A model generated the notes under the pieces. That model saw only the letters and a list, made by a program, of their open reading frames with translations. It did not search any database and was not told where the DNA came from. Shown here one piece after another: positions 1 to 64,000 of a stretch of 64,000 nt of DNA. The stretch covers positions 62,001 to 126,000 of the forward strand of contig JAJKHS010000082.1 in assembly GCA_021154885.1 (NCBI GenBank), read 5' to 3'. This stretch comes from Thermoanaerobaculum sp. Lineage in GTDB: Bacteria > Acidobacteriota > Thermoanaerobaculia > Multivoradales > UBA5704. How positions within the stretch are numbered: position 1 is the stretch's first letter; every line of letters starts with the position of its first letter. A program made the translations under genes and the position numbers.

Positions 1-1066
1 GCCCCTTCAGGTACTCCTTGCGGGTGGAGAGGCCGGCGCGGTGGACCAGCAGGTCGCCGTAGTAGGAGGTGAATCCCTCGACGACCCAGAGGGAGCGGGT
101 GTAGTTCTCGGTCTCGAAGTCGAAGGGCCCCAGCTCCACGGGGCGCAGCCGTTTGCCGTTCCAGGCGTGGAACAGCTCGTGGCTGACGAGGCCCAGCCAG
201 TCGACGTAGCCCTCGCGGGTGCGGCCCCGCCAGCGGCTGCTCATCAGCGTGCAGGAGTCCCGGTGCTCGAGCCCGCCGCCGACCTCGGTGAGGAGGTTGA
301 AGACGACGTAGCGCGGGAAGGGGGCGATGCCCCAGAAGGCGATCTGCGCGTCGAAGATCCTGGCCGCGTCGGCGGCGGAGCGGGGGCCGTCCCAGACCGC
401 GGCATCCTCCCCCTCGGTGACCAGCCGGACGGGCCGGCCTGCCGCCTCGAAGGGGTGGACGGCGGCGTTGCCGGCATAGAGCGGGGAGTCCACCAGGACG
501 TCGAAGCTCGCGGCGCGGAAGGCGTAGTGTCCTTCGGCATCACTGCCCGGAGCGGCAGGCAGCGGGCTCTCGACCACCTTCCAGTCCGGCGGCGGCACCA
601 CCTTCACGTCGTGAGGGCGGCCCTCGGCTCCGACCCGGGTGAGGAAGGTGGGGGCGCCGTTGACCAGGGCGAAGCCGGCGTCCACGAAGTTGCTCCGCAC
701 CGACATCTCCCGGCTGTAGACGCGGTAGCGGACCACCACCCGGGGCACGCCGTGCGTTTCGATCTTCCAGTGGTTCTTGCTGGTCTTCTCCGCCGCCAGG
801 ACCGCGCCCGATTCCGTCGCCGCGGCCAGGGCCTCGACGTTGCGGGAGTATTCGCGGATGAGATAGGAGCCCGGAGTCCAGACGGCCATCCGCAGCTCGA
901 TCGCGGGCTGGCCGTCGGTCGGGACGCGGGCCTCGACCTCGACGTAGTGGGTCTGCGGGGCGAGGAAGCGCAGCGTATAGGAGACGGGCTCGGACATCTC
1001 GGCTCCCTGCAGGCCGGCGGCGGAGAGGGCCAGCTCGAGGCCCAGGATCAGGATCGGTTTCGTCAT
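1..1066 (-). CDS. M61-family (glycyl aminopeptidase-like) metallopeptidase, C-terminus cut off
   Basis: About 355 residues are visible; the gene runs off the left edge, so its C-terminal part is missing. Reading leftward from the ATG at 1066, a short hydrophobic signal-like N-terminus is followed by the beta-rich domain typical of M61 peptidases. The catalytic region has a GGGLEH segment, the zinc-binding HELFHAWN motif (HExxH) with the following KRLRP, and the downstream glutamate in LWVVEGFTSYY. Family knowledge predicts an exported zinc aminopeptidase, often with a C-terminal PDZ domain, which would lie outside the window. A GAGG ribosome-binding sequence lies about 10 bases before the ATG. 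It is divergent from the aminotransferase at 1140. Substrate cannot be told from sequence. Confidence 0.9.
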   Translation of the reverse strand, partial: MTKPILILGLELALSAAGLQGAEMSEPVSYTLRFLAPQTHYVEVEARVPTDGQPAIELRMAVWTPGSYLIREYSRNVEALAAATESGAVLAAEKTSKNHWKIETHGVPRVVVRYRVYSREMSVRSNFVDAGFALVNGAPTFLTRVGAEGRPHDVKVVPPPDWKVVESPLPAAPGSDAEGHYAFRAASFDVLVDSPLYAGNAAVHPFEAAGRPVRLVTEGEDAAVWDGPRSAADAARIFDAQIAFWGIAPFPRYVVFNLLTEVGGGLEHRDSCTLMSSRWRGRTREGYVDWLGLVSHELFHAWNGKRLRPVELGPFDFETENYTRSLWVVEGFTSYYGDLLVHRAGLSTRKEYLKG

Positions 1067-1125
1067 CGGCTTCGTCCTCGAAACGAGCGTCAACTTACAG
1101 GAGATGCGCCGCCAGACCAAGACCT

Positions 1126-1131
1126 TATACT
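1126..1131 (+). promoter_or_regulatory. Candidate -10 box for the aminotransferase gene
   Basis: TATACT lies eight bases before the ATG at 1140, so transcription would begin at or next to the start codon and the mRNA would be almost leaderless. No clear -35 or Shine-Dalgarno sequence is visible. It resembles other TANNNT boxes in this window (for example 51251-51256). Confidence 0.45.
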
Positions 1132-1139
1132 CTGCGCCC

Positions 1140-2444
1140 ATGCGCGACTTGGCCGCAGAGATCGCCGAGATCAACGCTCCGCTCGAACGGGACGCGCCCG
1201 CCCTGTTCCGGGCCCTCTCGCCCCTGGGCCGCCGGGCCTTCTTCCCTCCCGACATCCCGTCCCAGGCCGCCGAGGCCCGGAGCGCGACGCTCAACGGGAC
1301 CACGGGTCAGATCACCGACGGCCGGGGTGGCGCCGTCCGCCTGCCGGCCCTGGCCGCGGCCTTCGGCGACCTCCCCGGGCGGGACCTCGATCAGGCCCTC
1401 CTCTACTCGCCCGTCGAAGGGCTGTCGGAGGTGCGGCAACGGTGGCGGGAGTGGCAGCGCCGGCAGGCGCCGGCGGGGGTTGCTTCGAGCCTCCCCCTGG
1501 TGACGGCGGGCCTCTCGCACGCCCTGTCGCTGGCGGCCGACCTCTTCGGCGGCGAGGGCAGGGCGGTGGCGATCCCCCAGCCGTTCTGGGGCAACTACCG
1601 GCAGGCCTTCGCGATGCGGACCGGGGCGCGGGTGCTCAACGGCCCCGCCTACGTGGCGGGACGGTACAACCCGCGGGCCATCTCCGACGCCCTTGCCGCC
1701 GTGCCCGCGGGCGAGCCGGCCGTGGCGCTGCTCAACGTCCCCTCGAACCCCGGCGGCTATACGCCTGATCGGGAGGAGCGCCGGGCGACCGTCGCGGCGC
1801 TCCTCGACGAGGCGGAGCGGCGGCCCCTGGTGGTGATCTGCGACGACGCCTACGCCGGCCTGGTCTTCGCGCCGGCGATCCCCCGGGAGTCGCTGTTCTG
1901 GGAGCTGGCGGGGGTCCATCCGAATCTGACGGCGGTGAAGATCGACGGCGCCACCAAGGAGTTCTCCTTCTTCGGCGGCCGGGTGGGCTTCCTCACCTTC
2001 GCCGTGGAGCCGGACTCCGAGGCGGCCCGGTCGCTGGAGAGCAAGGTGAAGATGCTGGTTCGCTCCTCGATCGGTTCGCCGGTCGCGTCCAGCCAGGTGA
2101 TCCTCCTCCAGGCCCTGCGCCAGGAGGGGATCGCGGCGGAGGTGGAGGCCGTGCGGGCTCTCCTCCAGGGACGGTACGAGGCGCTCAAAGGCGCCTTGGA
2201 GAAGGTGGACCGCAATCTGTTGACGCCGCTCCCCTTCAACTCCGGCTGCTTCGCCCTGATCGAGCTGCCCGAGAAACTCGGCCTCGACTCCGAGACGGTC
2301 CGCCGGCACCTCCTGGCCCACCACGACACGGGGCTGATCTCGATCGCCCCGCGCTACCTGCGCATCGCCCACTGCTCCGTGGACGCGGCGGCGTTGCCGG
2401 AGCTGGTGCGGCGGCTGGAGAGGGCGGTGGCGGAGCTGGTTTAA
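1140..2444 (+). CDS. Fold-type I PLP-dependent aminotransferase (class I/II)
   Basis: The 434-residue product has the aminotransferase class I/II layout. VPSNPGG (around residue 200) provides the Asn near the cofactor, ICDDAYAGL (around 235) the Asp that contacts the pyridine nitrogen, and GATKEFSFFGGR (around 271-281) the PLP-binding Lys273 and a phosphate-binding Arg. The glycine-rich TAGLSHAL at about 122-129 fits the phosphate cup. I start at ATG 1140 rather than an upstream in-frame ATG at 1104 because a TATACT promoter box ends eight bases before 1140. The amino-acid substrate cannot be predicted. It stands alone, divergent from the M61 peptidase and followed by a terminator at 2489. 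Confidence 0.88.
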   Translation: MRDLAAEIAEINAPLERDAPALFRALSPLGRRAFFPPDIPSQAAEARSATLNGTTGQITDGRGGAVRLPALAAAFGDLPGRDLDQALLYSPVEGLSEVRQRWREWQRRQAPAGVASSLPLVTAGLSHALSLAADLFGGEGRAVAIPQPFWGNYRQAFAMRTGARVLNGPAYVAGRYNPRAISDALAAVPAGEPAVALLNVPSNPGGYTPDREERRATVAALLDEAERRPLVVICDDAYAGLVFAPAIPRESLFWELAGVHPNLTAVKIDGATKEFSFFGGRVGFLTFAVEPDSEAARSLESKVKMLVRSSIGSPVASSQVILLQALRQEGIAAEVEAVRALLQGRYEALKGALEKVDRNLLTPLPFNSGCFALIELPEKLGLDSETVRRHLLAHHDTGLISIAPRYLRIAHCSVDAAALPELVRRLERAVAELV

Positions 2445-2445
2445 G

Positions 2446-2572
2446 AGCAGGGACAGCAAGGACACCAGGGACATCAAGGACACGAAAGAGACCCCCGAGA
2501 GGGGGTCTTCTTCGTCCTTTTCGTCCTTGCTGTCCCTGGTGTCCCTATCGTCCCTGCTTCGGCTTTCTGCCG
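2446..2572. repeat. 9-bp periodic repeats flanking a terminator hairpin
   Basis: Left of the hairpin the sequence reads as 9-bp units of the form GGACNNCAA (GGACAGCAA, GGACACCAG, GGACATCAA, GGACACGAA). Right of it the reverse complement of the same unit is repeated, so the segment is a large imperfect inverted repeat between two convergent genes. Related 9-bp units recur at 46104-46160 and 62119-62155. Confidence 0.8.
2489..2508. terminator. Hairpin terminator between convergent genes
   Basis: AGACCCCC, loop GAGA, GGGGGTCT form a perfect 8-bp stem immediately between the aminotransferase end (2444) and the convergent dehydrogenase end (2582). The stem is symmetrical, so it could serve both strands. 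The T-rich tail on the plus strand is interrupted by cytosines. Confidence 0.65.
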
Positions 2573-2581
2573 CGCAGGCTC

Positions 2582-3466
2582 CTAGCCCTTCCCTACCCGC
2601 CCCCCCTGCTCGTCGTAGGTATAGATTCCCCGCCCCGTCTTGCGCCCCAGGCGGCCGGCGCGGACGTGCTGCACCAGGATCGGGTTGGGGCGGAAGGCCT
2701 CGCCCAGGGTGCGGTGGAGGAACTCCAGGATGGAAAGCCGCACGTCGAGACCCACCAGGTCGATCATCTCGAAGGGTCCCATGGGGTGGTTCAACCCCAG
2801 CTTCAGGGCCTTGTCGATGTCCTCGGCCGAGGCCACCCCCTCCTGGAGCATGCGGAAAGCCTCGTTGCCGATCAGGGCGTTGATGCGGGTGGTGACGAAG
2901 CCTGGGGCCTCGTTGACCAGGACGACCTCCTTGCCCATCCGCCGGCCCAACCGGGTCAGGGCGTCCAGCGTCTCCGGCGCGGTCTGAAGGCCGCGGACCA
3001 GCTCGATCAGCTTCATCACGTGCACGGGATTGAAGAAGTGCATGCCGGCGAAGCGCTCGGGCCGCCCCGAGGCCGCGGCCATCTCGGTGATCGAGAGAGC
3101 CGAGGTGTTGGAGGCGAACAGGGCGTCGTGCGGCGCGTGGATGCTGACGGCGTGGAAGGTCTCGATCTTGAGGACCATGTCCTCCGGCACCGCCTCGATC
3201 ACCAGCCCGGCGCCCTCCACGGCCTCCGACAGATTGGTGTGGAGGTGGAGGTTGGCGAGAGCGGCCTCGGCGGCTTCCGGGGCGAGCTTCTTGAGCTCGA
3301 CGCCCTTGGCGAGGTTGCGGCGGATGGTGGCGTCGGCCTTCTGGAGGGCGCCCTCCTGGGTGTCGAAGAGATGCGCGTGGTAGCCGGCGACGGCGGCGAC
3401 GTGGGCGATGCCACGCCCCATCGTGCCGGCGCCGAGCACGGTGATGGTCGAGATTTCGGGTGCCAT
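2582..3466 (-). CDS. 3-hydroxyacyl-CoA (3-hydroxybutyryl-CoA) dehydrogenase
   Basis: This 294-residue protein is an NAD(P)-dependent dehydrogenase of fatty-acid or butyrate-type metabolism that interconverts 3-hydroxyacyl-CoA and 3-oxoacyl-CoA. The Rossmann fingerprint GAGTMGRG is at residues 12-19. The catalytic histidine lies in AGMHFFNPVHVMKLIELV and the partner asparagine region in NEAPGFVTTRI. Its length is close to the roughly 280 residues of stand-alone HbdH/PaaH enzymes, with no enoyl-CoA hydratase fusion. It starts 21 bases downstream of the ferritin-like gene stop on the same strand, so the two are probably co-transcribed. Substrate chain length cannot be told. Confidence 0.92.
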   Translation of the reverse strand: MAPEISTITVLGAGTMGRGIAHVAAVAGYHAHLFDTQEGALQKADATIRRNLAKGVELKKLAPEAAEAALANLHLHTNLSEAVEGAGLVIEAVPEDMVLKIETFHAVSIHAPHDALFASNTSALSITEMAAASGRPERFAGMHFFNPVHVMKLIELVRGLQTAPETLDALTRLGRRMGKEVVLVNEAPGFVTTRINALIGNEAFRMLQEGVASAEDIDKALKLGLNHPMGPFEMIDLVGLDVRLSILEFLHRTLGEAFRPNPILVQHVRAGRLGRKTGRGIYTYDEQGGRVGKG

Positions 3467-3487
3467 GATCTTCTTCAGGAGACAGGC

Positions 3488-4147
3488 TCAGGAGACGGGG
3501 AAATTGTGGAGGCCGGTCGTTTTGGCGGCCAGGTTGCGCAGCTCGTCGGCGATGGCCAGGGTATTGCGCACGGCGGAGGCGGCGAGCTCCTGGAGCTCGG
3601 GGGTGGTGAGGTACTTCTCCAGGATCTCCCGGCCGAGGTGGTGGTGGTGCGCCTCCTCGGGCTGAATGGTCTGGGCGTAGAGGCTCGCCGTCTCCTCGTC
3701 GCCCACGGAGCGGCAGAAGCTCACGAACTGGGCATTGCGCACCAGGGCGATGGCCTCGCTGGCGAAGGGGCCGGCGGCGATCCGCTCGACGGTGGTGCGC
3801 AGCCCCCGCAGATATTGGTAGAGGGGGCTGTGCCCCTCGGCCAGGGGGTCGAAGTCCGTCAGGTCCTCGCCCAGCTCCGCCAGGCGCTGGCTGATCATGC
3901 CGTAGTGCTTCATCTCGTCGCCACACTGCAGGGCGAGGGCCATCTTGGCGTCCACCTCGGGGGTGGTGGGCAGCCAGAAGCCGGCGAGCTCGCTGGCCTC
4001 CAGCTCGCTCTTCAGGGCCAGGCGCAGAAGGGTGACGACGTCCACGTTTCCCTCCGACTCGGACTCCAGCGTCTCCATTTCCCCCAGCCGCGCGAACAAC
4101 CGGCCCATCTCCTCGAGCAGTTGGGCGACGAATTCCTTGCCGTTCAC
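3488..4147 (-). CDS. Ferritin-like di-iron fold protein
   Basis: The 219-residue product is strongly helical and has a ferritin-like pattern of possible metal ligands: Glu50, an ExxH at Glu78-His81 (DEMKHYG), and a second ExxH ending in a histidine run (PEEAHHHH, about 163-170). Such spacing fits a four-helix di-iron carboxylate protein. I do not recognise a specific family such as PaaA/PaaC or MiaE, so enzyme or storage function is open. It sits upstream of the 3-hydroxyacyl-CoA dehydrogenase in what looks like a two-gene operon, which might hint at an oxidative step on a CoA- or acyl-linked substrate; that is inference only. Confidence 0.7.
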   Translation of the reverse strand: MNGKEFVAQLLEEMGRLFARLGEMETLESESEGNVDVVTLLRLALKSELEASELAGFWLPTTPEVDAKMALALQCGDEMKHYGMISQRLAELGEDLTDFDPLAEGHSPLYQYLRGLRTTVERIAAGPFASEAIALVRNAQFVSFCRSVGDEETASLYAQTIQPEEAHHHHLGREILEKYLTTPELQELAASAVRNTLAIADELRNLAAKTTGLHNFPVS

Positions 4148-4219
4148 AGGTGATTTCTCCTCTCAGGGCCCCTCGGGCGGAGGCCGGATCTCATTCTCCC
4201 GGTATTCTATCCCGCGCTA

Positions 4220-4843
4220 TCACGCCTCGACCGTCCGCAGCACGGCCCGGACTGGAGAGGCGTCGAGCCCCGCCAGCCGCAGCGGCAGGGCGATGAGCTC
4301 GTAGGTCCCCTCCGGCACGCCGTCCAGCAGCAGCCCCTCCAGGATGGCGACGCCGCCGCGGAACAGGGCGTGATGGGCGTCCAGCGTCTTGCTGTCGAAG
4401 GGATCGACCGAGGGCGTGTCCATCCCCACCAGCAGGGCTCCCTTCTCGGCCAGGAGGCTGGCCAGCTCGTGCGACAGGGCGGTGAACCTCTCGGGGAAGG
4501 TGCGGCGGTCGCGCACGCTCTCGCTGCGGAACAGCAGCCGGCCCGGATTGGCGAGGTCGATCCCCTCCACGTGGCGGGGCTCGATCAGCGGCTGAGGCGG
4601 GACCCGCACCACCCGGCAGAGCCCGAGGTAGCGGTCGAGGGGCATGTCCGCCATGCCCTCGCCCCGGGCCTCGGTGTGGAAGGGGGCGTCCGCGTGGGAG
4701 CCGAGGTGAGGGGTGGTGGTGATCATCGAGAGATTGACACTGGCCCCCTCGGCGATGGACCACGTCAGACGAGACTGGAACGGTGTGTCGCCCGGCCAGA
4801 CGGGGGTCTCCGGACGCACGGTGGGCGAGAGGTCATAGAGCAT
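4220..4843 (-). CDS. kynB: Kynurenine formamidase-like cyclase family protein
   Basis: The product (207 residues from the ATG at 4843) matches the KynB/cyclase family. It opens with LYDLSPTV and PVWPGDTPFQ, carries the metal-binding HLGSHADAPFH segment, and has the family's later CRVVRV, MDTPSVDPFDSK and ELIALPLRLAGLDASPVR blocks. KynB hydrolyses N-formyl-kynurenine to kynurenine and formate in tryptophan degradation. An in-frame codon nine residues upstream (4870) is possible, but homology begins at the chosen Met. No kynurenine 3-monooxygenase, kynureninase or tryptophan dioxygenase is in the window, so pathway membership is unproven. A GC-rich hairpin at 4878-4904 lies upstream. Confidence 0.85.
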   Translation of the reverse strand: MLYDLSPTVRPETPVWPGDTPFQSRLTWSIAEGASVNLSMITTTPHLGSHADAPFHTEARGEGMADMPLDRYLGLCRVVRVPPQPLIEPRHVEGIDLANPGRLLFRSESVRDRRTFPERFTALSHELASLLAEKGALLVGMDTPSVDPFDSKTLDAHHALFRGGVAILEGLLLDGVPEGTYELIALPLRLAGLDASPVRAVLRTVEA

Positions 4844-4985
4844 GGCGCGCCTCCTTGCCCACCGGATCATAGCGGGAGCGGCCCCCGGGGACCAGCGGGG
4901 CCGCCCTGGAGGCGGGCGTCGCCAGGGCGGGTCGAGCCCCCTCCCTGCCGTCCAGACCCGCCCCTACCCTAGACAAAGAGGTTGC

Positions 4986-5426
4986 TCACCGCGGCTCGGA
5001 GATCTTCTCGATCACCCGGCCGAGGTCCTTGCTGGCCTGCGGGCCCAGCTCGCGGGCGAGGTCGGCCTGGGCGATGATGCCGACCACCCGCCCCTGGCCG
5101 TCCACCACCGGGATGCGGCGCACCTGCTGGCCGGACATGAGCCGCTCCACCTCGTGCAGGTCATCGTCCACTTTCACGGCGGCGATGTTGCGGGTCATGG
5201 CCTCGCGGACCGGGGTGCTCGGGCCCTGGCCGCGACCGAGGATGCGGAGGGCGAGGTCGCGGTCGGTGACGATGCCGAGGAGCTTCATCGAGTCGCGGCT
5301 CTCCACCACCGGGAGGCTGCCGCAGTCGTTGTCCTGCATCAGCCGCGCGGCGTCCTGGGCCGTGGTGTCCGGGGTGCAGACGGCGGGGCTGTCGGTCATG
5401 AGGTCGCGAGCTTTCTGCGCTGCCAT
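4986..5426 (-). CDS. Two-CBS-domain protein
   Basis: The 146-residue protein consists almost entirely of two CBS motifs, roughly residues 8-65 and 75-130; the repeats contain DNDCGSLPVVE...GIVTDRD and QQVRRIPVVDGQGRVVGII. Tandem CBS pairs bind adenosine nucleotides and act as energy or redox sensors; stand-alone ones have no fixed function. The start is the ATG at 5426, preceded by an excellent AAGGAGGA ribosome-binding site. It is transcribed divergently from folE. Confidence 0.88.
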   Translation of the reverse strand: MAAQKARDLMTDSPAVCTPDTTAQDAARLMQDNDCGSLPVVESRDSMKLLGIVTDRDLALRILGRGQGPSTPVREAMTRNIAAVKVDDDLHEVERLMSGQQVRRIPVVDGQGRVVGIIAQADLARELGPQASKDLGRVIEKISEPR

Positions 5427-5505
5427 GGGGTTCCTCCTTGTCGTGCGGTTTCCGAGACGGCGTACTGGGGGAGAGGGGTTGCAAGATGCGGACCCGGCGG
5501 TGGTG

Positions 5506-5511
5506 TAGGAT
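5506..5511 (+). promoter_or_regulatory. Candidate -10 box upstream of folE
   Basis: TAGGAT lies 26 bases before the folE ATG, followed by a GAGGAG ribosome-binding sequence at 5524-5529. No convincing -35 is visible. Confidence 0.35.
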
Positions 5512-5537
5512 AGGGGGCCGTTCGAGGAGCCGAGCCC

Positions 5538-6173
5538 ATGAGTCAAGAGCCCCACGTCATCGTCCCCGAGCACGTGCCGCCGGTGGCGCTCGCCGAGCTG
5601 GGCGAGGGCCAGCAGCAGAAGCTCGACACCATCGCCCACCACGTGCGGGGTATCCTCTCGGCGCTGGGGCTGGACCTCAAGGATCCGAACCTGGCCGAGA
5701 CGGACCTGCGGGTGGCCAAGATGTACGTCGAGATGTTCCACGGCCTCGCCGAGGGGGCCGAGCCGAAGGTGACGACCTTCCCCAACGAGGAGCAGTACAG
5801 CCATATGGTGATGGAGAAGCAGATCCCCTTCTACTCCATGTGCGCCCACCACCTCGTCCCCTTCTACGGCCACGCCCACATCGCCTACATCCCCCGTGAC
5901 CGCATCCTGGGGCTGTCGAAGTTCGCCCGCATCCTGGAGTTCTACGCCAAGCGGCCGCAGCTCCAGGAGCGGCTCACCGAGCAGGTGGTGACCTACCTGG
6001 AAGAGAAGCTCCAGCCGCTGGGAGCCATGGTGGTGATCGAGGCGCGGCACCTGTGCGTCGAGATGCGAGGCGTCAAGAAGCCGGGGGCCCTGACGGTGAC
6101 CTCGGCGCTGCGCGGCATCTTCCACCAGAAATCGGTGCGCGAAGAGTTCCTGGACCTCCTCCGCCATGGTTAA
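5538..6173 (+). CDS. folE: GTP cyclohydrolase I
   Basis: FolE converts GTP to 7,8-dihydroneopterin triphosphate, the first step of tetrahydrofolate and pterin synthesis. The 211-residue length is normal for type IA. The signature region includes MCAHHLVPFYGHAHIAYIP, where the cysteine and histidines bind zinc and position the substrate, followed by the third zinc ligand in RHLCVEMRGVKKPG. The second residue of the usual CEHH is Ala here. GAGGAG precedes the ATG. The gene overlaps the next one (GWxTD lipoprotein) by eight bases, so the two are translationally coupled although their functions are not obviously related. Confidence 0.95.
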   Translation: MSQEPHVIVPEHVPPVALAELGEGQQQKLDTIAHHVRGILSALGLDLKDPNLAETDLRVAKMYVEMFHGLAEGAEPKVTTFPNEEQYSHMVMEKQIPFYSMCAHHLVPFYGHAHIAYIPRDRILGLSKFARILEFYAKRPQLQERLTEQVVTYLEEKLQPLGAMVVIEARHLCVEMRGVKKPGALTVTSALRGIFHQKSVREEFLDLLRHG

Positions 6174-6726
6174 GCGGATTCACTGCGCACCGGCCCTCCT
6201 GCTCCTGGCGCTGCTGGCCGCGGGCTGCGGCGACGCCGGCGCCCCCAGGTCCATGGCGGACCTGACCAATCCCTTCCTGGGACCGGACTGGTCGGCCTGG
6301 TTGGTGGGGCCCATCTCCCGCCTCGCCACTCCCGAGGAGATCCAGGCCTTCCTGGCGCTCAAGGACGATGCGGCGGCCGCCGCCTTTGCCGAGAGCTTCT
6401 GGAGCAAGCGCGGCAATCCCATCCGCCGTGCCTACGCGGAGCGGGCGTCGACCGCCGACCGCCTCTACAGCGAGGGCGGCTACCTCGGCCACCGCACCGA
6501 CCGCGGCGTCGTCTTCGTGCTCTACGGCCGGCCGGAAAAGGAGGGCTTCGAGGTCTCGCCCAATCCCCGGGACTCCGCCATCGAGGTCTGGTCCTACGGC
6601 CCGAACGCGCCCTCGGGGCTCGACGGCAACCGTCCCAACCCGGTCTATCGCTTCATGAAGCGCGGCGATCTGACCGTCAGCTACGTCCCACGGGTTCAGC
6701 CTGTCCTGCCACAGGAGCAGAACTAA
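6166..6726 (+). CDS. GWxTD-domain lipoprotein
   Basis: The 186-residue product begins with a positively charged N-terminus, a hydrophobic stretch and a lipobox (LLAAGC), predicting a lipid-anchored protein. The mature part has the layout of GWxTD domains: WL...I followed by EEIQAFLALKDD, FAESFWSKRG, a basic YAERAS, and then GYLGHRTDRGVVFVLYGRPE and IEVWSYG. The domain is frequent in Acidobacteriota and relatives, with unknown function. The start overlaps the end of folE by eight bases. It may act at the outer envelope. Confidence 0.8.
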   Translation: MVKRIHCAPALLLLALLAAGCGDAGAPRSMADLTNPFLGPDWSAWLVGPISRLATPEEIQAFLALKDDAAAAAFAESFWSKRGNPIRRAYAERASTADRLYSEGGYLGHRTDRGVVFVLYGRPEKEGFEVSPNPRDSAIEVWSYGPNAPSGLDGNRPNPVYRFMKRGDLTVSYVPRVQPVLPQEQN

Positions 6727-6756
6727 AGCCCTCCCCCGGAAGGAGCTCGCCCTTTG

Positions 6757-7836
6757 ATGACCGAGGCTCGTGCCGTGCTCGCGGGAACCGGGATCGCCAT
6801 CCCCCCGCTCGAGGTCGACAACACCATGCTGTCGCGGATCATCGAGACCAGCGACGACTGGGTGCGGGAGCGCAGCGGCATTGCGACGCGGTACTACGTC
6901 GAGCGTGGAGTCGGCTCCTCCGATCTGGGCGCCCAGGCGGCCCGCATGGCCCTGGAGGACGCAGGGGTCGAGACCGGGGAGGTGGACTACCTGGTCTGCG
7001 CCACCATGACGCCGGACCACTACTTTCCCGGCACCGGCACCCTCGTCCAGCAGAAGCTGGGGCTGCGGCCGCTGCCGGCGCTCGACATCCGCCAGCAGTG
7101 CGCCGGCTTCGCCTACGGCCTGCAGGTGGTGGACGCCCTCATCCGCGGCGGCGTCGCCCGCACCGTGCTGCTGGTGGGGACCGACGTCCACACCTCCCTG
7201 ATGCCTTTCTCGGACCGCACCTTCGAGGTGCTCCACGGCCGCGACCCGGGGCCGCTCTCCGACGAGGACTTCCAGTGGAACTCCCGCTTCCGCCACCTGC
7301 TCGTGCTGTTCGGCGACGGCGCCGGGGCCATGGTCTTCCGGGCGCAGCCGGCGGATGGCAATGGCGGTCGGGGGATCCTCGCCGCGGCCCTCTACGGCGA
7401 CGGCAACCACAAGGACATCCTCTACGTCCCGGGCGGCGGCTCGGCGCGGCGGCCGTTCGTCACCTGCGACATGATCAAGGCTGCGGAGACCGTGCCGGTA
7501 ATGGATGGGCGGCAGGTCTTCAAGCTCGCCGTCACCCGCATGCCGGAGGCGACCGTCGAGGTCCTCAAGCGTTGCGGCTACACGCCGCAGGACCTCGACC
7601 TCCTGGTGATGCACCAGGCCAACCTGCGCATCAACGAGAGGGCGCAGCAGGTGCTGGGCCTGCCGGACGACAAGGTCTACAACAACATCCAGAAGTACGG
7701 CAATACCACCTCGGCCACCCTGCCCCTGGCCTTCCACGAGGCGCGCCGTCTCGGCAAGGCTCCGGAAGGCGCGCTGGTGGCCTTCGCCGCCCTCGGCGCC
7801 GGCCTCCACTGGGGAGCGGTGTTGATGCGGGTGTGA
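6757..7836 (+). CDS. 3-oxoacyl-ACP synthase III-type enzyme (FabH-like)
   Basis: This 359-residue thiolase-fold enzyme has the FabH triad: Cys115 in RQQCAGFAYG, His in VMHQANLRI and Asn in YGNTTSATLPLA. FabH enzymes start fatty-acid chains by condensing an acyl-CoA with malonyl-ACP. The protein is about 35 residues longer than typical FabH, with the extra sequence around residues 150-175, so a specialised role (other starter unit, beta-ketoacyl or alkene-type chemistry) is possible. I choose the ATG at 6757, which has AAGGAG ten bases upstream, over the TTG at 6754. It lies 12 bases before the ClpX-like gene. Confidence 0.85.
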   Translation: MTEARAVLAGTGIAIPPLEVDNTMLSRIIETSDDWVRERSGIATRYYVERGVGSSDLGAQAARMALEDAGVETGEVDYLVCATMTPDHYFPGTGTLVQQKLGLRPLPALDIRQQCAGFAYGLQVVDALIRGGVARTVLLVGTDVHTSLMPFSDRTFEVLHGRDPGPLSDEDFQWNSRFRHLLVLFGDGAGAMVFRAQPADGNGGRGILAAALYGDGNHKDILYVPGGGSARRPFVTCDMIKAAETVPVMDGRQVFKLAVTRMPEATVEVLKRCGYTPQDLDLLVMHQANLRINERAQQVLGLPDDKVYNNIQKYGNTTSATLPLAFHEARRLGKAPEGALVAFAALGAGLHWGAVLMRV

Positions 7837-7848
7837 GGTCTGAGGACC

Positions 7849-8928
7849 ATGCCCCAGGTCCTTGCCACTCCCACTCCGGCTGAGATCGCCGGCGCCCTCA
7901 CGCGGCGCATCCTGGGACAGGAGGAGGCCGTGCGGGAGATCTCCGTGGCCCTCTCCAAGCACCTGGCCGGGCTGCGGGTGGGCAATATCCTGATGATTGG
8001 CTCGTCCGGCACGGGCAAGACGACCCTGATGCGGGCCGTCGAGGGTTATCTCGCGTCGGACCCGGTGCTGGCGACGCGCTCGGCGGTGGTGCGCATCCAT
8101 GCCAACGTGCTGGGGGAGGAGGCCGAGCGGGGCCGTCCCGGCGAGGCGGTCCTCGGGCGCCTCCTGGACCGCGCCCGCGAGCAACTCGGCCCCGCCGCGC
8201 CGGTCGACATGCTGCTGCGCCGGGCCGCCTCGGGGCTGGTGTTCGTGGACGAGGTGGACAAGATCCGCTCCCACGTCGGGGGCCAGGCGAATGTGGCGGG
8301 CATCCGCGCCCAGGAAGCCCTGCTGACCCTCATCGAGAACGAAGCCGTGCCGGTGAACCTGCCGGCCTGGGCCGGCGGCGGCGCGGTCGTCGTCAACTCG
8401 GCGGACATCCTCTTCGTCTGTGCCGGCGCCTTCGAGGGCCTCTACGACGCCGTCTTCGACCGGGTGACGATCGGCAAGGACCGTGGGGCGCTCCAGCCGG
8501 TCACCGTGGTCGAGGGCGGGAAGGTGGCGGAGAAGCTCGTCTTCCGCCTCCGGGACTGGCTGCGCAACGAGGACCTCTTCGACTACGGGATGAGCCCGCA
8601 GTTCCTCTCCCGCTTCGACGCCGTCGTGCTGCTCCAGGACTTGGGGCAGGACGAGCTGGTGCGCATCTTCCTCGAGACCCCCGAGTCGGCCTTCCACCAG
8701 AGCCGGTCCTATTTCGAGAGCCGGGGCATCCACCTGGCGATCTCGCCGAACGCCGTGCGCCGCATCGCCACCGAAGCCGGCCGCCAGCCCCGCCTGGGAG
8801 CGCGGGCCTTGAAAGAGGTCTTCCGCCGGGTGATCCGCGACTATGAGTTCGACCCCGACAAGTCCGTCACCGGCGGCGCGCTGCTCATCGATTTACCGGA
8901 GGTGGAGGCGGTGCTGGGGAAGGCGTGA
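7849..8928 (+). CDS. ClpX-like AAA+ ATPase lacking the zinc finger
   Basis: The 359-residue protein has a Walker A motif (GSSGTGKTT, residues 51-59), Walker B (LVFVDEVDK) and a sensor/C-terminal region ending in RQPRLGARALKEVFRRVIRDYEFD, the ClpX/HslU-type small domain. The N-terminal zinc-binding domain of true ClpX is missing: homology starts directly at ILGQEEAVREISVALSKH. There is no recognisable ClpP-binding IGF loop in my reading. It could unfold proteins without ClpP or with another partner. The gene follows the FabH-like gene by 12 bases and is directly followed by tandem array 1 with no obvious terminator. Confidence 0.82.
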   Translation: MPQVLATPTPAEIAGALTRRILGQEEAVREISVALSKHLAGLRVGNILMIGSSGTGKTTLMRAVEGYLASDPVLATRSAVVRIHANVLGEEAERGRPGEAVLGRLLDRAREQLGPAAPVDMLLRRAASGLVFVDEVDKIRSHVGGQANVAGIRAQEALLTLIENEAVPVNLPAWAGGGAVVVNSADILFVCAGAFEGLYDAVFDRVTIGKDRGALQPVTVVEGGKVAEKLVFRLRDWLRNEDLFDYGMSPQFLSRFDAVVLLQDLGQDELVRIFLETPESAFHQSRSYFESRGIHLAISPNAVRRIATEAGRQPRLGARALKEVFRRVIRDYEFDPDKSVTGGALLIDLPEVEAVLGKA

Positions 8929-8936
8929 GGAGAGCC

Positions 8937-9461
8937 GTAGACGCCGAGCCGATGTCCGGAGACGCTGGCCTGGAGTCTGTAGACATCGGGCTGGGGGGAT
9001 TCACACCGGCCTGGATCTACAGACGTCGGCCTGGCGTCTGTCGACATCGGACTGGATCTGTAGACGACGGTCTGATGTCTGTAGACATCGGTCTGGGGGG
9101 ATTCACACCGGCCTGGATCTACAGACATCGGCTTGGCGTCCGTAGACATCGGGCTGGATCCAGAGACGACGGTCTGATGTCTGTAGACATCGGTCTGGGG
9201 GGATTCACACCGGCCTGGATCTACAGACGTCGGCTTGGCGTCTGTAGACATCGGGCTGGATCTGGAGACGACGGTCTGATGTCTGTAGACATCGGTCTGG
9301 GGGAATTCACACCAGCCTGGATCTACAGACATCGGACTGGCGTCTGTAGACATCGGGCTGGATCTGGAGACAACGGTCTGGGGGAATTCACAGCAGCCTG
9401 GATCTACAGACATCGGACTGGCGTCAGTAGACAACTCTCTGATGTTTGTCGACGCGGCCTG
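8937..9461. repeat. Tandem array 1: degenerate 20/21-bp units in a 102-bp higher-order repeat
   Basis: The segment between the ClpX-like stop and hicA consists of about 25 degenerate units of 19-21 bp built around TCTGTAGACATCGG. Five units combine into a higher-order repeat of exactly 102 bp whose copies begin at 8976, 9078, 9180 and 9282; a fifth is fused and incomplete. Each copy carries one odd 19-bp member, GGATTCACACCGGCCTGGA. On the minus strand the unit reads TCTCCAGATCCAGCCCGATG, the same family as array 2 at 54778. No conserved protein or spacer structure is present. Confidence 0.9.
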
Positions 9462-9502
9462 TCGGAGCTGATCGTGGTAGTAGGGAGGAGTAGGTGTTCC
9501 TG

Positions 9503-9679
9503 CTAAAGGCCGAGCTGCTTCCGGATCAGATCACACAGGCTGTTCTTGATCTCGCTGTGTCGGGGGAGGGGCGCTTTCCTGCCGTTGGCGGGATTGGTGT
9601 AGACGTCATGACGGCCCCCATGCCGGTCCAGGACGCAGCCCTCTTGGACCAACTCCCGGATGAAATCGCGTCGCTTCAA
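9503..9679 (-). CDS. hicA: HicA-type mRNA interferase toxin
   Basis: A 58-residue product reads from a TTG at 9679 to a TAG at 9503. It has the compact HicA fold signature: KRRDFIRELVQEGC, then GGRHDVYTNP with the catalytic histidine, and PLPRHSEIKNSLCDLIRKQL. HicA toxins cleave mRNA and are double-stranded-RNA-binding-domain proteins. The TTG overlaps the TGA stop of hicB in a TTGA four-base overlap, so translation is coupled. The order here is antitoxin first. The gene ends about 40 bases from tandem array 1. Confidence 0.85.
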   Translation of the reverse strand: MKRRDFIRELVQEGCVLDRHGGRHDVYTNPANGRKAPLPRHSEIKNSLCDLIRKQLGL

Positions 9680-9882
9680 ACTTCGACCTCGATCTCCTTC
9701 ACCCGGGTCTCGGTCTGGCCGGGGCCGGGCTGGTCCTCAATCAAGAGCTGATAGGCATCCCGGATATTCTCCTCAAGCTCAGTCAACGACTCACCCTGAC
9801 TGAAGACACCCGGAACCTCCTTGAGCCTCCCGACGTACCAGTCGTCGTCAACCCAATACTCAAGGCTGAACAATTTTCGCAT
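9676..9882 (-). CDS. hicB: HicB-family antitoxin
   Basis: The 68-residue protein matches the short HicB-like domain: EYWVDDDWYVGRLKEVPGV, then FSQGESLTELEENIRDAYQ. It should neutralise the HicA encoded downstream by masking its active site. No separate DNA-binding domain is visible after the HicB fold, so operon autoregulation is uncertain. A near-perfect AGGAGGT site sits just before the ATG at 9882. It starts nine bases after the VTT protein stop, so all three may share a transcript. Confidence 0.88.
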   Translation of the reverse strand: MRKLFSLEYWVDDDWYVGRLKEVPGVFSQGESLTELEENIRDAYQLLIEDQPGPGQTETRVKEIEVEV

Positions 9883-9891
9883 AAGGACCTC

Positions 9892-10647
9892 CTAGGGGTT
9901 CAACCCCACTGAGATCTTACCGGATCTCTGCGAGCGCTGCTCCCTCAACTCCAGGTACCGCCGCTTCCGCTTGCGCGCCATCCACACCTGCGGCGCCACG
10001 GTGAGCAGGACGAGCAGGGCGATCACTACTCCGAACTGGACGTAGATCTTGTTGCGCTCCGGCCCGGCGAGGTGAACCAGGGCGGAGGCGAAGTAGGCGA
10101 AGAGGAGGTTGGCGGGAATCAGGCCCAGCACGGTGGTGACCATGAAGAGGCCCGGAGGAATTCCCGTCAGCGCGGCGCAGTAGTTGACCAGCGGATAGGG
10201 GATCGGCAGCAGGCGTATCGCGACGAGGCTCCAGAAGCCGCGCCGGGCGATGGCCCGTTCCACCTTCTTCAGGCGGTTCCCCGCCAGGTGCGCCACGAAG
10301 TCGCGTCCCAGAACGCGGCCCAGGAAGTAGGTCGTGACGCCTCCCAGCCAGGTCCCCAGGAGGTTGAGGAGGAAGCCGGGGATGAATCCGAAGACCATCC
10401 CGCCGGTCAGCATCATGGGCGAAGCCGGCACTCCCAGCGGACAGAGCACGACGTAGGTCGCGATCAGCGCCAGGGGCGCCCACCAGGTCGACCGCAGCCG
10501 GTCGAAGAGAGCCGAGATCTTCTCGACCGTCAGATACTGAGACAGCGGCGTGAAGCGGAGAACGGCGAAGCCGATGACCACGATGGCCACCAGGGCGACG
10601 AAGCGGAACAGGGTGCGGCGGGGCACCCGGGAAGAATCTGAACCCAT
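9892..10647 (-). CDS. TVP38/TMEM64 (VTT domain) inner-membrane protein
   Basis: The 251-residue product has about five to six hydrophobic segments and the VTT/SNARE-associated signature: PLGVPASPMMLTGGMVFG followed by TYFLGRVLGRDF, RLKKVERAI and the RLLPIPYPLVNYCAALTGI re-entrant region. DedA-superfamily proteins of this type are implicated in lipid scrambling and envelope homeostasis; the substrate here is unknown. The C-terminal tail is basic. It lies between the orphan antitoxin and hicB on the minus strand. Confidence 0.85.
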   Translation of the reverse strand: MGSDSSRVPRRTLFRFVALVAIVVIGFAVLRFTPLSQYLTVEKISALFDRLRSTWWAPLALIATYVVLCPLGVPASPMMLTGGMVFGFIPGFLLNLLGTWLGGVTTYFLGRVLGRDFVAHLAGNRLKKVERAIARRGFWSLVAIRLLPIPYPLVNYCAALTGIPPGLFMVTTVLGLIPANLLFAYFASALVHLAGPERNKIYVQFGVVIALLVLLTVAPQVWMARKRKRRYLELREQRSQRSGKISVGLNP

Positions 10648-10672
10648 TCTGTTCTCAGGTAAGCTTCAACGC

Positions 10673-10831
10673 TCAACGATTGGGCCAGAGCTCAGCCTTG
10701 ACCTCTTCCCAGGTCTGCTCGTCGTTGGGATTGCGCTCAAGGTCCGCGAGGCGCTCTTCCAGGATCTGCCTTTGCCAATCAGGGATTGACTCTAATTCGG
10801 TCTCGTCTTCAGGTTCGCTTCCGTAGAGCAT
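10673..10831 (-). CDS. Small addiction-module antitoxin-like protein, apparently without toxin
   Basis: A 52-residue reading frame runs from the ATG at 10831 to the TGA at 10673. The segment SIPDWQRQILEERLADLE and the end TWEEVKAEL resemble the C-terminal toxin-binding part of the TIGR02574-type addiction-module component, normally paired with a RelE/ParE-like toxin. No RelE/ParE-like gene is adjacent: downstream is the VTT gene and upstream the YggX-like gene, five bases away. It is therefore an orphan or a remnant. Its codon use includes TTA and CAA, less GC-rich than its neighbours. Confidence 0.6.
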   Translation of the reverse strand: MLYGSEPEDETELESIPDWQRQILEERLADLERNPNDEQTWEEVKAELWPNR

Positions 10832-10836
10832 TGGAG

Positions 10837-11112
10837 TCACTTGAGCGGCGTCAGCGGAGATTCCCCGCCCGGCTTCGCTTCACCCGGGAACAGAAACTCC
10901 TTCATATGCCTGGTCAGGGTCTCCTGCGCCGCGGGGTCCATGAAGTTGAGGCGCAACTCGTTGATGACCATGACCTCCATCTTCTGCCACTCATTCCAGC
11001 AGTCGAGGCAGGCGCGCTCGCGCACCTCGGCGCCGAGCTTGCCGGGGAGGGGCTGACGGGGGAGGGCGGGGGCCTCGGGGCGGCCGCAGCGGGCGCAATG
11101 GACGGTCACCAT
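10837..11112 (-). CDS. YggX-like Fe(2+)-trafficking protein with two CxxC pairs
   Basis: The 91-residue product aligns with the oxidative damage protection/Fe(II)-trafficking YggX family through PGKLGAEV, WNEWQKMEVMVINELRLNFM and TRHMKEFLF. YggX normally has one N-terminal cysteine; this version has CARC (6-9) and CLDC (35-38), a potential rubredoxin-like or zinc-ribbon metal site. Its ATG overlaps the stop of the 88-residue gene by one base (TGATG), so the two are coupled. The end is a Pro/Gly-rich tail. Function as an iron-sulfur protector is by family analogy. Confidence 0.7.
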   Translation of the reverse strand: MVTVHCARCGRPEAPALPRQPLPGKLGAEVRERACLDCWNEWQKMEVMVINELRLNFMDPAAQETLTRHMKEFLFPGEAKPGGESPLTPLK

Positions 11113-11378
11113 CAGCGCACCTCTCCAGGAAGGATGATGAGGCTGTCCGCGCGCTCCAGGACCTCTTTCGGCACCCGCACCAGGAGCAGCAGGTCGCGCT
11201 CCTCGCGCCGGCCCTTGAGACTCTTCACCACTTCGTCGGGGACGGCCAGGGTGACGTAGGCCGGGCGCTTGGCATTCTGCCGGGCGCTGTCGGTGACCAG
11301 TTCCTCGACCGGCACGATTTCCACCCGCTGCGGGTACTTCTCGAGGGCGTAGCTCAGGGCCTTGAGTGGATTCTCCAT
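11112..11378 (-). CDS. Hypothetical protein coupled to the YggX-like gene
   Basis: I do not recognise this 88-residue protein. It looks like a compact soluble alpha/beta domain: an N-terminal helix (LKALSYALEKYP), then EIVPVEELVTDS, YVTLAVPDEVVKSLKG, and a hydrophobic strand DLLLLVRVPKEVLERADSLI. It has no cysteines, signal peptide or membrane segment. Its stop codon shares one base with the YggX-like start, and it begins nine bases after the UDP-glucuronate decarboxylase stop, which places it in the same minus-strand gene string. Confidence 0.7.
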   Translation of the reverse strand: MENPLKALSYALEKYPQRVEIVPVEELVTDSARQNAKRPAYVTLAVPDEVVKSLKGRREERDLLLLVRVPKEVLERADSLIILPGEVR

Positions 11379-11387
11379 GGCCGGATT

Positions 11388-12344
11388 CTACACGTGCGCC
11401 GCGCGCTGCTCGGCGAGGACGGCGCGGAAGTAGGCGATGGTGCTCTCCAGACCCTTGGCCAGCGGCACCTTCGGCTCCCAGCCCAGGCGCTCGCGGGCCT
11501 GGGTGATATCCGGCTGCCGCGTCTGCGGGTCGTCGACCGGCAGCGGCTTGAAGACGATGGGGCTCGCGCTGCCCACGGCGGCGCGGATGGTCTCGGCGAA
11601 CTCCAGGATGGTCATCTCGTGGGGGTTGCCGATGTTGCACGGCTCGCGCAGGTCGCTCATCAGCAGCCGCCAGATCCCCTCGACGAGGTCGTCGACGTAG
11701 CAGAAGGAGCGGGTCTGCTGGCCGGAGCCGAAGACGGTCATGGGCTCGCCGGTCAAGGCCTGCTGGACGAAGGCGGGCACCACCCGGCCGTCTCGCACCC
11801 GCATGCGCGGCCCGTAGGTATTGAAGATGCGCACGATGCGCACGTCCAGGCCGTGATAGCGGTGATAGGCCATGGTCATCGCCTCGGCGAAGCGCTTGGC
11901 CTCGTCGTAGACGCCGCGCGGCCCGACGGGGTTGACGTTCCCCCAGTAGGTCTCCTTCTGCGGGTGCTCCTTGGGATCGCCGTAGACCTCGGAGGTGGAG
12001 GCGAGGAGGAAGCGCGCCCGCTTCGCCTTGGCCAGGCCCAGGCTGTTGTGGGTGCCGAGCGATCCCACCTTGAGGGTCTGGATGGGCAGCTCCAGGTAGT
12101 CGATGGGCGAGGCGGGAGAGGCGAAGTGGAGGACGAAGTCCACCGGCCCGTCCACCTCGAACGGCTTCGAGACGTCGTGCTGCAGGAATTCGAAGCCGTC
12201 CCGGTCCAGGAGGTGGGCGACGTTCTCCGTCCGCCCGGTCAGCAGGTTGTCGACGCAGACCACCTGGTGCCCTTCGGCGAGGGCCCGCTCGCAGAGGTGG
12301 GAGCCGAGGAAGCCGGCACCGCCGGTGATGACGGCGCGGCTCAT
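11388..12344 (-). CDS. UDP-glucuronate decarboxylase (UDP-xylose synthase type)
   Basis: The 318-residue short-chain dehydrogenase begins with [10 protein letters not shown] and has the catalytic STSEVYGDP and YDEAKRFAE (YxxxK) motifs. [24 protein letters not shown] and [19 protein letters not shown] are diagnostic of UDP-glucuronic acid decarboxylases, which make UDP-xylose. The start codon overlaps the stop of UDP-glucose dehydrogenase by four bases (ATGA), so substrate supply and use are directly coupled. The pathway presumably feeds exopolysaccharide or LPS sugars. Confidence 0.92.
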
Positions 12345-13708
12345 GACCGGCCCCTTGCGGCGCGGACCGGCTCGATCACGGCGGTGGGCCGCGTCTCCGG
12401 GACCCCCTCCGGGCGGCCGATGGAGACGTAGCGGAAGCCGGCGGCGGCCATCTTGTCCGGATCGTAGAGGTTGCGCAGGTCGATGACGAGAGGCTGGCGC
12501 AGCAGCTCGTACAGGCGGTCCAGCTCCAGCTTCCGGAACTGGTTCCACTCGGTGATGATGACCAGGGCGTCGGCCCCTTCGGCGGCCTCATAGGCGTTCT
12601 CGCAGTAGGTGAGGGTGGGGAACAGGGGCTTGCACCCCTCCATGGCCTCCGGGTCGAAGGCCCGCACGGTGGCGCCGCGGTCGAGCAGCCCCTGGACGAT
12701 GGGCAGGGCCGGCGACTCGCGCAGGTCGTCCGTGTTCGGCTTGAAGGAGAGGCCGAGGACGGCGAGGGTCTTGCCGGTGGTCTCGCCCAAGGCGTCCTCG
12801 ATCTTGGCGATCATCCGCTTCTGGGTGGCCTCGTTGACCTCGAGGACGGCCTCGATGATGCGGAACTTGAGACCCTGGTCGCGGGCGATCTGGGCCGCGG
12901 CCCGGGTATCCTTGGGGAAGCAGGAGCCGCCGAAGCCGGGGCCGGCGGAGAGGAACTTCGGGCCGATCCGGTTGTCGAGCCCCATGCCCTTGGACACCAC
13001 CTCGACGTTGGCGCCGCAGGCCTCACAGATCTCGGCCACCTCGTTGATGAACGAGATCTTGGTGGCGAGGAAGCCGTTGGAAGCGTACTTGATGAGCTCG
13101 GCGGTCTCGACGTCGGTCGTGATGAATGGCACGTCCGCGGCGGCGAGCGGCGAGTAGACGTCCATCATCAGCTCGGCGGCCCGGGGATCGCGGGTGCCGA
13201 TGACCACCCGGTCGGGGTGCATGAAGTCCTCGATGGCCGAGCCCTCGCGCAGGAACTCGGGGTTGCTCACCACCGCGAACTTGTGACGGCTCCCCGCGCC
13301 CTCGCGGACGATGGCCTCGATCATCTGGCCGGTGCCGATGGGCACCGTGCTCTTGGTGACGATGATCTTGTAGCCGTTCAGGTGCTGGGCGATGGAGGCG
13401 GCGACCTCGCGGATGAAGGTGAGATCGGCCGAGCCGTCGGACTTCGGCGGCGTGCCCACGGCGATGAAGACGGCCTGGGCCTCCTCGATGGCGGGACCGA
13501 GCTCGGTGGTGAAGCGCAGACGGCCCTCTTCCATGTTCTTCTGGACGAGGGTCTCGAGGCCGGGCTCGTAGATGGGGACCTTGCCCCGGGACAGGGCCTC
13601 CACCTTGGCGCGGTCCTTGTCCACTCCCACCACGTGCATCCCGAAGTCCGCCAGACAGACGCCGGTCACCAGACCGACGTAACCGCTTCCGACGACACAG
13701 ATGTTCAT
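12341..13708 (-). CDS. ugd: UDP-glucose 6-dehydrogenase
   Basis: The enzyme oxidises UDP-glucose to UDP-glucuronate with two NAD+. The 455-residue length is typical. An N-terminal Rossmann domain ([17 protein letters not shown]), the central dimer helix and the catalytic cysteine motif [13 protein letters not shown] (around residue 260) are present, followed by [17 protein letters not shown] and the C-terminal NAD-like domain. It ends in a four-base overlap with the decarboxylase and begins six bases after the epimerase stop. Confidence 0.95.
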
Positions 13709-13714
13709 ATGGGC

Positions 13715-14704
13715 TCAGGCTCGCTGGGAAATGTTTGAGTTTTTGAGGCGCTCGGCGCGCTCGCGATACCAGGAAACGAAACGGCGCAGGCCTTCCCGGA
13801 TGGGCACCTTCGGGGAGTAGCCCAGAATCCGCGCCGCCTTGGATACGTCGGCGTAGGTGATCGGTACGTCCCCGGGTTGTGCTGGAAGATATTCGATCCT
13901 GGGCTCCACGGCAAGCTCCCCGGCGATCCAGTGCACGAGATCGCGGAGAGAGGTGGTGTCCGCGCCGCCCAGGTTGAGGATCTCGAAGCCCGGCGCGAGA
14001 TCGAGCGCCGCCACCAGGCCGTCGACGATGTCGTCGACGAAGGTGTAGTCCCGCCGGCTGCCGCCGTCGCCATACATCGGCACGGTCTGGCCGCGCCAGA
14101 GCAGGTCGGTGAACTTGTGGATGGCCATCTCCGGGCGCTGCCCCGGGCCGTAGACGGTGAAGAAGCGCAGGCAGGCCACCCGGAAGTCATAGAGGTGATG
14201 ATAGTTGTAGCACAGCAGCTCGCCGGCGCGCTTGGTGGTAGCGTAAGGGCTGATGGGCTGGTTGACCTCGTCGGCCTCGGCGAAGGGGACCTTCTCGTTG
14301 ATGCCGTAGACGGAGGAGGAGGAGCCGAAGATGAACGTCTTCGGCCCATGCCGCTTCGCGGCCTCCAGCAGCCGCAGGGTGCCGATGCAGTTGACGTCCT
14401 CATAGAGGATCGGCTCCTGCAGGCTGGGGCGCACCCCGGCCCGCGCCGCGAGATGCACCACGGCGTCGAACCGCCCCTCGGCGTAGAGGCGATCGATCCG
14501 AGGCTCGTCGCGGATGTCCCCCTCGACCAGCCGGTAGTCGGGCCGCGCCAGGAGCGGCGCCACGTTCTCCCGCTTGCGGGCGGGGTCGTAGAAGTCGTTG
14601 AAGTCGTCCAGCACGGTCACCCGGTCGCCCCGGGCGAGCAGTCGTCGGGTCAGGTGCGAGCCGATGAAGCCCGCGCCGCCGGTCACCAGAATGTGCGATG
14701 CCAT
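13715..14704 (-). CDS. NAD-dependent sugar epimerase, UDP-glucuronate 4-epimerase-like
   Basis: The 329-residue extended SDR protein has TGGAGFIGSHLTRRL at the N-terminus, FGSSSSVYG and YATTKRAGE (the Ser and YxxxK catalytic residues), and CLRFFTVYGPGQRPEMAI. The last block is typical of UDP-glucuronate 4-epimerases, which make UDP-galacturonate. Together with ugd and the decarboxylase this gives two alternative fates for UDP-glucuronate. A UDP-glucose 4-epimerase function cannot be excluded. The gene precedes ugd by six bases. Confidence 0.85.
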   Translation of the reverse strand: MASHILVTGGAGFIGSHLTRRLLARGDRVTVLDDFNDFYDPARKRENVAPLLARPDYRLVEGDIRDEPRIDRLYAEGRFDAVVHLAARAGVRPSLQEPILYEDVNCIGTLRLLEAAKRHGPKTFIFGSSSSVYGINEKVPFAEADEVNQPISPYATTKRAGELLCYNYHHLYDFRVACLRFFTVYGPGQRPEMAIHKFTDLLWRGQTVPMYGDGGSRRDYTFVDDIVDGLVAALDLAPGFEILNLGGADTTSLRDLVHWIAGELAVEPRIEYLPAQPGDVPITYADVSKAARILGYSPKVPIREGLRRFVSWYRERAERLKNSNISQRA

Positions 14705-14731
14705 GGCTCGAGTGCAGTCCCTTTCGTCGGT

Positions 14732-16051
14732 TCAGGCGGCGGGTGGCGGTGTGGCGGCCGGCTCGGGCGTCGGCGGAGTCTGCGCGGGCGGTTTCTCGGG
14801 CAGCTTCTCAGGCAGAGCCGGCGGTTTCGGCGCCGCTTCGTCTCTGTCCTCCAAGGGCTCCACTCGGCCGCCCGTCTGCTCGATCGCCTTCTTGGTCACG
14901 TCGTATCTCGTCTCGATCCCCTTCTTCTGCCGGTTTCGGATCAGCCAGCGCAGGATCCGGGACTGGTTGACGCCGACGATGACGTCGTTGACGGCATCGT
15001 AGATCTGGGGGTCGTTGATGAGCTTCGCCGCCGTGCCGTTCCCTTGGTCCAGCTTGCGCGAGACCTCGTTGAGGTTCTGTACCGTCTGCCGGAGCTGCTC
15101 GGTGACCTCGCGGCCGTACTTCTCGTCCTTCACCAGACGGGGGAGCAGGGCGTTGCTCTTCTCCAGATCGGCTGTAAATGCTTGCAGATCCTGCGCCACC
15201 TTGTGCAGCGAGGCGAGCGTGTCGTTGAATTGCGCCCTGGCGTTCGGGTCGTTGAGCAATCCGGGGAGGAGTCCCTCGCCGCTCTCGGCCCGGGTCAGCA
15301 GCCCCTGGAGGCGGTCCATGGACTGCGCGAGCTGGTCCGCCATGGCGCGGTCGTTGAGCAGCCGCGGCAGGGGACCCTGGCCGGTCTCGAGCTTGCCGGC
15401 GACCCGCTGCAGGCTCTCGGAGGTGCCGAGGAGCGAGGCCTTGAGTCGCCGGCTGGACTCGGAGTCCGTGGTCAGCTCGCCCAGGAAACCCTCGCCCCGC
15501 TCCAGGCGGCTGAGGATCTTGTTGAGCGAGCTCGAGATGGCCACCACGTTGTCCATCACGTCCTCGCCCGAGGCGATCAGGGCGTCGACGTTGGTGGGCT
15601 GCGCCGCCGGGATGGCGCCGCCGTCGGGGATGACCGGATAGCCGGGCGAGCCGGAGGTGAGGTCGATGTACTTGTCGCCCAGCAGCCCCAGGGTCTTGAT
15701 GCGGGCCACGGAGGGGAGCTGGCCGGGCACCGTCGCCTGCGCTCCTTCCGGCCCGCGCAGGCGCGAGGCGTAGCGGCTCTCCACCCGCACCCACACCCGG
15801 ATCATCCCCCGCCAGGGGTTGGCCGGCAGCTCGACCCGCTCCACGGCGCCCACGTCCACACCGTCGAGCTGCACCGGGTTGCCCGGCTTGAGGCCGCTCA
15901 CCGACTTGAACTCGACGTAGTAATGGTTCTTGCTGGAGAAAAGGTTCTTCTTCTGTCCGATGAGGAAGATGCCGGTGGCGAGCACGGCGAGAGCCGAGAG
16001 GATCAACAGGCCGACGCGGACTTCGCGGGCTCTAGGCGACATTCTCTTCAT
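14732..16051 (-). CDS. mlaD: MlaD-type MCE-domain lipid transport protein
   Basis: The 439-residue protein has one N-terminal membrane anchor (VGLLILSALAVLATGIFLIG), then an MCE domain with VSGLKPGNPVQLDGVDVG and LLGDKYIDLT. A long helical segment follows with repeated short leucine-rich blocks (GEGFLGEL, GQGPLPRLLND, GEGLLPGLLND), and the tail is Pro/Ala-rich. It is the periplasmic substrate-binding/channel component of an Mla-like importer or exporter of phospholipids. It is longer than E. coli MlaD (183 residues), as in many non-enterobacterial forms. The start overlaps the end of mlaF by 20 bases; Met at 16042 is an alternative. Confidence 0.9.
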   Translation of the reverse strand: MKRMSPRAREVRVGLLILSALAVLATGIFLIGQKKNLFSSKNHYYVEFKSVSGLKPGNPVQLDGVDVGAVERVELPANPWRGMIRVWVRVESRYASRLRGPEGAQATVPGQLPSVARIKTLGLLGDKYIDLTSGSPGYPVIPDGGAIPAAQPTNVDALIASGEDVMDNVVAISSSLNKILSRLERGEGFLGELTTDSESSRRLKASLLGTSESLQRVAGKLETGQGPLPRLLNDRAMADQLAQSMDRLQGLLTRAESGEGLLPGLLNDPNARAQFNDTLASLHKVAQDLQAFTADLEKSNALLPRLVKDEKYGREVTEQLRQTVQNLNEVSRKLDQGNGTAAKLINDPQIYDAVNDVIVGVNQSRILRWLIRNRQKKGIETRYDVTKKAIEQTGGRVEPLEDRDEAAPKPPALPEKLPEKPPAQTPPTPEPAATPPPAA

Positions 16052-16790
16052 CCTCCTCCCGGCCGGCCAGGAAGTCGGCGACCTGCGGGTCCTGGGAGCC
16101 GTCGGCCTCCTGCCAGTTGCCGAGGAAGCAGAAATGGCCGCCGGCGAGAAGGGCGAGGCGGTCGCCCACCCGGCGGGCGAGGGGGATGTCGTGCGTCACC
16201 ACCACCGCGGTGACGCCCAGCTCCCTCTGGATCGAGTTGATGAGCTTGCCGATGGTGGCCGAGGTGATGGGGTCGAGCCCGGTGGTGGGCTCGTCGAAGA
16301 GCATCACCTCCGGATCGAGGGCCAGGGAGCGGGCGAGCGATACGCGCTTCTTCATGCCGCCGGAGAGGTCCGAGGGCATCTTCCCCTCGACGTCCTTCAG
16401 GCGCACCAGGGCGAGCTTGTGCCGCACCGTCTCGGCGATCTTCGCCTCGTCGAGACCGGCGTGCTCGCGCAGCGGGAAGGCGACGTTGTCGAAGACGTTC
16501 ATCGAGTCGAACAGGGCGCCGCCCTGAAACAGCATGGCGATGCGGCGGCGGAACGGGTAGAGCTTGCGCTCCTCGAGCTGCGTCAGGTCGGTGCCGTCGA
16601 ACGTCACGCTCCCCGCGTCCGGCTTCTCCAGGCCGTTCAACTGTCGCAGCGTCACGCTCTTGCCGGTCCCCGACCGCCCCAGGATCACGAAGCACTCGCC
16701 GCGCAGGATGTCGAAGTCCAGGTCGTCCAGGATCACCCGGTCGCCATACCGCTTGGTCAGCCCGCGAACCTCGAACAGCGCTTCGGCCAC
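16032..16790 (-). CDS. mlaF: MlaF-type ABC transporter ATPase
   Basis: The 252-residue ATPase has Walker A (GRSGTGKSVT), the ABC signature LSGGMKKRVSLAR and Walker B (EVMLFDEPTTGLD). It energises movement of phospholipids between inner and outer membranes together with the permease directly upstream and the MCE protein directly downstream. The three genes are in the order permease, ATPase, MCE, the usual Mla layout. Confidence 0.93.
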   Translation of the reverse strand: MAEALFEVRGLTKRYGDRVILDDLDFDILRGECFVILGRSGTGKSVTLRQLNGLEKPDAGSVTFDGTDLTQLEERKLYPFRRRIAMLFQGGALFDSMNVFDNVAFPLREHAGLDEAKIAETVRHKLALVRLKDVEGKMPSDLSGGMKKRVSLARSLALDPEVMLFDEPTTGLDPITSATIGKLINSIQRELGVTAVVVTHDIPLARRVGDRLALLAGGHFCFLGNWQEADGSQDPQVADFLAGREEDEENVA

Positions 16791-16802
16791 GTCGACTCCA
16801 TC

Positions 16803-17564
16803 TCAAGGGAGGAGGTAGAACAGCTTGGTGAGGAAGAAATCGGAGATCAGGACGAGGATCGCGGCGAGCACCACCGTGTTGGTCGTCGCCCGCCCGACGC
16901 CGTCGGCGCCGCCGGTGGTATTGAGGCCATTGTAACAGCCGATGATGGTGATGAAGTAGGCGAAGAAGAAGGACTTGGCGATGCCGCTGCAGATGTCCCC
17001 GAAGTTCAGCGTGTCGAGCACGTCGTTGACGTAGAGCCCGGGGGCGAGGTCGAGGGTGAAGGTGGCGACGATCAGGCCACCCAGGATGCCGAGGGCGTCG
17101 CCGAGGATGGTGAGGGCGGGCAGCATCACCAGGGTGGCCACCAGCTTGGGGGCCACCAGCTTCTTCACCGGGTCGGCAGCCATGGCGCGCAGGGCGTCGA
17201 TCTGCTCGGTGACCTTCATGGTGCCGATCTCGGCTGTCATCCCCGAGCCGATACGTCCGCCCACGATGAGGGCGGTGAGCACCGGCCCGAGCTCCCGCAC
17301 CAGGGATTTCGAAACCACGGAGCCGATGTAGTACTTGACCCCCAGGGCCGGCAGGGAGAGGGCGGTCTGCAGGGCGAGGACCATGCCGGTGAAGATGGTG
17401 GTGATCCCCGCCACCCCCAGGGAACGGACGCCGATCTGCTCCATCTGGCGCACCCACAGGTCGATTTCATAGGGGGGCGCGATCATGGCGAGGAACGCCC
17501 GGCGGGTGAGGATCCCCAGCTCGCCTGTCCGGGCCGCGATATCCGCGATCTTCCGGGCTTTCAC
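16803..17564 (-). CDS. mlaE: MlaE-type ABC transporter permease
   Basis: The 253-residue product has the MlaE permease layout of about five membrane segments with the conserved TGMVLALQTALSLPALG and LTALIVGGRIGSGMTAEIG blocks and the central MKVTEQIDALRAM. I start at the GTG at 17564, whose GTGA overlaps the stop of the upstream 138-residue gene by four bases; no ATG is better placed. It forms the membrane channel of the Mla complex with the downstream ATPase. Confidence 0.9.
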   Translation of the reverse strand: MKARKIADIAARTGELGILTRRAFLAMIAPPYEIDLWVRQMEQIGVRSLGVAGITTIFTGMVLALQTALSLPALGVKYYIGSVVSKSLVRELGPVLTALIVGGRIGSGMTAEIGTMKVTEQIDALRAMAADPVKKLVAPKLVATLVMLPALTILGDALGILGGLIVATFTLDLAPGLYVNDVLDTLNFGDICSGIAKSFFFAYFITIIGCYNGLNTTGGADGVGRATTNTVVLAAILVLISDFFLTKLFYLLP

Positions 17565-17977
17565 GAGCGGATGGGCCACCAGGAGGCGGCGTGCAGGATG
17601 CTGAAGGCCAGGTCCGCCACGGCCAGGGGCACGAGCCCTCCGAGGCCGGAGCCGGTGAGGGCGGCCGCGGCCAGAGCCGCCGCTCCCAGCGCCCGGCCGC
17701 CGATGGCCACGGCGATGATCGCGCTGTAGCGGCGCGGGTCGCGGGCCGCGGCGAGGTAGAGCGCGGCGAGCATCAGCAGGAAGACGGCCATGATCCACAG
17801 ATAGAATCTCCCCTCCGGCAGGGGCGGCAGCGGCAGTTTCAAGATCCGTGCCGGGACCTGCGGGGCCGCCACCATCAGGACGGCGAAGGCGAGGTCGTAC
17901 AGCGCCCCCGCCACCAGGCTGCCGCACAAAAGGCTCAGCAGCCGGAAGCGGCGGACGAAGGGGCTGGTCATGGCCAC
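17561..17977 (-). CDS. Small polytopic membrane protein of unknown function
   Basis: The 138-residue protein is mostly hydrophobic, with four predicted membrane helices (around residues 14-38, 60-78, 86-106 and 110-130). I do not recognise a family. It begins the mla gene string, translationally coupled to mlaE by a GTGA overlap, so it may assist the lipid transporter. Starts at 17977 or the Met two codons later are both possible. Confidence 0.65.
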   Translation of the reverse strand: MAMTSPFVRRFRLLSLLCGSLVAGALYDLAFAVLMVAAPQVPARILKLPLPPLPEGRFYLWIMAVFLLMLAALYLAAARDPRRYSAIIAVAIGGRALGAAALAAAALTGSGLGGLVPLAVADLAFSILHAASWWPIRS

Positions 17978-18017
17978 AGGATGGATTCTAGCAGGCTGGA
18001 CGCCGCCGCCCCGGGCG

Positions 18018-18023
18018 TAGAAT
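18018..18023 (+). promoter_or_regulatory. Candidate -10 box for plsC
   Basis: TAGAAT lies 21 bases before the TTG start of plsC, in the spacer between divergent genes. It matches the TANNNT pattern seen before several other genes here. Confidence 0.35.
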
Positions 18024-18044
18024 GGCGCCTACCGGAGATTCCCA

Positions 18045-18809
18045 TTGAGCGAACCCCCTCAAGCCGCCCCGCCCGCGTGGCTGACCGCCATCGCCACCCT
18101 CACCGGCAACCTTTACCTGGTGATCGGCTCGTTCATCCTCTCTCTCGCCGGCATCGCCGTCTCCTGGATCCCGCCTCGGGGGAGCTGGATGTTCGTCATC
18201 ATGCGCATCTGGTCCAACGGGCTGCTGGCCGCCAGCATGGTGCGGGTCGAGGCGCGCTACGACCCGGGTATCGAGCCCGGCCGGAGCTGCGTCTTCCTCG
18301 CCAACCACCAGAGCCTCTACGACATCCCGGTGCTGCTCGCCACCTCCCCCGGCCAGGTGCGGATGGTGGCCAAGCGCGGCCTCTTCCAGATCCCCATCTT
18401 CGGTTGGGGACTCTGGGCCGGCGGCTTCATCCCGGTCGACCGGGCCGACCGCAGCACCGCGCGCCAGACCTTCGCCTCGGCGGCGGAGCGGCTGCGCGGG
18501 GGGACCTCCATCCTCATGTTCCCCGAGGGGACCCGCTCCCCGACCGACACCCTCCTCCCCTTCCAGCGCGGCGGCCTCCTGCTGGCCTTGAAGAGCGGCC
18601 TGCCCATCGTCCCCGTGGGCATCCGGGGGACGCGGGCCATCCGCTCGCGGGGCGGGCTCCGCATCCACCCTGGCACGGCCGTGGTGACCTATGGCGCCCC
18701 CATTCAGACGGCCGAGTACGGCCTGCGGCGCAAGCGCGAGCTGATGGACGAGGTGCGGCGCCAGGTGGCCGCGCTGGCCGGGCTGGAGCTGGGCGAGGGA
18801 ACCGACTAA
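18045..18809 (+). CDS. plsC: 1-acylglycerol-3-phosphate O-acyltransferase
   Basis: The 254-residue protein carries the four acyltransferase blocks: NHQSLYDIP (HxxxxD catalytic pair), GFIPVDRADR, FPEGTRSP and VPVGIRGT. An N-terminal hydrophobic region anchors it to the membrane. It makes phosphatidic acid from lyso-phosphatidate. The TTG start at 18045 is preceded by GGAG at a good distance, and no upstream ATG is in frame. It stands at the left end of a plus-strand gene run. Confidence 0.88.
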   Translation: MSEPPQAAPPAWLTAIATLTGNLYLVIGSFILSLAGIAVSWIPPRGSWMFVIMRIWSNGLLAASMVRVEARYDPGIEPGRSCVFLANHQSLYDIPVLLATSPGQVRMVAKRGLFQIPIFGWGLWAGGFIPVDRADRSTARQTFASAAERLRGGTSILMFPEGTRSPTDTLLPFQRGGLLLALKSGLPIVPVGIRGTRAIRSRGGLRIHPGTAVVTYGAPIQTAEYGLRRKRELMDEVRRQVAALAGLELGEGTD

Positions 18810-18868
18810 AACAGGACCTTTGTGGTACGATTTCAAAGGAAGCGATTCATCGGAAGGGATCTCTCGAC

Positions 18869-19960
18869 ATGTCAAACGATTTCGAATCCACGGTGTGGGA
18901 CGCCCTCAAGGGGGTGAAGTTCCCGGGCATGAGCCGGGACATCGTCTCCTTCGGCTTCGTGCACCAGGTGCAGGCAGTCGCCGGCACGGTGGCGGTTGAC
19001 CTGCAGATGGCCACCCATAATCCGGCGGCCGGCGAGAAGGTGCGGGAGGAGGTGGAGCGGACGCTCCGCGCCCTGCCCGGGGTGGAAGCGGTGAAGGTCA
19101 ACATCCAGGTGGTGAAGCCGCCCGGCCGGGAGGAGGCGGCCCAGAAGGCGATCTCCCAGGACGCCAACCTGATCCCGGAGGTTCGCCACGTGGTGGCGGT
19201 GGCCAGCGGCAAGGGTGGGGTGGGCAAGTCCACGGTGGCCGCCAATCTGGCCGTGGCCCTGGCCCAGCTCGGTCACCGGGTGGGGCTGCTCGACGCCGAC
19301 ATCTACGGCCCCTCCGTGCCCATGATGTTCGGCATCACGGAGAAGCCGCGGGTGGTGGGCAACCGCATCCATCCCTTCGTCAAGTACGGCGTCACGGTGA
19401 TGTCGCTCGGCTTCATCCTGGAGACGGATACGCCGGTGATCTGGCGCGGCCCCATGGTCATGCGGGCCATTGAGCAGATGCTGGGTGATGTGGAGTGGGG
19501 GGCGCTCGACTACCTGGTCCTCGACCTGCCGCCGGGCACGGGCGACGCCCAGCTCACCGTCACCCAGCGCATCCCGCTCGCCGGCGCGGTGATCGTCACC
19601 ACTCCCCAGAAGGTGGCGCTGATCGACGCCCGCAAGGGGCTCGCCATGTTCCGCAAGGTCAACGTGCCGGTCATCGGTATCGTCGAGAACATGTCCACCT
19701 TCGTCTGCCCGCACTGCGGCGAGACCACGGACATCTTCAAGAAGGACGGCGGCAGGAGGACGGCGGACCTCCTGGAGACGGCCTTCCTGGGCTCCATCCC
19801 CCTCGATCCAAAAATCGTCCTCGGCGGCGACGCCGGTGTCCCCATCACCGTCGCCGAGCCCACGGGGCCCCACGCCGAGGCCTTCCGGCACGTTGCCGAG
19901 GCGGTGGTCGAGGAGGTCGCCCGGCAGGACGAGATGAAGCCGCGGTTGTCGATCGTGTAA
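18869..19960 (+). CDS. apbC: Mrp/NBP35-family Fe-S carrier ATPase
   Basis: The 363-residue protein combines an N-terminal MIP18/DUF59 domain (about residues 5-90) with a P-loop ATPase containing SGKGGVGKSTVAANLAVAL (deviant Walker A) and LLDADIYGPSVPMMFG. A later FVCPHCGE provides the CxxC that binds a bridging iron-sulfur cluster between two subunits. Mrp/ApbC proteins deliver Fe-S clusters to target enzymes. A GGAAGGGA sequence precedes the ATG at 18869. Confidence 0.93.
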   Translation: MSNDFESTVWDALKGVKFPGMSRDIVSFGFVHQVQAVAGTVAVDLQMATHNPAAGEKVREEVERTLRALPGVEAVKVNIQVVKPPGREEAAQKAISQDANLIPEVRHVVAVASGKGGVGKSTVAANLAVALAQLGHRVGLLDADIYGPSVPMMFGITEKPRVVGNRIHPFVKYGVTVMSLGFILETDTPVIWRGPMVMRAIEQMLGDVEWGALDYLVLDLPPGTGDAQLTVTQRIPLAGAVIVTTPQKVALIDARKGLAMFRKVNVPVIGIVENMSTFVCPHCGETTDIFKKDGGRRTADLLETAFLGSIPLDPKIVLGGDAGVPITVAEPTGPHAEAFRHVAEAVVEEVARQDEMKPRLSIV

Positions 19961-19982
19961 TCGACTACGTGTAATCGTCTAG

Positions 19983-20660
19983 ATGTCCGTCGCCCTCATC
20001 GCCGACGCCCACCTGAGCGGTCCGGGCGGTCCCGCCGGCCCGCTCGTGGCCCAGCTTGAGGCCCTCCCCTCCCAGGGGTGCCGTCGGCTGGTGTTGATGG
20101 GCGATCTCTTCCAGGCCTGGGTGGGCTTCCCCAGCTTCGAGACGGCGGAGATCGCCGCCGTGGTGGCGGCTCTGCGAGACCTCCGGCGTCAGGGGATCGA
20201 GATCGACTACGTGGAGGGGAACCGCGACTTCTTCCTCGCCGGCAGCCCCTACGCCGACGCCTTCGACCGCGTCGCCCTGGAGACCGCCTTCACCGTGGGG
20301 GGCGTCCGCTACCTCGCCGTGCACGGCGACGGCCTGAACGACCGCGACTGGCAGTACCGCTTCTGGCGCCGGCTGTCGAAGAGCGCGCCCGTCCGCTTCG
20401 TCATCCGCCACACGCCCCGGGGGCTCGCCCACCGCGCCGTCCACTCGACCGAGAAGAGACTCTCCAGGACCAATTTCAAGCACCGGGCGGCGTTGCCCGA
20501 GGAGGCCATCCGCCGTTACGCCGAGCGCCGGCTGGCCGAGGGGCACGACGTGCTCCTCCTGGGTCACTTCCACGAGCCCCGGGTATGGACCGTCCAGGGC
20601 GGCGAGGTGCGGCTCCTCGACGCCTGGTTCCACAGCCGCCAGGTGGAGTGGCTGCGGTAA
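19983..20660 (+). CDS. lpxH: UDP-2,3-diacylglucosamine diphosphatase-like (LpxH-like) phosphoesterase
   Basis: The 225-residue metallophosphoesterase has all the motifs of the LpxH group: IADAHLSG, MGDLFQAW, EGNRDFFLA, AVHGDGLN and LLGHFHEPR. LpxH removes UMP from UDP-2,3-diacylglucosamine to give lipid X in lipid A synthesis. The residue after GDLF is Gln where Glu or Asp is usual, but the metal ligands are intact. It begins 22 bases after the Mrp stop. No other lpx gene is in the window. Confidence 0.8.
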   Translation: MSVALIADAHLSGPGGPAGPLVAQLEALPSQGCRRLVLMGDLFQAWVGFPSFETAEIAAVVAALRDLRRQGIEIDYVEGNRDFFLAGSPYADAFDRVALETAFTVGGVRYLAVHGDGLNDRDWQYRFWRRLSKSAPVRFVIRHTPRGLAHRAVHSTEKRLSRTNFKHRAALPEEAIRRYAERRLAEGHDVLLLGHFHEPRVWTVQGGEVRLLDAWFHSRQVEWLR

Positions 20661-20673
20661 ACTCATCCGGCCC

Positions 20674-21441
20674 ATGTCCTTTCGCGTCACCATGCTCGGC
20701 AGCGGCACCTCCACCGGCGTGCCGGTGATCGGCTGTACCTGCGCCGTCTGCCGGTCCGACAATCCCAGGAACAAGCGCTGGCGCGTGGGCCTGAAGCTGG
20801 AGATGGGCCCCGACGTCGTCCTCGTCGACACGCCCACGGACCTGCGGGCCCAGGCGCTGCGCTTCGGCCTGCCGCGGGTGGACGCGGTGCTCTTCACCCA
20901 CGCCCACGCCGATCACGTCTTCGGCCTCGACGACGTCCGCATCTTCAACTTCAAGCAGAGGACGGCCATCCCCTGCTATGGCTCGGAGGCGACGCTGGCC
21001 CGCATCCGGCGGATGTTCTCCTATATCTTCGAGGCGGGGCAGGAGGGGGGCGGCAAGCCGCAGCTCGAGCTGATCCCGGTCGCCGCACCCTTCCAACTCC
21101 TGGGCCGGACGGTGGTGCCGGTCCCCGTCTGGCACGGCGAGCTGGAGGTCTATGGCTACCGTATCGGCTCCTTCGCCTACGTCACGGACACCAATCGCAT
21201 CCCCGAGGAGAGCTTCCGACTGCTCGCGGGGGTGGAGGTCCTGATCCTGGACGCCCTGCGCTACCGGCCCCACCCGACGCACTTCTCGGTCCAGGAGGCG
21301 CTCGCGGCGGCGGCCCGCATCGGCGCCCGCCGTACCATCCTCACTCACCTTACTCACGACGTGGACCACGACGCCCCGGCCGTGCCGCTGCCGCCGGGAG
21401 TGGAGCTCGGCTATGACGGACTCGTCTTCGACGCCGGTTGA
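20674..21441 (+). CDS. MBL-fold hydrolase of the PhnP type
   Basis: The 255-residue metallo-beta-lactamase-fold protein has the PhnP-like GSGTSTGVPVIGCTCAVC start with three cysteines (structural zinc site), the dinuclear site THAHADHVFGLDD, and later WHGELEV and LTHLTHDVDH. PhnP cleaves cyclic ribose phosphodiesters in phosphonate degradation, but related enzymes act on other phosphodiesters and no phn genes are near. A TAAACT box overlaps the lpxH stop ten bases before its ATG. It overlaps aroA by 29 bases. Confidence 0.82.
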   Translation: MSFRVTMLGSGTSTGVPVIGCTCAVCRSDNPRNKRWRVGLKLEMGPDVVLVDTPTDLRAQALRFGLPRVDAVLFTHAHADHVFGLDDVRIFNFKQRTAIPCYGSEATLARIRRMFSYIFEAGQEGGGKPQLELIPVAAPFQLLGRTVVPVPVWHGELEVYGYRIGSFAYVTDTNRIPEESFRLLAGVEVLILDALRYRPHPTHFSVQEALAAAARIGARRTILTHLTHDVDHDAPAVPLPPGVELGYDGLVFDAG

Positions 21442-22711
21442 ACCCTTCGCAGTGCCCAGCGGCCGGCGGGCGCGGGGCCGGCTGCGGGTGCCTTCGTCGA
21501 AGAGCCTCACCCACCGCTACTTCAACCTGGCGCTGCTGTCAGGCGCGCCGGTGGTGGTCGAGCGCCCCCTCTTCGCCGAGGATACGCGCCTCTTCCTCGC
21601 CGCCCTGGGCCGTTGTGGATTTCAGGTGGAGGAGAGGGACGACGAAGTGCGCCTGACGCCGGAGGAGCGTCCGGCCGGCGAGGTGGAGATCTTCTGCGGC
21701 AACGCCGGCACCATGCTGCGTTTCCTGGTGGCGACGCTCACCGTGATCCCCGGCCGCTGGCGCCTCGACGGCGTGCCGCGCCTGCGGGAGCGGCCGGTGG
21801 GGCCGCTGGTGGACGCCCTGCGCAGCCTGGGGGCCCGCCTAGACTATCTGGCCGAGCCCGGCTACATCCCCCTGTGCATTGAAGGCGGCAGCCTGCGCGG
21901 CGGCACCACGACTCTCGACGCCGGCGAGTCCAGCCAATACCTCTCGGCCATCCTCATGGCCGCCCTGCGGGCACCGGAGCCGGTGATGGTGGAGGTCCCC
22001 TCGCTCACCTCCCGGCCCTACGTGGACGTCACCCTGGCCGCGGCCACCGCTTTCGACGGCCACATCGAGCGGGTCGGGCCCCGTGTCTACCGCGTGCGTC
22101 CCTCGGCGCTGCGGGGCGGGCGGTTGCGGGTCGAGGGCGACTATTCGGCCGCCTGCTACCCGGCCGCCGCCGCCGCCCTGACCGGCGGCGAGGTCCTGCT
22201 GGAGGGCCTCTCCCCCGACTCCCGCCAGGGGGACCGGGAGCTCATGGACCTGCTGACCGAGATGGGGGCGGAGGTCTTCTGGAAGGGGGAGCTGCTGCGG
22301 GTCCGCGGCGGCGAGCTGCGGGGGATCAAGGCCGATCTCTCGGACATGCCCGACCAGGTGCCCACCCTCGCCGCCCTGGCGCCGTTCGCTCAAGGGGAGA
22401 CGCTGATCCACAACGTGGCCCATCTCCGCATCAAGGAGAGCGACCGCCTGGAGGCGATGGCCACCGAGCTCGAGAAGCTGGGCGCCGACGTCCGGGAGGG
22501 GCGTGACAGCCTCTGGATTCCCGGCCTGTGGAGCGAGGCCGAGCCGCCCTCCGAGAGCGTCCACGTCGACCCGCGGGGCGACCACCGCATCGCCATGAGC
22601 CTGGCCCTGGTGGGGCTGCGCCGGCCGGGCGTGGTGATCGACCATCCGGAGGTGGTCTCGAAGTCGTATCCGGGGTTCTGGCGGGACTTGATGAAAATCC
22701 TCCAGATCTGA
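21413..22711 (+). CDS. aroA: 3-phosphoshikimate 1-carboxyvinyltransferase (EPSP synthase)
   Basis: AroA joins phosphoenolpyruvate to shikimate-3-phosphate on the way to chorismate and the aromatic amino acids. The 432-residue product has VPSSKSLTHRYFNLALL, FCGNAGTMLRFL, DAGESSQYLSAIL, EGDYSAACY, HLRIKESDRLEAM and DPRGDHRIAMSLAL in order, all catalytic or substrate-binding blocks. It starts inside the end of the MBL hydrolase gene (29-base overlap). Confidence 0.95.
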   Translation: MTDSSSTPVEPFAVPSGRRARGRLRVPSSKSLTHRYFNLALLSGAPVVVERPLFAEDTRLFLAALGRCGFQVEERDDEVRLTPEERPAGEVEIFCGNAGTMLRFLVATLTVIPGRWRLDGVPRLRERPVGPLVDALRSLGARLDYLAEPGYIPLCIEGGSLRGGTTTLDAGESSQYLSAILMAALRAPEPVMVEVPSLTSRPYVDVTLAAATAFDGHIERVGPRVYRVRPSALRGGRLRVEGDYSAACYPAAAAALTGGEVLLEGLSPDSRQGDRELMDLLTEMGAEVFWKGELLRVRGGELRGIKADLSDMPDQVPTLAALAPFAQGETLIHNVAHLRIKESDRLEAMATELEKLGADVREGRDSLWIPGLWSEAEPPSESVHVDPRGDHRIAMSLALVGLRRPGVVIDHPEVVSKSYPGFWRDLMKILQI

Positions 22712-22732
22712 GCGGCACGTGTTTGCGATATC

Positions 22733-25983
<3,251 letters not shown>

Positions 25984-25987
<4 letters not shown>

Positions 25988-26484
25988 GGAATGTAAAACG
26001 CCGCGCGGTCGCCGCCCAGGCTGGGGCGCAGCCGCTCGGCGATACGCTCCAGACCTTCGCGATCGTCGTCGTCGAACGCAGCCGGCTGATGCGAATCGAG
26101 ATCGAGCACCGCCACCAGCTCGCCGCGCGGATCGTAGATCGGAATCACGATCTCCGAGCGCGCCGCTGCGTCGCAAGCGATATGACCGGCAAACGCATGG
26201 ACGTCGGGCACGAGCTGCGTCGCGCGTTGCCGCGCGGCGGCGCCGCAGACACCGCGATCGAAGGAGATTTCGAGACATCCGAGCGGTCCCTGATAGGGGC
26301 CGACCCGCAGCAGCCGAGGCGCCACCACGCGATAGAAACCGGTCCAGCTCGCGTAAGGCAGCTTTTGATGGAGGACCGAGGCGCAGGTCGCCATCGCGGT
26401 GATCGGGTCGTCGACGTCCGCGAGCACGGCGTCGAGCTCCCGCAGGGCTTCGCGGTAGATCTCTTTCTTGGTGTCGCCGTTCAT
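25984..26484 (-). CDS. msrC: Free methionine-(R)-sulfoxide reductase (GAF fold)
   Basis: The 166-residue GAF-domain protein matches fRMsr: WTGFYRV, GPYQGPLGC, GVCGAAA and DVHAFAGHIACDAAARSEIV, then AVLDLDS. Cys70, Cys80 and Cys104 have exactly the 10 and 24 spacing of the catalytic set C84/C94/C118 in E. coli. It reduces free Met-R-sulfoxide with thioredoxin. It ends convergently, sharing four bases with the sigma54 activator stop. Confidence 0.88.
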
Positions 26485-26559
26485 GGGCCGGGATTCTACG
26501 TTAGATCGCGTCTCAAACCCCCCTTCTGAGCCCGAGTTGAAGATTTTTTCACGAACCTA

Positions 26560-26588
26560 TTGACAGGTAGGGTCCGGTTTTTGATAAT
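26560..26588 (+). promoter_or_regulatory. Near-consensus sigma70 promoter for the double-HTH AT-hook gene
   Basis: TTGACA (26560-26565), a 17-base spacer and GATAAT (26583-26588) match the housekeeping consensus in 11 of 12 positions. The surrounding sequence is clearly more AT-rich than the rest of the window. About 65 bases of leader follow before the ATG at 26661. This is the best promoter I can see in the window and predicts strong expression. Confidence 0.8.
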
Positions 26589-26660
26589 GAGTCTGGATTT
26601 TGAAAGTACCCGTCTCATCTCATAGATTCCGATACCCAACGAGGAGGCAAAAGGAACATC

Positions 26661-27500
26661 ATGGCTGAACCTGAAACCCAGCGCCGGACCGATACGGCGG
26701 AGGACAAGCTCTACACACTCTCCGAGATTTCGCAGAAGAGCGGCATTTCGATGCCGACCCTTCAACGCTACAAGAAGCTTTATCAGGACCGGATCCCCTC
26801 GGTCGGCAAGGGGCGCAAGCAGCGCTATCCCGACAGCGCGCTGCCGGTCTTCGATGAAATCAAGAACGAGAACGTCGGTCGCCGGGGCCGGCCGCGCAAG
26901 GACGCGTCCGCGCCGCGGGCCGAGAAGAAGCCGGTGGCGAGCAAGCGCCGTCCCGGCCGTCCCGCCAAGGCCGCCGCATCAAAGCGGGGTGGGCGCAAAA
27001 CGTCACCGGCGGCGGCAGCGCCGGCGCCGGCCGCTCGCCGCGGCCGTCCGCGCAAGAACGCGCCCGCTCCGGCTCCGGCGCGCGGTGGGCGCGCACAGAA
27101 GAAGTCCGGCAATCTCCTGACGCTGACGCAGATCAGCGAGACGACGGGGATCTCCTATCCGACGCTCGTGCGCTACGTCCGCCTCTACTCCGATCGCCTG
27201 CCGCACGAGGGCAAGGGCCGCGCGCGGCGTTTCCATCCGCAGGCGGTGGAGGCTTTCCGCCAGCTCCGCAGCGAGAGCGGCCGCGGCGGCCGCAAGAAGG
27301 GCTCGGGCGCCGGTCGTCCACCCGGTCGTCCACCCGGTCGTCCACCCGGCCGTCCGCCCGGTCGTCCGGCCGGGCGCGGGATCGCGAGCGATCTGAGCCA
27401 GGCGGTGGCGCAGCGCATCAAGGCGATCGAAAAGGGGCAGCAGAGCCTCGAGAAGAAGCTCAAGGGACTGGTCAAGAACCTGCAGAAGCTTTTCCGCTGA
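26661..27500 (+). CDS. DNA-binding protein: two MerR-like HTH domains joined by AT-hook linkers
   Basis: The 279-residue protein has an internal duplication. Residues 17-71 and 152-206 align at about half identity (both contain GIS.PTL.RY..LY.DR.P..GKGR), each a MerR-type winged-helix start with recognition helix and wing. Between them lies a basic, Ala/Pro-rich linker with two AT-hook cores (RRGRPRK) and one PGRPAK. After the second HTH comes a run of PGRP repeats (about 217-237), then a lysine-rich coiled-coil helix to the end. No ligand-binding domain is present. A nucleoid-organising or global regulatory role is inferred. GAGGAGG precedes the ATG by about 15 bases. Confidence 0.8.
   Translation: MAEPETQRRTDTAEDKLYTLSEISQKSGISMPTLQRYKKLYQDRIPSVGKGRKQRYPDSALPVFDEIKNENVGRRGRPRKDASAPRAEKKPVASKRRPGRPAKAAASKRGGRKTSPAAAAPAPAARRGRPRKNAPAPAPARGGRAQKKSGNLLTLTQISETTGISYPTLVRYVRLYSDRLPHEGKGRARRFHPQAVEAFRQLRSESGRGGRKKGSGAGRPPGRPPGRPPGRPPGRPAGRGIASDLSQAVAQRIKAIEKGQQSLEKKLKGLVKNLQKLFR
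27312..27371 (+). repeat. Five 12-bp tandem repeats inside the AT-hook gene
   Basis: GGTCGTCCACCC is repeated five times with slight drift, coding for successive PGRP units. Such in-frame repeats can expand or contract by slippage without frameshift, changing the number of minor-groove-binding units. Confidence 0.85.
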
Positions 27501-27529
27501 TCGCCGCGCTTGCTTTCGGCATCGCCTTC

Positions 27530-27565
27530 AAGACCCCGGCGTCGCGCCGGGGTCTTTCATTTTTT
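27530..27565. terminator. Rho-independent terminator
   Basis: AAGACCCCGGCG (27530-27541), a three-base loop and CGCCGGGGTCTT (27545-27556) form a perfect 12-bp stem, followed by a T-rich tail with six consecutive T residues at 27560-27565. It ends the AT-hook gene transcript; the stem abuts the thiL stop on the opposite strand and may work in both directions. Confidence 0.9.
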
Positions 27566-28564
27566 ACCGTCTGAAAGGTGATCCCAGCCTGCGTTGGACA
27601 GCTCCCTCCGGGCGCCGTCGCGCACGATGAAGAGGCCGCGGCGAGTGATCGCTCCAATGCGCCGGCCGCCGAGCTCGGGCGGCGGCGCGAGCTCTGGCGG
27701 CAGGGTGAAGATCAGCACATAGTCCTCGCCGCCGGCGAGCGCCAGCTCCAAAGGATCGGCACCGAGCGCTGCGCAGAGCGTCGTGAAGCTCGCTGTGAAA
27801 GGCAGCGCTTCGGCCGCGATCTCCGCGCCCACGCCGCTTTCGTGACAGAGACGATGGAGATCGCGCGCCACCCCGTCGGATACGTCCATCGCCGCGATCG
27901 TGGCGCTGGTCGCGGGCTGCGCGCCCAGCCAGCGGCCGAGGGCGAGCTGCGGCTGTGGCCGCAGATGGCGGCGGACGGCTCGCCGCGCGGCAGCGCGCAA
28001 TGGGGAAGAAAACGCTTGGCAAAAGGCGGGAAGATCGACGCGTGAACCGGCGAGACGGGCGCCGCGCTCGATCAGCAGCCGGCCGGCGGCGGATTCGCCC
28101 ACCGTCCCACCCAACCATAAAGCGTGCCCCGGCTCGGCGCCGCGGCGTTGCAGCCAGCGGGCGTCCTCGTCTTTCGTTCCGATCAATGTCAGCGTCGCGA
28201 TGGTGCCGCCGGGGTGCCGCGCCAGATCGCCGCCAGCGAGGGTCAGGCCGTACCGCCGGCCGGCGGCGAGGAACGACAGGAAGAATTTTTTGTGATCGAA
28301 GCCCGGCGCCGCGGAGAGGGCGAGGAAGGCGTAGGCGGGGATGGCGCCCATCGCCGCGAGATCCGAAAGGTTCACCGCCAGCAGGCGGCGGGCGAGATCG
28401 GCTTCCGCAAGATCCGGCGGGAAATGAACGCCGGCGATCTGGCTGTCCACCGTCACCGCCACTGCTCCGAGGGAAGGAAGGATGGCGGCGTCGTCGCCGA
28501 TCAGCGGCGTCACGAGCCGGCCGCGCAGCCAGCGCAGGAGCCGGTCCTCGCCGTTCGCGGACAT
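27557..28564 (-). CDS. thiL: Thiamine-monophosphate kinase
   Basis: ThiL phosphorylates thiamine monophosphate to the active cofactor thiamine pyrophosphate. The 335-residue protein has GDDAAIL near the start, TVDSQIAGVHF, NLSDLAAMGAIP, GGDLARHP, MDVSDGVARDLHRLC and LAGGEDYVLIFTLP, the standard metal and nucleotide-binding sites. I use the Met at 28564; a longer frame upstream is proline-rich and runs into lon. It follows lon by 16 bases. Confidence 0.92.
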   Translation of the reverse strand: MSANGEDRLLRWLRGRLVTPLIGDDAAILPSLGAVAVTVDSQIAGVHFPPDLAEADLARRLLAVNLSDLAAMGAIPAYAFLALSAAPGFDHKKFFLSFLAAGRRYGLTLAGGDLARHPGGTIATLTLIGTKDEDARWLQRRGAEPGHALWLGGTVGESAAGRLLIERGARLAGSRVDLPAFCQAFSSPLRAAARRAVRRHLRPQPQLALGRWLGAQPATSATIAAMDVSDGVARDLHRLCHESGVGAEIAAEALPFTASFTTLCAALGADPLELALAGGEDYVLIFTLPPELAPPPELGGRRIGAITRRGLFIVRDGARRELSNAGWDHLSDGKK

Positions 28565-28580
28565 CAGCCTCGGTCGGACC

Positions 28581-30997
<2,417 letters not shown>

Positions 30998-31001
<4 letters not shown>

Positions 31002-31465
31002 TGCGGTTGCGAGCTCCCCTCGCCCTCCTCGATATGCAATACGCGAGCCTCCTGGCGCTTGTCCTCGATCTTGGGGAACTCCAGGGTGAGCAGGCCGTCG
31101 GCCAGCCGCGCCTTCCCCTGGTGGGTGTTCACCGGCGAGAACAGGTGGATCTCGCGGGAGAACCGGCCGTGACCGCGCTCGAGGCAATGGAACTTGAGCC
31201 GCCGGGCCTCCGGCAGGCTGGTGGACTTGGTGCCGGCGATCAGGATGCGCGTCGCCCGCACCTCGACCCGCAGGTCGGCGGCCTGGAAGCCGGGGACCTC
31301 GGCCAGGATGAGGACGGCGGCCGGCGTCTCCACGACGTCGATCGAGGGCTGCCACTCGCCCAGCGGCAGGTCCCCCTCGCCGAGCTGCAGGGCCTCTTGT
31401 AAGAGGCGGTCGAGCTCGGCCTGGAACCGGGAGATGAAAAACAGGGACTCGAACCTGGCCGCCAT
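30998..31465 (-). CDS. Hsp20/alpha-crystallin small heat-shock protein
   Basis: The 155-residue protein has an alpha-crystallin domain from about residue 38 to 135 (DVVETPAAVLILAEVPGF, then FSREIHLFSPVN and ADGLLTLEFPK). It should hold unfolding proteins for refolding or, here, for Lon. The start follows nrdR immediately and the stop overlaps lon by four bases. No CIRCE is visible before this operon. Confidence 0.88.
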
Positions 31466-31930
31466 CTATGTCTCCTTGCCGGGGTGCAGCAACGACTTGA
31501 CCACATCCATGAAGGCATCGATGTCCTCGAACCGGCGGTAGACCGATGCGAAGCGCACGTAGGCGACCTGGTCGAGCTCGCGCAGGCGCTCCATGACGAA
31601 GGCGCCGATCTCCTGGGTGGAGATCTCCCGGTCCTCGCGCTCATTGAGCATCGACTCGGCCTGATCGACGATCGACTCCAGCTTCTTGAGAGGGATTGGC
31701 CGCTTCTCGCACGCCTTGAGCAGCCCGCCCAGGAGCTTCTTGCGGCTGAACTCCTCGCGCGTGCCGTCGTGCTTGACGACCATGTAGGGGATGTCCTCGA
31801 TCTGCTCGTACGAGGTGAAGCGCCGGCCGCAGCTCAGGCACTCGCGCCGTCGGCGGATGGTGGCGCCGTCACGGCTCTCCCGTGAATCGACCACCCGGTC
31901 GTGGTTCTCGGAGCAGAACGGGCATTTCAT
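31466..31930 (-). CDS. nrdR: Transcriptional repressor NrdR
   Basis: The 154-residue protein has the NrdR zinc ribbon (CPFC ... CLSCGRRF at residues 3-37) and an ATP-cone domain (VVKHDGTREEFSRKKLLGGL). NrdR senses dATP/ATP and represses ribonucleotide reductase genes. No nrd gene is in the window. The gene leads the nrdR-hsp20-lon-thiL string with no spacer before hsp20. Confidence 0.95.
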   Translation of the reverse strand: MKCPFCSENHDRVVDSRESRDGATIRRRRECLSCGRRFTSYEQIEDIPYMVVKHDGTREEFSRKKLLGGLLKACEKRPIPLKKLESIVDQAESMLNEREDREISTQEIGAFVMERLRELDQVAYVRFASVYRRFEDIDAFMDVVKSLLHPGKET

Positions 31931-31939
31931 GCCGTTCCA

Positions 31940-33061
31940 TCACTCCTTGGCATGGAGCGCGATGTTGAGGCGCAGAAGGAGCTTCTCGAGGCTCGGCGCA
32001 TCCTTGATCTCCACCTGGAGGTCGCGGACGGCGTCCATCACCCGGTGCTGCTCGTCCTCCACCTGGAAGCTGACGATGAACCGGCGGGCGCGCTGGAAGT
32101 CGCTGCGCCGCAGCGTCAGCTCGACGGTGCGGGACAGCTCTCCCCGGCCATTGGTTGGAGCCGCGGCTGCGGCTGGAGACCGCGCGGGCGGCCGCGCCCC
32201 CTGGGACGCCGGCTGCTTCATCGCCTCGGTGCGCAGCTTCTCGAGCTCGGAGAGCACGTCCACTGTCCGCTTGCCGGCCGGCTTGGGCTGCGGGGCCGGA
32301 ACCGCCGCCGGGGGCGCCATGTGGGATTGTGCGCCCGACTGCGGCAAGGGCGCTGCCGGCCGCGGCGGCAGCGGGGGTGGCGTCGGGGGAGGAGCCGAGG
32401 CCGCCGGCCGGGGGGTGGCTGCGGGCGCGGGGGCGGGGCGCGCCGCCGCAGACACCGCGGCCGGCTCGCTGCGGCCGAGGCGCTTCTTGAGTGCCATCAG
32501 GGTCTGCCGGGAAATCCCCTTGAGGGTCTCGAACACCCCTACGCCGGTCACCGCCGAGGCCTCGAACCAGGGCCAGTCGTTGCGGTTGAGGGCGGCGTTC
32601 ATTTCGTCGAGGGTGCAGATGTCGGCGAGGTCGCGCTTGTTGTACTGGAGGACCAGGGGCAGGGTGTCCGACGACAGCCCCATCTCCATCAGGTTCTCCT
32701 CCAGGTTGCGGAACGACTCCACGTTGGCCTGCACCATCGCCCGCTGCGAATCGGCCACGAAGACCACCCCGTCCACCCCCTTGAGCACCAGCTTGCGGGT
32801 CGTGTTGTAGAACACCTGTCCGGGGACGGTGTAGAGCTGGATGCGGGTGTTGAAGCCGGCGATGGAGCCGACGTCGATGGGCAGCAGGTCGAAGAACAGG
32901 GTGCGGTCCGTCTCGGTCTCCAGCGACACCATCTCGCCCCGCGATTCCTGCGCCGTGTGCTGATAGATGAAGTGGAGGTTGGTCGTCTTCCCGCACAGGC
33001 CCGGCCCGTAGTAGACGACCTTGGCCGCCATCTGCATCGTGCTGTAATTGAAGAACACCAT
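31940..33061 (-). CDS. MglA-type small GTPase with a disordered linker and extra C-terminal domain
   Basis: Residues 1-195 are a prokaryotic Ras-like GTPase of the MglA type: YYGPGLCGKTTNLHFIY (P-loop), ETETDRTLFFDLLP, LYTVPGQVFYNTTRKLVL and QYNKRDL. MglA sets cell polarity for gliding and type IV pili motility. A Pro/Ala-rich segment of about 100 residues follows, then a charged domain of about 80 residues (TVELTLRRSDFQRARRFIV...) that I do not recognise. Canonical MglA has no such tail. The ATG at 33061 is used because homology begins there. pilT is encoded 9 kb away. No MglB or roadblock gene is adjacent. Confidence 0.85.
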   Translation of the reverse strand: MVFFNYSTMQMAAKVVYYGPGLCGKTTNLHFIYQHTAQESRGEMVSLETETDRTLFFDLLPIDVGSIAGFNTRIQLYTVPGQVFYNTTRKLVLKGVDGVVFVADSQRAMVQANVESFRNLEENLMEMGLSSDTLPLVLQYNKRDLADICTLDEMNAALNRNDWPWFEASAVTGVGVFETLKGISRQTLMALKKRLGRSEPAAVSAAARPAPAPAATPRPAASAPPPTPPPLPPRPAAPLPQSGAQSHMAPPAAVPAPQPKPAGKRTVDVLSELEKLRTEAMKQPASQGARPPARSPAAAAAPTNGRGELSRTVELTLRRSDFQRARRFIVSFQVEDEQHRVMDAVRDLQVEIKDAPSLEKLLLRLNIALHAKE

Positions 33062-33087
33062 AGGCTTGGGCGCGGGCTGAAATGGGA

Positions 33088-33114
33088 CCCCGGAGCATAA
33101 CACCTGTTCCGGGG
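33088..33114 (-). promoter_or_regulatory. Hairpin and possible -10 before the MglA-type gene
   Basis: CCCCGGA (33088-33094) and TCCGGGG (33108-33114) form an inverted repeat between the DUF2520 gene and the GTPase gene. On the minus strand the loop contains TATGCT, a possible -10 box. It may be a weak terminator/promoter junction. Confidence 0.35.
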
Positions 33115-33135
33115 TGCGCGTCAATTCCGGCCGCG

Positions 33136-33972
33136 TTACGGTTCGATCCCGCCCAGCTCCTCCCGGACGGCCGCGAGGTCTTCGCCCAGCTCCTCCCTCT
33201 GGTGCGCGGTCTCCCGGGCCAGGGCGCGGGCCAGGGGAAGCTTGTCCGGAGCGCTCGCCTGGAGGGCCGCGATCTGGCGGCGCAGGGTCGCGGCGTCCCC
33301 TCGCGCCACCGGTCCGGTGATGGCCGTCGCCAAAGGCCGGCCGGCGTCCAGGGCGCGGGTGGCGGCCGCCATGGCGCCGCGGGCGAGCTCCAGGTAGCCG
33401 CGGGCCACCGCCTCCGGCAGCCCGAGCCGGCGCCCCATCTCCCCGGCCGCCGCCAGCAGGGTCACCACCCCGCCGGCCGCCAGGGTGGCCGCGAAGTGGT
33501 AGAGGGGGCGCGCCGCGGGCGGCACCTCGCCGGGGACACCCCCCCAGGCCACGGCCAGCCGCGCCGCCAGCTCCCGCGCCGCCGGGTCGCCGTCCACGGC
33601 GAAGAACACCCCATGCGCCTCCGCCGCCTCGGGGAGCGGCTCGGGGAAGGCCTTCAGGGGGTGGAGCGACCCCACGGCCGAGCCCGCCTGCCGCAGCGCC
33701 TCGATCGCGGAGGCATCCAGGCTGCCCGAGGTGTGGAGCGCGACGGCCGCCTGGGGCCGGCGGGCCAGCGCGGCCGCCGCGGCCGGCAGGGCGGCGTCGG
33801 GGAGGGCCAGCAGGAGGAGGTCCTGGCCTCCCGTGTCCAGGTTTTCCAGGGCGCCGCGCCCCGCCACCGCCACCAGCTCGGCGCCGGCCGCCGTGGCCCA
33901 GCGCGCCAGGCTCGATCCGACCTTGCCCGGACCGGCCAGGGAGAAGCGGAGACCCGCCAGGGGAGCGCTCAT
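33136..33972 (-). CDS. Rossmann-fold/DUF2520 protein
   Basis: The 278-residue protein starts with a nucleotide-binding GPGKVGSSLARWA and has the block ALHTSGSLDASAIEALRQAG followed by VGSLHPLKAFP, typical of the Rossmann-like plus DUF2520 family (ProC/prephenate-dehydrogenase-like fold). The C-terminal half is helical with PLYHFAATLAAGGVVTLL. Family members are often near pantothenate genes; none is here. The reaction is unknown. The start lies about 160 bases from hrcA, divergently. Confidence 0.8.
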   Translation of the reverse strand: MSAPLAGLRFSLAGPGKVGSSLARWATAAGAELVAVAGRGALENLDTGGQDLLLLALPDAALPAAAAALARRPQAAVALHTSGSLDASAIEALRQAGSAVGSLHPLKAFPEPLPEAAEAHGVFFAVDGDPAARELAARLAVAWGGVPGEVPPAARPLYHFAATLAAGGVVTLLAAAGEMGRRLGLPEAVARGYLELARGAMAAATRALDAGRPLATAITGPVARGDAATLRRQIAALQASAPDKLPLARALARETAHQREELGEDLAAVREELGGIEP

Positions 33973-34054
33973 GCCGCAACGATAGCTCCCCGCGCCCGAC
34001 CTGGCAAGGCATTGAAAAATCCCCTGAAATCAGTAGTTTGGACTTGATCGAGAC

Positions 34055-34083
34055 TTGACACGGAGGAGCCGGGAGACTACCAT
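34055..34083 (+). promoter_or_regulatory. Promoter of the hrcA heat-shock operon
   Basis: TTGACA (34055-34060), a 17-base spacer and TACCAT (34078-34083) lie just ahead of CIRCE, so transcription would begin within the operator. This is the usual arrangement for HrcA repression. Confidence 0.65.
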
Positions 34084-34086
34084 GCG

Positions 34087-34113
34087 TTAGCACTCTCATG
34101 GTGAGAGTGCCAG
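34087..34113 (+). promoter_or_regulatory. CIRCE operator (HrcA binding site)
   Basis: TTAGCACTC, nine bases, GAGTGCCAG matches the CIRCE inverted repeat TTAGCACTC-N9-GAGTGCTAA with two mismatches at the right end. It overlaps the expected transcription start of the hrcA operon, giving autoregulation by HrcA. Confidence 0.9.
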
Positions 34114-34133
34114 ATTCTGGAAAATCAAACGCG

Positions 34134-35204
34134 ATGACAGACCTCAGGGATCACGGCAAGCTCAGCGCCCGGGACCGGGAGATCCTGAAGGACGTCATCC
34201 TGACCTATATCCTGAGCGCCGAGCCGGTGAGCTCGCGCTCGGTGTCGAAGCACGGCAAGCTGGGCCTTTCGGCGGCCAGCATCCGCAACGTCATGGCCGA
34301 CCTCGAAGAGTGGGGCTATTTGATGCAGCCCCATACCTCGGCGGGGCGGGTGCCCACGGCCGTGGCCTACCATCTGTTCATCGGCTCGATGATGGAGGCG
34401 CGGGCGGTGCCGGCGAAGGAGCGCCGCTACATCCAGGAGAACCTGAAGGTCGGCGGGGCGGACGAGCTGATGGGCACCGCCTCCCACCTGCTGTCGGAGC
34501 TGTCGAGCCAGATGGGTATCGTGGTCACCCCGGCCATGGGGGAGACGGTGCTCAAGGCGGTGGACTTCATCCCCGTCTCCGGCCGCAAGGTGCTGTGCAT
34601 CGTGGTCTCCTCCACCGGCTTCATCGACAACAAGGTGATCGAGACCGAGGAGGAGATCCCCAGGGAGGAGCTGGTGCGAATCTCCAACTACCTCACCGAG
34701 AGCTTCGGCGGCCACACCCTGCGGGAGATCCGCGAGCGGCTGCTGCGGTTGATGGGCGAGGAGCGGGCGCAGATGGACCGGGTGCTCGCCCGCACCATCG
34801 AGCTGGCGCGCACCGGTTTCTCGGTCGGGGAAGTCCCGGGCGTCGTGGTGGACGGCACCTCCATGTTGCTGTCCAAGCCCGAGCTGTCCGACGTGCAGCG
34901 GGTACGGCGGATGTTCGAGGCCTTCGCCGACAAGGCGCGGCTGGTGAAGATCCTCAACCAGTGCATCCAGGGCGGCGGCGTGCGGGTGCTCATCGGCGAG
35001 GACAGCGAGCTGACCTCGGAGCTGGACTTCAGCGTCGTGGCCACCGCCTATGCCGTGGGCGACCGGCCGCTCGGCACCCTCGGCATCCTGGGCCCCTCCC
35101 GGATGGAATACGAGAAGGTCATCCCACTGGTGACCTTCCTGGGGGAGACCCTGAGCCAGGCCCTGGCCGAGACTTTCTCCGGCGAGCCGCCCGAGCGCAG
35201 GTAG
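34134..35204 (+). CDS. hrcA: Heat-inducible transcription repressor HrcA
   Basis: HrcA binds CIRCE and keeps the heat-shock operon off until chaperones are titrated. The 356-residue product has an N-terminal winged helix (LGLSAASIRNVMADLEEWGYL, HTSAGRVPT) and a GAF-like dimer/inducer region ending IGEDSELTSELDFSVVATAY. I use the ATG at 34134; an in-frame ATG at 34098 lies inside the CIRCE operator and would place the leader upstream of transcription start. It is the first gene of hrcA-grpE-dnaK-dnaJ. Confidence 0.95.
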   Translation: MTDLRDHGKLSARDREILKDVILTYILSAEPVSSRSVSKHGKLGLSAASIRNVMADLEEWGYLMQPHTSAGRVPTAVAYHLFIGSMMEARAVPAKERRYIQENLKVGGADELMGTASHLLSELSSQMGIVVTPAMGETVLKAVDFIPVSGRKVLCIVVSSTGFIDNKVIETEEEIPREELVRISNYLTESFGGHTLREIRERLLRLMGEERAQMDRVLARTIELARTGFSVGEVPGVVVDGTSMLLSKPELSDVQRVRRMFEAFADKARLVKILNQCIQGGGVRVLIGEDSELTSELDFSVVATAYAVGDRPLGTLGILGPSRMEYEKVIPLVTFLGETLSQALAETFSGEPPERR

Positions 35205-35248
35205 AATCCGATTTAAGATTGAACGAGACCGAGGATAGCGAGGTTGCG

Positions 35249-35911
35249 ATGGCAGACGACGTGAGGAAGGGCGAAAGCCCCGAGGTGGCCCTCGACCTGG
35301 ACGAGCAGAACACGGACCTGGAGACCGCCATGCGCGAGGCCATGGCGGCGGTGGAGGGGGTCGAGACCGGCTCCCGGCCGGCGGCGCCCGCGGGGGCCGG
35401 CGCCGCACCCTCTCCCGGTGAGGAGGTGGAGCGGCTGCGGCGGGAGGTCGCCGACCTGCGCGACCGCTCGGTGCGCACCCTGGCCGACTTCGACAACTTC
35501 CGCAAGCGCAGCCAGCGCGAGAGCCAGGAGCACAGGAAGTACGCCCTGCTGGAGCCCATGCGGGACTTCCTGACGGTGATCGACAACCTCGACCTGGCGC
35601 TGTCGGCACACGGCTCGGCCGAGGACCTGAAACGGGGGGTGGAGATGATCCACCGCCAGATGCAGGAGCTGCTGCGCCGCTTCGGCGTCACCGAGGTGCC
35701 GGCCGTGGGCCAGCCCTTCGACCCCACCCAGCACGAGGCCGTGGCGCGGGAGGAGAGCCGGGAGGTGACGGCGCCGACGGTGACGGCGGAGCTGCGCCGC
35801 GGCTACCGGATGCACGACCGCCTGCTGCGTCCGGCCATGGTCAAGGTCGCGGTGCCGGTCGAGGGGGCGCCGGGCCCGGGAGGGAGCGGCGAGGAAGGTC
35901 CCGCCCTCTAG
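35249..35911 (+). CDS. grpE: Nucleotide exchange factor GrpE
   Basis: The 220-residue protein has an acidic, Ala/Gly-rich N-terminus, a long coiled coil (EEVERLRREVADLRDRSVRT) and the GrpE core LADFDNFRKRSQRE, IDNLDLAL, GVEMIHRQM and the FDPTQHEAV beta-domain. It releases ADP from DnaK. I use the ATG at 35249, 44 bases after hrcA; dnaK follows after three bases. Confidence 0.95.
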   Translation: MADDVRKGESPEVALDLDEQNTDLETAMREAMAAVEGVETGSRPAAPAGAGAAPSPGEEVERLRREVADLRDRSVRTLADFDNFRKRSQRESQEHRKYALLEPMRDFLTVIDNLDLALSAHGSAEDLKRGVEMIHRQMQELLRRFGVTEVPAVGQPFDPTQHEAVAREESREVTAPTVTAELRRGYRMHDRLLRPAMVKVAVPVEGAPGPGGSGEEGPAL

Positions 35912-35914
35912 GCG

Positions 35915-37744
35915 ATGAGCAAGATCCTCGGCATCGACCTCGGCACGACGAACAGTTGCGCGGCCATCGTGGAGGCCACAGTGCCCGTGGTCTTGCCCAA
36001 CCGCGAGGGGAGCCGCACCACCGCTTCCATCGTCGCCTTCTCCGAGGAGGGGGACCGCCTGGTCGGGCAGATCGCCAAGCGCCAGGCCATCACCAATCCG
36101 CAGAACACGGTCTTTGCCGTCAAGCGGCTGATCGGCCGCAAGTATCGCGACGCCCAGGTGGAGCGGGCGCGCCAGGTCCTCCCCTACACCCTGGTGGAGG
36201 CGATCAACGGCGACGTCAAGATCGAGATCCGCGACCGGCAGTACAGCCCGGAGGAGATCTCGGCCCTGATCCTGCGTGAGATCAAGGAGTTCGTCGAGGA
36301 GGGGCTGCAGGAGGAGGTGCGGGAGGCGGTGATCACCGTCCCCGCCTACTTCAACGACTCCCAGCGCCAGGCCACCAAGGACGCCGGCAAGATCGCCGGC
36401 CTGGACGTCGTCCGCATCTTGAACGAGCCCACCGCCGCGGCCCTGGCCTACGGCCTCGACCGCCAGGAGGGGACCAACACCATCGCCGTCTACGACCTGG
36501 GCGGCGGCACCTTCGACATCTCGGTCCTCCAGCTCTCGCAGGGGATCTTCGAGGTGCGCTCCACGGCCGGCGACACCTACCTGGGGGGCGAGGACTTCGA
36601 CCAGCGGATCATGGACTGGCTGATCGAGGACTTCGAGCGCGAGACCGGCATCGACCTCAAAGAGGACCGCATGGCCCTCCAGCGCCTCAAGGAGGCGGCG
36701 GAGCGGGCCAAGTGCGAGCTCTCCTCGCACGAGGAGACGGCGATCAACCTGCCGTTCATCTCCGCCGACCGCTCGGGGCCGCGCCACCTCGCCCGCACCC
36801 TCGGCCGCCGGCAGTTCGAGGACCTGGTGCGCGACCTGGTGGAGCGCACCGAGGGGCCCTGCCGCGACGCCCTGCAGCAGGCGGGGCTGCGCGCCGACCA
36901 GATCGATGAGGTGCTGCTGGTGGGCGGTCAGACCCGCACCCCCATGGTGGCCCAGGCCGTGGAGCGGATCTTCGACCGCAAGCCCAACCGCGAGATCAAC
37001 CCCGACGAGGTGGTGGCCATGGGCGCCGCCATCCAGGGCGGCATCCTGAGGGGAGACATCAAGGACCTGGTGCTGCTCGACGTCACACCGCTGTCGCTGG
37101 GGGTGGAGACGCAGGGCGGGCTCTTCACCCGCCTGATCGATCGCAACTCGACGATCCCCACCAAGAACACCCAGATCTTCACCACCGTGGTGGACAACCA
37201 GAGCACGGTGGCGGTCAACGTCCTCCAGGGGGAGCGCCAGATCGCCGCCGAGAACAAATCGCTGGGCCGCTTCGAGCTGGTGGGGATCCCGCAGGCGCCG
37301 CGCGGCGTGCCGCAGATCGAGGTGACCTTCGCCATCGACTCCAACGGCATCGTCAACGTCGCGGCCCGTGACATGGCGACGAACCTCTCCCAGAGCATCC
37401 AGATCAACCCGGCGGGCGGGCTCTCCGAGTCGGAGGTCCAGCGCCTGGTGGCCGAGGCGGACCGCAACTCCCAGGCCGACATCGAGCGGCGCGAGATCCG
37501 CCAGCTCAAGAACCGGCTCGAGGGACTCATCTACAGCAACGAGCGCGTCTTCGGTCAGTTCCGCGACATGCTCCAGGAGGCCGACGTCAAGCGCATCCAT
37601 GAGGCGCTGCTCCAGTCCCGCATGGCGATCAACCTCGAGAAGCGGGCTGAGCTGGAGGCCGCGATCTACGATTTGAACGCCGTCTCCCGTACGCTCTCCG
37701 ACGTCATGCTCACGCGGGCGAGCGGCTCCGGCGCGAAAGGTTAG
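35915..37744 (+). CDS. dnaK: Molecular chaperone DnaK (Hsp70)
   Basis: The 609-residue protein has the Hsp70 ATPase signatures IDLGTTNSCAAI, DLGGGTFDISVL and VLLVGGQTRTPMV, and a substrate-binding domain with LDVTPLSLGVET. The helical lid is about 100 residues and ends in SGSGAKG. It is somewhat shorter than the roughly 640 residues of E. coli DnaK and lacks a terminal EEV-type motif. It works with the grpE and dnaJ products encoded on either side, three and twelve bases away. Confidence 0.96.
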   Translation: MSKILGIDLGTTNSCAAIVEATVPVVLPNREGSRTTASIVAFSEEGDRLVGQIAKRQAITNPQNTVFAVKRLIGRKYRDAQVERARQVLPYTLVEAINGDVKIEIRDRQYSPEEISALILREIKEFVEEGLQEEVREAVITVPAYFNDSQRQATKDAGKIAGLDVVRILNEPTAAALAYGLDRQEGTNTIAVYDLGGGTFDISVLQLSQGIFEVRSTAGDTYLGGEDFDQRIMDWLIEDFERETGIDLKEDRMALQRLKEAAERAKCELSSHEETAINLPFISADRSGPRHLARTLGRRQFEDLVRDLVERTEGPCRDALQQAGLRADQIDEVLLVGGQTRTPMVAQAVERIFDRKPNREINPDEVVAMGAAIQGGILRGDIKDLVLLDVTPLSLGVETQGGLFTRLIDRNSTIPTKNTQIFTTVVDNQSTVAVNVLQGERQIAAENKSLGRFELVGIPQAPRGVPQIEVTFAIDSNGIVNVAARDMATNLSQSIQINPAGGLSESEVQRLVAEADRNSQADIERREIRQLKNRLEGLIYSNERVFGQFRDMLQEADVKRIHEALLQSRMAINLEKRAELEAAIYDLNAVSRTLSDVMLTRASGSGAKG

Positions 37745-37756
37745 GAAGAAGAAAGC

Positions 37757-38866
37757 ATGGCCAAGCGCGATTACTACGAGATCCTGGCGGTCGCCAAGAC
37801 CGCCAGCCAGCAGGAGATCAAGTCGGCGTACCGCAAGATCGCGGTGCGCGACCATCCGGACAAGAACCCCGGCGACAAGCTGGCCGAGGAGCGCTTCAAG
37901 GAGGCCGCGGAGGCCTACGCCGTGCTCTCCGACTCGGAGAAACGGGGGCGCTACGACCGCTTCGGCCACCAGGGGGTCGCCGGCGCCGGGGCCGGCGGGT
38001 TCGACCCGACCATCTTCGCCGACTTCTCGGACATCCTGGGCGACATCTTCGGTTTCGGTGGCGGCCGGCGAGGGGGCGGCGCGGGGATGACCCGCGGCGC
38101 CGATTTGCGCTACGACCTCACCCTCACCTTCGAGGAGGCGGCCTTCGGCACCGAGACCGTGCTGCGCATCCCGCGCCTGGAGACCTGCCCCAAGTGCAGC
38201 GGCTCCGGCAGCGCCGACGGCGCACCCCCGGCCGTCTGCAACGCCTGCGGCGGCCGCGGCCAGGTGCGCTTCACTCAAGGGTTCTTCACCGTCGCCCGCA
38301 CCTGCCCGCAGTGCCAGGGGGAGGGGCGGGTGATCTCCGACCCCTGCTCCGAGTGCCGGGGGGAGGGCCGGGTGGAGAAGGAGCGCTCGATCTCGGTCAA
38401 GATCCCCGGCGGCGTGGACACCGGCGCCCGCCTCCGCCTCTCCGGCGAGGGCGAGCACGGCCGGCGCGGCGGTCCGCCGGGCGACCTCTACGTGGTCCTC
38501 CAGGTCCGCGCGCACAAGCACTTCCGCCGCGACGGCTCGACGGTGCTGTCGCGCCTCCCCATCAGCTACGTCCAGGCGGTGCTGGGGACGACCGTCGAGG
38601 TCGAGACGCTGCACGGCCAGACGCCGCTCGACATCCCGGCGGGAACAGCCCACGGCCGCGACTTCCGTCTCCGTGGCCAGGGCATCGACCGCCTCGACGG
38701 CAGCGGCCGGGGCGACCACGTGGTGACCGTCGAGGTCGCCGTCCCCCACCCGCGCGACCTCAACCCCGAGGAGGTCCAGATCCTCCGCCGCCTGGCCGAG
38801 ATCGGCGGCCACCCGGTGAAGGAGGATAAGGGTGTCATTGAACGAGTGAAGAACTTCTTTGGATGA
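37757..38866 (+). CDS. dnaJ: Co-chaperone DnaJ
   Basis: The 369-residue type I J-protein has the J domain with the HPD motif (VRDHPDKNPG), a Gly/Phe-rich linker (residues about 72-110), four zinc-finger motifs (CPKCSGSG, CNACGGRG, CPQCQGEG, CSECRGEG) and C-terminal substrate domains. It stimulates DnaK ATPase and delivers clients. A ribosome-binding GAAGAAAG precedes the ATG. It ends the heat-shock operon, just before a hairpin terminator. Confidence 0.95.
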   Translation: MAKRDYYEILAVAKTASQQEIKSAYRKIAVRDHPDKNPGDKLAEERFKEAAEAYAVLSDSEKRGRYDRFGHQGVAGAGAGGFDPTIFADFSDILGDIFGFGGGRRGGGAGMTRGADLRYDLTLTFEEAAFGTETVLRIPRLETCPKCSGSGSADGAPPAVCNACGGRGQVRFTQGFFTVARTCPQCQGEGRVISDPCSECRGEGRVEKERSISVKIPGGVDTGARLRLSGEGEHGRRGGPPGDLYVVLQVRAHKHFRRDGSTVLSRLPISYVQAVLGTTVEVETLHGQTPLDIPAGTAHGRDFRLRGQGIDRLDGSGRGDHVVTVEVAVPHPRDLNPEEVQILRRLAEIGGHPVKEDKGVIERVKNFFG

Positions 38867-38871
38867 TGTGA

Positions 38872-38895
38872 GGGGACAGCCTATTAGCTGCCCCC
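38872..38895 (+). terminator. Hairpin at the end of the heat-shock operon
   Basis: GGGGACAGC, loop CTATTA, GCTGCCCC forms a stem with one bulged base six bases after the dnaJ stop. The T-tract is weak, so termination strength is uncertain; it also ends the convergent small gene. Confidence 0.55.
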
Positions 38896-38902
38896 TGTGT
38901 AA

Positions 38903-39001
38903 CTACTTCTTGGGCTTTGGTGGCTGCGGCTTGTCTCGCGGATTGCTGCCCGGACCGGTGTAAGGCTTTTGCGTTTGCGGCTTAGCTTTTTCATCGCCCA
39001 T
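38903..39001 (-). CDS. Small Lys/Pro-rich protein (32 residues)
   Basis: A 32-residue frame runs from the ATG at 39001 to a TAG at 38903. The product is hydrophilic and basic (KAKPQTQKPYTGPGSNP followed by a PQPPKPKK end), with no hydrophobic core, so it is likely disordered. The main support is an excellent AAGGAGGA ribosome-binding site with correct spacing before the ATG and a hairpin after the stop. I do not recognise it. Confidence 0.5.
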   Translation of the reverse strand: MGDEKAKPQTQKPYTGPGSNPRDKPQPPKPKK

Positions 39002-39051
39002 TTGCGTGTCCTCCTTGTTGTTCGATGTAAGCAGGATTTACGCCAATAGAC

Positions 39052-39891
39052 ATGGCTATGCCCTACCGCCGCCTGTCGTTCCACCTCCCCCCCGGCCTGG
39101 AGGACGCCTTGGTCGCCGAGCTGTGGCTCGCCGGCACCCAGGGCGTGCAGTCGCTCCCCGGCGACGACGGGCGGCTGCGGGTGGAGGCGTACTTTCCAGC
39201 AGGAGAGGGCGACCTGGGGATCGCGCTGCCGCCGGCCGTGGAGCTGGCGGCGGACGCGGTGCTGCCGGACGCCGACTGGTTCGCCGCCTGGCGCGAGCGG
39301 GCCCGCCCGTTTGCCGTGGGACGGACGCTGTTCGTCGATCCACGGGAGCCGGAGGAAGCGCAGGAGGAGGTGCCCGCCGGCCGGGCTCTCCTGCGCCTCC
39401 CGGCTCGCGCGGCCTTCGGCACCGGCAGCCACGAGTCGACCGCCCTCGCCCTGGAGCTGCTGGAGGATGCCGGGGTCGCCGGCCGCCGGGTGCTCGACGT
39501 GGGCACCGGCACGGGCGTGCTGGCCTTCGCCGCCCTCCTGGGAGGCGCCCGGTCGGTGGTGGGCTTCGACGTCGATGCCGCCTCTCCGTTCCATGCCCGG
39601 GACAACAGCGCTCTCAACGATCTCCACCCCTGGCTCTTTGCCGGCCACCTCGGCGCCCTCCGCGAGCGCCCCCTCTTCGATCTCGCCCTGGTGAACGTGG
39701 TGCCGGAGCAGATCCTCCCCGAGATGCCGCAACTGGTCCGCCTCCTGCGGCCGGGGGGAGAGGCCCTCCTCTCCGGTATCCTCGCCGAACGGGGCCGGCA
39801 GGTGCTGGACCGGATGCGCGGCCTGGGCTTCGTGGAGCGGGACCGGCGGATGGCCGGCGACTGGATCGCTTTCCGGTTGGGCCGGGCATGA
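39052..39891 (+). CDS. prmA: Ribosomal protein L11 methyltransferase
   Basis: PrmA methylates the N-terminus and lysines of ribosomal protein L11. The 279-residue protein has an N-terminal L11-recognition domain, the typical RAAFGTGSHESTALALELL motif, LDVGTGTGVLAFAALLGGA (SAM binding) and LVNVVPEQIL in place of the usual NIL-type motif. Met at 39052 or 39058 could start. The stop overlaps rsmE by four bases. Confidence 0.9.
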   Translation: MAMPYRRLSFHLPPGLEDALVAELWLAGTQGVQSLPGDDGRLRVEAYFPAGEGDLGIALPPAVELAADAVLPDADWFAAWRERARPFAVGRTLFVDPREPEEAQEEVPAGRALLRLPARAAFGTGSHESTALALELLEDAGVAGRRVLDVGTGTGVLAFAALLGGARSVVGFDVDAASPFHARDNSALNDLHPWLFAGHLGALRERPLFDLALVNVVPEQILPEMPQLVRLLRPGGEALLSGILAERGRQVLDRMRGLGFVERDRRMAGDWIAFRLGRA

Positions 39892-40646
39892 TCACCCTCC
39901 TGGTCGACCCTGCCGTCTTCGATCTTCCCGCCGTGAAGGTGGAGGGGGACTCCTACCGCCACCTCTTCCGCGCCCGGCGGGTGGAGGCGGGGGAGGCCCT
40001 GCGGGTGGTGGACGGCCGCGGCCGGGCGCGGTGGGGGACGGTGGCGCGGGTGGACCGCACCTCCGCCACCGTGACCCTCGGCGAGCCGGCCCCCGCCGCC
40101 GAGCCGGCCTTCCGGCTGGAGTTGCTGGTCCCCACCTGCCGGCTGGAGCGGGCCTCCTGGCTGGTGGAGAAATCCACCGAAATGGGCATCTCGGGTGTCC
40201 GCTTTCTGAATACCGTCCGGGCGCCCCGCGAGCTGGGGGAGGGGAGCCTCGACCGCCTGCGCCGGGTGGCCGCCGCCGCCCTGGAGCAGTGCCACGGCTC
40301 GCGGCTGCCGGAGATCACGGGGCCTCACGCCTGGCGCGAGGTCGCCCGCCTGGTTGCCCACCTGACAGGCGCCGCCGGTCCCAACCGTTGGTTCCTGGAT
40401 ACCGATGCCGCCAATGCCGCAGATACAGGCTGGGGTGAGGTCGCCGAGGGGGACGCGGGAGCCCTCCTCGTCGGCCCCGAGGGGGGCTGGGACCTGGGCG
40501 AGCGCCGCGACCTCCTGGTTTCAGGTTGGCGGCCGGTCCACTTGGGAGACCGCGTCCTGCGCCTGGAGACCGCCGCTCTCGCCGGAGCCGCCCTGCTTCT
40601 CCTCCCCGGCCCCCGCCAAAATCCAAAATCCCCAATCCAAAATTGA
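39888..40646 (+). CDS. rsmE: 16S rRNA (uracil-1498-N3)-methyltransferase
   Basis: The 252-residue product is a SPOUT-class methyltransferase of the RsmE family: HLFRARRVEAGEALRVVDG (PUA-like start), LVEKSTEMGISGVRFLNT, ALEQCHGSRLPEI, LVGPEGGWDLGER and LGDRVLRLETAAL, the last two being the knot. It methylates U1498 of 16S rRNA. The ATGA overlap couples it to prmA, a common pairing. Its last eight residues are encoded by a short AAAATCC-type repeat. Confidence 0.93.
   Translation: MITLLVDPAVFDLPAVKVEGDSYRHLFRARRVEAGEALRVVDGRGRARWGTVARVDRTSATVTLGEPAPAAEPAFRLELLVPTCRLERASWLVEKSTEMGISGVRFLNTVRAPRELGEGSLDRLRRVAAAALEQCHGSRLPEITGPHAWREVARLVAHLTGAAGPNRWFLDTDAANAADTGWGEVAEGDAGALLVGPEGGWDLGERRDLLVSGWRPVHLGDRVLRLETAALAGAALLLLPGPRQNPKSPIQN
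40618..40646 (+). repeat. AAAATCC-type short repeat forming the rsmE 3' end
   Basis: The last codons of rsmE consist of AAAATCC, AAAATCC, CCAATCC and AAAATTG-like heptamers, markedly AT-rich compared with the gene body. Similar heptamer runs are common intergenic repeats in several phyla; here one supplies the coding end and stop codon. Confidence 0.6.
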
Positions 40647-40709
40647 CCCCGCCTCACCGTTCAGGCTAGCATCACGGCTCCGGTCGTAGACCACCCAAAG
40701 GAGGCTCGC

Positions 40710-41675
40710 GTGACCAATCCCTTCGCCGGTATCCGCTGGATCTGGAAGAACGGTCAGCTCATCGACTTCGAGAAGGCCACCGTCCACGTGCTGAGCCATG
40801 CCCTCCATTACGGATCGGGTGTATTCGAGGGGATCCGCTGCTATGACACGCGGCAGGGGTCGGCGGTGTTCCGTCTGCGCGAGCACATCCGGCGCCTCGA
40901 GAACTCCGCCAAGGTGTACCGCATGCCCATCGCCTTCACGGGCGAGGAGCTCATCGACGCCTGCTGCGAGACGATCCGCGCCAACGATCTCCCCGCCTGC
41001 TATATCCGCCCCATCGTCTTCCGCGGCTTCGGCCACACCATCGGGGTCAACCCGCTGCACAACCCGGTCGACATTTTCATCGCCTGCTGGTCGTGGGGCA
41101 AGTACCTGGGCGAAGAGGCGGAGAGCGGCGTCGACGTTTGCGTCTCGTCGTGGCGGCGGATCGCGGCCGACTCCATGCCGGCGGTCTCCAAGGCGACCGG
41201 CAACTACCTCAACGGCCAGCTCATCAAGATCGAGGCGGTCACCAACGGCTACGCCGAAGGGCTGGCGCTCGACGCCCGCGGCTTCGTCAGCGAGGGGTCG
41301 GGGGAGAACGTCTTCATGGTGCAGGACGGCGTGCTGCTGACGCCGCCGCTCGCCGCCTCGGTCCTCCAGGGGATCACGCGCGACACGGTGATCAAGATCG
41401 CCCGCGACCTCGGCATCCCGGTGCGCGAGGAGCAGATCCCGCGCGGCCAGCTCTACACCTGCGACGAGCTGTTCATGACCGGCACCGCGGCCGAGATCAC
41501 GCCGATCCGCTCGGTGGACAGGAACCCGGTCGGCCACGGCTGTCCGGGCGAGGTCACCCAGCGCATCATGGCCGAGTTCAGGGGCATCGTAAGCGGCGAG
41601 ATCGCGGACCGCTACGGCTGGCTGCATCCAGTCGGCGCCGCGGTTCGGCAGGCCGCCGCCGTTCCCGAGCGGTAG
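40710..41675 (+). CDS. ilvE: Branched-chain amino-acid transaminase
   Basis: The 321-residue fold-type IV PLP enzyme has LHYGSGVFEGIRCY, the PLP lysine in SKATGNYLNGQL, YAEGLALDARGFVSEGSGENVF and TGTAAEITPIRSVD. IlvE carries out the last step of valine, leucine and isoleucine synthesis. The start is the GTG at 40710, backed by AAAGGAGG seven bases upstream. It stands as a single gene before pilT. Confidence 0.93.
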   Translation: MTNPFAGIRWIWKNGQLIDFEKATVHVLSHALHYGSGVFEGIRCYDTRQGSAVFRLREHIRRLENSAKVYRMPIAFTGEELIDACCETIRANDLPACYIRPIVFRGFGHTIGVNPLHNPVDIFIACWSWGKYLGEEAESGVDVCVSSWRRIAADSMPAVSKATGNYLNGQLIKIEAVTNGYAEGLALDARGFVSEGSGENVFMVQDGVLLTPPLAASVLQGITRDTVIKIARDLGIPVREEQIPRGQLYTCDELFMTGTAAEITPIRSVDRNPVGHGCPGEVTQRIMAEFRGIVSGEIADRYGWLHPVGAAVRQAAAVPER

Positions 41676-41705
41676 GCGCCCAGCGCGGCGCCGGAGGAGA
41701 CCCCG

Positions 41706-42878
41706 ATGAACATCAACGACCTGTTGAAGATCGCGGTGGAGCGGAAGGCCTCCGACCTCCACCTCAAGGTGGGAAGCCATCCGGTGATCCGCGTCGACGG
41801 CGACCTGATCGCCCTCGGCGAGCTCAAGCGCCTGATGCAGGAGGACACCATCGCCATGGCGTTCTCGATGATGAACGCCCGGCAGAAGCAGCGCTTCAAG
41901 GAGGAGCTGGAGCTCGACATCGCCTACTCGGTGCCCGGGCTCGGCCGTTTCCGCTGCAACGTCTTCCAGCAGCGGGGGGCGGTGGGCCTGGTGCTGCGCG
42001 TCATCCCGGCGCGCATCCAGAGCATCCGCGAGCTGATGCTGCCGCCGGTGCTCGAGCGCATCTGCGAGGAGCGCCGGGGCTTGATCCTCTGCACCGGCAC
42101 CACCGGCTCGGGCAAGTCCACCAGCTTGGCGGCGATGATCGACTACATCAACTCGACCCGCACCGAGCACATCATCACCGTCGAGGACCCGATCGAGTTC
42201 CTCCACCGCGACAAGAAGTCGATCGTCAACCAGCGTGAGATCGACGTCGACACCCACTCCTTCGCGGGCGCCCTGCGCGCCGCCCTGCGCCAGGATCCGG
42301 ACGTGATCCTGGTCGGCGAGATGCGCGACTACGAGACCATCGAGACGGCCCTGCTGGCCGCCGAGACGGGCCACCTCGTCTTCTCCACCCTGCACACCCT
42401 GGACGCCACGGAGACGGTCAACCGCATCATCTCCGTCTTCCCGCCCCACCACCAGAAGCAGATCCGCATCCAGCTCTCGCAGGTGCTGAAGTCGGTGATC
42501 TCCCTGCGCCTGGTGCCGCGGGCGGACGGCATGGGCCGCGTCCCCGCCTCCGAGGTGCTCATCTCCACGGCATACATCCGCGAGTGCATCGAGAACAAGG
42601 AGAAGACGAAGTACATCCGCGAGCAGATCTCGCTCGGCACCAGCCAGTACGGCATGCAGACCTTCGACCAGTCGCTCTTCCAGCTCTACAAGAGCGGCCT
42701 CATCACTCTGGACGAGGCGCTCAAGCGGGCCACCAACCCGGACGAGTTCCGACTGAAGATCCAGGGCGTCCAGTTCACCGCCGACATCTCCCGCGAGGAG
42801 ATGGAGTCGTCGCTCCAGATGCCCGGCGAGTCCGACCTGATGGGCGGGGCGATGCAGTTCGAGATCGAGCAGCACTAG
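41706..42878 (+). CDS. pilT: Type IV pilus retraction ATPase PilT
   Basis: The 390-residue secretion-type ATPase has Walker A (TGTTGSGKSTSLA), the Asp box, the AIRAxLRxDPD-type block (ALRAALRQDPDVILVGEMRD) and the His box (TGHLVFSTLHT). It powers pilus disassembly and twitching. PilT and PilU are close paralogues; the start NINDLLKIAVERKASDLHL and length are compatible with either. It precedes recX by seven bases after its stop. Confidence 0.9.
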   Translation: MNINDLLKIAVERKASDLHLKVGSHPVIRVDGDLIALGELKRLMQEDTIAMAFSMMNARQKQRFKEELELDIAYSVPGLGRFRCNVFQQRGAVGLVLRVIPARIQSIRELMLPPVLERICEERRGLILCTGTTGSGKSTSLAAMIDYINSTRTEHIITVEDPIEFLHRDKKSIVNQREIDVDTHSFAGALRAALRQDPDVILVGEMRDYETIETALLAAETGHLVFSTLHTLDATETVNRIISVFPPHHQKQIRIQLSQVLKSVISLRLVPRADGMGRVPASEVLISTAYIRECIENKEKTKYIREQISLGTSQYGMQTFDQSLFQLYKSGLITLDEALKRATNPDEFRLKIQGVQFTADISREEMESSLQMPGESDLMGGAMQFEIEQH

Positions 42879-42885
42879 GGGGGCC

Positions 42886-43356
42886 ATGCCCCCCACCTGC
42901 TACGACAAGGCCGTCCAACTCCTCGGCGCCCGTCCCCACTTCCGGCGGGAGCTGGAAGGCAAGCTCGCCCGGCGCGGTTATCCTCCGGAGGAGATCGCGG
43001 CGACGCTGGACCGCCTCGACCGGCAGGGCTATCTGAACGAGGCCGAGACGGCCCGCTCCTTCGTCGCGGGCCGGCAGGCGCGGGGCGGCGAGGGGCGATC
43101 ACGCCTCAAGGCCGAGCTCGTCAAGCGCGGCGCGGCCGGCGAGGCGATCGAATCCGTCCTGGCCGATCTGACCCCCGAGGACGACCTGGCCGCCGCCCGC
43201 GAGGCGGCGGCGAGGTGGGCTCGCGGCGGCAAGAGCGATCCCCAGGCCCTCGCCCGCCATCTCCAGCGCAAGGGCTTTTCTCCCCGTGCTATCGTTGCCC
43301 TTTTGAACGAGCGAGGCGACGGCGAAGATCTCCTGGATTTCAACGAAGACCTATGA
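42886..43356 (+). CDS. recX: RecA regulator RecX
   Basis: The 156-residue all-helical protein shows the RecX three-helix repeats: LGARPHFRRELEGKLARRGYPPEEI, LDRQGYLNEAETARSFV and LQRKGFSPRAIVALL. RecX limits RecA filament growth. recA itself is not in the window. The stop overlaps alaS by four bases (ATGA). Confidence 0.85.
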   Translation: MPPTCYDKAVQLLGARPHFRRELEGKLARRGYPPEEIAATLDRLDRQGYLNEAETARSFVAGRQARGGEGRSRLKAELVKRGAAGEAIESVLADLTPEDDLAAAREAAARWARGGKSDPQALARHLQRKGFSPRAIVALLNERGDGEDLLDFNEDL

Positions 43357-46025
43357 AAAGCGCAGACATCCGCACCAGCTTCGTCGACTTCTTCCGGGCC
43401 AGGGGGCACCGGCCGGTGCCGAGCTCGCCCCTGGTGCCACAGGGCGATCCGACCCTGCTGTTCACCAACGCCGGCATGGTTCAGTTCAAGGACGTCTTCC
43501 TGGGCGCCCGCCGGCCCGACTCGCCGCGGGCGGTCTCGGTGCAGAAGTGCATGCGCGTCTCGGGCAAGCACAACGACCTGGAGAACGTCGGCCCCAGCCC
43601 GCGCCACCACACCTTCTTCGAGATGCTGGGGAACTTCTCCTTCGGCGACTACTTCAAGGAGGACGCCATCCGCTTCGCCTGGGAGCTGGTGACGGAGGTC
43701 TGGAAGATCCCCGCCGAGCGGCTGTCGGCCACCGTCTTCGAGGAGGACGACGAAGCCCGCGATCTCTGGCTGCGCCTCTCCACCCTGCCTCCCGAGCGGG
43801 TGCGCCGCTGCGGCGCGGCAGACAACTTCTGGGCCATGGGCGACACCGGCCCCTGCGGCCCGTGCAGCGAGATCTTCGTCGACCTCCACCCGGAGGAGCC
43901 GCCGGTCTCCTGGGAGGAGGGGACGGACGCGGGGCGCTACCTGGAGATCTGGAACCTCGTCTTCATGCAGTACGAGCGGGACGCCGAAGGGAAGTTGGCG
44001 CCCCTGCCCAAACCCTCGGTCGACACCGGCGCCGGCCTCGAACGGGTGGCCGCCGTGCTCCAGGGGGTGGGCTCGAACTACGACACGGATCTCTTCCAGC
44101 CCATCCTCCACGCCGCCGCCGATCTCGCGGGGGCGAAGTACGGGCAGGACCCGGAGAAGGACGTCTCGCTGCGGGTCATCGCCGACCACCTGCGCGCCGT
44201 CTCCTTCCTGCTGGCCGACGGCGTCATCCCGGGCAACGAGGGGCGGGGCTACGTGCTGCGCCGCATCCTCCGCCGGGCGGTGCGCCACGGCATGCGCCTG
44301 GGCTTCGAGGAGCCGTTCCTGCACAAGCTGGTGCCGGTGCTGGGCGAGGTCATGGGCGGCGCCTACCTCGAGCTGGCGGCCACCCGCCAGGCCTCCATTG
44401 CCACCATCAAGGCCGAGGAGGAGAAGTTCCTCTCCACGGTCGCGAACGGCGCCCGCCAGGTGCAGGAGGAGATCGAGCGCCTGCGCCCGCTGGGACAGAC
44501 GACGCTGCCCGGCGCCATGGTCTTCCGTCTCTACGACACCTACGGCCTCCCCTTGGAGGTGATCCGCGAGATCGCCGAGGAGGAGCGCTTCAAGATTGAC
44601 GAGGCCGGCTTCGGCGAGGCCCTGGAGGCGCAGCGCGAGCAGTCGCGCAAGGCCACGGCCGAGGTGCAGAACCGCCTCGCGGCCCTGCGCGAGGTGCTGC
44701 GCGGCCACGCCGAGCTGGCCGAGACCCACTTCGAGGGGTACGAGCGCACGGAGCTGATCGAGACGCCGGCCGAGGTCGTGCGCCTGGCCACCTGGCGCGA
44801 GGGCGCGCCGGTGCGGGTATCCACCCTGCAGCGCGGCCAGGCAGGCGTCGCCGTTCTCGACCAGACGGTGTTCTACGCCGAGTCCGGCGGCGAGGTGGGG
44901 GATACCGGCGAGATCCGCTGGGACGGCGGGCGCGCCCGGGTGGTGGACACCCAGAAGGACAACTCGGGCGTCTTCTTCCACTTCATCGAGGTGGAGGAGG
45001 GGAGCCTGTCGCGTCACACCAAAGTCCAGCTCCGGGTGGGCCACGAGCGGCGGCTGGCGATCCAGCGCAACCACACGGCCACCCACCTGCTGCACGCCGC
45101 CCTGCGCCTGACGCTGGGCAAGAGCGTGCGCCAGGCCGGCTCGCTGGTGGCGCCGGACCGCCTGCGCTTCGACTTCACCTACCACCGCGGCATGTTCCGC
45201 CAGGAGCTGGAGGCCACGGAGGACCTGGTCAACGAGTGGATCCGCCGCTCGGTGGCCACCGAGATCGTCCAGCGCAGCTACCAGGAGGCCATCGCCGCCG
45301 GCGCCATGGCCCTGTTCGGCGAGAAGTACGGCGAGCGGGTGCGCACGGTGGCCGTTCCCGGCTTCAGCCTGGAGCTGTGCGGCGGCTGCCACGTGCGCAA
45401 CTCGGGGGAGATCGGCCTTTTCCTCATCGAGTCCGAGCGGGGCGTGGCCTCGGGCGTGCGCCGCATCGAGGCGCTCACCGGCACCTACGCGCTGGAGGAG
45501 ATCCGCCGCCAGCGCACCGCCTACAACGAGCTGGTGCTGCGTCTGGGCATCCGCTCCGGGGACTACGAGCAGCAGCTCCACAAGGCCGACCAGCTCCGCC
45601 AGCGGCAGAGCGAGCTGGAGGCCGAGATGCGGCGGCTGCGCATGCAGCTCGTCTCCGGCACCGTCTCGCCCGCGGGCGACGAGGAGACGCTGGTGGATGG
45701 CGTCAAGATCCTGGTGCGCGAGGTGCCGCCGGCTCCGGCCAACGAGCTGCGGGACATGGCCGATGCCCTGCGCTCGAAGATCGGTTCGGGCGTGGTGGTC
45801 ATCGGTACCCGCAGCGACGGCAACGTCAGCCTGGTGGCGGCGGTGAGCAAGGACCTGACGGGCCGGGTCAAGGCCGGCGAGCTGGTCAAGAAGCTCTCCG
45901 CCCTCGTGGGTGGTGGCGGCGGCGGCCGTCCCGACTTCGCGCAGGCCGGCGGCAAGGACCCCGAGAAGCTTCCCGAAGCCCTCGCCGCCGTGGGCGAGGC
46001 GGTGCGGGAGCAGCTCGGGCGATAG
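43353..46025 (+). CDS. alaS: Alanyl-tRNA synthetase
   Basis: The 890-residue enzyme has the class II core near its N-terminus (FTNAGMVQFKDVFLG, HHTFFEMLGNFSFGDYFK, RYLEIWNLVFMQY), the tRNA-recognition region, the editing domain with HTATHLLHAALR and the CGGCH zinc site, and the C-terminal DHHA1 oligomerisation domain with a GGGGGGRPDFAQAGG loop. It charges tRNA-Ala and edits serine and glycine. The start at 43353 overlaps recX. Confidence 0.96.
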   Translation: MKSADIRTSFVDFFRARGHRPVPSSPLVPQGDPTLLFTNAGMVQFKDVFLGARRPDSPRAVSVQKCMRVSGKHNDLENVGPSPRHHTFFEMLGNFSFGDYFKEDAIRFAWELVTEVWKIPAERLSATVFEEDDEARDLWLRLSTLPPERVRRCGAADNFWAMGDTGPCGPCSEIFVDLHPEEPPVSWEEGTDAGRYLEIWNLVFMQYERDAEGKLAPLPKPSVDTGAGLERVAAVLQGVGSNYDTDLFQPILHAAADLAGAKYGQDPEKDVSLRVIADHLRAVSFLLADGVIPGNEGRGYVLRRILRRAVRHGMRLGFEEPFLHKLVPVLGEVMGGAYLELAATRQASIATIKAEEEKFLSTVANGARQVQEEIERLRPLGQTTLPGAMVFRLYDTYGLPLEVIREIAEEERFKIDEAGFGEALEAQREQSRKATAEVQNRLAALREVLRGHAELAETHFEGYERTELIETPAEVVRLATWREGAPVRVSTLQRGQAGVAVLDQTVFYAESGGEVGDTGEIRWDGGRARVVDTQKDNSGVFFHFIEVEEGSLSRHTKVQLRVGHERRLAIQRNHTATHLLHAALRLTLGKSVRQAGSLVAPDRLRFDFTYHRGMFRQELEATEDLVNEWIRRSVATEIVQRSYQEAIAAGAMALFGEKYGERVRTVAVPGFSLELCGGCHVRNSGEIGLFLIESERGVASGVRRIEALTGTYALEEIRRQRTAYNELVLRLGIRSGDYEQQLHKADQLRQRQSELEAEMRRLRMQLVSGTVSPAGDEETLVDGVKILVREVPPAPANELRDMADALRSKIGSGVVVIGTRSDGNVSLVAAVSKDLTGRVKAGELVKKLSALVGGGGGGRPDFAQAGGKDPEKLPEALAAVGEAVREQLGR

Positions 46026-46226
46026 AGCCCTCACCCCCTGGCCCCCTCTCCCGCCCCCTCGCCACCCCCCTCACCGGGAGAGGGGGACCCGGTTGGAGCT
46101 GTCTTGCTGATCTCCCTCGTCCTTTTTGTCCTTGCTGTCCTTGTCGTCCCTTCTTGCTTTTCTCCCTCTTCTCCCGGTGAGGGGGGTGGGAGGGGGCGGG
46201 AGAAGAGGGCCGGGGTGATGAGGGGC
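46026..46226. repeat. Long inverted repeat enclosing 9-bp repeats
   Basis: The left arm (about 46026-46084) and right arm (about 46166-46226) are near-perfect reverse complements of a C-rich sequence of the CCCCTCTCCCGCCCCC type with CACCGGGAGAGGG at its inner end. The region between contains 9-bp units (GACNNNAAG on the minus strand, 46104-46160). The arrangement resembles a non-autonomous palindromic element inserted after alaS; no transposase or clear target duplication is visible. Confidence 0.75.
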
Positions 46227-46227
46227 C

Positions 46228-46255
46228 TTGCAATCTTTCAGTTCCCGACTAAGAT
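46228..46255 (+). promoter_or_regulatory. Candidate promoter of the lytic transglycosylase gene
   Basis: TTGCAA (46228-46233), 16 bases and TAAGAT (46250-46255) lie at the right edge of the inverted repeat, about 68 bases before the GTG start. Confidence 0.45.
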
Positions 46256-46322
46256 AGACCCCGCTGTACCCAGCAACGATCGCTTGCGCGAGGATCGCGG
46301 CATCCTTTAGCGAGGTTCTGTC

Positions 46323-47045
46323 GTGACGAGAACGGCGAATGCCGCCGTGGCCTGGACGCTGCTTGCGCTCTGCCTTTCCGGGATCGCCGGAGCGGCCGGC
46401 GTACGTGTCGAGATGGGCCCGAGCGGCCGCAGGATCATCATCAACGAGAATTCGGTCCAGCGCTCCCGGCGCCTGGCCGGCCGGCTCGTGCCGGTGCCGA
46501 GCGCCGATCTGGAGCCGCTCATCCGGCGCCACAGCGACGCCCAGAACCTCGATCCGAAACTGGTCGAGGCGGTCATCCAGGTCGAGTCCGGCTACAACCA
46601 CAAGGCGGTCTCGAACAAGGGGGCCATGGGCCTCATGCAGCTCACGCCGGACACGGCGAGCCTGTTCAACGTGCACAACCCGTTCGATGCAGAGGACAAC
46701 GTCCGCGCCGGCACCCGCTACCTCCGGCAGCTCCTGGACCGCTTCGCGGGGCGGGTGGAGCTGGCGCTCGCCGGCTACAACGCGGGGCCCGGGGCGGTGG
46801 AGAAGCACCGCGGTATCCCGCCCTACGCCGAGACCCGGGACTACGTGAAGCAGGTGATGGCGCTGTATCGCGGAGATCGCGGCGGAGTCGATTTTGCGTC
46901 CCTGCGCGTCGCGGCTGCCAGCCCGCGCGCCGTCGCCAGCCCCGGGGCTCCCGGGGAGCTCCCGGGCGGCCGCCGCAAGCCGCGCCTCGTCCGCGGCCCC
47001 AACCACCGGCTCCTGCTGACCACCTCGCTCAGCGGCTCGCGATAA
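46323..47045 (+). CDS. Lytic transglycosylase (SLT domain), exported
   Basis: The 240-residue product has a signal peptide (hydrophobic residues 8-25), a short DUF-like segment and a soluble lytic transglycosylase domain with Glu88 in VIQVESGYNH as catalytic acid, KGAMGLMQLTPDTA and LALAGYNAGPGAVEKHRGIP. It cleaves peptidoglycan to 1,6-anhydro-muropeptides. The C-terminal 50 residues are basic and low complexity. GTG at 46323 is the start. Confidence 0.9.
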   Translation: MTRTANAAVAWTLLALCLSGIAGAAGVRVEMGPSGRRIIINENSVQRSRRLAGRLVPVPSADLEPLIRRHSDAQNLDPKLVEAVIQVESGYNHKAVSNKGAMGLMQLTPDTASLFNVHNPFDAEDNVRAGTRYLRQLLDRFAGRVELALAGYNAGPGAVEKHRGIPPYAETRDYVKQVMALYRGDRGGVDFASLRVAAASPRAVASPGAPGELPGGRRKPRLVRGPNHRLLLTTSLSGSR

Positions 47046-47121
47046 CTTGCGGCGTCTCGCTCCCGTTCGTCCGGCGGTGGCATAGAATGCCCACCGGCCG
47101 CCGTCCTTCTCGTCGCTAGCG

Positions 47122-47685
47122 ATGCTCAATATCCCGAACCTTCTGTCCATCTTCCGCATCCTGCTGGTCCCGCCGCTGGTGGTGGTGCTGCTCACCAAGT
47201 TCGAGGGCAAGGAGTGGTGGGGGCTCGCCCTGTTCCTGCTGGCCGCGGTGATGGACTTCCTCGACGGCTTCCTGGCCCGCCGACGCAAGCAGGTCACCCG
47301 CCTCGGCACGCTGCTCGATCCGGCGGCGGACAAGATCCTCATCTCGGCTGCCTTCATCTCCCTGGTGGAGATGGACCACTCGAGCGGCCACACCGTGGTG
47401 CCGGCCTGGATCGTGGTGGTGATCATCGCCCGCGAGTTCGCCGTCACTTCTCTGCGCAGCTTCGCCGCCGCCGAGCACCTCGTCATCCCCGCGGGTTTCT
47501 CGGGCAAGGTCAAGACTACCGTCCAGATCGTCTCCATCGCCCTGCTCATCATCTATAACAAGCTCGGCGAGTTCCGGCACCTGGCCCCCATCTCCCTGTG
47601 GGTGACGCTGGCGGTGACCGTCTACTCCGGTATTGAGTACTTCGTGCGCTTCGGCAAGCTCATCCTGCGCGGAGAGATCCGTTGA
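47122..47685 (+). CDS. pgsA: CDP-diacylglycerol-glycerol-3-phosphate 3-phosphatidyltransferase
   Basis: The 187-residue membrane enzyme makes phosphatidylglycerol phosphate. The CDP-alcohol phosphotransferase motif DxxDGxxAR...G...D...D is seen in MDFLDGFLARRRKQVTRLG then TLLDPAADK. About five membrane helices and the N-terminal NIPNLLSIFRILLVP are typical. A TAGAAT box lies about 25-30 bases upstream. Its stop overlaps the MMPL gene by four bases (TTGA). Confidence 0.93.
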   Translation: MLNIPNLLSIFRILLVPPLVVVLLTKFEGKEWWGLALFLLAAVMDFLDGFLARRRKQVTRLGTLLDPAADKILISAAFISLVEMDHSSGHTVVPAWIVVVIIAREFAVTSLRSFAAAEHLVIPAGFSGKVKTTVQIVSIALLIIYNKLGEFRHLAPISLWVTLAVTVYSGIEYFVRFGKLILRGEIR

Positions 47686-50255
47686 CGGACCCGTCGTTGC
47701 TGCAACGCCTCGCCCTGTTCGCGAGGCGGCGGTACCGGACGGTCTTCCTGCTCACCGGCATCCTGGTGGCGATCTCGCTCGGCCTCATCCTGCGGCTCAC
47801 CTTCGACACCGACATCCTGAACCTGCTGCCGCGCAAGAACCCCGCCGTCCGCGCCTATGTCGAGACCCTCCACGACTTCGGCAGCAGCACCCTGCTGATC
47901 ATCGCCGTCCGCATCCCCGAGGGCGCGGTGGCCGAGCCGTACGAGACCTTCGCCGACGAGTTGGCGGCGCGCCTGTCCAGGCTGCCGGAGCTGAAGAGCG
48001 TCGAGCACCGGATCGGCGATCCCGAGGAGCTGCTGCGCACCTTCTTCCCCAAGTCCGTGCTGTTCCTCAACGCCGACGGCCGCCGCCAACTGGCCGCCCG
48101 CCTGACGGACGACGGCATCCGCCAGCGGGTCTCCGAGCTGCGCCGCCAGCTCTCCACGCCGCAAGGGCTGGCCGTCAAGCAGCTCGCCAAGCTCGATCCC
48201 CTGGGCCTCGCCCAGATCTTCCTCGGCCGCGTCGAGAGCTCCCGTGGCACCCTGCAGGTGGACTGGACCAGCGGCTACTACCTCTCGCGCGACCACCGCA
48301 TGCTGCTCATCCTGGCCGAGCCGGTGCAGCCGCCCCAGAACCTCAAGTTCAACGAGCGGCTGGTGTCCGGCGTCCACCGCGTCGTGGACGGCACCCTGGC
48401 GGACTGGAGCCGGATCGCGGGGCAGGAGGCGCCGGCGAAACCTCGGGTGGACCTGGGCGGCGCCCATCTGACGGCGCTCTCCGACTCCTCGCTCATCCGC
48501 TACGACATGGTGGTTAACATCATCACCTCGGCGCTCGGCGTGCTGCTGCTCTTCCTTTTCGCCTTCCGCCGCCTCGGCACGCTGGCCTACGCCTTCCTCC
48601 CCCTGCTCTGCGGCCTTATCCTCACCTTCGGCTTCGCCAAGGCGACGGTGGGCTCGCTCAGCTCGGCGACCAGCGTGGTGGCGGCGCTGCTCATCGGCCT
48701 GGGAATCGACTTCGTCATCGTCTCCTACGGGCGCTACGTCGAGGAGCGGCGGCGGGGCGCCAGCGTCGAGACGGCGCTGATGGCGATGAGCGGCCTGTCG
48801 GGCCGGGCCGTGCTGGCGGGCGCCATCACCACCACCGCCACCTTCTACGCTTTCACCTTCACCGATTTCGTGGGCCTGCGGCAGATGGGCCTGCTCACCG
48901 GCACCGGCATCCTCTTCTGCGCCGCTTCGGTGCTCATCCTGCTGCCGGCCCTGCTGGCCTGGAGCGAGGACCACCACCAGCGGCGGAAGACCGCGCCCCA
49001 CCTCTTCCTCCACAGCTTCGGCTCGGACGTGCTGATGCGCGCCTGCATCCGCCACCGGCGGATCACCCTGGTGGCCGGCATCATCGTCACTGCAGTGGCT
49101 CTGGGGTTCGCCTTCTCCATCCGGTTCGACGAGAGCATGAAGACCATGCGGCCCCAGGGCAACGAGGGGCTTGACGTCACGGCGGAGGTGGGGCGGACCT
49201 TCGGCTCCGGCTTCGACTCCATGACCCTTCTGTTGTCCGGGAGTTCGCCCGGCGAGGTGCTGACGCTCGCCGGCAAGGCGGCGGCCGGCGCCCAGAAGCT
49301 GGTGGATCAGGGGGTGCTCTACGGCTACACCGGCGTCACCTCGCTGATCCCGCCGCCGGCGCAGCAGACCGAGGTGCTCCAGTGGCTGGAGACCGAGCGG
49401 CACGGCGCGCTGGACCTCGTCCGCATCCGGGCCACATTCGCGGACGCGGCCGGCCGGCAGGGGATGCGCATGGAGCCCTTCGAGCCCGGGCTCGCCCTGC
49501 TGGCCCGGGCGGTGAACCTGTCGGGGCCCATCGGCGTCGCGGACTTCCGGCAGCAGAAGCAGACGCAGCTCCTCCTCGACCGCTTCCTCAAGCAGACGGA
49601 CCACGGCTGGCGCGGCGCTGTCCTCCTCTATCCGCCGAGCAACAAGTGGCGGCGTGAGGCGCCCCCCGAGGCGCTGGCGCTCGGAGCGAGCCTTGGTCCC
49701 CACGCCATCCTCACCGGCACCAACGTCGTCAACCAGACGGTGCGCCGCGAGGTGCTGCGCGACGCCTGGATCGCCGGCATCCTGGGCTACCTGGTGGTGG
49801 CCGTCATCCTGTGGCTCAACTTCCGCACCCTGCGTCACACGGTCATGGCCCTCGCCCCGCTGACCCTGGGCATCCTCTGGATGGTGGGGAGCATGTCCGC
49901 CCTCGGAATCCAGATGAATTTCATCAACATCTTCGTGACCACCATGATCATCGGCATCGGGGTGGACTACGGGATCTACGTGCTGCACCGCTATCTGGAG
50001 GTGCGCGATCTGCCGGACGAGGAGTTCGAGCGCGGCATCCTCGAAACCTGCAAGGCGGTGCTGGCGGCGGCCACCTGCACCATCGTCGGCTTCGGCTCGA
50101 TCACCTTCTCCCACTACCCGGGCCTGATCTCCACCGGCAAGGTGGCGATCCTCGGTGCCCTCTGCACCTCGCTCGTGGCCATCACGCTGCTCCCCACCTT
50201 CCTGAGCTGGCGGCGCGACGTGCGCAAGCGGCGGGATTTCCGCCGGGCCGCCTGA
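47682..50255 (+). CDS. RND/MMPL-family transporter
   Basis: The 857-residue protein has the two-repeat RND plan. One helix (about 22-42) is followed by a large periplasmic loop, then five helices with the conserved LLIGLGIDFVIVSYGRYVEE. The second half repeats this with a helix at about 465, a second loop, and MIIGIGVDYGIYVLHRYLEV. The buried Asp residues of these motifs carry protons. It resembles HpnN/MMPL exporters of lipids or hopanoids, consistent with coupling to pgsA through the TTG start overlapping the pgsA stop. Substrate is unknown. Confidence 0.88.
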   Translation: MTDPSLLQRLALFARRRYRTVFLLTGILVAISLGLILRLTFDTDILNLLPRKNPAVRAYVETLHDFGSSTLLIIAVRIPEGAVAEPYETFADELAARLSRLPELKSVEHRIGDPEELLRTFFPKSVLFLNADGRRQLAARLTDDGIRQRVSELRRQLSTPQGLAVKQLAKLDPLGLAQIFLGRVESSRGTLQVDWTSGYYLSRDHRMLLILAEPVQPPQNLKFNERLVSGVHRVVDGTLADWSRIAGQEAPAKPRVDLGGAHLTALSDSSLIRYDMVVNIITSALGVLLLFLFAFRRLGTLAYAFLPLLCGLILTFGFAKATVGSLSSATSVVAALLIGLGIDFVIVSYGRYVEERRRGASVETALMAMSGLSGRAVLAGAITTTATFYAFTFTDFVGLRQMGLLTGTGILFCAASVLILLPALLAWSEDHHQRRKTAPHLFLHSFGSDVLMRACIRHRRITLVAGIIVTAVALGFAFSIRFDESMKTMRPQGNEGLDVTAEVGRTFGSGFDSMTLLLSGSSPGEVLTLAGKAAAGAQKLVDQGVLYGYTGVTSLIPPPAQQTEVLQWLETERHGALDLVRIRATFADAAGRQGMRMEPFEPGLALLARAVNLSGPIGVADFRQQKQTQLLLDRFLKQTDHGWRGAVLLYPPSNKWRREAPPEALALGASLGPHAILTGTNVVNQTVRREVLRDAWIAGILGYLVVAVILWLNFRTLRHTVMALAPLTLGILWMVGSMSALGIQMNFINIFVTTMIIGIGVDYGIYVLHRYLEVRDLPDEEFERGILETCKAVLAAATCTIVGFGSITFSHYPGLISTGKVAILGALCTSLVAITLLPTFLSWRRDVRKRRDFRRAA

Positions 50256-50262
50256 AAGGGCG

Positions 50263-51183
50263 CTATTCCGGGGCGGCGGAAATTCTCCGCGCCACGTCCT
50301 CCACCGCCGCTGCAACGTCCTGCGGCACTTCCTCTTGGAGGAAATGTCCGGCGGCCGTCCGCGTCACCGGCGCGTCGGGAAGAGCCCGCTTCAGATGACG
50401 GAGGGCTTTGCCGAGGATGGGATCGCGCATTCCCCAGACCAGGGCGGCCGGGCCGCGGAAAGAGAGGACCCACTCCGCGCCGCGGCGCAGGGCAGGCATG
50501 CTCGGGTGGTCCGGCCCGCTCGGCACCATGCGGGCCAGAGCGAGAGGCGCGACCCGGTCCCGCCAAGTCCGCAGCGGCCATTGGTAGGCCCGGGCCACCT
50601 CGCCGCGAATCGAGCGCTTGTCGCCTTGGATTGACCCGAGCACGTTCTGGGGAAACCCGAAGCCGCGGAAGACGAGGTCGCTCACTACCGGGATGCGGGC
50701 GAAGCGGTGGAAGAGAGTCCCTTTGGGATGGGCGGGCACGGTCACCGCCGTGTTGGCGAGGACGAGCCCGGCGATCCGCTCCGGCAGCCGCGCCCCGACC
50801 TGGGCCGCGATGGGCCCGCCCCAATCCTGACCGACCAGGATCACCCCGCGCAGGTCCAGAGCCTCCACCACCTCCGCCATCGCCGCCCCATGCCGGTCCA
50901 CCGTATGGTCCGCGATCCGCGGCAGCCGGTCCGAAAGGCCGAGCCCGAGGAGATCCGGGGCCACGCACCGGAACCCTGGCAGCAGGGTGATCACCTTCCG
51001 CCACAGGAAGCTCCACGTCGGATTGCCGTGCAGCATCACGACGGGCCGCGCCGCCGGGTCGCCCTGATCGACGAGGTGGATCCGCCGGCCGGTGTCCGGA
51101 CCGGACTGAAGGACGTGGACGGCCCGCCGGTAGGGGAGGAGGGGCGCCAGGAAGGCGGGGAGCGGGGGCGGAGGGAGGGGCAT
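50263..51183 (-). CDS. Alpha/beta hydrolase, haloalkane dehalogenase-like
   Basis: The 306-residue protein has HGNPTWSFLWR (oxyanion and halide-binding region), the nucleophile Asp120 in LVGQDWGGPIAAQVG, the acid in WGMRDPILGKAL and His in AGHFLQEE. An aspartate nucleophile with the Trp next to it and the HGNPTWS motif are characteristic of haloalkane dehalogenases and their close relatives; epoxide hydrolases lack this set. Substrates cannot be inferred. It is convergent with the MMPL gene, seven bases apart. Confidence 0.8.
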   Translation of the reverse strand: MPLPPPPLPAFLAPLLPYRRAVHVLQSGPDTGRRIHLVDQGDPAARPVVMLHGNPTWSFLWRKVITLLPGFRCVAPDLLGLGLSDRLPRIADHTVDRHGAAMAEVVEALDLRGVILVGQDWGGPIAAQVGARLPERIAGLVLANTAVTVPAHPKGTLFHRFARIPVVSDLVFRGFGFPQNVLGSIQGDKRSIRGEVARAYQWPLRTWRDRVAPLALARMVPSGPDHPSMPALRRGAEWVLSFRGPAALVWGMRDPILGKALRHLKRALPDAPVTRTAAGHFLQEEVPQDVAAAVEDVARRISAAPE

Positions 51184-51250
51184 GGGAAGCTCTTCCAGGA
51201 AGGGCAGGGCGAGTCTATCCGTGTCCTCGTTCCCCGAAAACCCTCTCTGC

Positions 51251-51256
51251 TACAAT
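51251..51256 (+). promoter_or_regulatory. -10 box of the phd-PIN operon
   Basis: TACAAT lies six bases before the antitoxin ATG at 51263, predicting a leaderless transcript. No Shine-Dalgarno sequence or strong -35 box is visible. Confidence 0.5.
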
Positions 51257-51262
51257 GCCCGC

Positions 51263-51502
51263 ATGGGTACCGTCAGCCTACAAGAACTTCAACTCGACCC
51301 CGACGCCCTGTTGGACCGAGTTGAGGCCGGAGAACACCTAGTCGTGGTCCGCGGCGGCCGCCCGGTCGCTGAGCTACGGCCCGTTCCCGCCACCCAGCCC
51401 GGTCCGCGACCGTTCGGCCTCTGCGCCGGGGCGTTCACGGTCCCGGACGACTTCGACGCGCCGCTGCCGGAAGAAATCCTGCGAGGGTTCGAGGGGCGGT
51501 GA
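51263..51502 (+). CDS. Phd/YefM-type antitoxin
   Basis: The 79-residue protein has the Phd/YefM N-terminal fold (VSLQELQLDPDALLDRVEAGEHLVV..RGGRPVAEL), which binds the operator as a dimer, and a C-terminal toxin-neutralising tail (PDDFDAPLPEEILRGFEG). The Met at 51263 is chosen because homology begins there and a TACAAT box precedes it; upstream in-frame sequence is unrelated. It overlaps the PIN toxin by four bases. Confidence 0.85.
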   Translation: MGTVSLQELQLDPDALLDRVEAGEHLVVVRGGRPVAELRPVPATQPGPRPFGLCAGAFTVPDDFDAPLPEEILRGFEGR

Positions 51503-51891
51503 GGCTGCTACTCGACACCCACGTGTTTCTCTGGTACATCACCGCCGACCCGAAGCTCCCGGCCACTTTCCGGGCGGCCAGTGAGGACCCGGCCAACGAG
51601 GTATACCTGAGCGTCGCCTCGGTCTGGGAAGCGGTCATCAAGTACCACCTCGGCAAGCTCCCACTCATGGCCCCGCCGGCCGACTACCTGCCGCGGCAGC
51701 GGGACGCACACAGGATCGCCAGCCTGCCGATCGACGAGGGAGCGATGTCACACCTGGCCGGCCTGCCACCGTTCCACCGCGACCCCTTCGACCGGTTGCT
51801 GGTCGCACAGGCACTGCAACACGGGCTGACGGTCGCCACGGTCGATCCGGACATTGCGGCTTATCCCGTCCCTTTACTTCCGATGGCCTAA
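51499..51891 (+). CDS. PIN-domain ribonuclease toxin
   Basis: The 130-residue PIN protein has LLLDTHVFLWY (first catalytic Asp), the mid Glu in LSVASVWEAVIKYHLGKL and FHRDPFDRLLVAQAL (further Asp residues), then TVATVDPDIAAY. This is the PIN group often paired with Phd/YefM antitoxins. The GTG start overlaps the antitoxin stop (GTGA). It likely cleaves RNA when free. Confidence 0.88.
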   Translation: MRLLLDTHVFLWYITADPKLPATFRAASEDPANEVYLSVASVWEAVIKYHLGKLPLMAPPADYLPRQRDAHRIASLPIDEGAMSHLAGLPPFHRDPFDRLLVAQALQHGLTVATVDPDIAAYPVPLLPMA

Positions 51892-52037
51892 ACGTTGATG
51901 GGGCTCACCGGTGGCTTCAGCCGTCCGGTCAAGACCCCGAGAATTAGGCGCGGCCTCAAGACGTAGCTTCCCAATTATGATGTCATCGGTTGAGGTAAGG
52001 TCCAGTGACCACCCATTGAGATATCGGCGACAAAAAG

Positions 52038-52811
52038 TCAACGCTTGCGAATGGCGGCATATTCAACTTTCGCCCACTGGTAGCTAGAATCTAGCCACGG
52101 TCGAACCGAAAGTATCTTAACCACAGTTCCTGTTGGAAGCACGTCGATGACCTCTGGGAACTCACCAACGAGCGTCGGCATGCCTGATCGGACATTCAGT
52201 TGACCGGTTCTTCGACTCACTCTTTGTGAAGTGCTCTGAATAGATTCCGGCGCAGATGATGCCGGAAAGTCAAAATATTGTGTTTTCCACGCCTGCAAGT
52301 CTGGTTTGTAGTCACCAAGGTACGCCCACCCTTGCCGAATAGATGGTGTCTCTGGGCTAGAAACACTGGAGGTCGGTATTGCAGCGGTTGTTGGTGCCGT
52401 GGCCGGGCGTGCGAAGATGTCATCCAATGAGTGATCGTCGAAGATGACCGCAAGTCGAGTAGCCAATTGCTCGTCATCTGAATTTTTTATCACGCGGAGA
52501 GCAATTGATCGACGTTTGGTATCCGGATTCAGTAGTTCCTGATAAAACCTCTGAATCGTTTCCAGTCGTTGAAGCTTTAGTTGGTTACTCTCTATTGCTG
52601 CGTGCTGTGCTTCCACTTCCTTTTGACGAAGGCTTTCTTGCTTCTGCTGGTCACGTTGTTGTTGCGCGAGAAGTGCCTTCTGAGACTCCTGCTGCACGCT
52701 ATACGTGAAGGTAAATATTAAACCCACCAAGGCAATCAACGGACTCCCTATTACGTTGAGTTTGTCCCAAAAATCTTTTGGCTTTGATCGATTATCCATA
52801 TCCGAACTCAT
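52038..52811 (-). CDS. Membrane-anchored coiled-coil protein with SH3-like C-terminus, low GC
   Basis: I do not recognise this 257-residue protein as a whole. A single membrane helix (IGSPLIALVGLIFTFTY) near the N-terminus is followed by a Gln/Glu/Lys coiled coil (about 40-90), a charged helical part, a Ser/Thr/Pro linker, and a C-terminal bacterial-SH3-like segment (GQLNVRSGMPTLVGEFPEVIDVL and WAKVEYAAI). Base composition is clearly lower in GC than the rest of the window and codon use differs, so it was probably acquired by transfer. No partner gene is adjacent. Confidence 0.7.
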   Translation of the reverse strand: MSSDMDNRSKPKDFWDKLNVIGSPLIALVGLIFTFTYSVQQESQKALLAQQQRDQQKQESLRQKEVEAQHAAIESNQLKLQRLETIQRFYQELLNPDTKRRSIALRVIKNSDDEQLATRLAVIFDDHSLDDIFARPATAPTTAAIPTSSVSSPETPSIRQGWAYLGDYKPDLQAWKTQYFDFPASSAPESIQSTSQRVSRRTGQLNVRSGMPTLVGEFPEVIDVLPTGTVVKILSVRPWLDSSYQWAKVEYAAIRKR

Positions 52812-53200
52812 GCTCGTCTCCTTTAAGACGGTGACCCCTTTTATGCCTCGGGACTACACTAGGGTGGCTAATGTGGATGGCGTTGGGCGGCTGCGTCAGC
52901 AGTCCACTCGGACGCCTGGGTTGACCGCCCGAGTCATCTGTGTGCTTCCGTTTAGTTATTGAAATAGCCATGCTTTTGTCCTCTCCGCAAACGTCTTTAG
53001 TCCAAACGGCCGGGGGAGTCCGAGGCGGTCCTGGCAGGCGCCACTTTGCCGACCCGGCTGGGCTGGGAGAGGGCGGCATGCTGCAAATCAAGAATCTGCC
53101 CGAGCCTCGCCATGCTCGCTAGACTAGGCGGTCTGAAGGTCCTAAATTGCTCGGTGAGCTGCTCGTACGCCGCAAGAGCGCCGACGGCGAGCTGACGGCT
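52812..53200. other. Gene-poor, lower-GC spacer
   Basis: I see no convincing gene in this segment between the SH3-like protein and vapC. A 38-codon frame on the minus strand (52997-53113) has no good ribosome-binding site and no recognised similarity. The composition is mixed, with GC-poor sequence at the left and typical GC at the right, suggesting a junction of acquired and native DNA. Confidence 0.5.
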
Positions 53201-53602
53201 TCAGCTCCGCATCGTCTTCAGAGGACGGACCTGCCGTATCCGTTCAAAGTCATCGTCGTCGTGAAGGAGGAAGCCATCGTGCTCCAAGACAAGTTGGGCG
53301 ATCAAGCAATCCACCGAGCTGCGGATCGTGACCCCCTTTCGCCGGCAGTCGTAGAAGATCCGTGCCGCGTCTCTATGCGCGGAAACGGAGTCGGCAGGCA
53401 ACAGCAGATCCTGGGACCCCAGGTACTCCGACAAGAGCTTCCACTCCCTCTCGTCCCTGGCGCCCTGCAGGACCTCTTGAAAGCAGACGGCCGGTATCGA
53501 GAATGGGATCCCGTCGTTTTCGAGATCCTCCAGGCGATCCGTCGCCGGGGTTGCCCTTCCCTGAAGCCAATCGATCAGGACGGAGGAGTCGACGACGATC
53601 AA
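53201..53602 (-). CDS. vapC: VapC-type PIN-domain toxin
   Basis: The 133-residue PIN domain ribonuclease has IVVDSSVLIDWLQG (first Asp), PAVCFQEVLQGARDE (Glu) and RSSVDCLIAQLVLEHDGFLLHDDDDF (later Asp cluster). VapC toxins cut tRNA or rRNA and are inhibited by VapB. The start overlaps the upstream antitoxin stop by four bases (ATGA). Confidence 0.9.
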   Translation of the reverse strand: MIVVDSSVLIDWLQGRATPATDRLEDLENDGIPFSIPAVCFQEVLQGARDEREWKLLSEYLGSQDLLLPADSVSAHRDAARIFYDCRRKGVTIRSSVDCLIAQLVLEHDGFLLHDDDDFERIRQVRPLKTMRS

Positions 53603-53802
53603 CGCTCGTCAGTCCTGAGAGTCTTGTAGTCGTAGCCGGGGGCGAGTTCGATCTTGCCTTTGAGGTCCAGCAGACTTTTCCTCTTCCTGGTGGCGACGAG
53701 CAGCCGCAAGGCTTCGTGAACCACCTCCTTCTTGGTCTTCATTCCGGTCACCCGGATCGCTTCGGACAGGAGATCGTCATCCAAGACGATGTTCGTTCTC
53801 AT
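53599..53802 (-). CDS. vapB: VapB-type antitoxin
   Basis: The 67-residue protein has a ribbon-helix-helix start (MRTNIVLDDDLLSEAIRVTG followed by KTKKEVVHEALRLLV) and a charged C-terminal segment that would embrace VapC. The Met at 53802 has a GGAGGT ribosome-binding site; an upstream alternative at 53820 is less likely. A TAGGAT element just upstream and a structured leader with boxA precede it. Confidence 0.88.
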   Translation of the reverse strand: MRTNIVLDDDLLSEAIRVTGMKTKKEVVHEALRLLVATRKRKSLLDLKGKIELAPGYDYKTLRTDER

Positions 53803-53851
53803 GAAGGCACCTCCATACACATGATCCTACACCTATCGAAGCCAGCGTGCA

Positions 53852-54009
53852 GCGCCGAGAAAGGCGCAGCGCTTTTCCTGTAGAGCGCCAGACAAAGTCC
53901 GCGGACCCCGGGAGCCACCCCGGGGCCCGCGGCAAACCCGCCCAGCCACAGCTAGGCCGGGGGAGTGGTTGGACTCCCAGTCCCCCGGCGAATTCAGTTG
54001 TCAAAGAGC
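53852..54009 (-). promoter_or_regulatory. Structured leader with rrn-like boxA before vapBC
   Basis: Reading on the minus strand, GCTCTTTGACAACTGAATT (54009-53991) matches the boxA antitermination core found in rRNA leaders. Three stem-loops follow: 53989-53981 with 53964-53956 (9-bp stem), 53932-53919 with 53912-53899 (about 13 bp, one mismatch) and 53867-53863 with 53856-53852. This is an unusual leader for a toxin-antitoxin operon; it could be a displaced rRNA leader or a regulatory RNA. It has no reading frame of note. Confidence 0.5.
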
Positions 54010-54067
54010 TCCCGCCTCCCCTTGTTACTCCCCCTACATGCAGTTATCAAGACACGAAGTCGGGGAA

Positions 54068-54112
54068 TTGTCAAGAGACCCTCTTGACAAACTTCGCCGG
54101 GCACTGCACTAT
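54068..54112. promoter_or_regulatory. Perfect palindrome with divergent -35 boxes
   Basis: TTGTCAAGAG (54068-54077), a three-base loop and CTCTTGACAA (54081-54090) form a perfect inverted repeat. Each arm contains TTGACA facing outward. On the plus strand TTGACA (54084-54089) is followed 17 bases later by CACTAT (54107-54112), driving the 145-residue gene. On the minus strand TTGATA/TGATAA occurs 18-19 bases from the other TTGACA, toward the boxA leader. A single dimeric regulator could control both directions. Confidence 0.6.
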
Positions 54113-54278
54113 CCCGCTTGAAGCTGCATAACAAGACGGACTCCGCGGCGCGCGGCGATTGCGCATACAGAGGGGCTGGCAGGAATTCAGGCGAGGCGGA
54201 GCTTGGCGCGGTTCACGGTTTTCGGCAATGACGCCGGAATTTAAGGCGGCCCTACGGGGCCACGAAAGGAGAAGCGCG

Positions 54279-54716
54279 ATGGCAACCGAGAGGACGTACA
54301 CAGGGAAGTTGGGAGGGCTGCAGCGGCTCAGCATCGCTCTGGCCGCCAACAGCGCCGACCTCAAGGATCTGGAGGGAACGCGCAACAAGCTGGAAGGGCT
54401 GATGAACCAGGTCCAGGACGGGGTGAAGAGGCAGGCGGCCCTCCGGGCGGAGAAGCAGGACATCTCCCGGCAGCTCAAGACCCTCTTTGTCGAGAGCGAC
54501 CGGCTGGCCAACGTGGTGCGCGTGGCGTTGAAGGCGCATTACGGCATTCGGGCGGAGAAGCTCGTTGAGTTCGGCCTGCAGCCGTTCCGCGGACGCAAGG
54601 CGAAGGCGGCTCCGGGGACACCCGGGACGCCGCAGGCGCCCGGCTCTATCCCGGCGCACCCCACCCCGACGCCGGCGCATCCCACCGCGCCGGCGGTCGA
54701 CACCACCACCAAGTAG
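54279..54716 (+). CDS. Hypothetical helical protein with Pro/Ala-rich tail
   Basis: The 145-residue protein has a helical core in two heptad-rich parts (LGGLQRLSIALAANSADLKDLE and a following basic coiled coil; QDISRQLKTLFVESDRLANVV), then a GIRAEKLVEFGLQPFRGRK segment and a disordered Pro/Thr/Ala tail. I have an impression of similar uncharacterised proteins in Acidobacteriota but cannot name a family. AAAGGAG precedes the ATG by eight bases. About 190 bases separate it from the palindromic promoter. A strong terminator follows. Confidence 0.75.
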   Translation: MATERTYTGKLGGLQRLSIALAANSADLKDLEGTRNKLEGLMNQVQDGVKRQAALRAEKQDISRQLKTLFVESDRLANVVRVALKAHYGIRAEKLVEFGLQPFRGRKAKAAPGTPGTPQAPGSIPAHPTPTPAHPTAPAVDTTTK

Positions 54717-54732
54717 CATCTCTACGCAGCGA

Positions 54733-54759
54733 GGGGCGTGCCCGGCACGCCCCCTTTTT
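54733..54759 (+). terminator. Rho-independent terminator
   Basis: GGGGCGTGC (54733-54741), loop CCG, GCACGCCCC (54745-54753) then CTTTTT: a perfect 9-bp stem and T-tract directly after the 145-residue gene. It insulates tandem array 2 from upstream transcription. Confidence 0.92.
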
Positions 54760-54777
54760 GCACTCTTTTTCCCAGAG

Positions 54778-55310
54778 TCTCCAGACATCGCTCCAGAGTC
54801 TGTGGACATCGGTCCAGAGTCTGTAGATCCAAGCCGTTGTCTCTAGACATCGGTCCGGCGTAAGCAGACATCGGGCTGGCGTCTACAGATCCAGGCCGAT
54901 GTCTGTGGATCCAGGCCGATGTCCACAGACTCCAAGCCGGCGTCTCCAGACATCGGACTGGCGTCTCCAGATCCAGAGCGATGTCTGTAGATCCAGGCCA
55001 GCGTCTCCAGACATCGCTTCGATGTCTACAGATCCAGGCCAGAGTCTCCAGACATCAGTCCGGTGTCCACAGATCCAGGCCGATGTCTGCTTACACTGGA
55101 CCGGCGTCTCCAGACATTGGACTGGCGTCCGCAGATCCAGAGCGATGTCTGTAGATCCAGGCCAGAGTCTCCAGACATCGCTCCGATGTCTACAGATCCA
55201 GGCTGTTGTCTCCAGACATCGGTCCGGCGTCTCCAGATCCAGGCCGATGTCTGTAGATCCAGTCCGGCGTCTGCTTACACTGGACCGTTGTCTCCAGACC
55301 TCGGACTGCC
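54778..55310. repeat. Tandem array 2: about 26 alternating 20- and 21-bp units
   Basis: The array is made of two unit types: A, 20 bp, typified by TCTGTAGATCCAGGCCGATG, and B, 21 bp, typified by TCTCCAGACATCGG plus TCCGGCG. A rarer variant, C, contains TCTGCTTACACTGGACCG. The order B-A-A-B-A-B-A-C is repeated (second time with one extra A), a higher-order period of about 164 bp. The units correspond to the reverse complement of array 1 at 8937. It lies between a terminator and the Rpn nuclease gene. Because units are 20 and 21 bp, no reading frame is conserved. Confidence 0.9.
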
Positions 55311-55411
55311 ATCGCCTCCCCGAAAACCCCCTCGCCAGAGCCCCATTCTTCTAGGGGTTGCAAGATCGGGCCTGGTTTTTCCGTCTTATAGAGGGTGGAG
55401 ATCCCAAACTC

Positions 55412-56302
55412 ATGCCCGAAAAACACGACGGAAGTTACCGGCTGCTCTTCTCGCATCCCAGGATGGTGGAGGACCTGTTCCGCGGGTTCCTCCCTCTCGC
55501 TCGCCCTCCTGGCACTCTGGAACGACGGAGCGAGGTCTACCTCAGCGACCAGCTCGAACGGCGGGAACCGGATCTCGTCTGGCGGCTCCGCGGACCGCAC
55601 GGCGAGCCGGTCCTGTATCTGGTCCTGGAATTCCAATCCCGGGTCGATCGCCAGATGTCCCTCCGGATCTCGGTGTACACCGGCCTGCTCCAGCAGGATC
55701 TGCTGAAGAGCCGGGAAATTTCGCCCAAGGGGAACTTGCCCCCTGTTCTGGCCGTGTTGCTCTATAATGGATGGCGGCGGTGGACCGAAGGCGGGGATGG
55801 CTACCGGCTGATCGACATGCGCCGGGACCCGCTGCCGGCCGGCGAGGACAACCTGGTGGCTCTGCTCTGCGAGTTGGAGCGCAGCCAGACCGCCGAAGCT
55901 CTGGCAGGCCCGGTGGAGAAGCTGGCCCGGCTCCTGTCCGGACCCGAGGACGCAGACCTGAGGCGGGCGTTTCTCGCGTTCCTGCGCTATTCGCTCCTCC
56001 CGGCCCGGTTCCCGACGGCGCCGGTTCCTGCGATTCTTGATCTCGAGGAGGTAAGACCGATGTTGCGAGAGACGGTGATTGGATGGACCCGGGAGTGGAA
56101 GCGAGAGGGAAAGCAGGAAGGCCTGCAGGAAGGCCGCCGCGAGGGGGAGGTCCGACTGCTGGTCCGCCAGTTGGAGCTCAAGTTCGGTCCTCTGTCTCCC
56201 CGCGACCGGGAGCGGATCGACGCCACGGACTCGGACCGTCTCCTCGAATGGGGTGAGCGCATCCTGACCGCCCGGTCTCTGGCCGAGGTTTTCGGCGACT
56301 AG
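55412..56302 (+). CDS. Rpn/PD-(D/E)XK recombination-promoting nuclease (transposase_31-like) with DUF4351
   Basis: The 296-residue protein has the Rpn layout: HDGSYRLLFSHPRMVEDLFRGFL at the start, a nuclease core with EPDLVWRL and YLVLEFQSRVDRQM (Asp and Glu-x-Gln catalytic residues), PVLAVLLYNGWRRW, and a C-terminal DUF4351-like segment (EGEVRLLVRQLELKFGPLS...). Rpn proteins are DNA endonucleases that promote RecA-independent recombination, and many are mobile. The Met at 55412 has GGGTGGAG upstream. It is about 100 bases from tandem array 2. Confidence 0.85.
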   Translation: MPEKHDGSYRLLFSHPRMVEDLFRGFLPLARPPGTLERRSEVYLSDQLERREPDLVWRLRGPHGEPVLYLVLEFQSRVDRQMSLRISVYTGLLQQDLLKSREISPKGNLPPVLAVLLYNGWRRWTEGGDGYRLIDMRRDPLPAGEDNLVALLCELERSQTAEALAGPVEKLARLLSGPEDADLRRAFLAFLRYSLLPARFPTAPVPAILDLEEVRPMLRETVIGWTREWKREGKQEGLQEGRREGEVRLLVRQLELKFGPLSPRDRERIDATDSDRLLEWGERILTARSLAEVFGD

Positions 56303-57807
56303 TCCCCCACCTCCAACACCGCCCACCGCGGTGGACACCAGAATCTCACGGGCAGCACGGACATCCCCACCCCGGAGTTGACGTAGAGGGTCGTCAAACC
56401 CCGGGCGTTGGGCGCCGGGAAGTCGAAACGGCCGCGGTCGTAGTAGGCGCCCAGGGCCGAGCGGGTCGTCAACGGCCCGACGAAGGGGATCCTCACCTGG
56501 CCGCCGTGGGTGTGGCCGGCGATCACGGCGTCGATCCCCCGCCAGGCGGCTTCGCGCGCGACATCGGGGACGTGGGAGAGGACGACAACCGGCGTCCCCG
56601 GGGGCACCCGGGGGCTCCGCGCCAGGGCCATGGCGAGGCGCGTCCCCCGCGCTCCCACTCGAAAGCCCGCGGGCTTCTCGGCGCCGGGAGGCAGGACGAG
56701 GGGCTCATTCAGGAGCAGCCGGCCGTCGTTGCTCACGACCTTGAGATTGCGGTAGACCACGGTGCCGCCGCCCGAGGCCCAGAGACCCACCGTTCCGGCC
56801 AGGGGCCGGCGCGGGGAGTGGTTCTCGCCGTGGGCCTGCCAGGCGAGGGGCTCGGGGCCGTCGACCGGCCAGGCCTTGGCCAGCACCCGCAGACGATCCG
56901 GCAGCACCTCGGTGCACACCTTCAGGCGGTACCAGCGCCCCGGTTGGGGGCGGACGCCCGAGCTCATCCGGTCGTGCGGTCCGTCGAAACCTGAGCCGCC
57001 GGCGACCAGGGAGAAGGCGCCGGTCTGGTCCCAGCGCGAGCCGTCGCGGTGGAACTGGATCAGGCGATCGTCGCCCAGCACGTAGCGGCTGTGGACGGTC
57101 AGGCCCACGCCGGCGTCCTCATTGTCGATCCACGCGTCGCAGGTCACCTCGTAGCCGCTCCAGGAGAGCGGTCCGCCCGCGTCCGCGAGGCCAGCCGAGG
57201 AGGGATCAAAATGGCTGAAGAAATTCCGGTAGGGCTGGCCCCGCCGGGCACCGTAGAGGCGGGTCCCCTTTATTTTCAAGGGCTCGAACGGCGGCTTCCA
57301 CGCCCAGCCGAGCCAGTCGTCGCCCACCTGGGTGTTGAGGCCCAGGAGGAGGATGCTGCCGTCCGGTCCGATCCGCCGGCCTTCGTTGGACAGCCACTGG
57401 AGGCCCGCCCGGTCCAGCCGGTCGACCAGCTCCCCCTGGTGCTCGCTGTGCCCCTGGACGGCGTAGACCGGGGCGATGCGGCGCAGGGCGGAGACGAAGG
57501 CGGCCACGGCGGCGGCGTTGCGAGCGCCTTCGGGATCGGGGACGTCGTGGATCAGGTCGCCGCTGATGACGATGAGGTCCGGCCGGGCGGCGGCGACCTC
57601 GTCCAGGAGGCGGTGGAGGAGGGGCATGTCGCCCCGGATATGGAGGTCCGAAAGGTGGGCGATCCGCAGCCGCGGCGCCGCCAGCCCGATCCGCACCACG
57701 TCGCGGAAGAGGAGGAGGCGGGGCTCGATCCAAAGCGCGTCGGCGAGGCCCATAAGCGCGACCAGGGCCGCCGCCGGCAGCAGACGTCTCGTCAATCTTT
57801 TCCTCAA
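56299..57807 (-). CDS. Membrane-anchored metallophosphoesterase with a large inserted domain
   Basis: The 502-residue protein has an N-terminal hydrophobic anchor and a YkuE-type calcineurin phosphoesterase split in two. The first half (to about residue 160) has LSDLHIRG and ISGDLIHD; the second (from about 405) has LSHVPD and AGHTHGGQ. Between them sit some 230 residues with a concanavalin/LamG-like beta pattern (SGYEVTCDAWIDNEDAGVGL ... GTVGLWASGGGTVVYRNLKV). The usual GNHD/E motif is replaced by GHSEH (119-123). The TTG start at 57807 overlaps the rhomboid stop by four bases; homology and the overlap support it. Confidence 0.8.
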   Translation of the reverse strand: MRKRLTRRLLPAAALVALMGLADALWIEPRLLLFRDVVRIGLAAPRLRIAHLSDLHIRGDMPLLHRLLDEVAAARPDLIVISGDLIHDVPDPEGARNAAAVAAFVSALRRIAPVYAVQGHSEHQGELVDRLDRAGLQWLSNEGRRIGPDGSILLLGLNTQVGDDWLGWAWKPPFEPLKIKGTRLYGARRGQPYRNFFSHFDPSSAGLADAGGPLSWSGYEVTCDAWIDNEDAGVGLTVHSRYVLGDDRLIQFHRDGSRWDQTGAFSLVAGGSGFDGPHDRMSSGVRPQPGRWYRLKVCTEVLPDRLRVLAKAWPVDGPEPLAWQAHGENHSPRRPLAGTVGLWASGGGTVVYRNLKVVSNDGRLLLNEPLVLPPGAEKPAGFRVGARGTRLAMALARSPRVPPGTPVVVLSHVPDVAREAAWRGIDAVIAGHTHGGQVRIPFVGPLTTRSALGAYYDRGRFDFPAPNARGLTTLYVNSGVGMSVLPVRFWCPPRWAVLEVGD

Positions 57808-58514
57808 TACAGAGGCTCCGGCTGGCGTGGAGGCCGCCGGCCTCCTCCCAGCAGGAACAGTAGCAGGGGGCCGGCGATGAAGCCGCCGATGTGGGCGAAC
57901 CAGGCGACGCCGCCGGTCTCCGCCGTGGTGCGGGCGCCGAGCGAGGCCGCGCCGGAGAGGAGCTGCATGAGGAACCAGAAGGGCAGGAAGACCCAGGCCG
58001 GCACGTAGATCAGACGGATGAAGAAGCCGAGGATGAGCAGCGTCTGAATGCGCGCCTGGGGGTGGAGGAAAAGGTAGGCTCCGAGCACGCCCGAGATGGC
58101 GCCCGAGGCTCCCACTGCCGGCACCGTCGAGCCCGGGCTGGCCCACAGGTGGGCGAAGGTGGCGGCGAAGCCGGAGAGCAGGTAGAAGACGAGGTAGCGG
58201 AAGTGCCCGAGCCGGTCTTCGACGTTGTCGCCGAAGATCCAGAGGAAGAGCATGTTGCCGAGCAGGTGGCCCCAACCGCCGTGGAGGAACATGGAGACCA
58301 GGGCGGCGGAGAGGCTTGGGGCCAGCTCGCCGAGCAGGGAGCCGCCGCCGCCCGTGTAGCGCGCCGGCACGAAGGCCGCGGACATCACGAAGGCGTTGAG
58401 CCGGCCGCCCAGCGACAGCTCGAAGAAGAACATGAGGACGTTGGCGGCGATGAGCAGGACGTTGACGACCGGCGTCGTCGCCCGCTGCATTCCGACGTCG
58501 CGCAGGGGGAGCAT
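57804..58514 (-). CDS. Rhomboid family intramembrane serine protease
   Basis: The 236-residue polytopic protein has six to seven membrane helices with FLHGGWGHLLGNMLFLWIFG, the catalytic serine in GASGAISGVLGAYL and histidine in FAHIGGFIAG. It cleaves transmembrane substrates. Its end is coupled to the phosphoesterase by a TTGA overlap; it follows pyruvate kinase by 15 bases. Confidence 0.9.
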   Translation of the reverse strand: MLPLRDVGMQRATTPVVNVLLIAANVLMFFFELSLGGRLNAFVMSAAFVPARYTGGGGSLLGELAPSLSAALVSMFLHGGWGHLLGNMLFLWIFGDNVEDRLGHFRYLVFYLLSGFAATFAHLWASPGSTVPAVGASGAISGVLGAYLFLHPQARIQTLLILGFFIRLIYVPAWVFLPFWFLMQLLSGAASLGARTTAETGGVAWFAHIGGFIAGPLLLFLLGGGRRPPRQPEPLY

Positions 58515-58529
58515 GGGCCGATCCCCTCG

Positions 58530-60005
58530 CTAGGCGCCGCGGATGCGGTGCACCCGCATCAGGTTGGTCAGGGGCCGCTCGCGCACCGGGTGGCCCATGA
58601 GGATGAGGATGCGCTCGCCGGGCTTGACGAGCTGCGCCGCGAGGAGCTCGCGCTCCACCACCTGGACGATGTCGTCCAGGCTCCCCACCTGGAGCTCGGC
58701 GACGAAGGGGCGCACCCCCCAGACGAGCTGGATCTGGCGCGCCACCCGCTCGTCGGGGGTGAAGGCCATGATCGGCGACCGCGGGCGGTAGCGGGCCACC
58801 AGCCGGGCGGTGAAGCCGCGCTGGCTGAAGGCCACGATGCGGCTGACGCGGAGCTGCTCGGCGGCGTAGACGGCCGCGGCCGACACCATGTCCGGCACCT
58901 CCAGGGCGAGCTCGTCGTCCGCGGCGTGGCCGTCGGGCTCCATCTCGAAGGTGCGCCGGGCGTGGACGTGTCCCAGGGGCTGGAGGGTGTGGCGCTCGGA
59001 GCTCTGCCCGGCGTAATCCTCCGCCTCCTGGACGATCCGCGCCATGGTCTGGACCACCGCCACCGGGTACTGGCCGGCCGCGGTCTCGCCCGAGAGCATG
59101 AGGACGTCGGCGCCGTCGAGGACGGCGTTGGCCACGTCCGTGGCCTCGGCGCGGGTGGGCCGCGGCTGCTCGATCATCGACTCCAGCATCTGGGTGGCCA
59201 CGATCACCGGCTTGCCGGCCAGGCGGCCGGCGGCGACGATCTTCTTCTGCAAGACCGGCACCTGGTAGAGCGGGACCTCCACCCCGAGATCGCCGCGGGC
59301 CACCATCAAGCCGTCGGCGGCCTCGGCGATCTCCGCCAGATGCTCGATGGCCGTGGCGCGCTCGATCTTGGCGATGATCGGGATGCGCCCCCCGGCCGCC
59401 GTGACCACGGCGCGCACGGCCTCCAGGTGCGCGGCCTCGCCGACGTAGCTGGCGGCCAGGTAGTCCGCGTTTTCGGCCACGGCGAAGGCGACGTCGGAGC
59501 GGTCCTTGTCGGAGATCTCGAAGGGGAGAGCGCTGTCCGGGAGGTTGATTCCCTTGCGGGTCCGCACCGGGCCGCCGTTGACCACCCGGGCGCGCACCCG
59601 GTCGCCCGCCTTGGACTCGATTTTCAGCTCGATCAGACCGCCGTCGATGAGCACCCGTTCGCCCGCGGCGAGGTGCTCGACGATGCCGGAGTCGACCGGC
59701 AGCTCGGCACCGGAGGATTCGGGGCCGAGGACGACCTCCTGGCCGGGCGCGAGCAGGCGGGGCTCGTCGGGGATCTGGCCCAGCCGGTAGCGGGGCCCCA
59801 TGAGGTCGAGGACCACGGGGAGGTGGCACCTCTCTTCGGCCGCCACCCGCCGCACCCGCAGGAGGGTCTCCCGGTGTTGCTCCTGGGTGCCGTGCGACAG
59901 GTTCAGGCGAACGAGGTCGACGCCCGCCCGCACCAGCTCCCGCAGCACCCCCTCGTCCCGGGAGGCCGGCCCCAGCGTCGCCATGATCTTCGCCCGGCGC
60001 TCCAT
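58530..60005 (-). CDS. pyk: Pyruvate kinase
   Basis: The 491-residue enzyme converts phosphoenolpyruvate and ADP to pyruvate and ATP. It has MATLGPASRDEGVLRELVRAG, LNLSHG, IIAKIERATAIEHL (catalytic Lys), GLMVARGDLGVEVP and VIVATQMLESMIEQPRPTRAE. The usual LDTKGPEIRTG is changed to LDLMGPRYRLG, so the Thr that coordinates K+ and Glu117 are replaced (Leu and Arg), a pattern related to K+-independent enzymes. About 25 extra residues lie before the C-terminal domain. A quite divergent isozyme is likely. Confidence 0.88.
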   Translation of the reverse strand: MERRAKIMATLGPASRDEGVLRELVRAGVDLVRLNLSHGTQEQHRETLLRVRRVAAEERCHLPVVLDLMGPRYRLGQIPDEPRLLAPGQEVVLGPESSGAELPVDSGIVEHLAAGERVLIDGGLIELKIESKAGDRVRARVVNGGPVRTRKGINLPDSALPFEISDKDRSDVAFAVAENADYLAASYVGEAAHLEAVRAVVTAAGGRIPIIAKIERATAIEHLAEIAEAADGLMVARGDLGVEVPLYQVPVLQKKIVAAGRLAGKPVIVATQMLESMIEQPRPTRAEATDVANAVLDGADVLMLSGETAAGQYPVAVVQTMARIVQEAEDYAGQSSERHTLQPLGHVHARRTFEMEPDGHAADDELALEVPDMVSAAAVYAAEQLRVSRIVAFSQRGFTARLVARYRPRSPIMAFTPDERVARQIQLVWGVRPFVAELQVGSLDDIVQVVERELLAAQLVKPGERILILMGHPVRERPLTNLMRVHRIRGA

Positions 60006-60029
60006 GACGGCGGAGTATACAGGGCACGC

Positions 60030-60323
60030 TCAGCGGGAATGGCGGGCCACGTACTCTCGCAACACACTGTCCATTCGTGCCTGCCAACCCTCGCCAGTCG
60101 ACTTGAAGAACTCGACGACTTCGGGGCTGTAGCGCACCGACAGCAACTGTTTTTTCCTCGCCGACTTCGGCCGTCCGCGTAGCACACGCAACGGCACCAT
60201 GGCTTGGAGCTGCTCATCGGTCAGAGGCTGTGCATCAGGGTCCGCCTCTGCGGCGGCAACGATGACTGCATCCTCTTCCGGCGTGGGCAGCCTGACGATT
60301 GGCCGCTTAGACGTTTTCGACAT
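60030..60323 (-). CDS. brnA: BrnA-type antitoxin
   Basis: The 97-residue protein has a disordered N-terminus and the BrnA C-terminal part: KKQLLSVRYSPEVVEFFKSTGEGWQARMDSVLREYV, a ribbon-helix-helix type DNA-binding and dimer region. It overlaps brnT by 17 bases and is translated after it, the usual toxin-first order for brnTA. Confidence 0.88.
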   Translation of the reverse strand: MSKTSKRPIVRLPTPEEDAVIVAAAEADPDAQPLTDEQLQAMVPLRVLRGRPKSARKKQLLSVRYSPEVVEFFKSTGEGWQARMDSVLREYVARHSR

Positions 60324-60582
60324 AGTGCTTCACCTCGCGACGCTCGGCTCGGCGCAGGCTGATGATTCGCCGCACCTCGCCACGATCCACAAAGGCCACG
60401 TAGTACAGAGTGTCTGCTGCAGGCGCGAGCGCAATCATCCGCACCTCGTCGTATGCAAACCGATCATCCACCCATACCAGCGCGGCATCCCAATCGAGCT
60501 GGCCCGCCAGGACCAGTGACACGCCATGCCTCGCCACATTGGCCGCGTCCTTGGCGGGATCGAACTCGATCAGCATGGCCAT
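60307..60582 (-). CDS. brnT: BrnT-type ribonuclease toxin
   Basis: The 91-residue product has the BrnT signature: IEFDPAKDAANVARHGVSL, a central D.....V.VDDRFAYDEVRMIA, and the end YYVAFVDRGEVRRIISLRRAERRE. BrnT is a RelE-like RNase that halts translation. Two ATG codons (60582 and 60576) are possible; the -10 box ends only five bases before the first, so the second may be used. Confidence 0.9.
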   Translation of the reverse strand: MAMLIEFDPAKDAANVARHGVSLVLAGQLDWDAALVWVDDRFAYDEVRMIALAPAADTLYYVAFVDRGEVRRIISLRRAERREVKHYVENV

Positions 60583-60587
60583 GACAT

Positions 60588-60615
60588 AGTGTAGCTACAG
60601 AAATAAGGCTGTCAA
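60588..60615 (-). promoter_or_regulatory. brnTA promoter with overlapping palindrome
   Basis: On the minus strand TTGACA (60615-60610), 16 bases and TACACT (60593-60588) form a good sigma70 promoter. The 10-bp palindrome TGTAGCTACA (60590-60599) covers the -10 box and is a likely BrnA operator. The transcript would be leaderless or nearly so. Confidence 0.65.
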
Positions 60616-60703
60616 CCAACCTTGGGGCGCTGCTTCTGCACCAAGGACCTCGCTTCCCGTGCGGCGAGGAGCTTCGTGCTACCATTCCGCTCCCTGAAAC
60701 GGC

Positions 60704-60730
60704 AGGGCGGGACGGTGTCCAACCCGCCCT
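60704..60730 (+). promoter_or_regulatory. Hairpin in the ffh leader
   Basis: AGGGCGGG (60704-60711) and CCCGCCCT (60723-60730) form a perfect 8-bp stem with an 11-base loop, ending 21 bases before the ffh ATG. There is no T-tract. A TACCAT box at 60680-60685 could be the -10. The hairpin may affect translation or message stability. Confidence 0.4.
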
Positions 60731-60751
60731 CACGGCAACGAGGTTTTCTCC

Positions 60752-62086
60752 ATGTTCGACGGTCTTCAGAACAAGCTCCAGGACGTCTTCCGGAATCTCA
60801 AGGGCGAGGGCCGGGTCACCCCCGAGGCGCTCGACGCGGCGCTGCGCCAGATCCGGCTGGCCCTGCTCGAGGCCGACGTGCACTTCCGGGTGGTCAAGCC
60901 CTTCATCGAGCGGGTGCGGGAGCGGGCTGGAGGCCAGGAGGTCCTGGAGAGCCTGACGCCGGCGCAGCAGGTGGTGAAGATCGTCCGCGACGAGCTCGCC
61001 TCGCTGCTCGGCGACGAGGGGACGGAGCTGCGCCTCGACGGCCGGCCCGCCGTCGTCATGCTCTGCGGCCTCCAGGGCTCGGGCAAGACGACCACCGCCG
61101 GCAAGCTCGCCAAACGCCTGAAGAAGAACGGCCGCCATCCGCTGCTGGTGGCGGGCGACCTGCAGCGCGCCGCCGCCGTGGAGCAGTTGAAGCAGGTGGG
61201 CAAAGGGGTCGACGTGCCGGTCCTGGAGCCCGAGCCGGGGGAGAAGGTGATCGCTCTCGGCGCCCGGGCCCTGAACGTCGCCCGCCAGCGCGGCCACGAC
61301 GTGGTCATCATGGATACCGCCGGCCGCCTGCACGTGGACACGGCGCTGATGGACGAGATCAAGCGCCTCGCGGACGAGATCAAACCCCACGAGATCCTCT
61401 TCGTGGCCGACTCGATGACCGGCCAGGACGCGGTGAAGAGCGCCGAGCAGTTCGCCCAGGTGCTGCCGCTCACCGGCGCCATCCTCACCAAGCTCGACGG
61501 CGACTCGCGCGGCGGCGCGGCGCTCTCCATCCGCACCGTGGCCCGGGTGCCCATCCGCTATGTGGGCGTGGGCGAGAAGGCGGACGACTTCGAGCTCTTC
61601 CATCCCGAGCGCATGGCCTCGCGGATGATCGGCATGGGCGACGTCCTGTCGCTCATCGAGGCCGCCGAGCGCGGGCTCGACTCCGCCGAGACCGAGCGCC
61701 TGGCCAAGCGTATCGTCAACCAGCAGTTCACCCTGGAGGACCTGCGCGACCAGCTCCGGCAGCTCAAGAAGCTGGGTCCGCTCGCCTCGGTGCTGGAGAT
61801 GCTGCCCAAGGTCGGCCCCCTGCGCGGGCTCGACTCCGCGAACGTGGATGAGAGCGGCCTCAGGAAGGTGGAGGCGATCATCAACTCCATGACGCCGCTG
61901 GAGCGCCGCCGGCCGGACGTCTTGAACGGTGGCCGCAAGAAGCGGATCGCCATGGGCTCCGGCACCTCGGTCGCCGAGATCAACCGCCTGCTCAAGCAGT
62001 ACCGGACGATGCAGAAGATGATGAAGGGCGTCCAGGGCAAGTGGCTGAAGCGGGCGATGGGGATGAGCGGCGGGGCGCGGGCGTAG
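60752..62086 (+). CDS. ffh: Signal recognition particle GTPase Ffh
   Basis: The 444-residue protein has the N domain, the GTPase with GLQGSGKTTTAGKLA (P-loop), DTAGRLHVD and TKLDGDSRGGAALS, and an M domain ending with GSGTSVAEINRLLKQYRTMQKMM, which binds the 4.5S RNA and signal peptides. It targets membrane and exported proteins. Length is typical. No 4.5S RNA gene was recognised nearby. Confidence 0.96.
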   Translation: MFDGLQNKLQDVFRNLKGEGRVTPEALDAALRQIRLALLEADVHFRVVKPFIERVRERAGGQEVLESLTPAQQVVKIVRDELASLLGDEGTELRLDGRPAVVMLCGLQGSGKTTTAGKLAKRLKKNGRHPLLVAGDLQRAAAVEQLKQVGKGVDVPVLEPEPGEKVIALGARALNVARQRGHDVVIMDTAGRLHVDTALMDEIKRLADEIKPHEILFVADSMTGQDAVKSAEQFAQVLPLTGAILTKLDGDSRGGAALSIRTVARVPIRYVGVGEKADDFELFHPERMASRMIGMGDVLSLIEAAERGLDSAETERLAKRIVNQQFTLEDLRDQLRQLKKLGPLASVLEMLPKVGPLRGLDSANVDESGLRKVEAIINSMTPLERRRPDVLNGGRKKRIAMGSGTSVAEINRLLKQYRTMQKMMKGVQGKWLKRAMGMSGGARA

Positions 62087-62451
62087 GAGCTAGGGAGCCT
62101 GCGCGGCAGAAACAAGAAGCAAGGACGTAAAGGACATCAGGGACGGCAAGGACCTCCTTTTGCGCCCAGGCTCGACAGGAATGCCTGTCCGGCTGCCCCT
62201 GCGCCTTCTTCACCTGTAAACCGGCGAGCTGCTGGTCGGACTGCTCCTGTCCGATCTTCTGCTGAGCCCGGCGCCGGCCAGGGAGTCCAGGCCCTGCCGG
62301 CCCCTCCGGTTTTGCGATCCGCCCGATCCCTGCTACACTCACCCGTCTTTGCGCGCCCTCCCTCGGCGGAGGGCCCGGGAGTGCTCCGCGCGGCATCGGC
62401 CGCGCACGGGTCTCGCGCGACGCAACACAGAGAAATTTGGAGGCTTTAAAG
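62087..62451. other. Non-coding spacer with 9-bp repeats, upstream of rpsP
   Basis: No gene is convincing in this spacer. It starts with four 9-bp units of the GGACNNCAA type (62119-62155), the same family as at 2446. A small inverted repeat (GACAGG-AAT-GCCTGTC) follows. TTTGCG (62311-62316), 17 bases and TACACT (62334-62339) are a candidate promoter for the rpsP operon with a leader of about 105 bases. A Gln-rich minus-strand frame near 62160-62290 has no start codon. Confidence 0.6.
62119..62155 (+). repeat. 9-bp repeats downstream of ffh
   Basis: GGACGTAAA, GGACATCAG, GGACGGCAA, GGACC follow one another at exact 9-bp spacing, the same unit as in the arrays at 2446 and 46104. Confidence 0.75.
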
Positions 62452-62694
62452 ATGCTGACGATTCGGCTGCGCCGCATGGGCGCCCGGAACAACCCCTTCT
62501 TCCGCGTGGTGGTGTCGGACTCGCGCAACACCCCGACGGCCGCCGCAGTGGAGGAGATCGGTCACTACGACCCCACGAAGAACCCCGCGCAGGTGACGAT
62601 CGACGCCGCCCGCGCCGACCACTGGATCGGCAAGGGCGCCCAGATGTCTCCCACGGTCAAGAAGCTGCTGGCCCAGACCCGGAAGAGCGCCTGA
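62452..62694 (+). CDS. rpsP: 30S ribosomal protein S16
   Basis: The 80-residue protein starts at the ATG at 62452, with GGAGG eight bases before it; an in-frame ATG at 62437 would lie ahead of that ribosome-binding site. It has LTIRLRRMGARNNPFFRVVVSDSR, PTAAAVEEIGHYDP and DHWIGKGAQMSPTVKKLL, all typical for S16. It heads rpsP-khpA-rimM-trmD, a common order. Confidence 0.96.
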   Translation: MLTIRLRRMGARNNPFFRVVVSDSRNTPTAAAVEEIGHYDPTKNPAQVTIDAARADHWIGKGAQMSPTVKKLLAQTRKSA

Positions 62695-62696
62695 AC

Positions 62697-62942
62697 GTGC
62701 CCGAGCTCGCCGACGACGTCAAGGAGCTGGCCCGGCTGCTGGTGGACGAGCCCGATGCCGTGGAGGTGGAGGAGGTCCCGAACCGGCGGGGGGGCGGCAT
62801 CCTGGAGCTGAAGGTCGCCCCCGACGACCTGGGCAAGGTGATCGGCCGCCAGGGGCGGACGGCACGGGCGATGCGCACGCTGCTGGAGACCCGCGAGGAC
62901 CGGCGGGGAGTGCGCCATGAGCTCGAAATCCTCGAAGACTGA
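62697..62942 (+). CDS. khpA: KH-domain RNA-binding protein KhpA
   Basis: The 81-residue protein begins at the GTG at 62697, two bases after rpsP. The KH core is LKVAPDDLGKVIGRQGRTARAMRTLL with the invariant GxxG (GRQG). KhpA binds diverse RNAs, often with KhpB. Its position between rpsP and rimM is conserved in many bacteria. It overlaps rimM by 26 bases. Confidence 0.93.
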   Translation: MPELADDVKELARLLVDEPDAVEVEEVPNRRGGGILELKVAPDDLGKVIGRQGRTARAMRTLLETREDRRGVRHELEILED

Positions 62943-63519
62943 CGCCGGCGGACCCTCCTCAGCGGGGCGGGACGACCTGCCGGAGACCGTCACCGTGGGC
63001 CGGGTGCTGCGCCCTCAAGGGGTGCGCGGCGAGGTGGTGGTCGAGGTGCTCTCGGACGTGGCGGACCGCTTCGCGAAGGGCAGCCGGCTGCTGGCTGTCC
63101 GCGAAGACCGCGAGGATCGCGACGGGCAACCGCCGCTGTCGCTGGAGGTGGCCGCGAGCCGCGCCCACAAGAGCGGCGCGGTGGTGCGCTTCGCAGGGTG
63201 CGAGGATCGCGACCGGGCCGAGGAGCTGCGCGGCCTCTGGCTGGAGGTCCCCCGCTCCCAGGTGCCCGCGGCAGAGGCCGGCACCTACTACCAGTACGAG
63301 CTGCTCGGCTGCCTCTGCCGCGTGAGCGGCGAGGAGCTGGGGCGGGTCGCCGAGGTGGTGGAGGACGGCGGCGGCCTGCTGCTGATCGTCGAGGGGGAGG
63401 GGCGGCGGATTCCGGTGCCGTTCGTGCGCGAGTTCCTGCGCGAGGTGGACGTGGCGGGAGCGCGGATCGAGCTGGAGCTGCCGCCGGGGCTGGTCGAGAC
63501 ATGCGCGTCCAGGTCCTGA
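62917..63519 (+). CDS. rimM: 16S rRNA processing/maturation factor RimM
   Basis: The 200-residue protein has the RimM N-terminal barrel ([21 protein letters not shown]), the central [17 protein letters not shown] and a PRC-barrel ([21 protein letters not shown] then [11 protein letters not shown]). It assists 30S subunit maturation with S19. An extra Ser/Asp-rich N-terminus of about 20 residues is present. It overlaps khpA and trmD. Confidence 0.93.
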
Positions 63520-64000
63520 CCATCTTTCCCGAGCTGTTCGCGCCGTTCCTCGCGACCAGCCTGGTGGGGAGGGCGATCGAGAAAGGGCTCCTGGAGGTGC
63601 GGGTGCACGACCTGCGGAGCTTCACGGAGGACCGGCACCGTAGCGTGGACGATGAGCCGTACGGCGGCGGTGGCGGCATGGTGATGACGGCTCCGCCGTG
63701 GATCCGCGCCGTGCGCGCGTTGTCGGGAGAATCGGGAGAGGGAGAGGGAGAGGAGAGGCCCTGGCGGGTGCTCCTGTCGCCGCAGGGAGCGCGGCTGGAC
63801 GAGGCCAAGGTGCGGGAGCTGGGGGAGAAGCGCGATCTGATCCTCCTCTGCGGCCGGTACGAGGTGATCGACGAGCGGGTGCGGCTGACCGTGGTCGACG
63901 AGGAGGTCTCGATCGGCGACTACGTGTTGTCGGGCGGCGAGCTGCCGGCGATGGTGCTGATCGAGGCGCTGTCGCGGCAGGTGCCGGGGGTGGTCAAGCT
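63501..64000 (+). CDS. trmD: tRNA (guanine-37-N1)-methyltransferase, C-terminus cut off
   Basis: About 166 residues are visible before the right window edge. [37 protein letters not shown] and the knot motifs [25 protein letters not shown] and [18 protein letters not shown] are those of TrmD, which makes m1G37 to prevent frameshifting. The start overlaps rimM by 19 bases. The loop after residue 70 is Gly/Glu-rich. Confidence 0.95.

Follow-up and report, generated by a model that had tools for sequence, protein, structure and literature searches.

The window, by which we mean the whole stretch of 64,000 nucleotides that was analysed, harbours a gene of the yggX family that is part of a conserved gene cluster on the minus strand. 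The features of the locus are as follows, the counts referring to the 27 named relatives introduced below and being lower bounds, with some contigs ending within the cluster.

9892-14704, minus strand: conserved cluster of an epimerase gene, a UDP-glucose dehydrogenase-like gene, a uxs-like gene, an 88-aa gene, yggX and a VTT-domain membrane protein gene
9892..10647, minus strand: VTT-domain membrane protein, conserved downstream neighbour (PF09335, 90.8 bits; 25/27 relatives)
10837..11112, minus strand: yggX-family gene in a four-cysteine form, 91 aa plus stop (PF04362, NF003817 and PDB sequence matches)
10999..11010, minus strand: second cysteine pair, CLDC, residues 35-38, at the N-terminus of helix 36-53
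11086..11097, minus strand: first cysteine pair, CARC, residues 6-9, within the N-terminal hairpin (putative zinc knuckle)
11112..11378, minus strand: 88-aa gene directly upstream of yggX, no Pfam or NCBIfam match above cut-off (15/27 relatives)
11388..12548, minus strand: NAD-dependent epimerase (uxs-like), conserved upstream neighbour (PF16363/PF01370; 27/27 relatives at 60% identity or more)

The stop codon of the 88-aa gene overlaps the start of yggX by one base and the two genes are likely to be co-transcribed. The 88-aa gene was sought in the loci taken for yggX, and the model of its product was poor (pLDDT 59.7). Further upstream, the relatives carry a UDP-glucose dehydrogenase-like gene (at least 23 of 27) and a further epimerase gene, gal (at least 21 of 27), names that we presume beyond what the Pfam domains say. 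We likewise take the epimerase at 11388..12548 to be UDP-glucuronate decarboxylase-like, and its true start probably lies inside that open reading frame. The yggX gene is kept in a stable cluster, and the cluster itself reveals no iron function. The canonical yggX context is mutY-yggX-mltC, whereas that in the window consists of nucleotide-sugar genes and the VTT protein; in one group of loci (f3) an mce-like gene is found about 1 kb upstream of yggX instead. A sequencing or frame artefact was considered and rejected because the yggX gene is conserved together with its neighbours. Near the cluster there is also a tandem array at 8975-9380, with a 102-base unit in about four copies matching at 93%, and a 68-aa HicB/UPF0150-like antitoxin-type protein is encoded at 9676-9882 on the minus strand, its similarity lying below the Pfam cut-offs.

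The 91-aa protein at 10837-11112 is a true member of the YggX family. It scored 70.3 bits against PF04362 (YggX / Iron_traffic) in a Pfam profile search, where the cut-off is 27, and 74.9 bits against NF003817 of NCBIfam, where the cut-off is 74, and it was the one PF04362 match in its own genome. Four PDB chains match it by sequence with E values of 4.4e-9 or better, and these are the canonical YggX structures from E. coli (1yhd), Salmonella (1xs8), P. aeruginosa PA5148 (1t07) and B. pseudomallei (2mzy); the fifth PDB match, BTG2 at E 0.98, was taken as chance. The protein matches canonical YggX over its whole length as well as in its predicted fold, and the first cysteine, W42 and N51 are invariant in a 66-row alignment that includes E. 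coli. Its distinguishing feature is the presence of two CxxC pairs, C6-x-x-C9 and C35-x-x-C38 in the numbering of the window protein, as the first-pass annotation had observed. C6 aligns with the N-terminal cysteine of E. coli YggX and is in this sense the equivalent of Cys-7, but E. coli reads C-L-S-A at the four positions, having L, S and A where the window protein has C9, C35 and C38, so that the earlier description of canonical YggX as a protein with a single N-terminal cysteine was correct. To our knowledge the mode of action of YggX is unsettled. Proposed protective and Fe(II) roles are summarised in PMC1360075. A yggX deletion in E. coli did not increase sensitivity to plumbagin (PMC2989944).

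Close relatives retain the four cysteines almost throughout. Named genomes were scanned and yielded 28 loci, in records titled Acidobacteria or Acidobacteriota, Thermoanaerobaculia, Holophagales and, in one case (L005), Deltaproteobacteria; a domain fragment (L029) was left out, which gives 27 named relatives with the whole domain. L005 appears to belong to the same phylum as the other relatives, since a phylum search from its genome gave matches at the places of the first survey. All four cysteines were kept in 25 of the 27, and the remaining two (L023 and L025) kept C6 and C35 and were without C9 and C38. Loss of the cysteines in close homologues had been named beforehand as the observation that would speak against a metal site, and the opposite was found.

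When 297 genomes of the phylum were searched for the family, YggX was found in 127, with one match each, and all 127 genes, the window's own among them, were read. All four cysteines were present in 57 of these, making this the commonest YggX form in the phylum sample, and only the first was present in 54. The two surveys share at least two contigs (L010/L093 and L017/L077), and the counts of 27 and 127 are therefore not independent. Smaller groups depart from both patterns: two genes have C6 and C35 only, five (group f42) are without C6 only, and in four (group f14) an insert shifts the first pair, three having a CxxC and one a CxxxC upstream. C6 and C35 without C9 and C38 is the combination of L089/L108, as it is of L023/L025. 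Five further genes have no cysteine at any of the four columns, which means that even the first YggX cysteine is not universal; in these (L126, L130, L131, L132 and L134) an aspartate replaces the supposedly essential residue. The YggX domain of group f42, without C6 only, is fused to a winged-helix-like N-terminal region, as seen in L090, L092, L096, L153 and L154. The Pfam helix-turn-helix matches of L090 and L092, the two tested, were below cut-off, and the fusion as read from sequence hints at a DNA-linked role.

The four-cysteine pattern persists in rows that are 28-67% identical to the window protein, while cysteine is rare elsewhere (11 of 5591 residues in 67 dereplicated four-cysteine rows), and it is thus not due to chance. 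That this genome alone had acquired a metal site was rejected, the form being common to the relatives and the phylum at large. Four-cysteine YggX is a variant of a known family that occurs across the phylum, and the idea of a gain peculiar to this organism is probably wrong.

For a comparison of the individual columns, 159 rows were thinned at 85% identity to 120, which dropped the five rows without cysteine at the four columns. In the 114 dereplicated rows that have the first cysteine, C9 and C38 were both present in 67, both absent in 47 and mixed in none, a concordance that is inflated by relatedness and reflects only three to four independent changes (three independent pairs on starred branches, four when all branches count, every one agreeing in direction; sign test p 0.25). 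C35 follows less strictly, with four rows keeping C35 without C9. The other six rows (L090, L092, L096, L101, L103 and L104) do not have cysteine in the first column and are outside this count; the alignment at that column is doubtful in all six, and upstream of it there is a CxxC in L101 and L104 and a CxxxC in L103.

An AlphaFold2 model of the window protein, made from the 66-row alignment, reached a pLDDT of 88.7 and a pTM of 0.75. It has short strands near residues 3-4 and 14-16 and helices at 24-33, 36-53 and 60-74, and it places C6 and C9 between the two strands and C35 and C38 where the long helix 36-53 begins. The model superimposes on 1t07 with TM scores of 0.72/0.80 (Z 12.3, rmsd 2.1 over 78 residues) and on 1yhd with Z 12.6 and rmsd 5.5 over 83 residues. 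Solved YggX structures were the only fold matches with E of 0.001 or below (4 of 13 rows) and stood alone above the first unrelated row, at Z 3.2. On the predicted model the four potential ligands are found in the treble-clef placement, one pair in a knuckle and the other at the N-terminus of a helix. The window protein thus resembles treble-clef zinc fingers in having one CxxC near an N-terminal hairpin and the second where the ligand helix is predicted to begin, and differs from them in an extra helix (24-33) that the model sets between hairpin and ligand helix. No zinc-bearing treble clef was recognised among the fold-search rows other than YggX, a search in which small folds are easily missed and in which some of the weak rows were ribosomal chains. 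In rubredoxins and zinc ribbons, by definition, the second CxxC belongs to another beta-hairpin knuckle. In the model the second CxxC is at a helix start, and membership of the window protein in either group is not supported.

This arrangement had been anticipated by a published fold analysis. Kaur and Subramanian 2016 include YggX in a list of treble-clef zinc fingers that they newly recognised and describe its solved homologues as being without zinc (PMC4999995); the site in the window protein is putative. Apart from this fold claim, a four-cysteine YggX was not found described among the titles and abstract openings listed, and the supplement of PMC4999995 may contain it. In PMC4440780 the name YggX occurs in a reference only.

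It is because of that placement in the treble-clef fold (PMC4999995) that we read the four cysteines as zinc ligands. We consider it likely, going by sequence and model, that the window protein is a YggX in which the treble-clef zinc site is intact, and from which the canonical form would derive by loss of ligands. C6 and C9 would make up the knuckle in the hairpin at the N-terminus, C35 and C38 would lie where the long helix starts, and the four would jointly bind a single structural Zn(II), pinning the N-terminus to the helix. The task of YggX itself, for which the protection of Fe-S clusters and the limiting of iron-driven damage have been proposed in Salmonella and E. coli, would be carried out by a surface common to all YggX, comprising W42, N51 and their neighbours. 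The single-cysteine proteins of Pseudomonadota and of Terriglobia-like Acidobacteria would then be derived, three of the four ligands having been lost and C7 kept. The proposal extends from family membership, conservation, the concordance of C9 and C38 and the predicted fold, all observed or computed, to metal binding, zinc as the metal, the direction of change and the function, which we infer. The bound metal centre suggested by the first-pass annotation is accordingly well supported and likely as a site, by its conservation, by the joint presence or absence of the cysteines and by their position in the model, the binding itself being the step that goes beyond these. Relatives that break the four-cysteine set count against the zinc site (five of 127 in f42 and four of 127 in f14).

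Four thiolates are able to take either Fe or Zn, and the same site could bind iron as a rubredoxin-like Fe(Cys)4 centre that carries Fe(II) between partners, a reading that we regard as improbable. It would suit a family in which Cys-7 is reportedly essential in the Salmonella protein, as the title of Gralnick and Downs 2003 has it. It would also suit the Fe(II) role reported for YggX in PMC1360075. However, the second pair at the predicted helix start is the arrangement of a treble clef and not of a rubredoxin, and canonical YggX is without three of the four cysteines, which means that the full site is not the functional site shared by the family. CxxC at a helix start also occurs in thioredoxin-like sites, and the pairs could instead be redox-active dithiols, in a superoxide- or peroxide-sensing switch or a disulphide pair. 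The association of the family with oxidative stress (PMC1360075) agrees with such a role, which nevertheless seems to us very improbable, since C9 and C38, one from each pair, change together in all 114 rows, if through only three or four changes, and two independent redox pairs need not change jointly. The relatives that hold C6 and C35 without C9 and C38 (L023/L025 and L089/L108) also speak against paired dithiols.

With the zinc site as the preferred reading, the direction of change may be considered. A quick, unrooted tree without outgroup was made from 85 columns of the 120 rows, the cysteine columns having been removed. Its sampling covers Acidobacteriota and Pseudomonadota, and L029 (the fragment), L001 (the window's own genome) and L161 (Vibrio) are outside it. 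The plasmid records that came up, among them one complete list of 39, we take to be all from Pseudomonadota; from these, five were retrieved and the cysteines of four were read. Thirty-eight of the 117 inner branches are open. The single-cysteine rows, from Pseudomonadota and from Acidobacteria whose class name, Terriglobia-like, is our own inference, need two changes, one of which is a long-branched Halomonas row. When these rows were constrained to one clade the likelihood was higher than in the free search (p-AU 0.837), which shows that a better tree than the quick one exists, and the single-cysteine rows are compatible with one clade. The midpoint root has four-cysteine rows on either side. 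This pattern, from an unrooted tree of two phyla, favours a loss of the site in canonical YggX, and the published reading of a treble-clef fold whose solved members are without zinc (PMC4999995) also points to loss. The opposite direction, in which the four-cysteine form was gained once in Acidobacteriota and the single-cysteine form is ancestral, is compatible with a zinc site and seems unlikely to us. Changes on an unrooted tree of sequences from Acidobacteriota and Pseudomonadota cannot separate gain from loss, which leaves room for it; the four-cysteine rows flanking the midpoint root, the compatibility of the single-cysteine rows with one clade and a treble-clef fold (PMC4999995), which is usually zinc-bound, weigh against it. 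The earlier suggestion that the cysteines could turn the iron-trafficking protein into a metalloprotein is thus probably the reverse of what took place, the four-cysteine form being the commonest and the fold reading pointing to loss in the canonical proteins.

Returning to the zinc-site reading, we are evenly divided on its wider form, by which canonical YggX is a zinc finger without its former zinc, Acidobacteriota keep the zinc form together with intermediates, and Cys-7 is a reused leftover. The intermediates, if this is true, would be those with two ligands (C6 and C35), those with three ligands fused to the winged-helix-like region and those with none, and iron or redox chemistry would have taken over a residual zinc ligand in the 'functional' Cys-7 of Salmonella. 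The case also cautions against taking a phylum-wide feature for the oddity of one genome. Four-cysteine YggX is ordinary for its phylum and useful as a living intermediate: it offers a probably rigid, putatively metal-bound relative to set against the single-cysteine form in metal identity, structure and Fe-S protection, and in natural intermediates the role of each cysteine may be read from evolution.

Follow-up and report, generated by a model that had tools for sequence, protein, structure and literature searches.

The gene at positions 26661-27500 of the window, as we call the whole 64,000-nucleotide stretch of acidobacterial DNA analysed here, raises the question of what purpose is served by a protein with two HTH modules and two AT-hooks, which the first-pass annotation took to be an abundant nucleoid-structuring or global DNA-bridging protein. 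In the full-text literature, a search combining nucleoid-associated proteins, Acidobacteriota and AT-hooks found nothing on the subject, and no papers were found on transcriptomes of Thermoanaerobaculia with DNA-binding proteins. We examine what its sequence, genomic setting and relatives say about the role of this tandem-HTH protein. All window coordinates refer to the plus strand unless stated otherwise.

The open reading frame is preceded by a Shine-Dalgarno region (GAGGAGG plus spacer ahead of the start codon, 26641-26660) and encodes 279 amino acids, with a calculated pI of 11.6 and a charge of about +46 at pH 7. Pfam finds two stretches each for HTH_17 (40.8 bits, E 2.6e-10, cut-off 27) and MerR_1 (30.5 bits, E 4.1e-7, cut-off 21.6), so that the winged HTH exceeds the cut-offs of both families, with the best HTH_17 and MerR_1 stretches at residues 152-200 and 18-68. 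Together with alignment and AlphaFold, these matches delimit module 1 at residues 17-71 (26709-26873; recognition helix SMPTLQRYKKLY) and module 2 at residues 152-206 (27114-27278; recognition helix SYPTLVRYVRLY). The two modules are identical at 26 of 55 residues. Their alignment has a BLOSUM62 score of 140, whereas shuffled sequences reach 22 +/- 4 (maximum 41), so the duplication is real.

Directly behind module 1 lies an AT-hook, RRGRPRK (residues 74-80; 26880-26900), seen in the sequence and in the ortholog alignment. It is followed by a disordered basic linker (about residues 81-148; 26901-27104; AlphaFold pLDDT below 50), in which RRGRPRK, with its R-G-R-P core and basic flanks, occurs for the second time (residues 126-132), in addition to a third, hook-like motif, RPGRPAK (residues 97-103). 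This first linker alone has a calculated charge of about +23 over 74 residues. Module 2 leads into another disordered linker (residues 217-240; 27309-27380), which contains a run of PGRP repeats at approximately residues 217-237, and the chain ends in a helix (about residues 242-279; 27384-27497) that is also apparent in the ortholog alignment. Both HTHs and this helix are predicted by AlphaFold with a block pLDDT near 95 (about 89-97 over residues 251-279), whereas the linkers fall below 50. Reading the sequence of the helix gives an unbroken 4-3 heptad (V249, I253, I256, Q260, L263, L267, L270, L274 and L277), which resembles that of a two- or three-stranded coiled coil. No effector domain was found with Pfam or NCBIfam. 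The domain layout described in the first-pass annotation, down to the repeat run and the coiled-coil end, is thus borne out, and extended by the hook-like third motif. The same genome also encodes a 108-amino acid paralogue (L002:1507-1833), in which one HTH is combined with a KGRPRK hook and a short, helix-like C-terminal tail.

The protein departs from the known families with which it shares parts. The classical MerR layout consists of an HTH, a coiled coil and an effector-binding domain, whereas here tandem HTHs are separated by a disordered linker and the effector domain is missing. AT-hook proteins such as HMGA, and histone-H1-like bacterial proteins such as those with the AT-hook region of Myxococcus CarD, have GRP hooks and disordered basic linkers rich in K, R, A and P; the tandem-HTH protein is alike in both respects, but adds HTH modules that would read sequence. 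Neither an H-NS nor an Lsr2 DNA-binding domain is among its Pfam matches. H-NS, Lsr2, MvaT and Rok (PMC6936261, PMC4466236, PMC6212790) are bridging xenogeneic silencers that combine DNA binding with oligomerisation, several of them using AT-hook-like minor-groove contacts, but their fold is unrelated and their domain order different. Sequence searches of the PDB gave chance-level matches only. The fold matches are MerR-type winged HTHs, including RacA-DNA, RdfS and BldC-DNA complexes, none of them at E <= 0.001, weak values for a chain much of which is disordered.

The expression signals of the gene are unusually clear. Upstream lies a near-consensus sigma-70 promoter, TTGACA-N17-GATAAT (26560-26588), which matches the consensus at 11 of 12 positions and is the sole match at that level in the window, in keeping with the strength first attributed to it. 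The core pattern TTGAC-N19-ATAAT occurs once in the window and 8 times in the whole 8.2-Mb genome, where the reversed control pattern has 0 matches. In the loci of relatives (245 kb) all 12 occurrences lie just upstream of the tandem-HTH gene on the same strand, as do 15 of 15 when the pattern is relaxed to ATACT and spacers of 16-18; the 11/12 matches in these loci, seven in number, likewise all sit at this gene. The relaxed form is found at the same position in most syntenic relatives. The pattern was not seen in 8 of the 23 named loci, some of which are truncated by the end of their contig, and the three-module orthologues that were examined do not show it either. One orthologue (L054) retains unchanged -35 and -10 elements separated by a 19-bp spacer, typical of MerR-controlled promoters. 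The spacer and untranslated sequences vary between relatives, and selection therefore seems to target the promoter elements themselves; no conserved operator or binding motif stands out upstream of the gene, only the promoter words. Two other near-consensus promoters of the host genome precede transposase-like open reading frames (L077 and L084), which begin about 7 bases past the -10 box, so that their leaders would be very short or absent, and no Rfam RNA or tRNA genes were found behind the host's other near-consensus promoters.

Downstream, an intrinsic terminator with a 12-pair stem and a T tail (27530-27556; -23.1 kcal/mol) confirms the one first noted, and many relatives likewise have a terminator-like hairpin behind the gene. 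Judged by these signals, few promoters of the genome come as close to the consensus as that of this gene, and it is kept across genera; the conservation of promoter and hairpin provides strong, if indirect, evidence that the gene is monocistronic and is expressed strongly and simply. Codon usage was considered as a further proxy for expression, and the gene ranks first among the 47 genes of the window in resemblance to the ribosomal set. We rejected this proxy, since ribosomal and other genes hardly differ in codon usage in this genome and the rank therefore says little about expression.

Homologues with the same architecture, the search for which had been suggested by the first reading, were found in the window's order, together with relatives of three and four modules. 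Of 59 near relatives, 44 gave a match, which was weak in a few cases. A 19-row profile matched 37 of the 120 genomes sampled from the class, every one within the window's order. The named relatives are Acidobacteriota, several of them Thermoanaerobaculia. Orthologues are present in most sampled genomes of this one order (Thermoanaerobaculia) and essentially absent outside it among 297 sampled genomes of the phylum, where the profile reached E <= 1e-15 in only two other genomes, with one related module each in a different architecture. In the proteins of two loci from another family of the phylum (L101 and L102), a related single HTH (QLFTLTEMAAKTGISLASLSKY...) is accompanied by a GRRGG tail within a larger, different architecture.

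Across 19 two-module orthologues the alignment contains 40 invariant columns, most of them within both HTHs and the GRP hook; they include residues of both recognition helices, the G.GR..R of the wing and the GRP directly after module 1, whereas the linkers are free to vary in length and sequence. Three modules occur in one family, and four in a single genome. In the four-module relative (L103, about 2650-4290; G047, contig C1) the final two HTH units hardly differ; a long acidic EEAAAP repeat comes next, and then a C-terminal coiled coil of the same type. The tandem-HTH protein is a real, uncharacterised and order-specific protein that, by its domains, binds DNA, and its family is a modular, bead-on-a-string array with evolving valency.

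The gene also occupies a fixed place. An all-against-all comparison of open reading frames in the 23 named loci and the window revealed the order aroA - sigma54 activator - tandem-HTH gene - thiL - lon - nrdR, where all the neighbours, of which those at aroA, the sigma54 activator, thiL and nrdR are '-like' assignments, are named from reading their sequences. About 20 of the 23 loci share this neighbourhood, with the sigma54, thiL and lon neighbours recurring in about 20; the convergent thiL-like gene lies at 27557-28654 on the minus strand of the window. In several genomes of the same order, the approximately 1.5 kb beside thiL holds no recognisable tandem-HTH open reading frame. At that position the gene thus seems to be truly missing, and the protein is therefore not universal in the order. 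Nor is it the sole architectural protein of its host, given that the genome has four HU-family genes and one H-NS-family gene; Lsr2 is absent. The H-NS-family gene (L111; C22:68947-69060, minus strand) encodes 110 amino acids with a C-terminal H-NS-family domain (PF00816, E 4e-17), and its presence led us to reject the idea that the tandem-HTH protein substitutes for a missing H-NS.

We consider it somewhat probable that the protein is an order-specific, multivalent nucleoid-associated protein. Each MerR/BldC-like winged HTH module of about 55 amino acids would recognise a short element through the major groove of the DNA, and the basic GRP-type hook beside it would hold the adjoining minor groove, an added contact to which the invariance of the hook points. 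As the recognition helices are similar, both modules should recognise the same kind of element. A flexible cationic linker joins them within the chain, and the disorder and variability of such linkers speak against a set distance between the two sites. The C-terminal coiled coil would pair chains, bringing at least four DNA-binding modules into one complex that may sit on repeated sites or tie separate DNA segments together. Bridging or coating of DNA at repeated elements has, in our estimate, slightly better than even chances of being what the protein does. It is probably abundant, a view supported by a promoter that many orthologues have retained and that is found at almost no other gene.

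The serious rival is a global transcription factor of the BldC type, whose linked winged HTHs would occupy direct repeats at many promoters, repressing or activating them, with chromosome structure as a side effect. BldC of Streptomyces is a MerR-like winged HTH protein that has no effector domain and multimerises cooperatively, lining up head to tail on direct repeats (PMC5859096). A covalent tandem with similar recognition helices would suit such repeats, and BldC-DNA complexes are among the fold matches. However, BldC, whose family binds AT-rich direct repeats, has 68 residues, with a single small winged HTH serving both DNA contact and oligomerisation, and lacks coiled coil, hooks and long basic linkers, whereas here two to four modules are covalently linked and end in a coiled coil; the freely varying linkers of the orthologues also argue against a fixed site spacing. 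We regard this alternative as rather unlikely and as fitting less well than bridging or coating. Our best reading takes in both roles: an order-specific, probably abundant and multivalent nucleoid-associated protein or global regulator, which would act as an array of covalently joined BldC units whose tail dimerises.

A chromosome anchoring or segregation factor, tethering DNA to another structure through winged HTH and coiled coil, is suggested by RacA of Bacillus subtilis, which acts on the chromosome, has a MerR-like HTH followed by a coiled coil and no effector domain, and whose DNA complexes are among the best HTH fold matches, with weak E-values. RacA has a single HTH and no AT-hook tandem, as against two or more HTHs here; the PDB search gave no RacA sequence match, and the tandem-HTH protein shows no membrane-targeting or partner-binding motif, which makes this role improbable. 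No more credible is a local regulator of aroA, the sigma54 activator, thiL, lon or nrdR, or a ligand-responsive MerR regulator. The strongly conserved neighbourhood and an HTH family that is that of MerR regulators speak for it, but the gene has its own promoter and terminator, its neighbours have unrelated housekeeping functions, no shared upstream motif was found apart from the gene's own promoter, and the protein has no effector domain.

The nucleoid-structuring or global role originally proposed is thus plausible, and the expression signals have strengthened it. Vertical inheritance in a fixed place, the lack of a ligand domain, variable numbers of modules on charged, disordered linkers and a conserved coiled-coil tail fit it, while the absence from part of the order, the HU- and H-NS-family genes of the host and the BldC-like alternative weigh against it. 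The protein probably helps to organise the chromosome or controls many genes. A bolder proposal, that it represents a new class of bacterial chromatin protein in which arrays of two to four BldC/MerR-type modules combine with AT-hooks, cationic disordered linkers and a coiled-coil tether, is tentative and falls short of an even chance, a judgement that covers jointly its sequence-reading nature, its near-consensus promoter and its restriction to one Acidobacteriota order.

How Acidobacteriota organise their chromosomes seems to be poorly known, and the tandem-HTH protein, encoded in a conserved core neighbourhood, offers a concrete candidate for a chromatin protein that would be abundant and specific to one order. 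Its orthologues with two, three and four modules would provide a natural series for the effect of valency on DNA binding.
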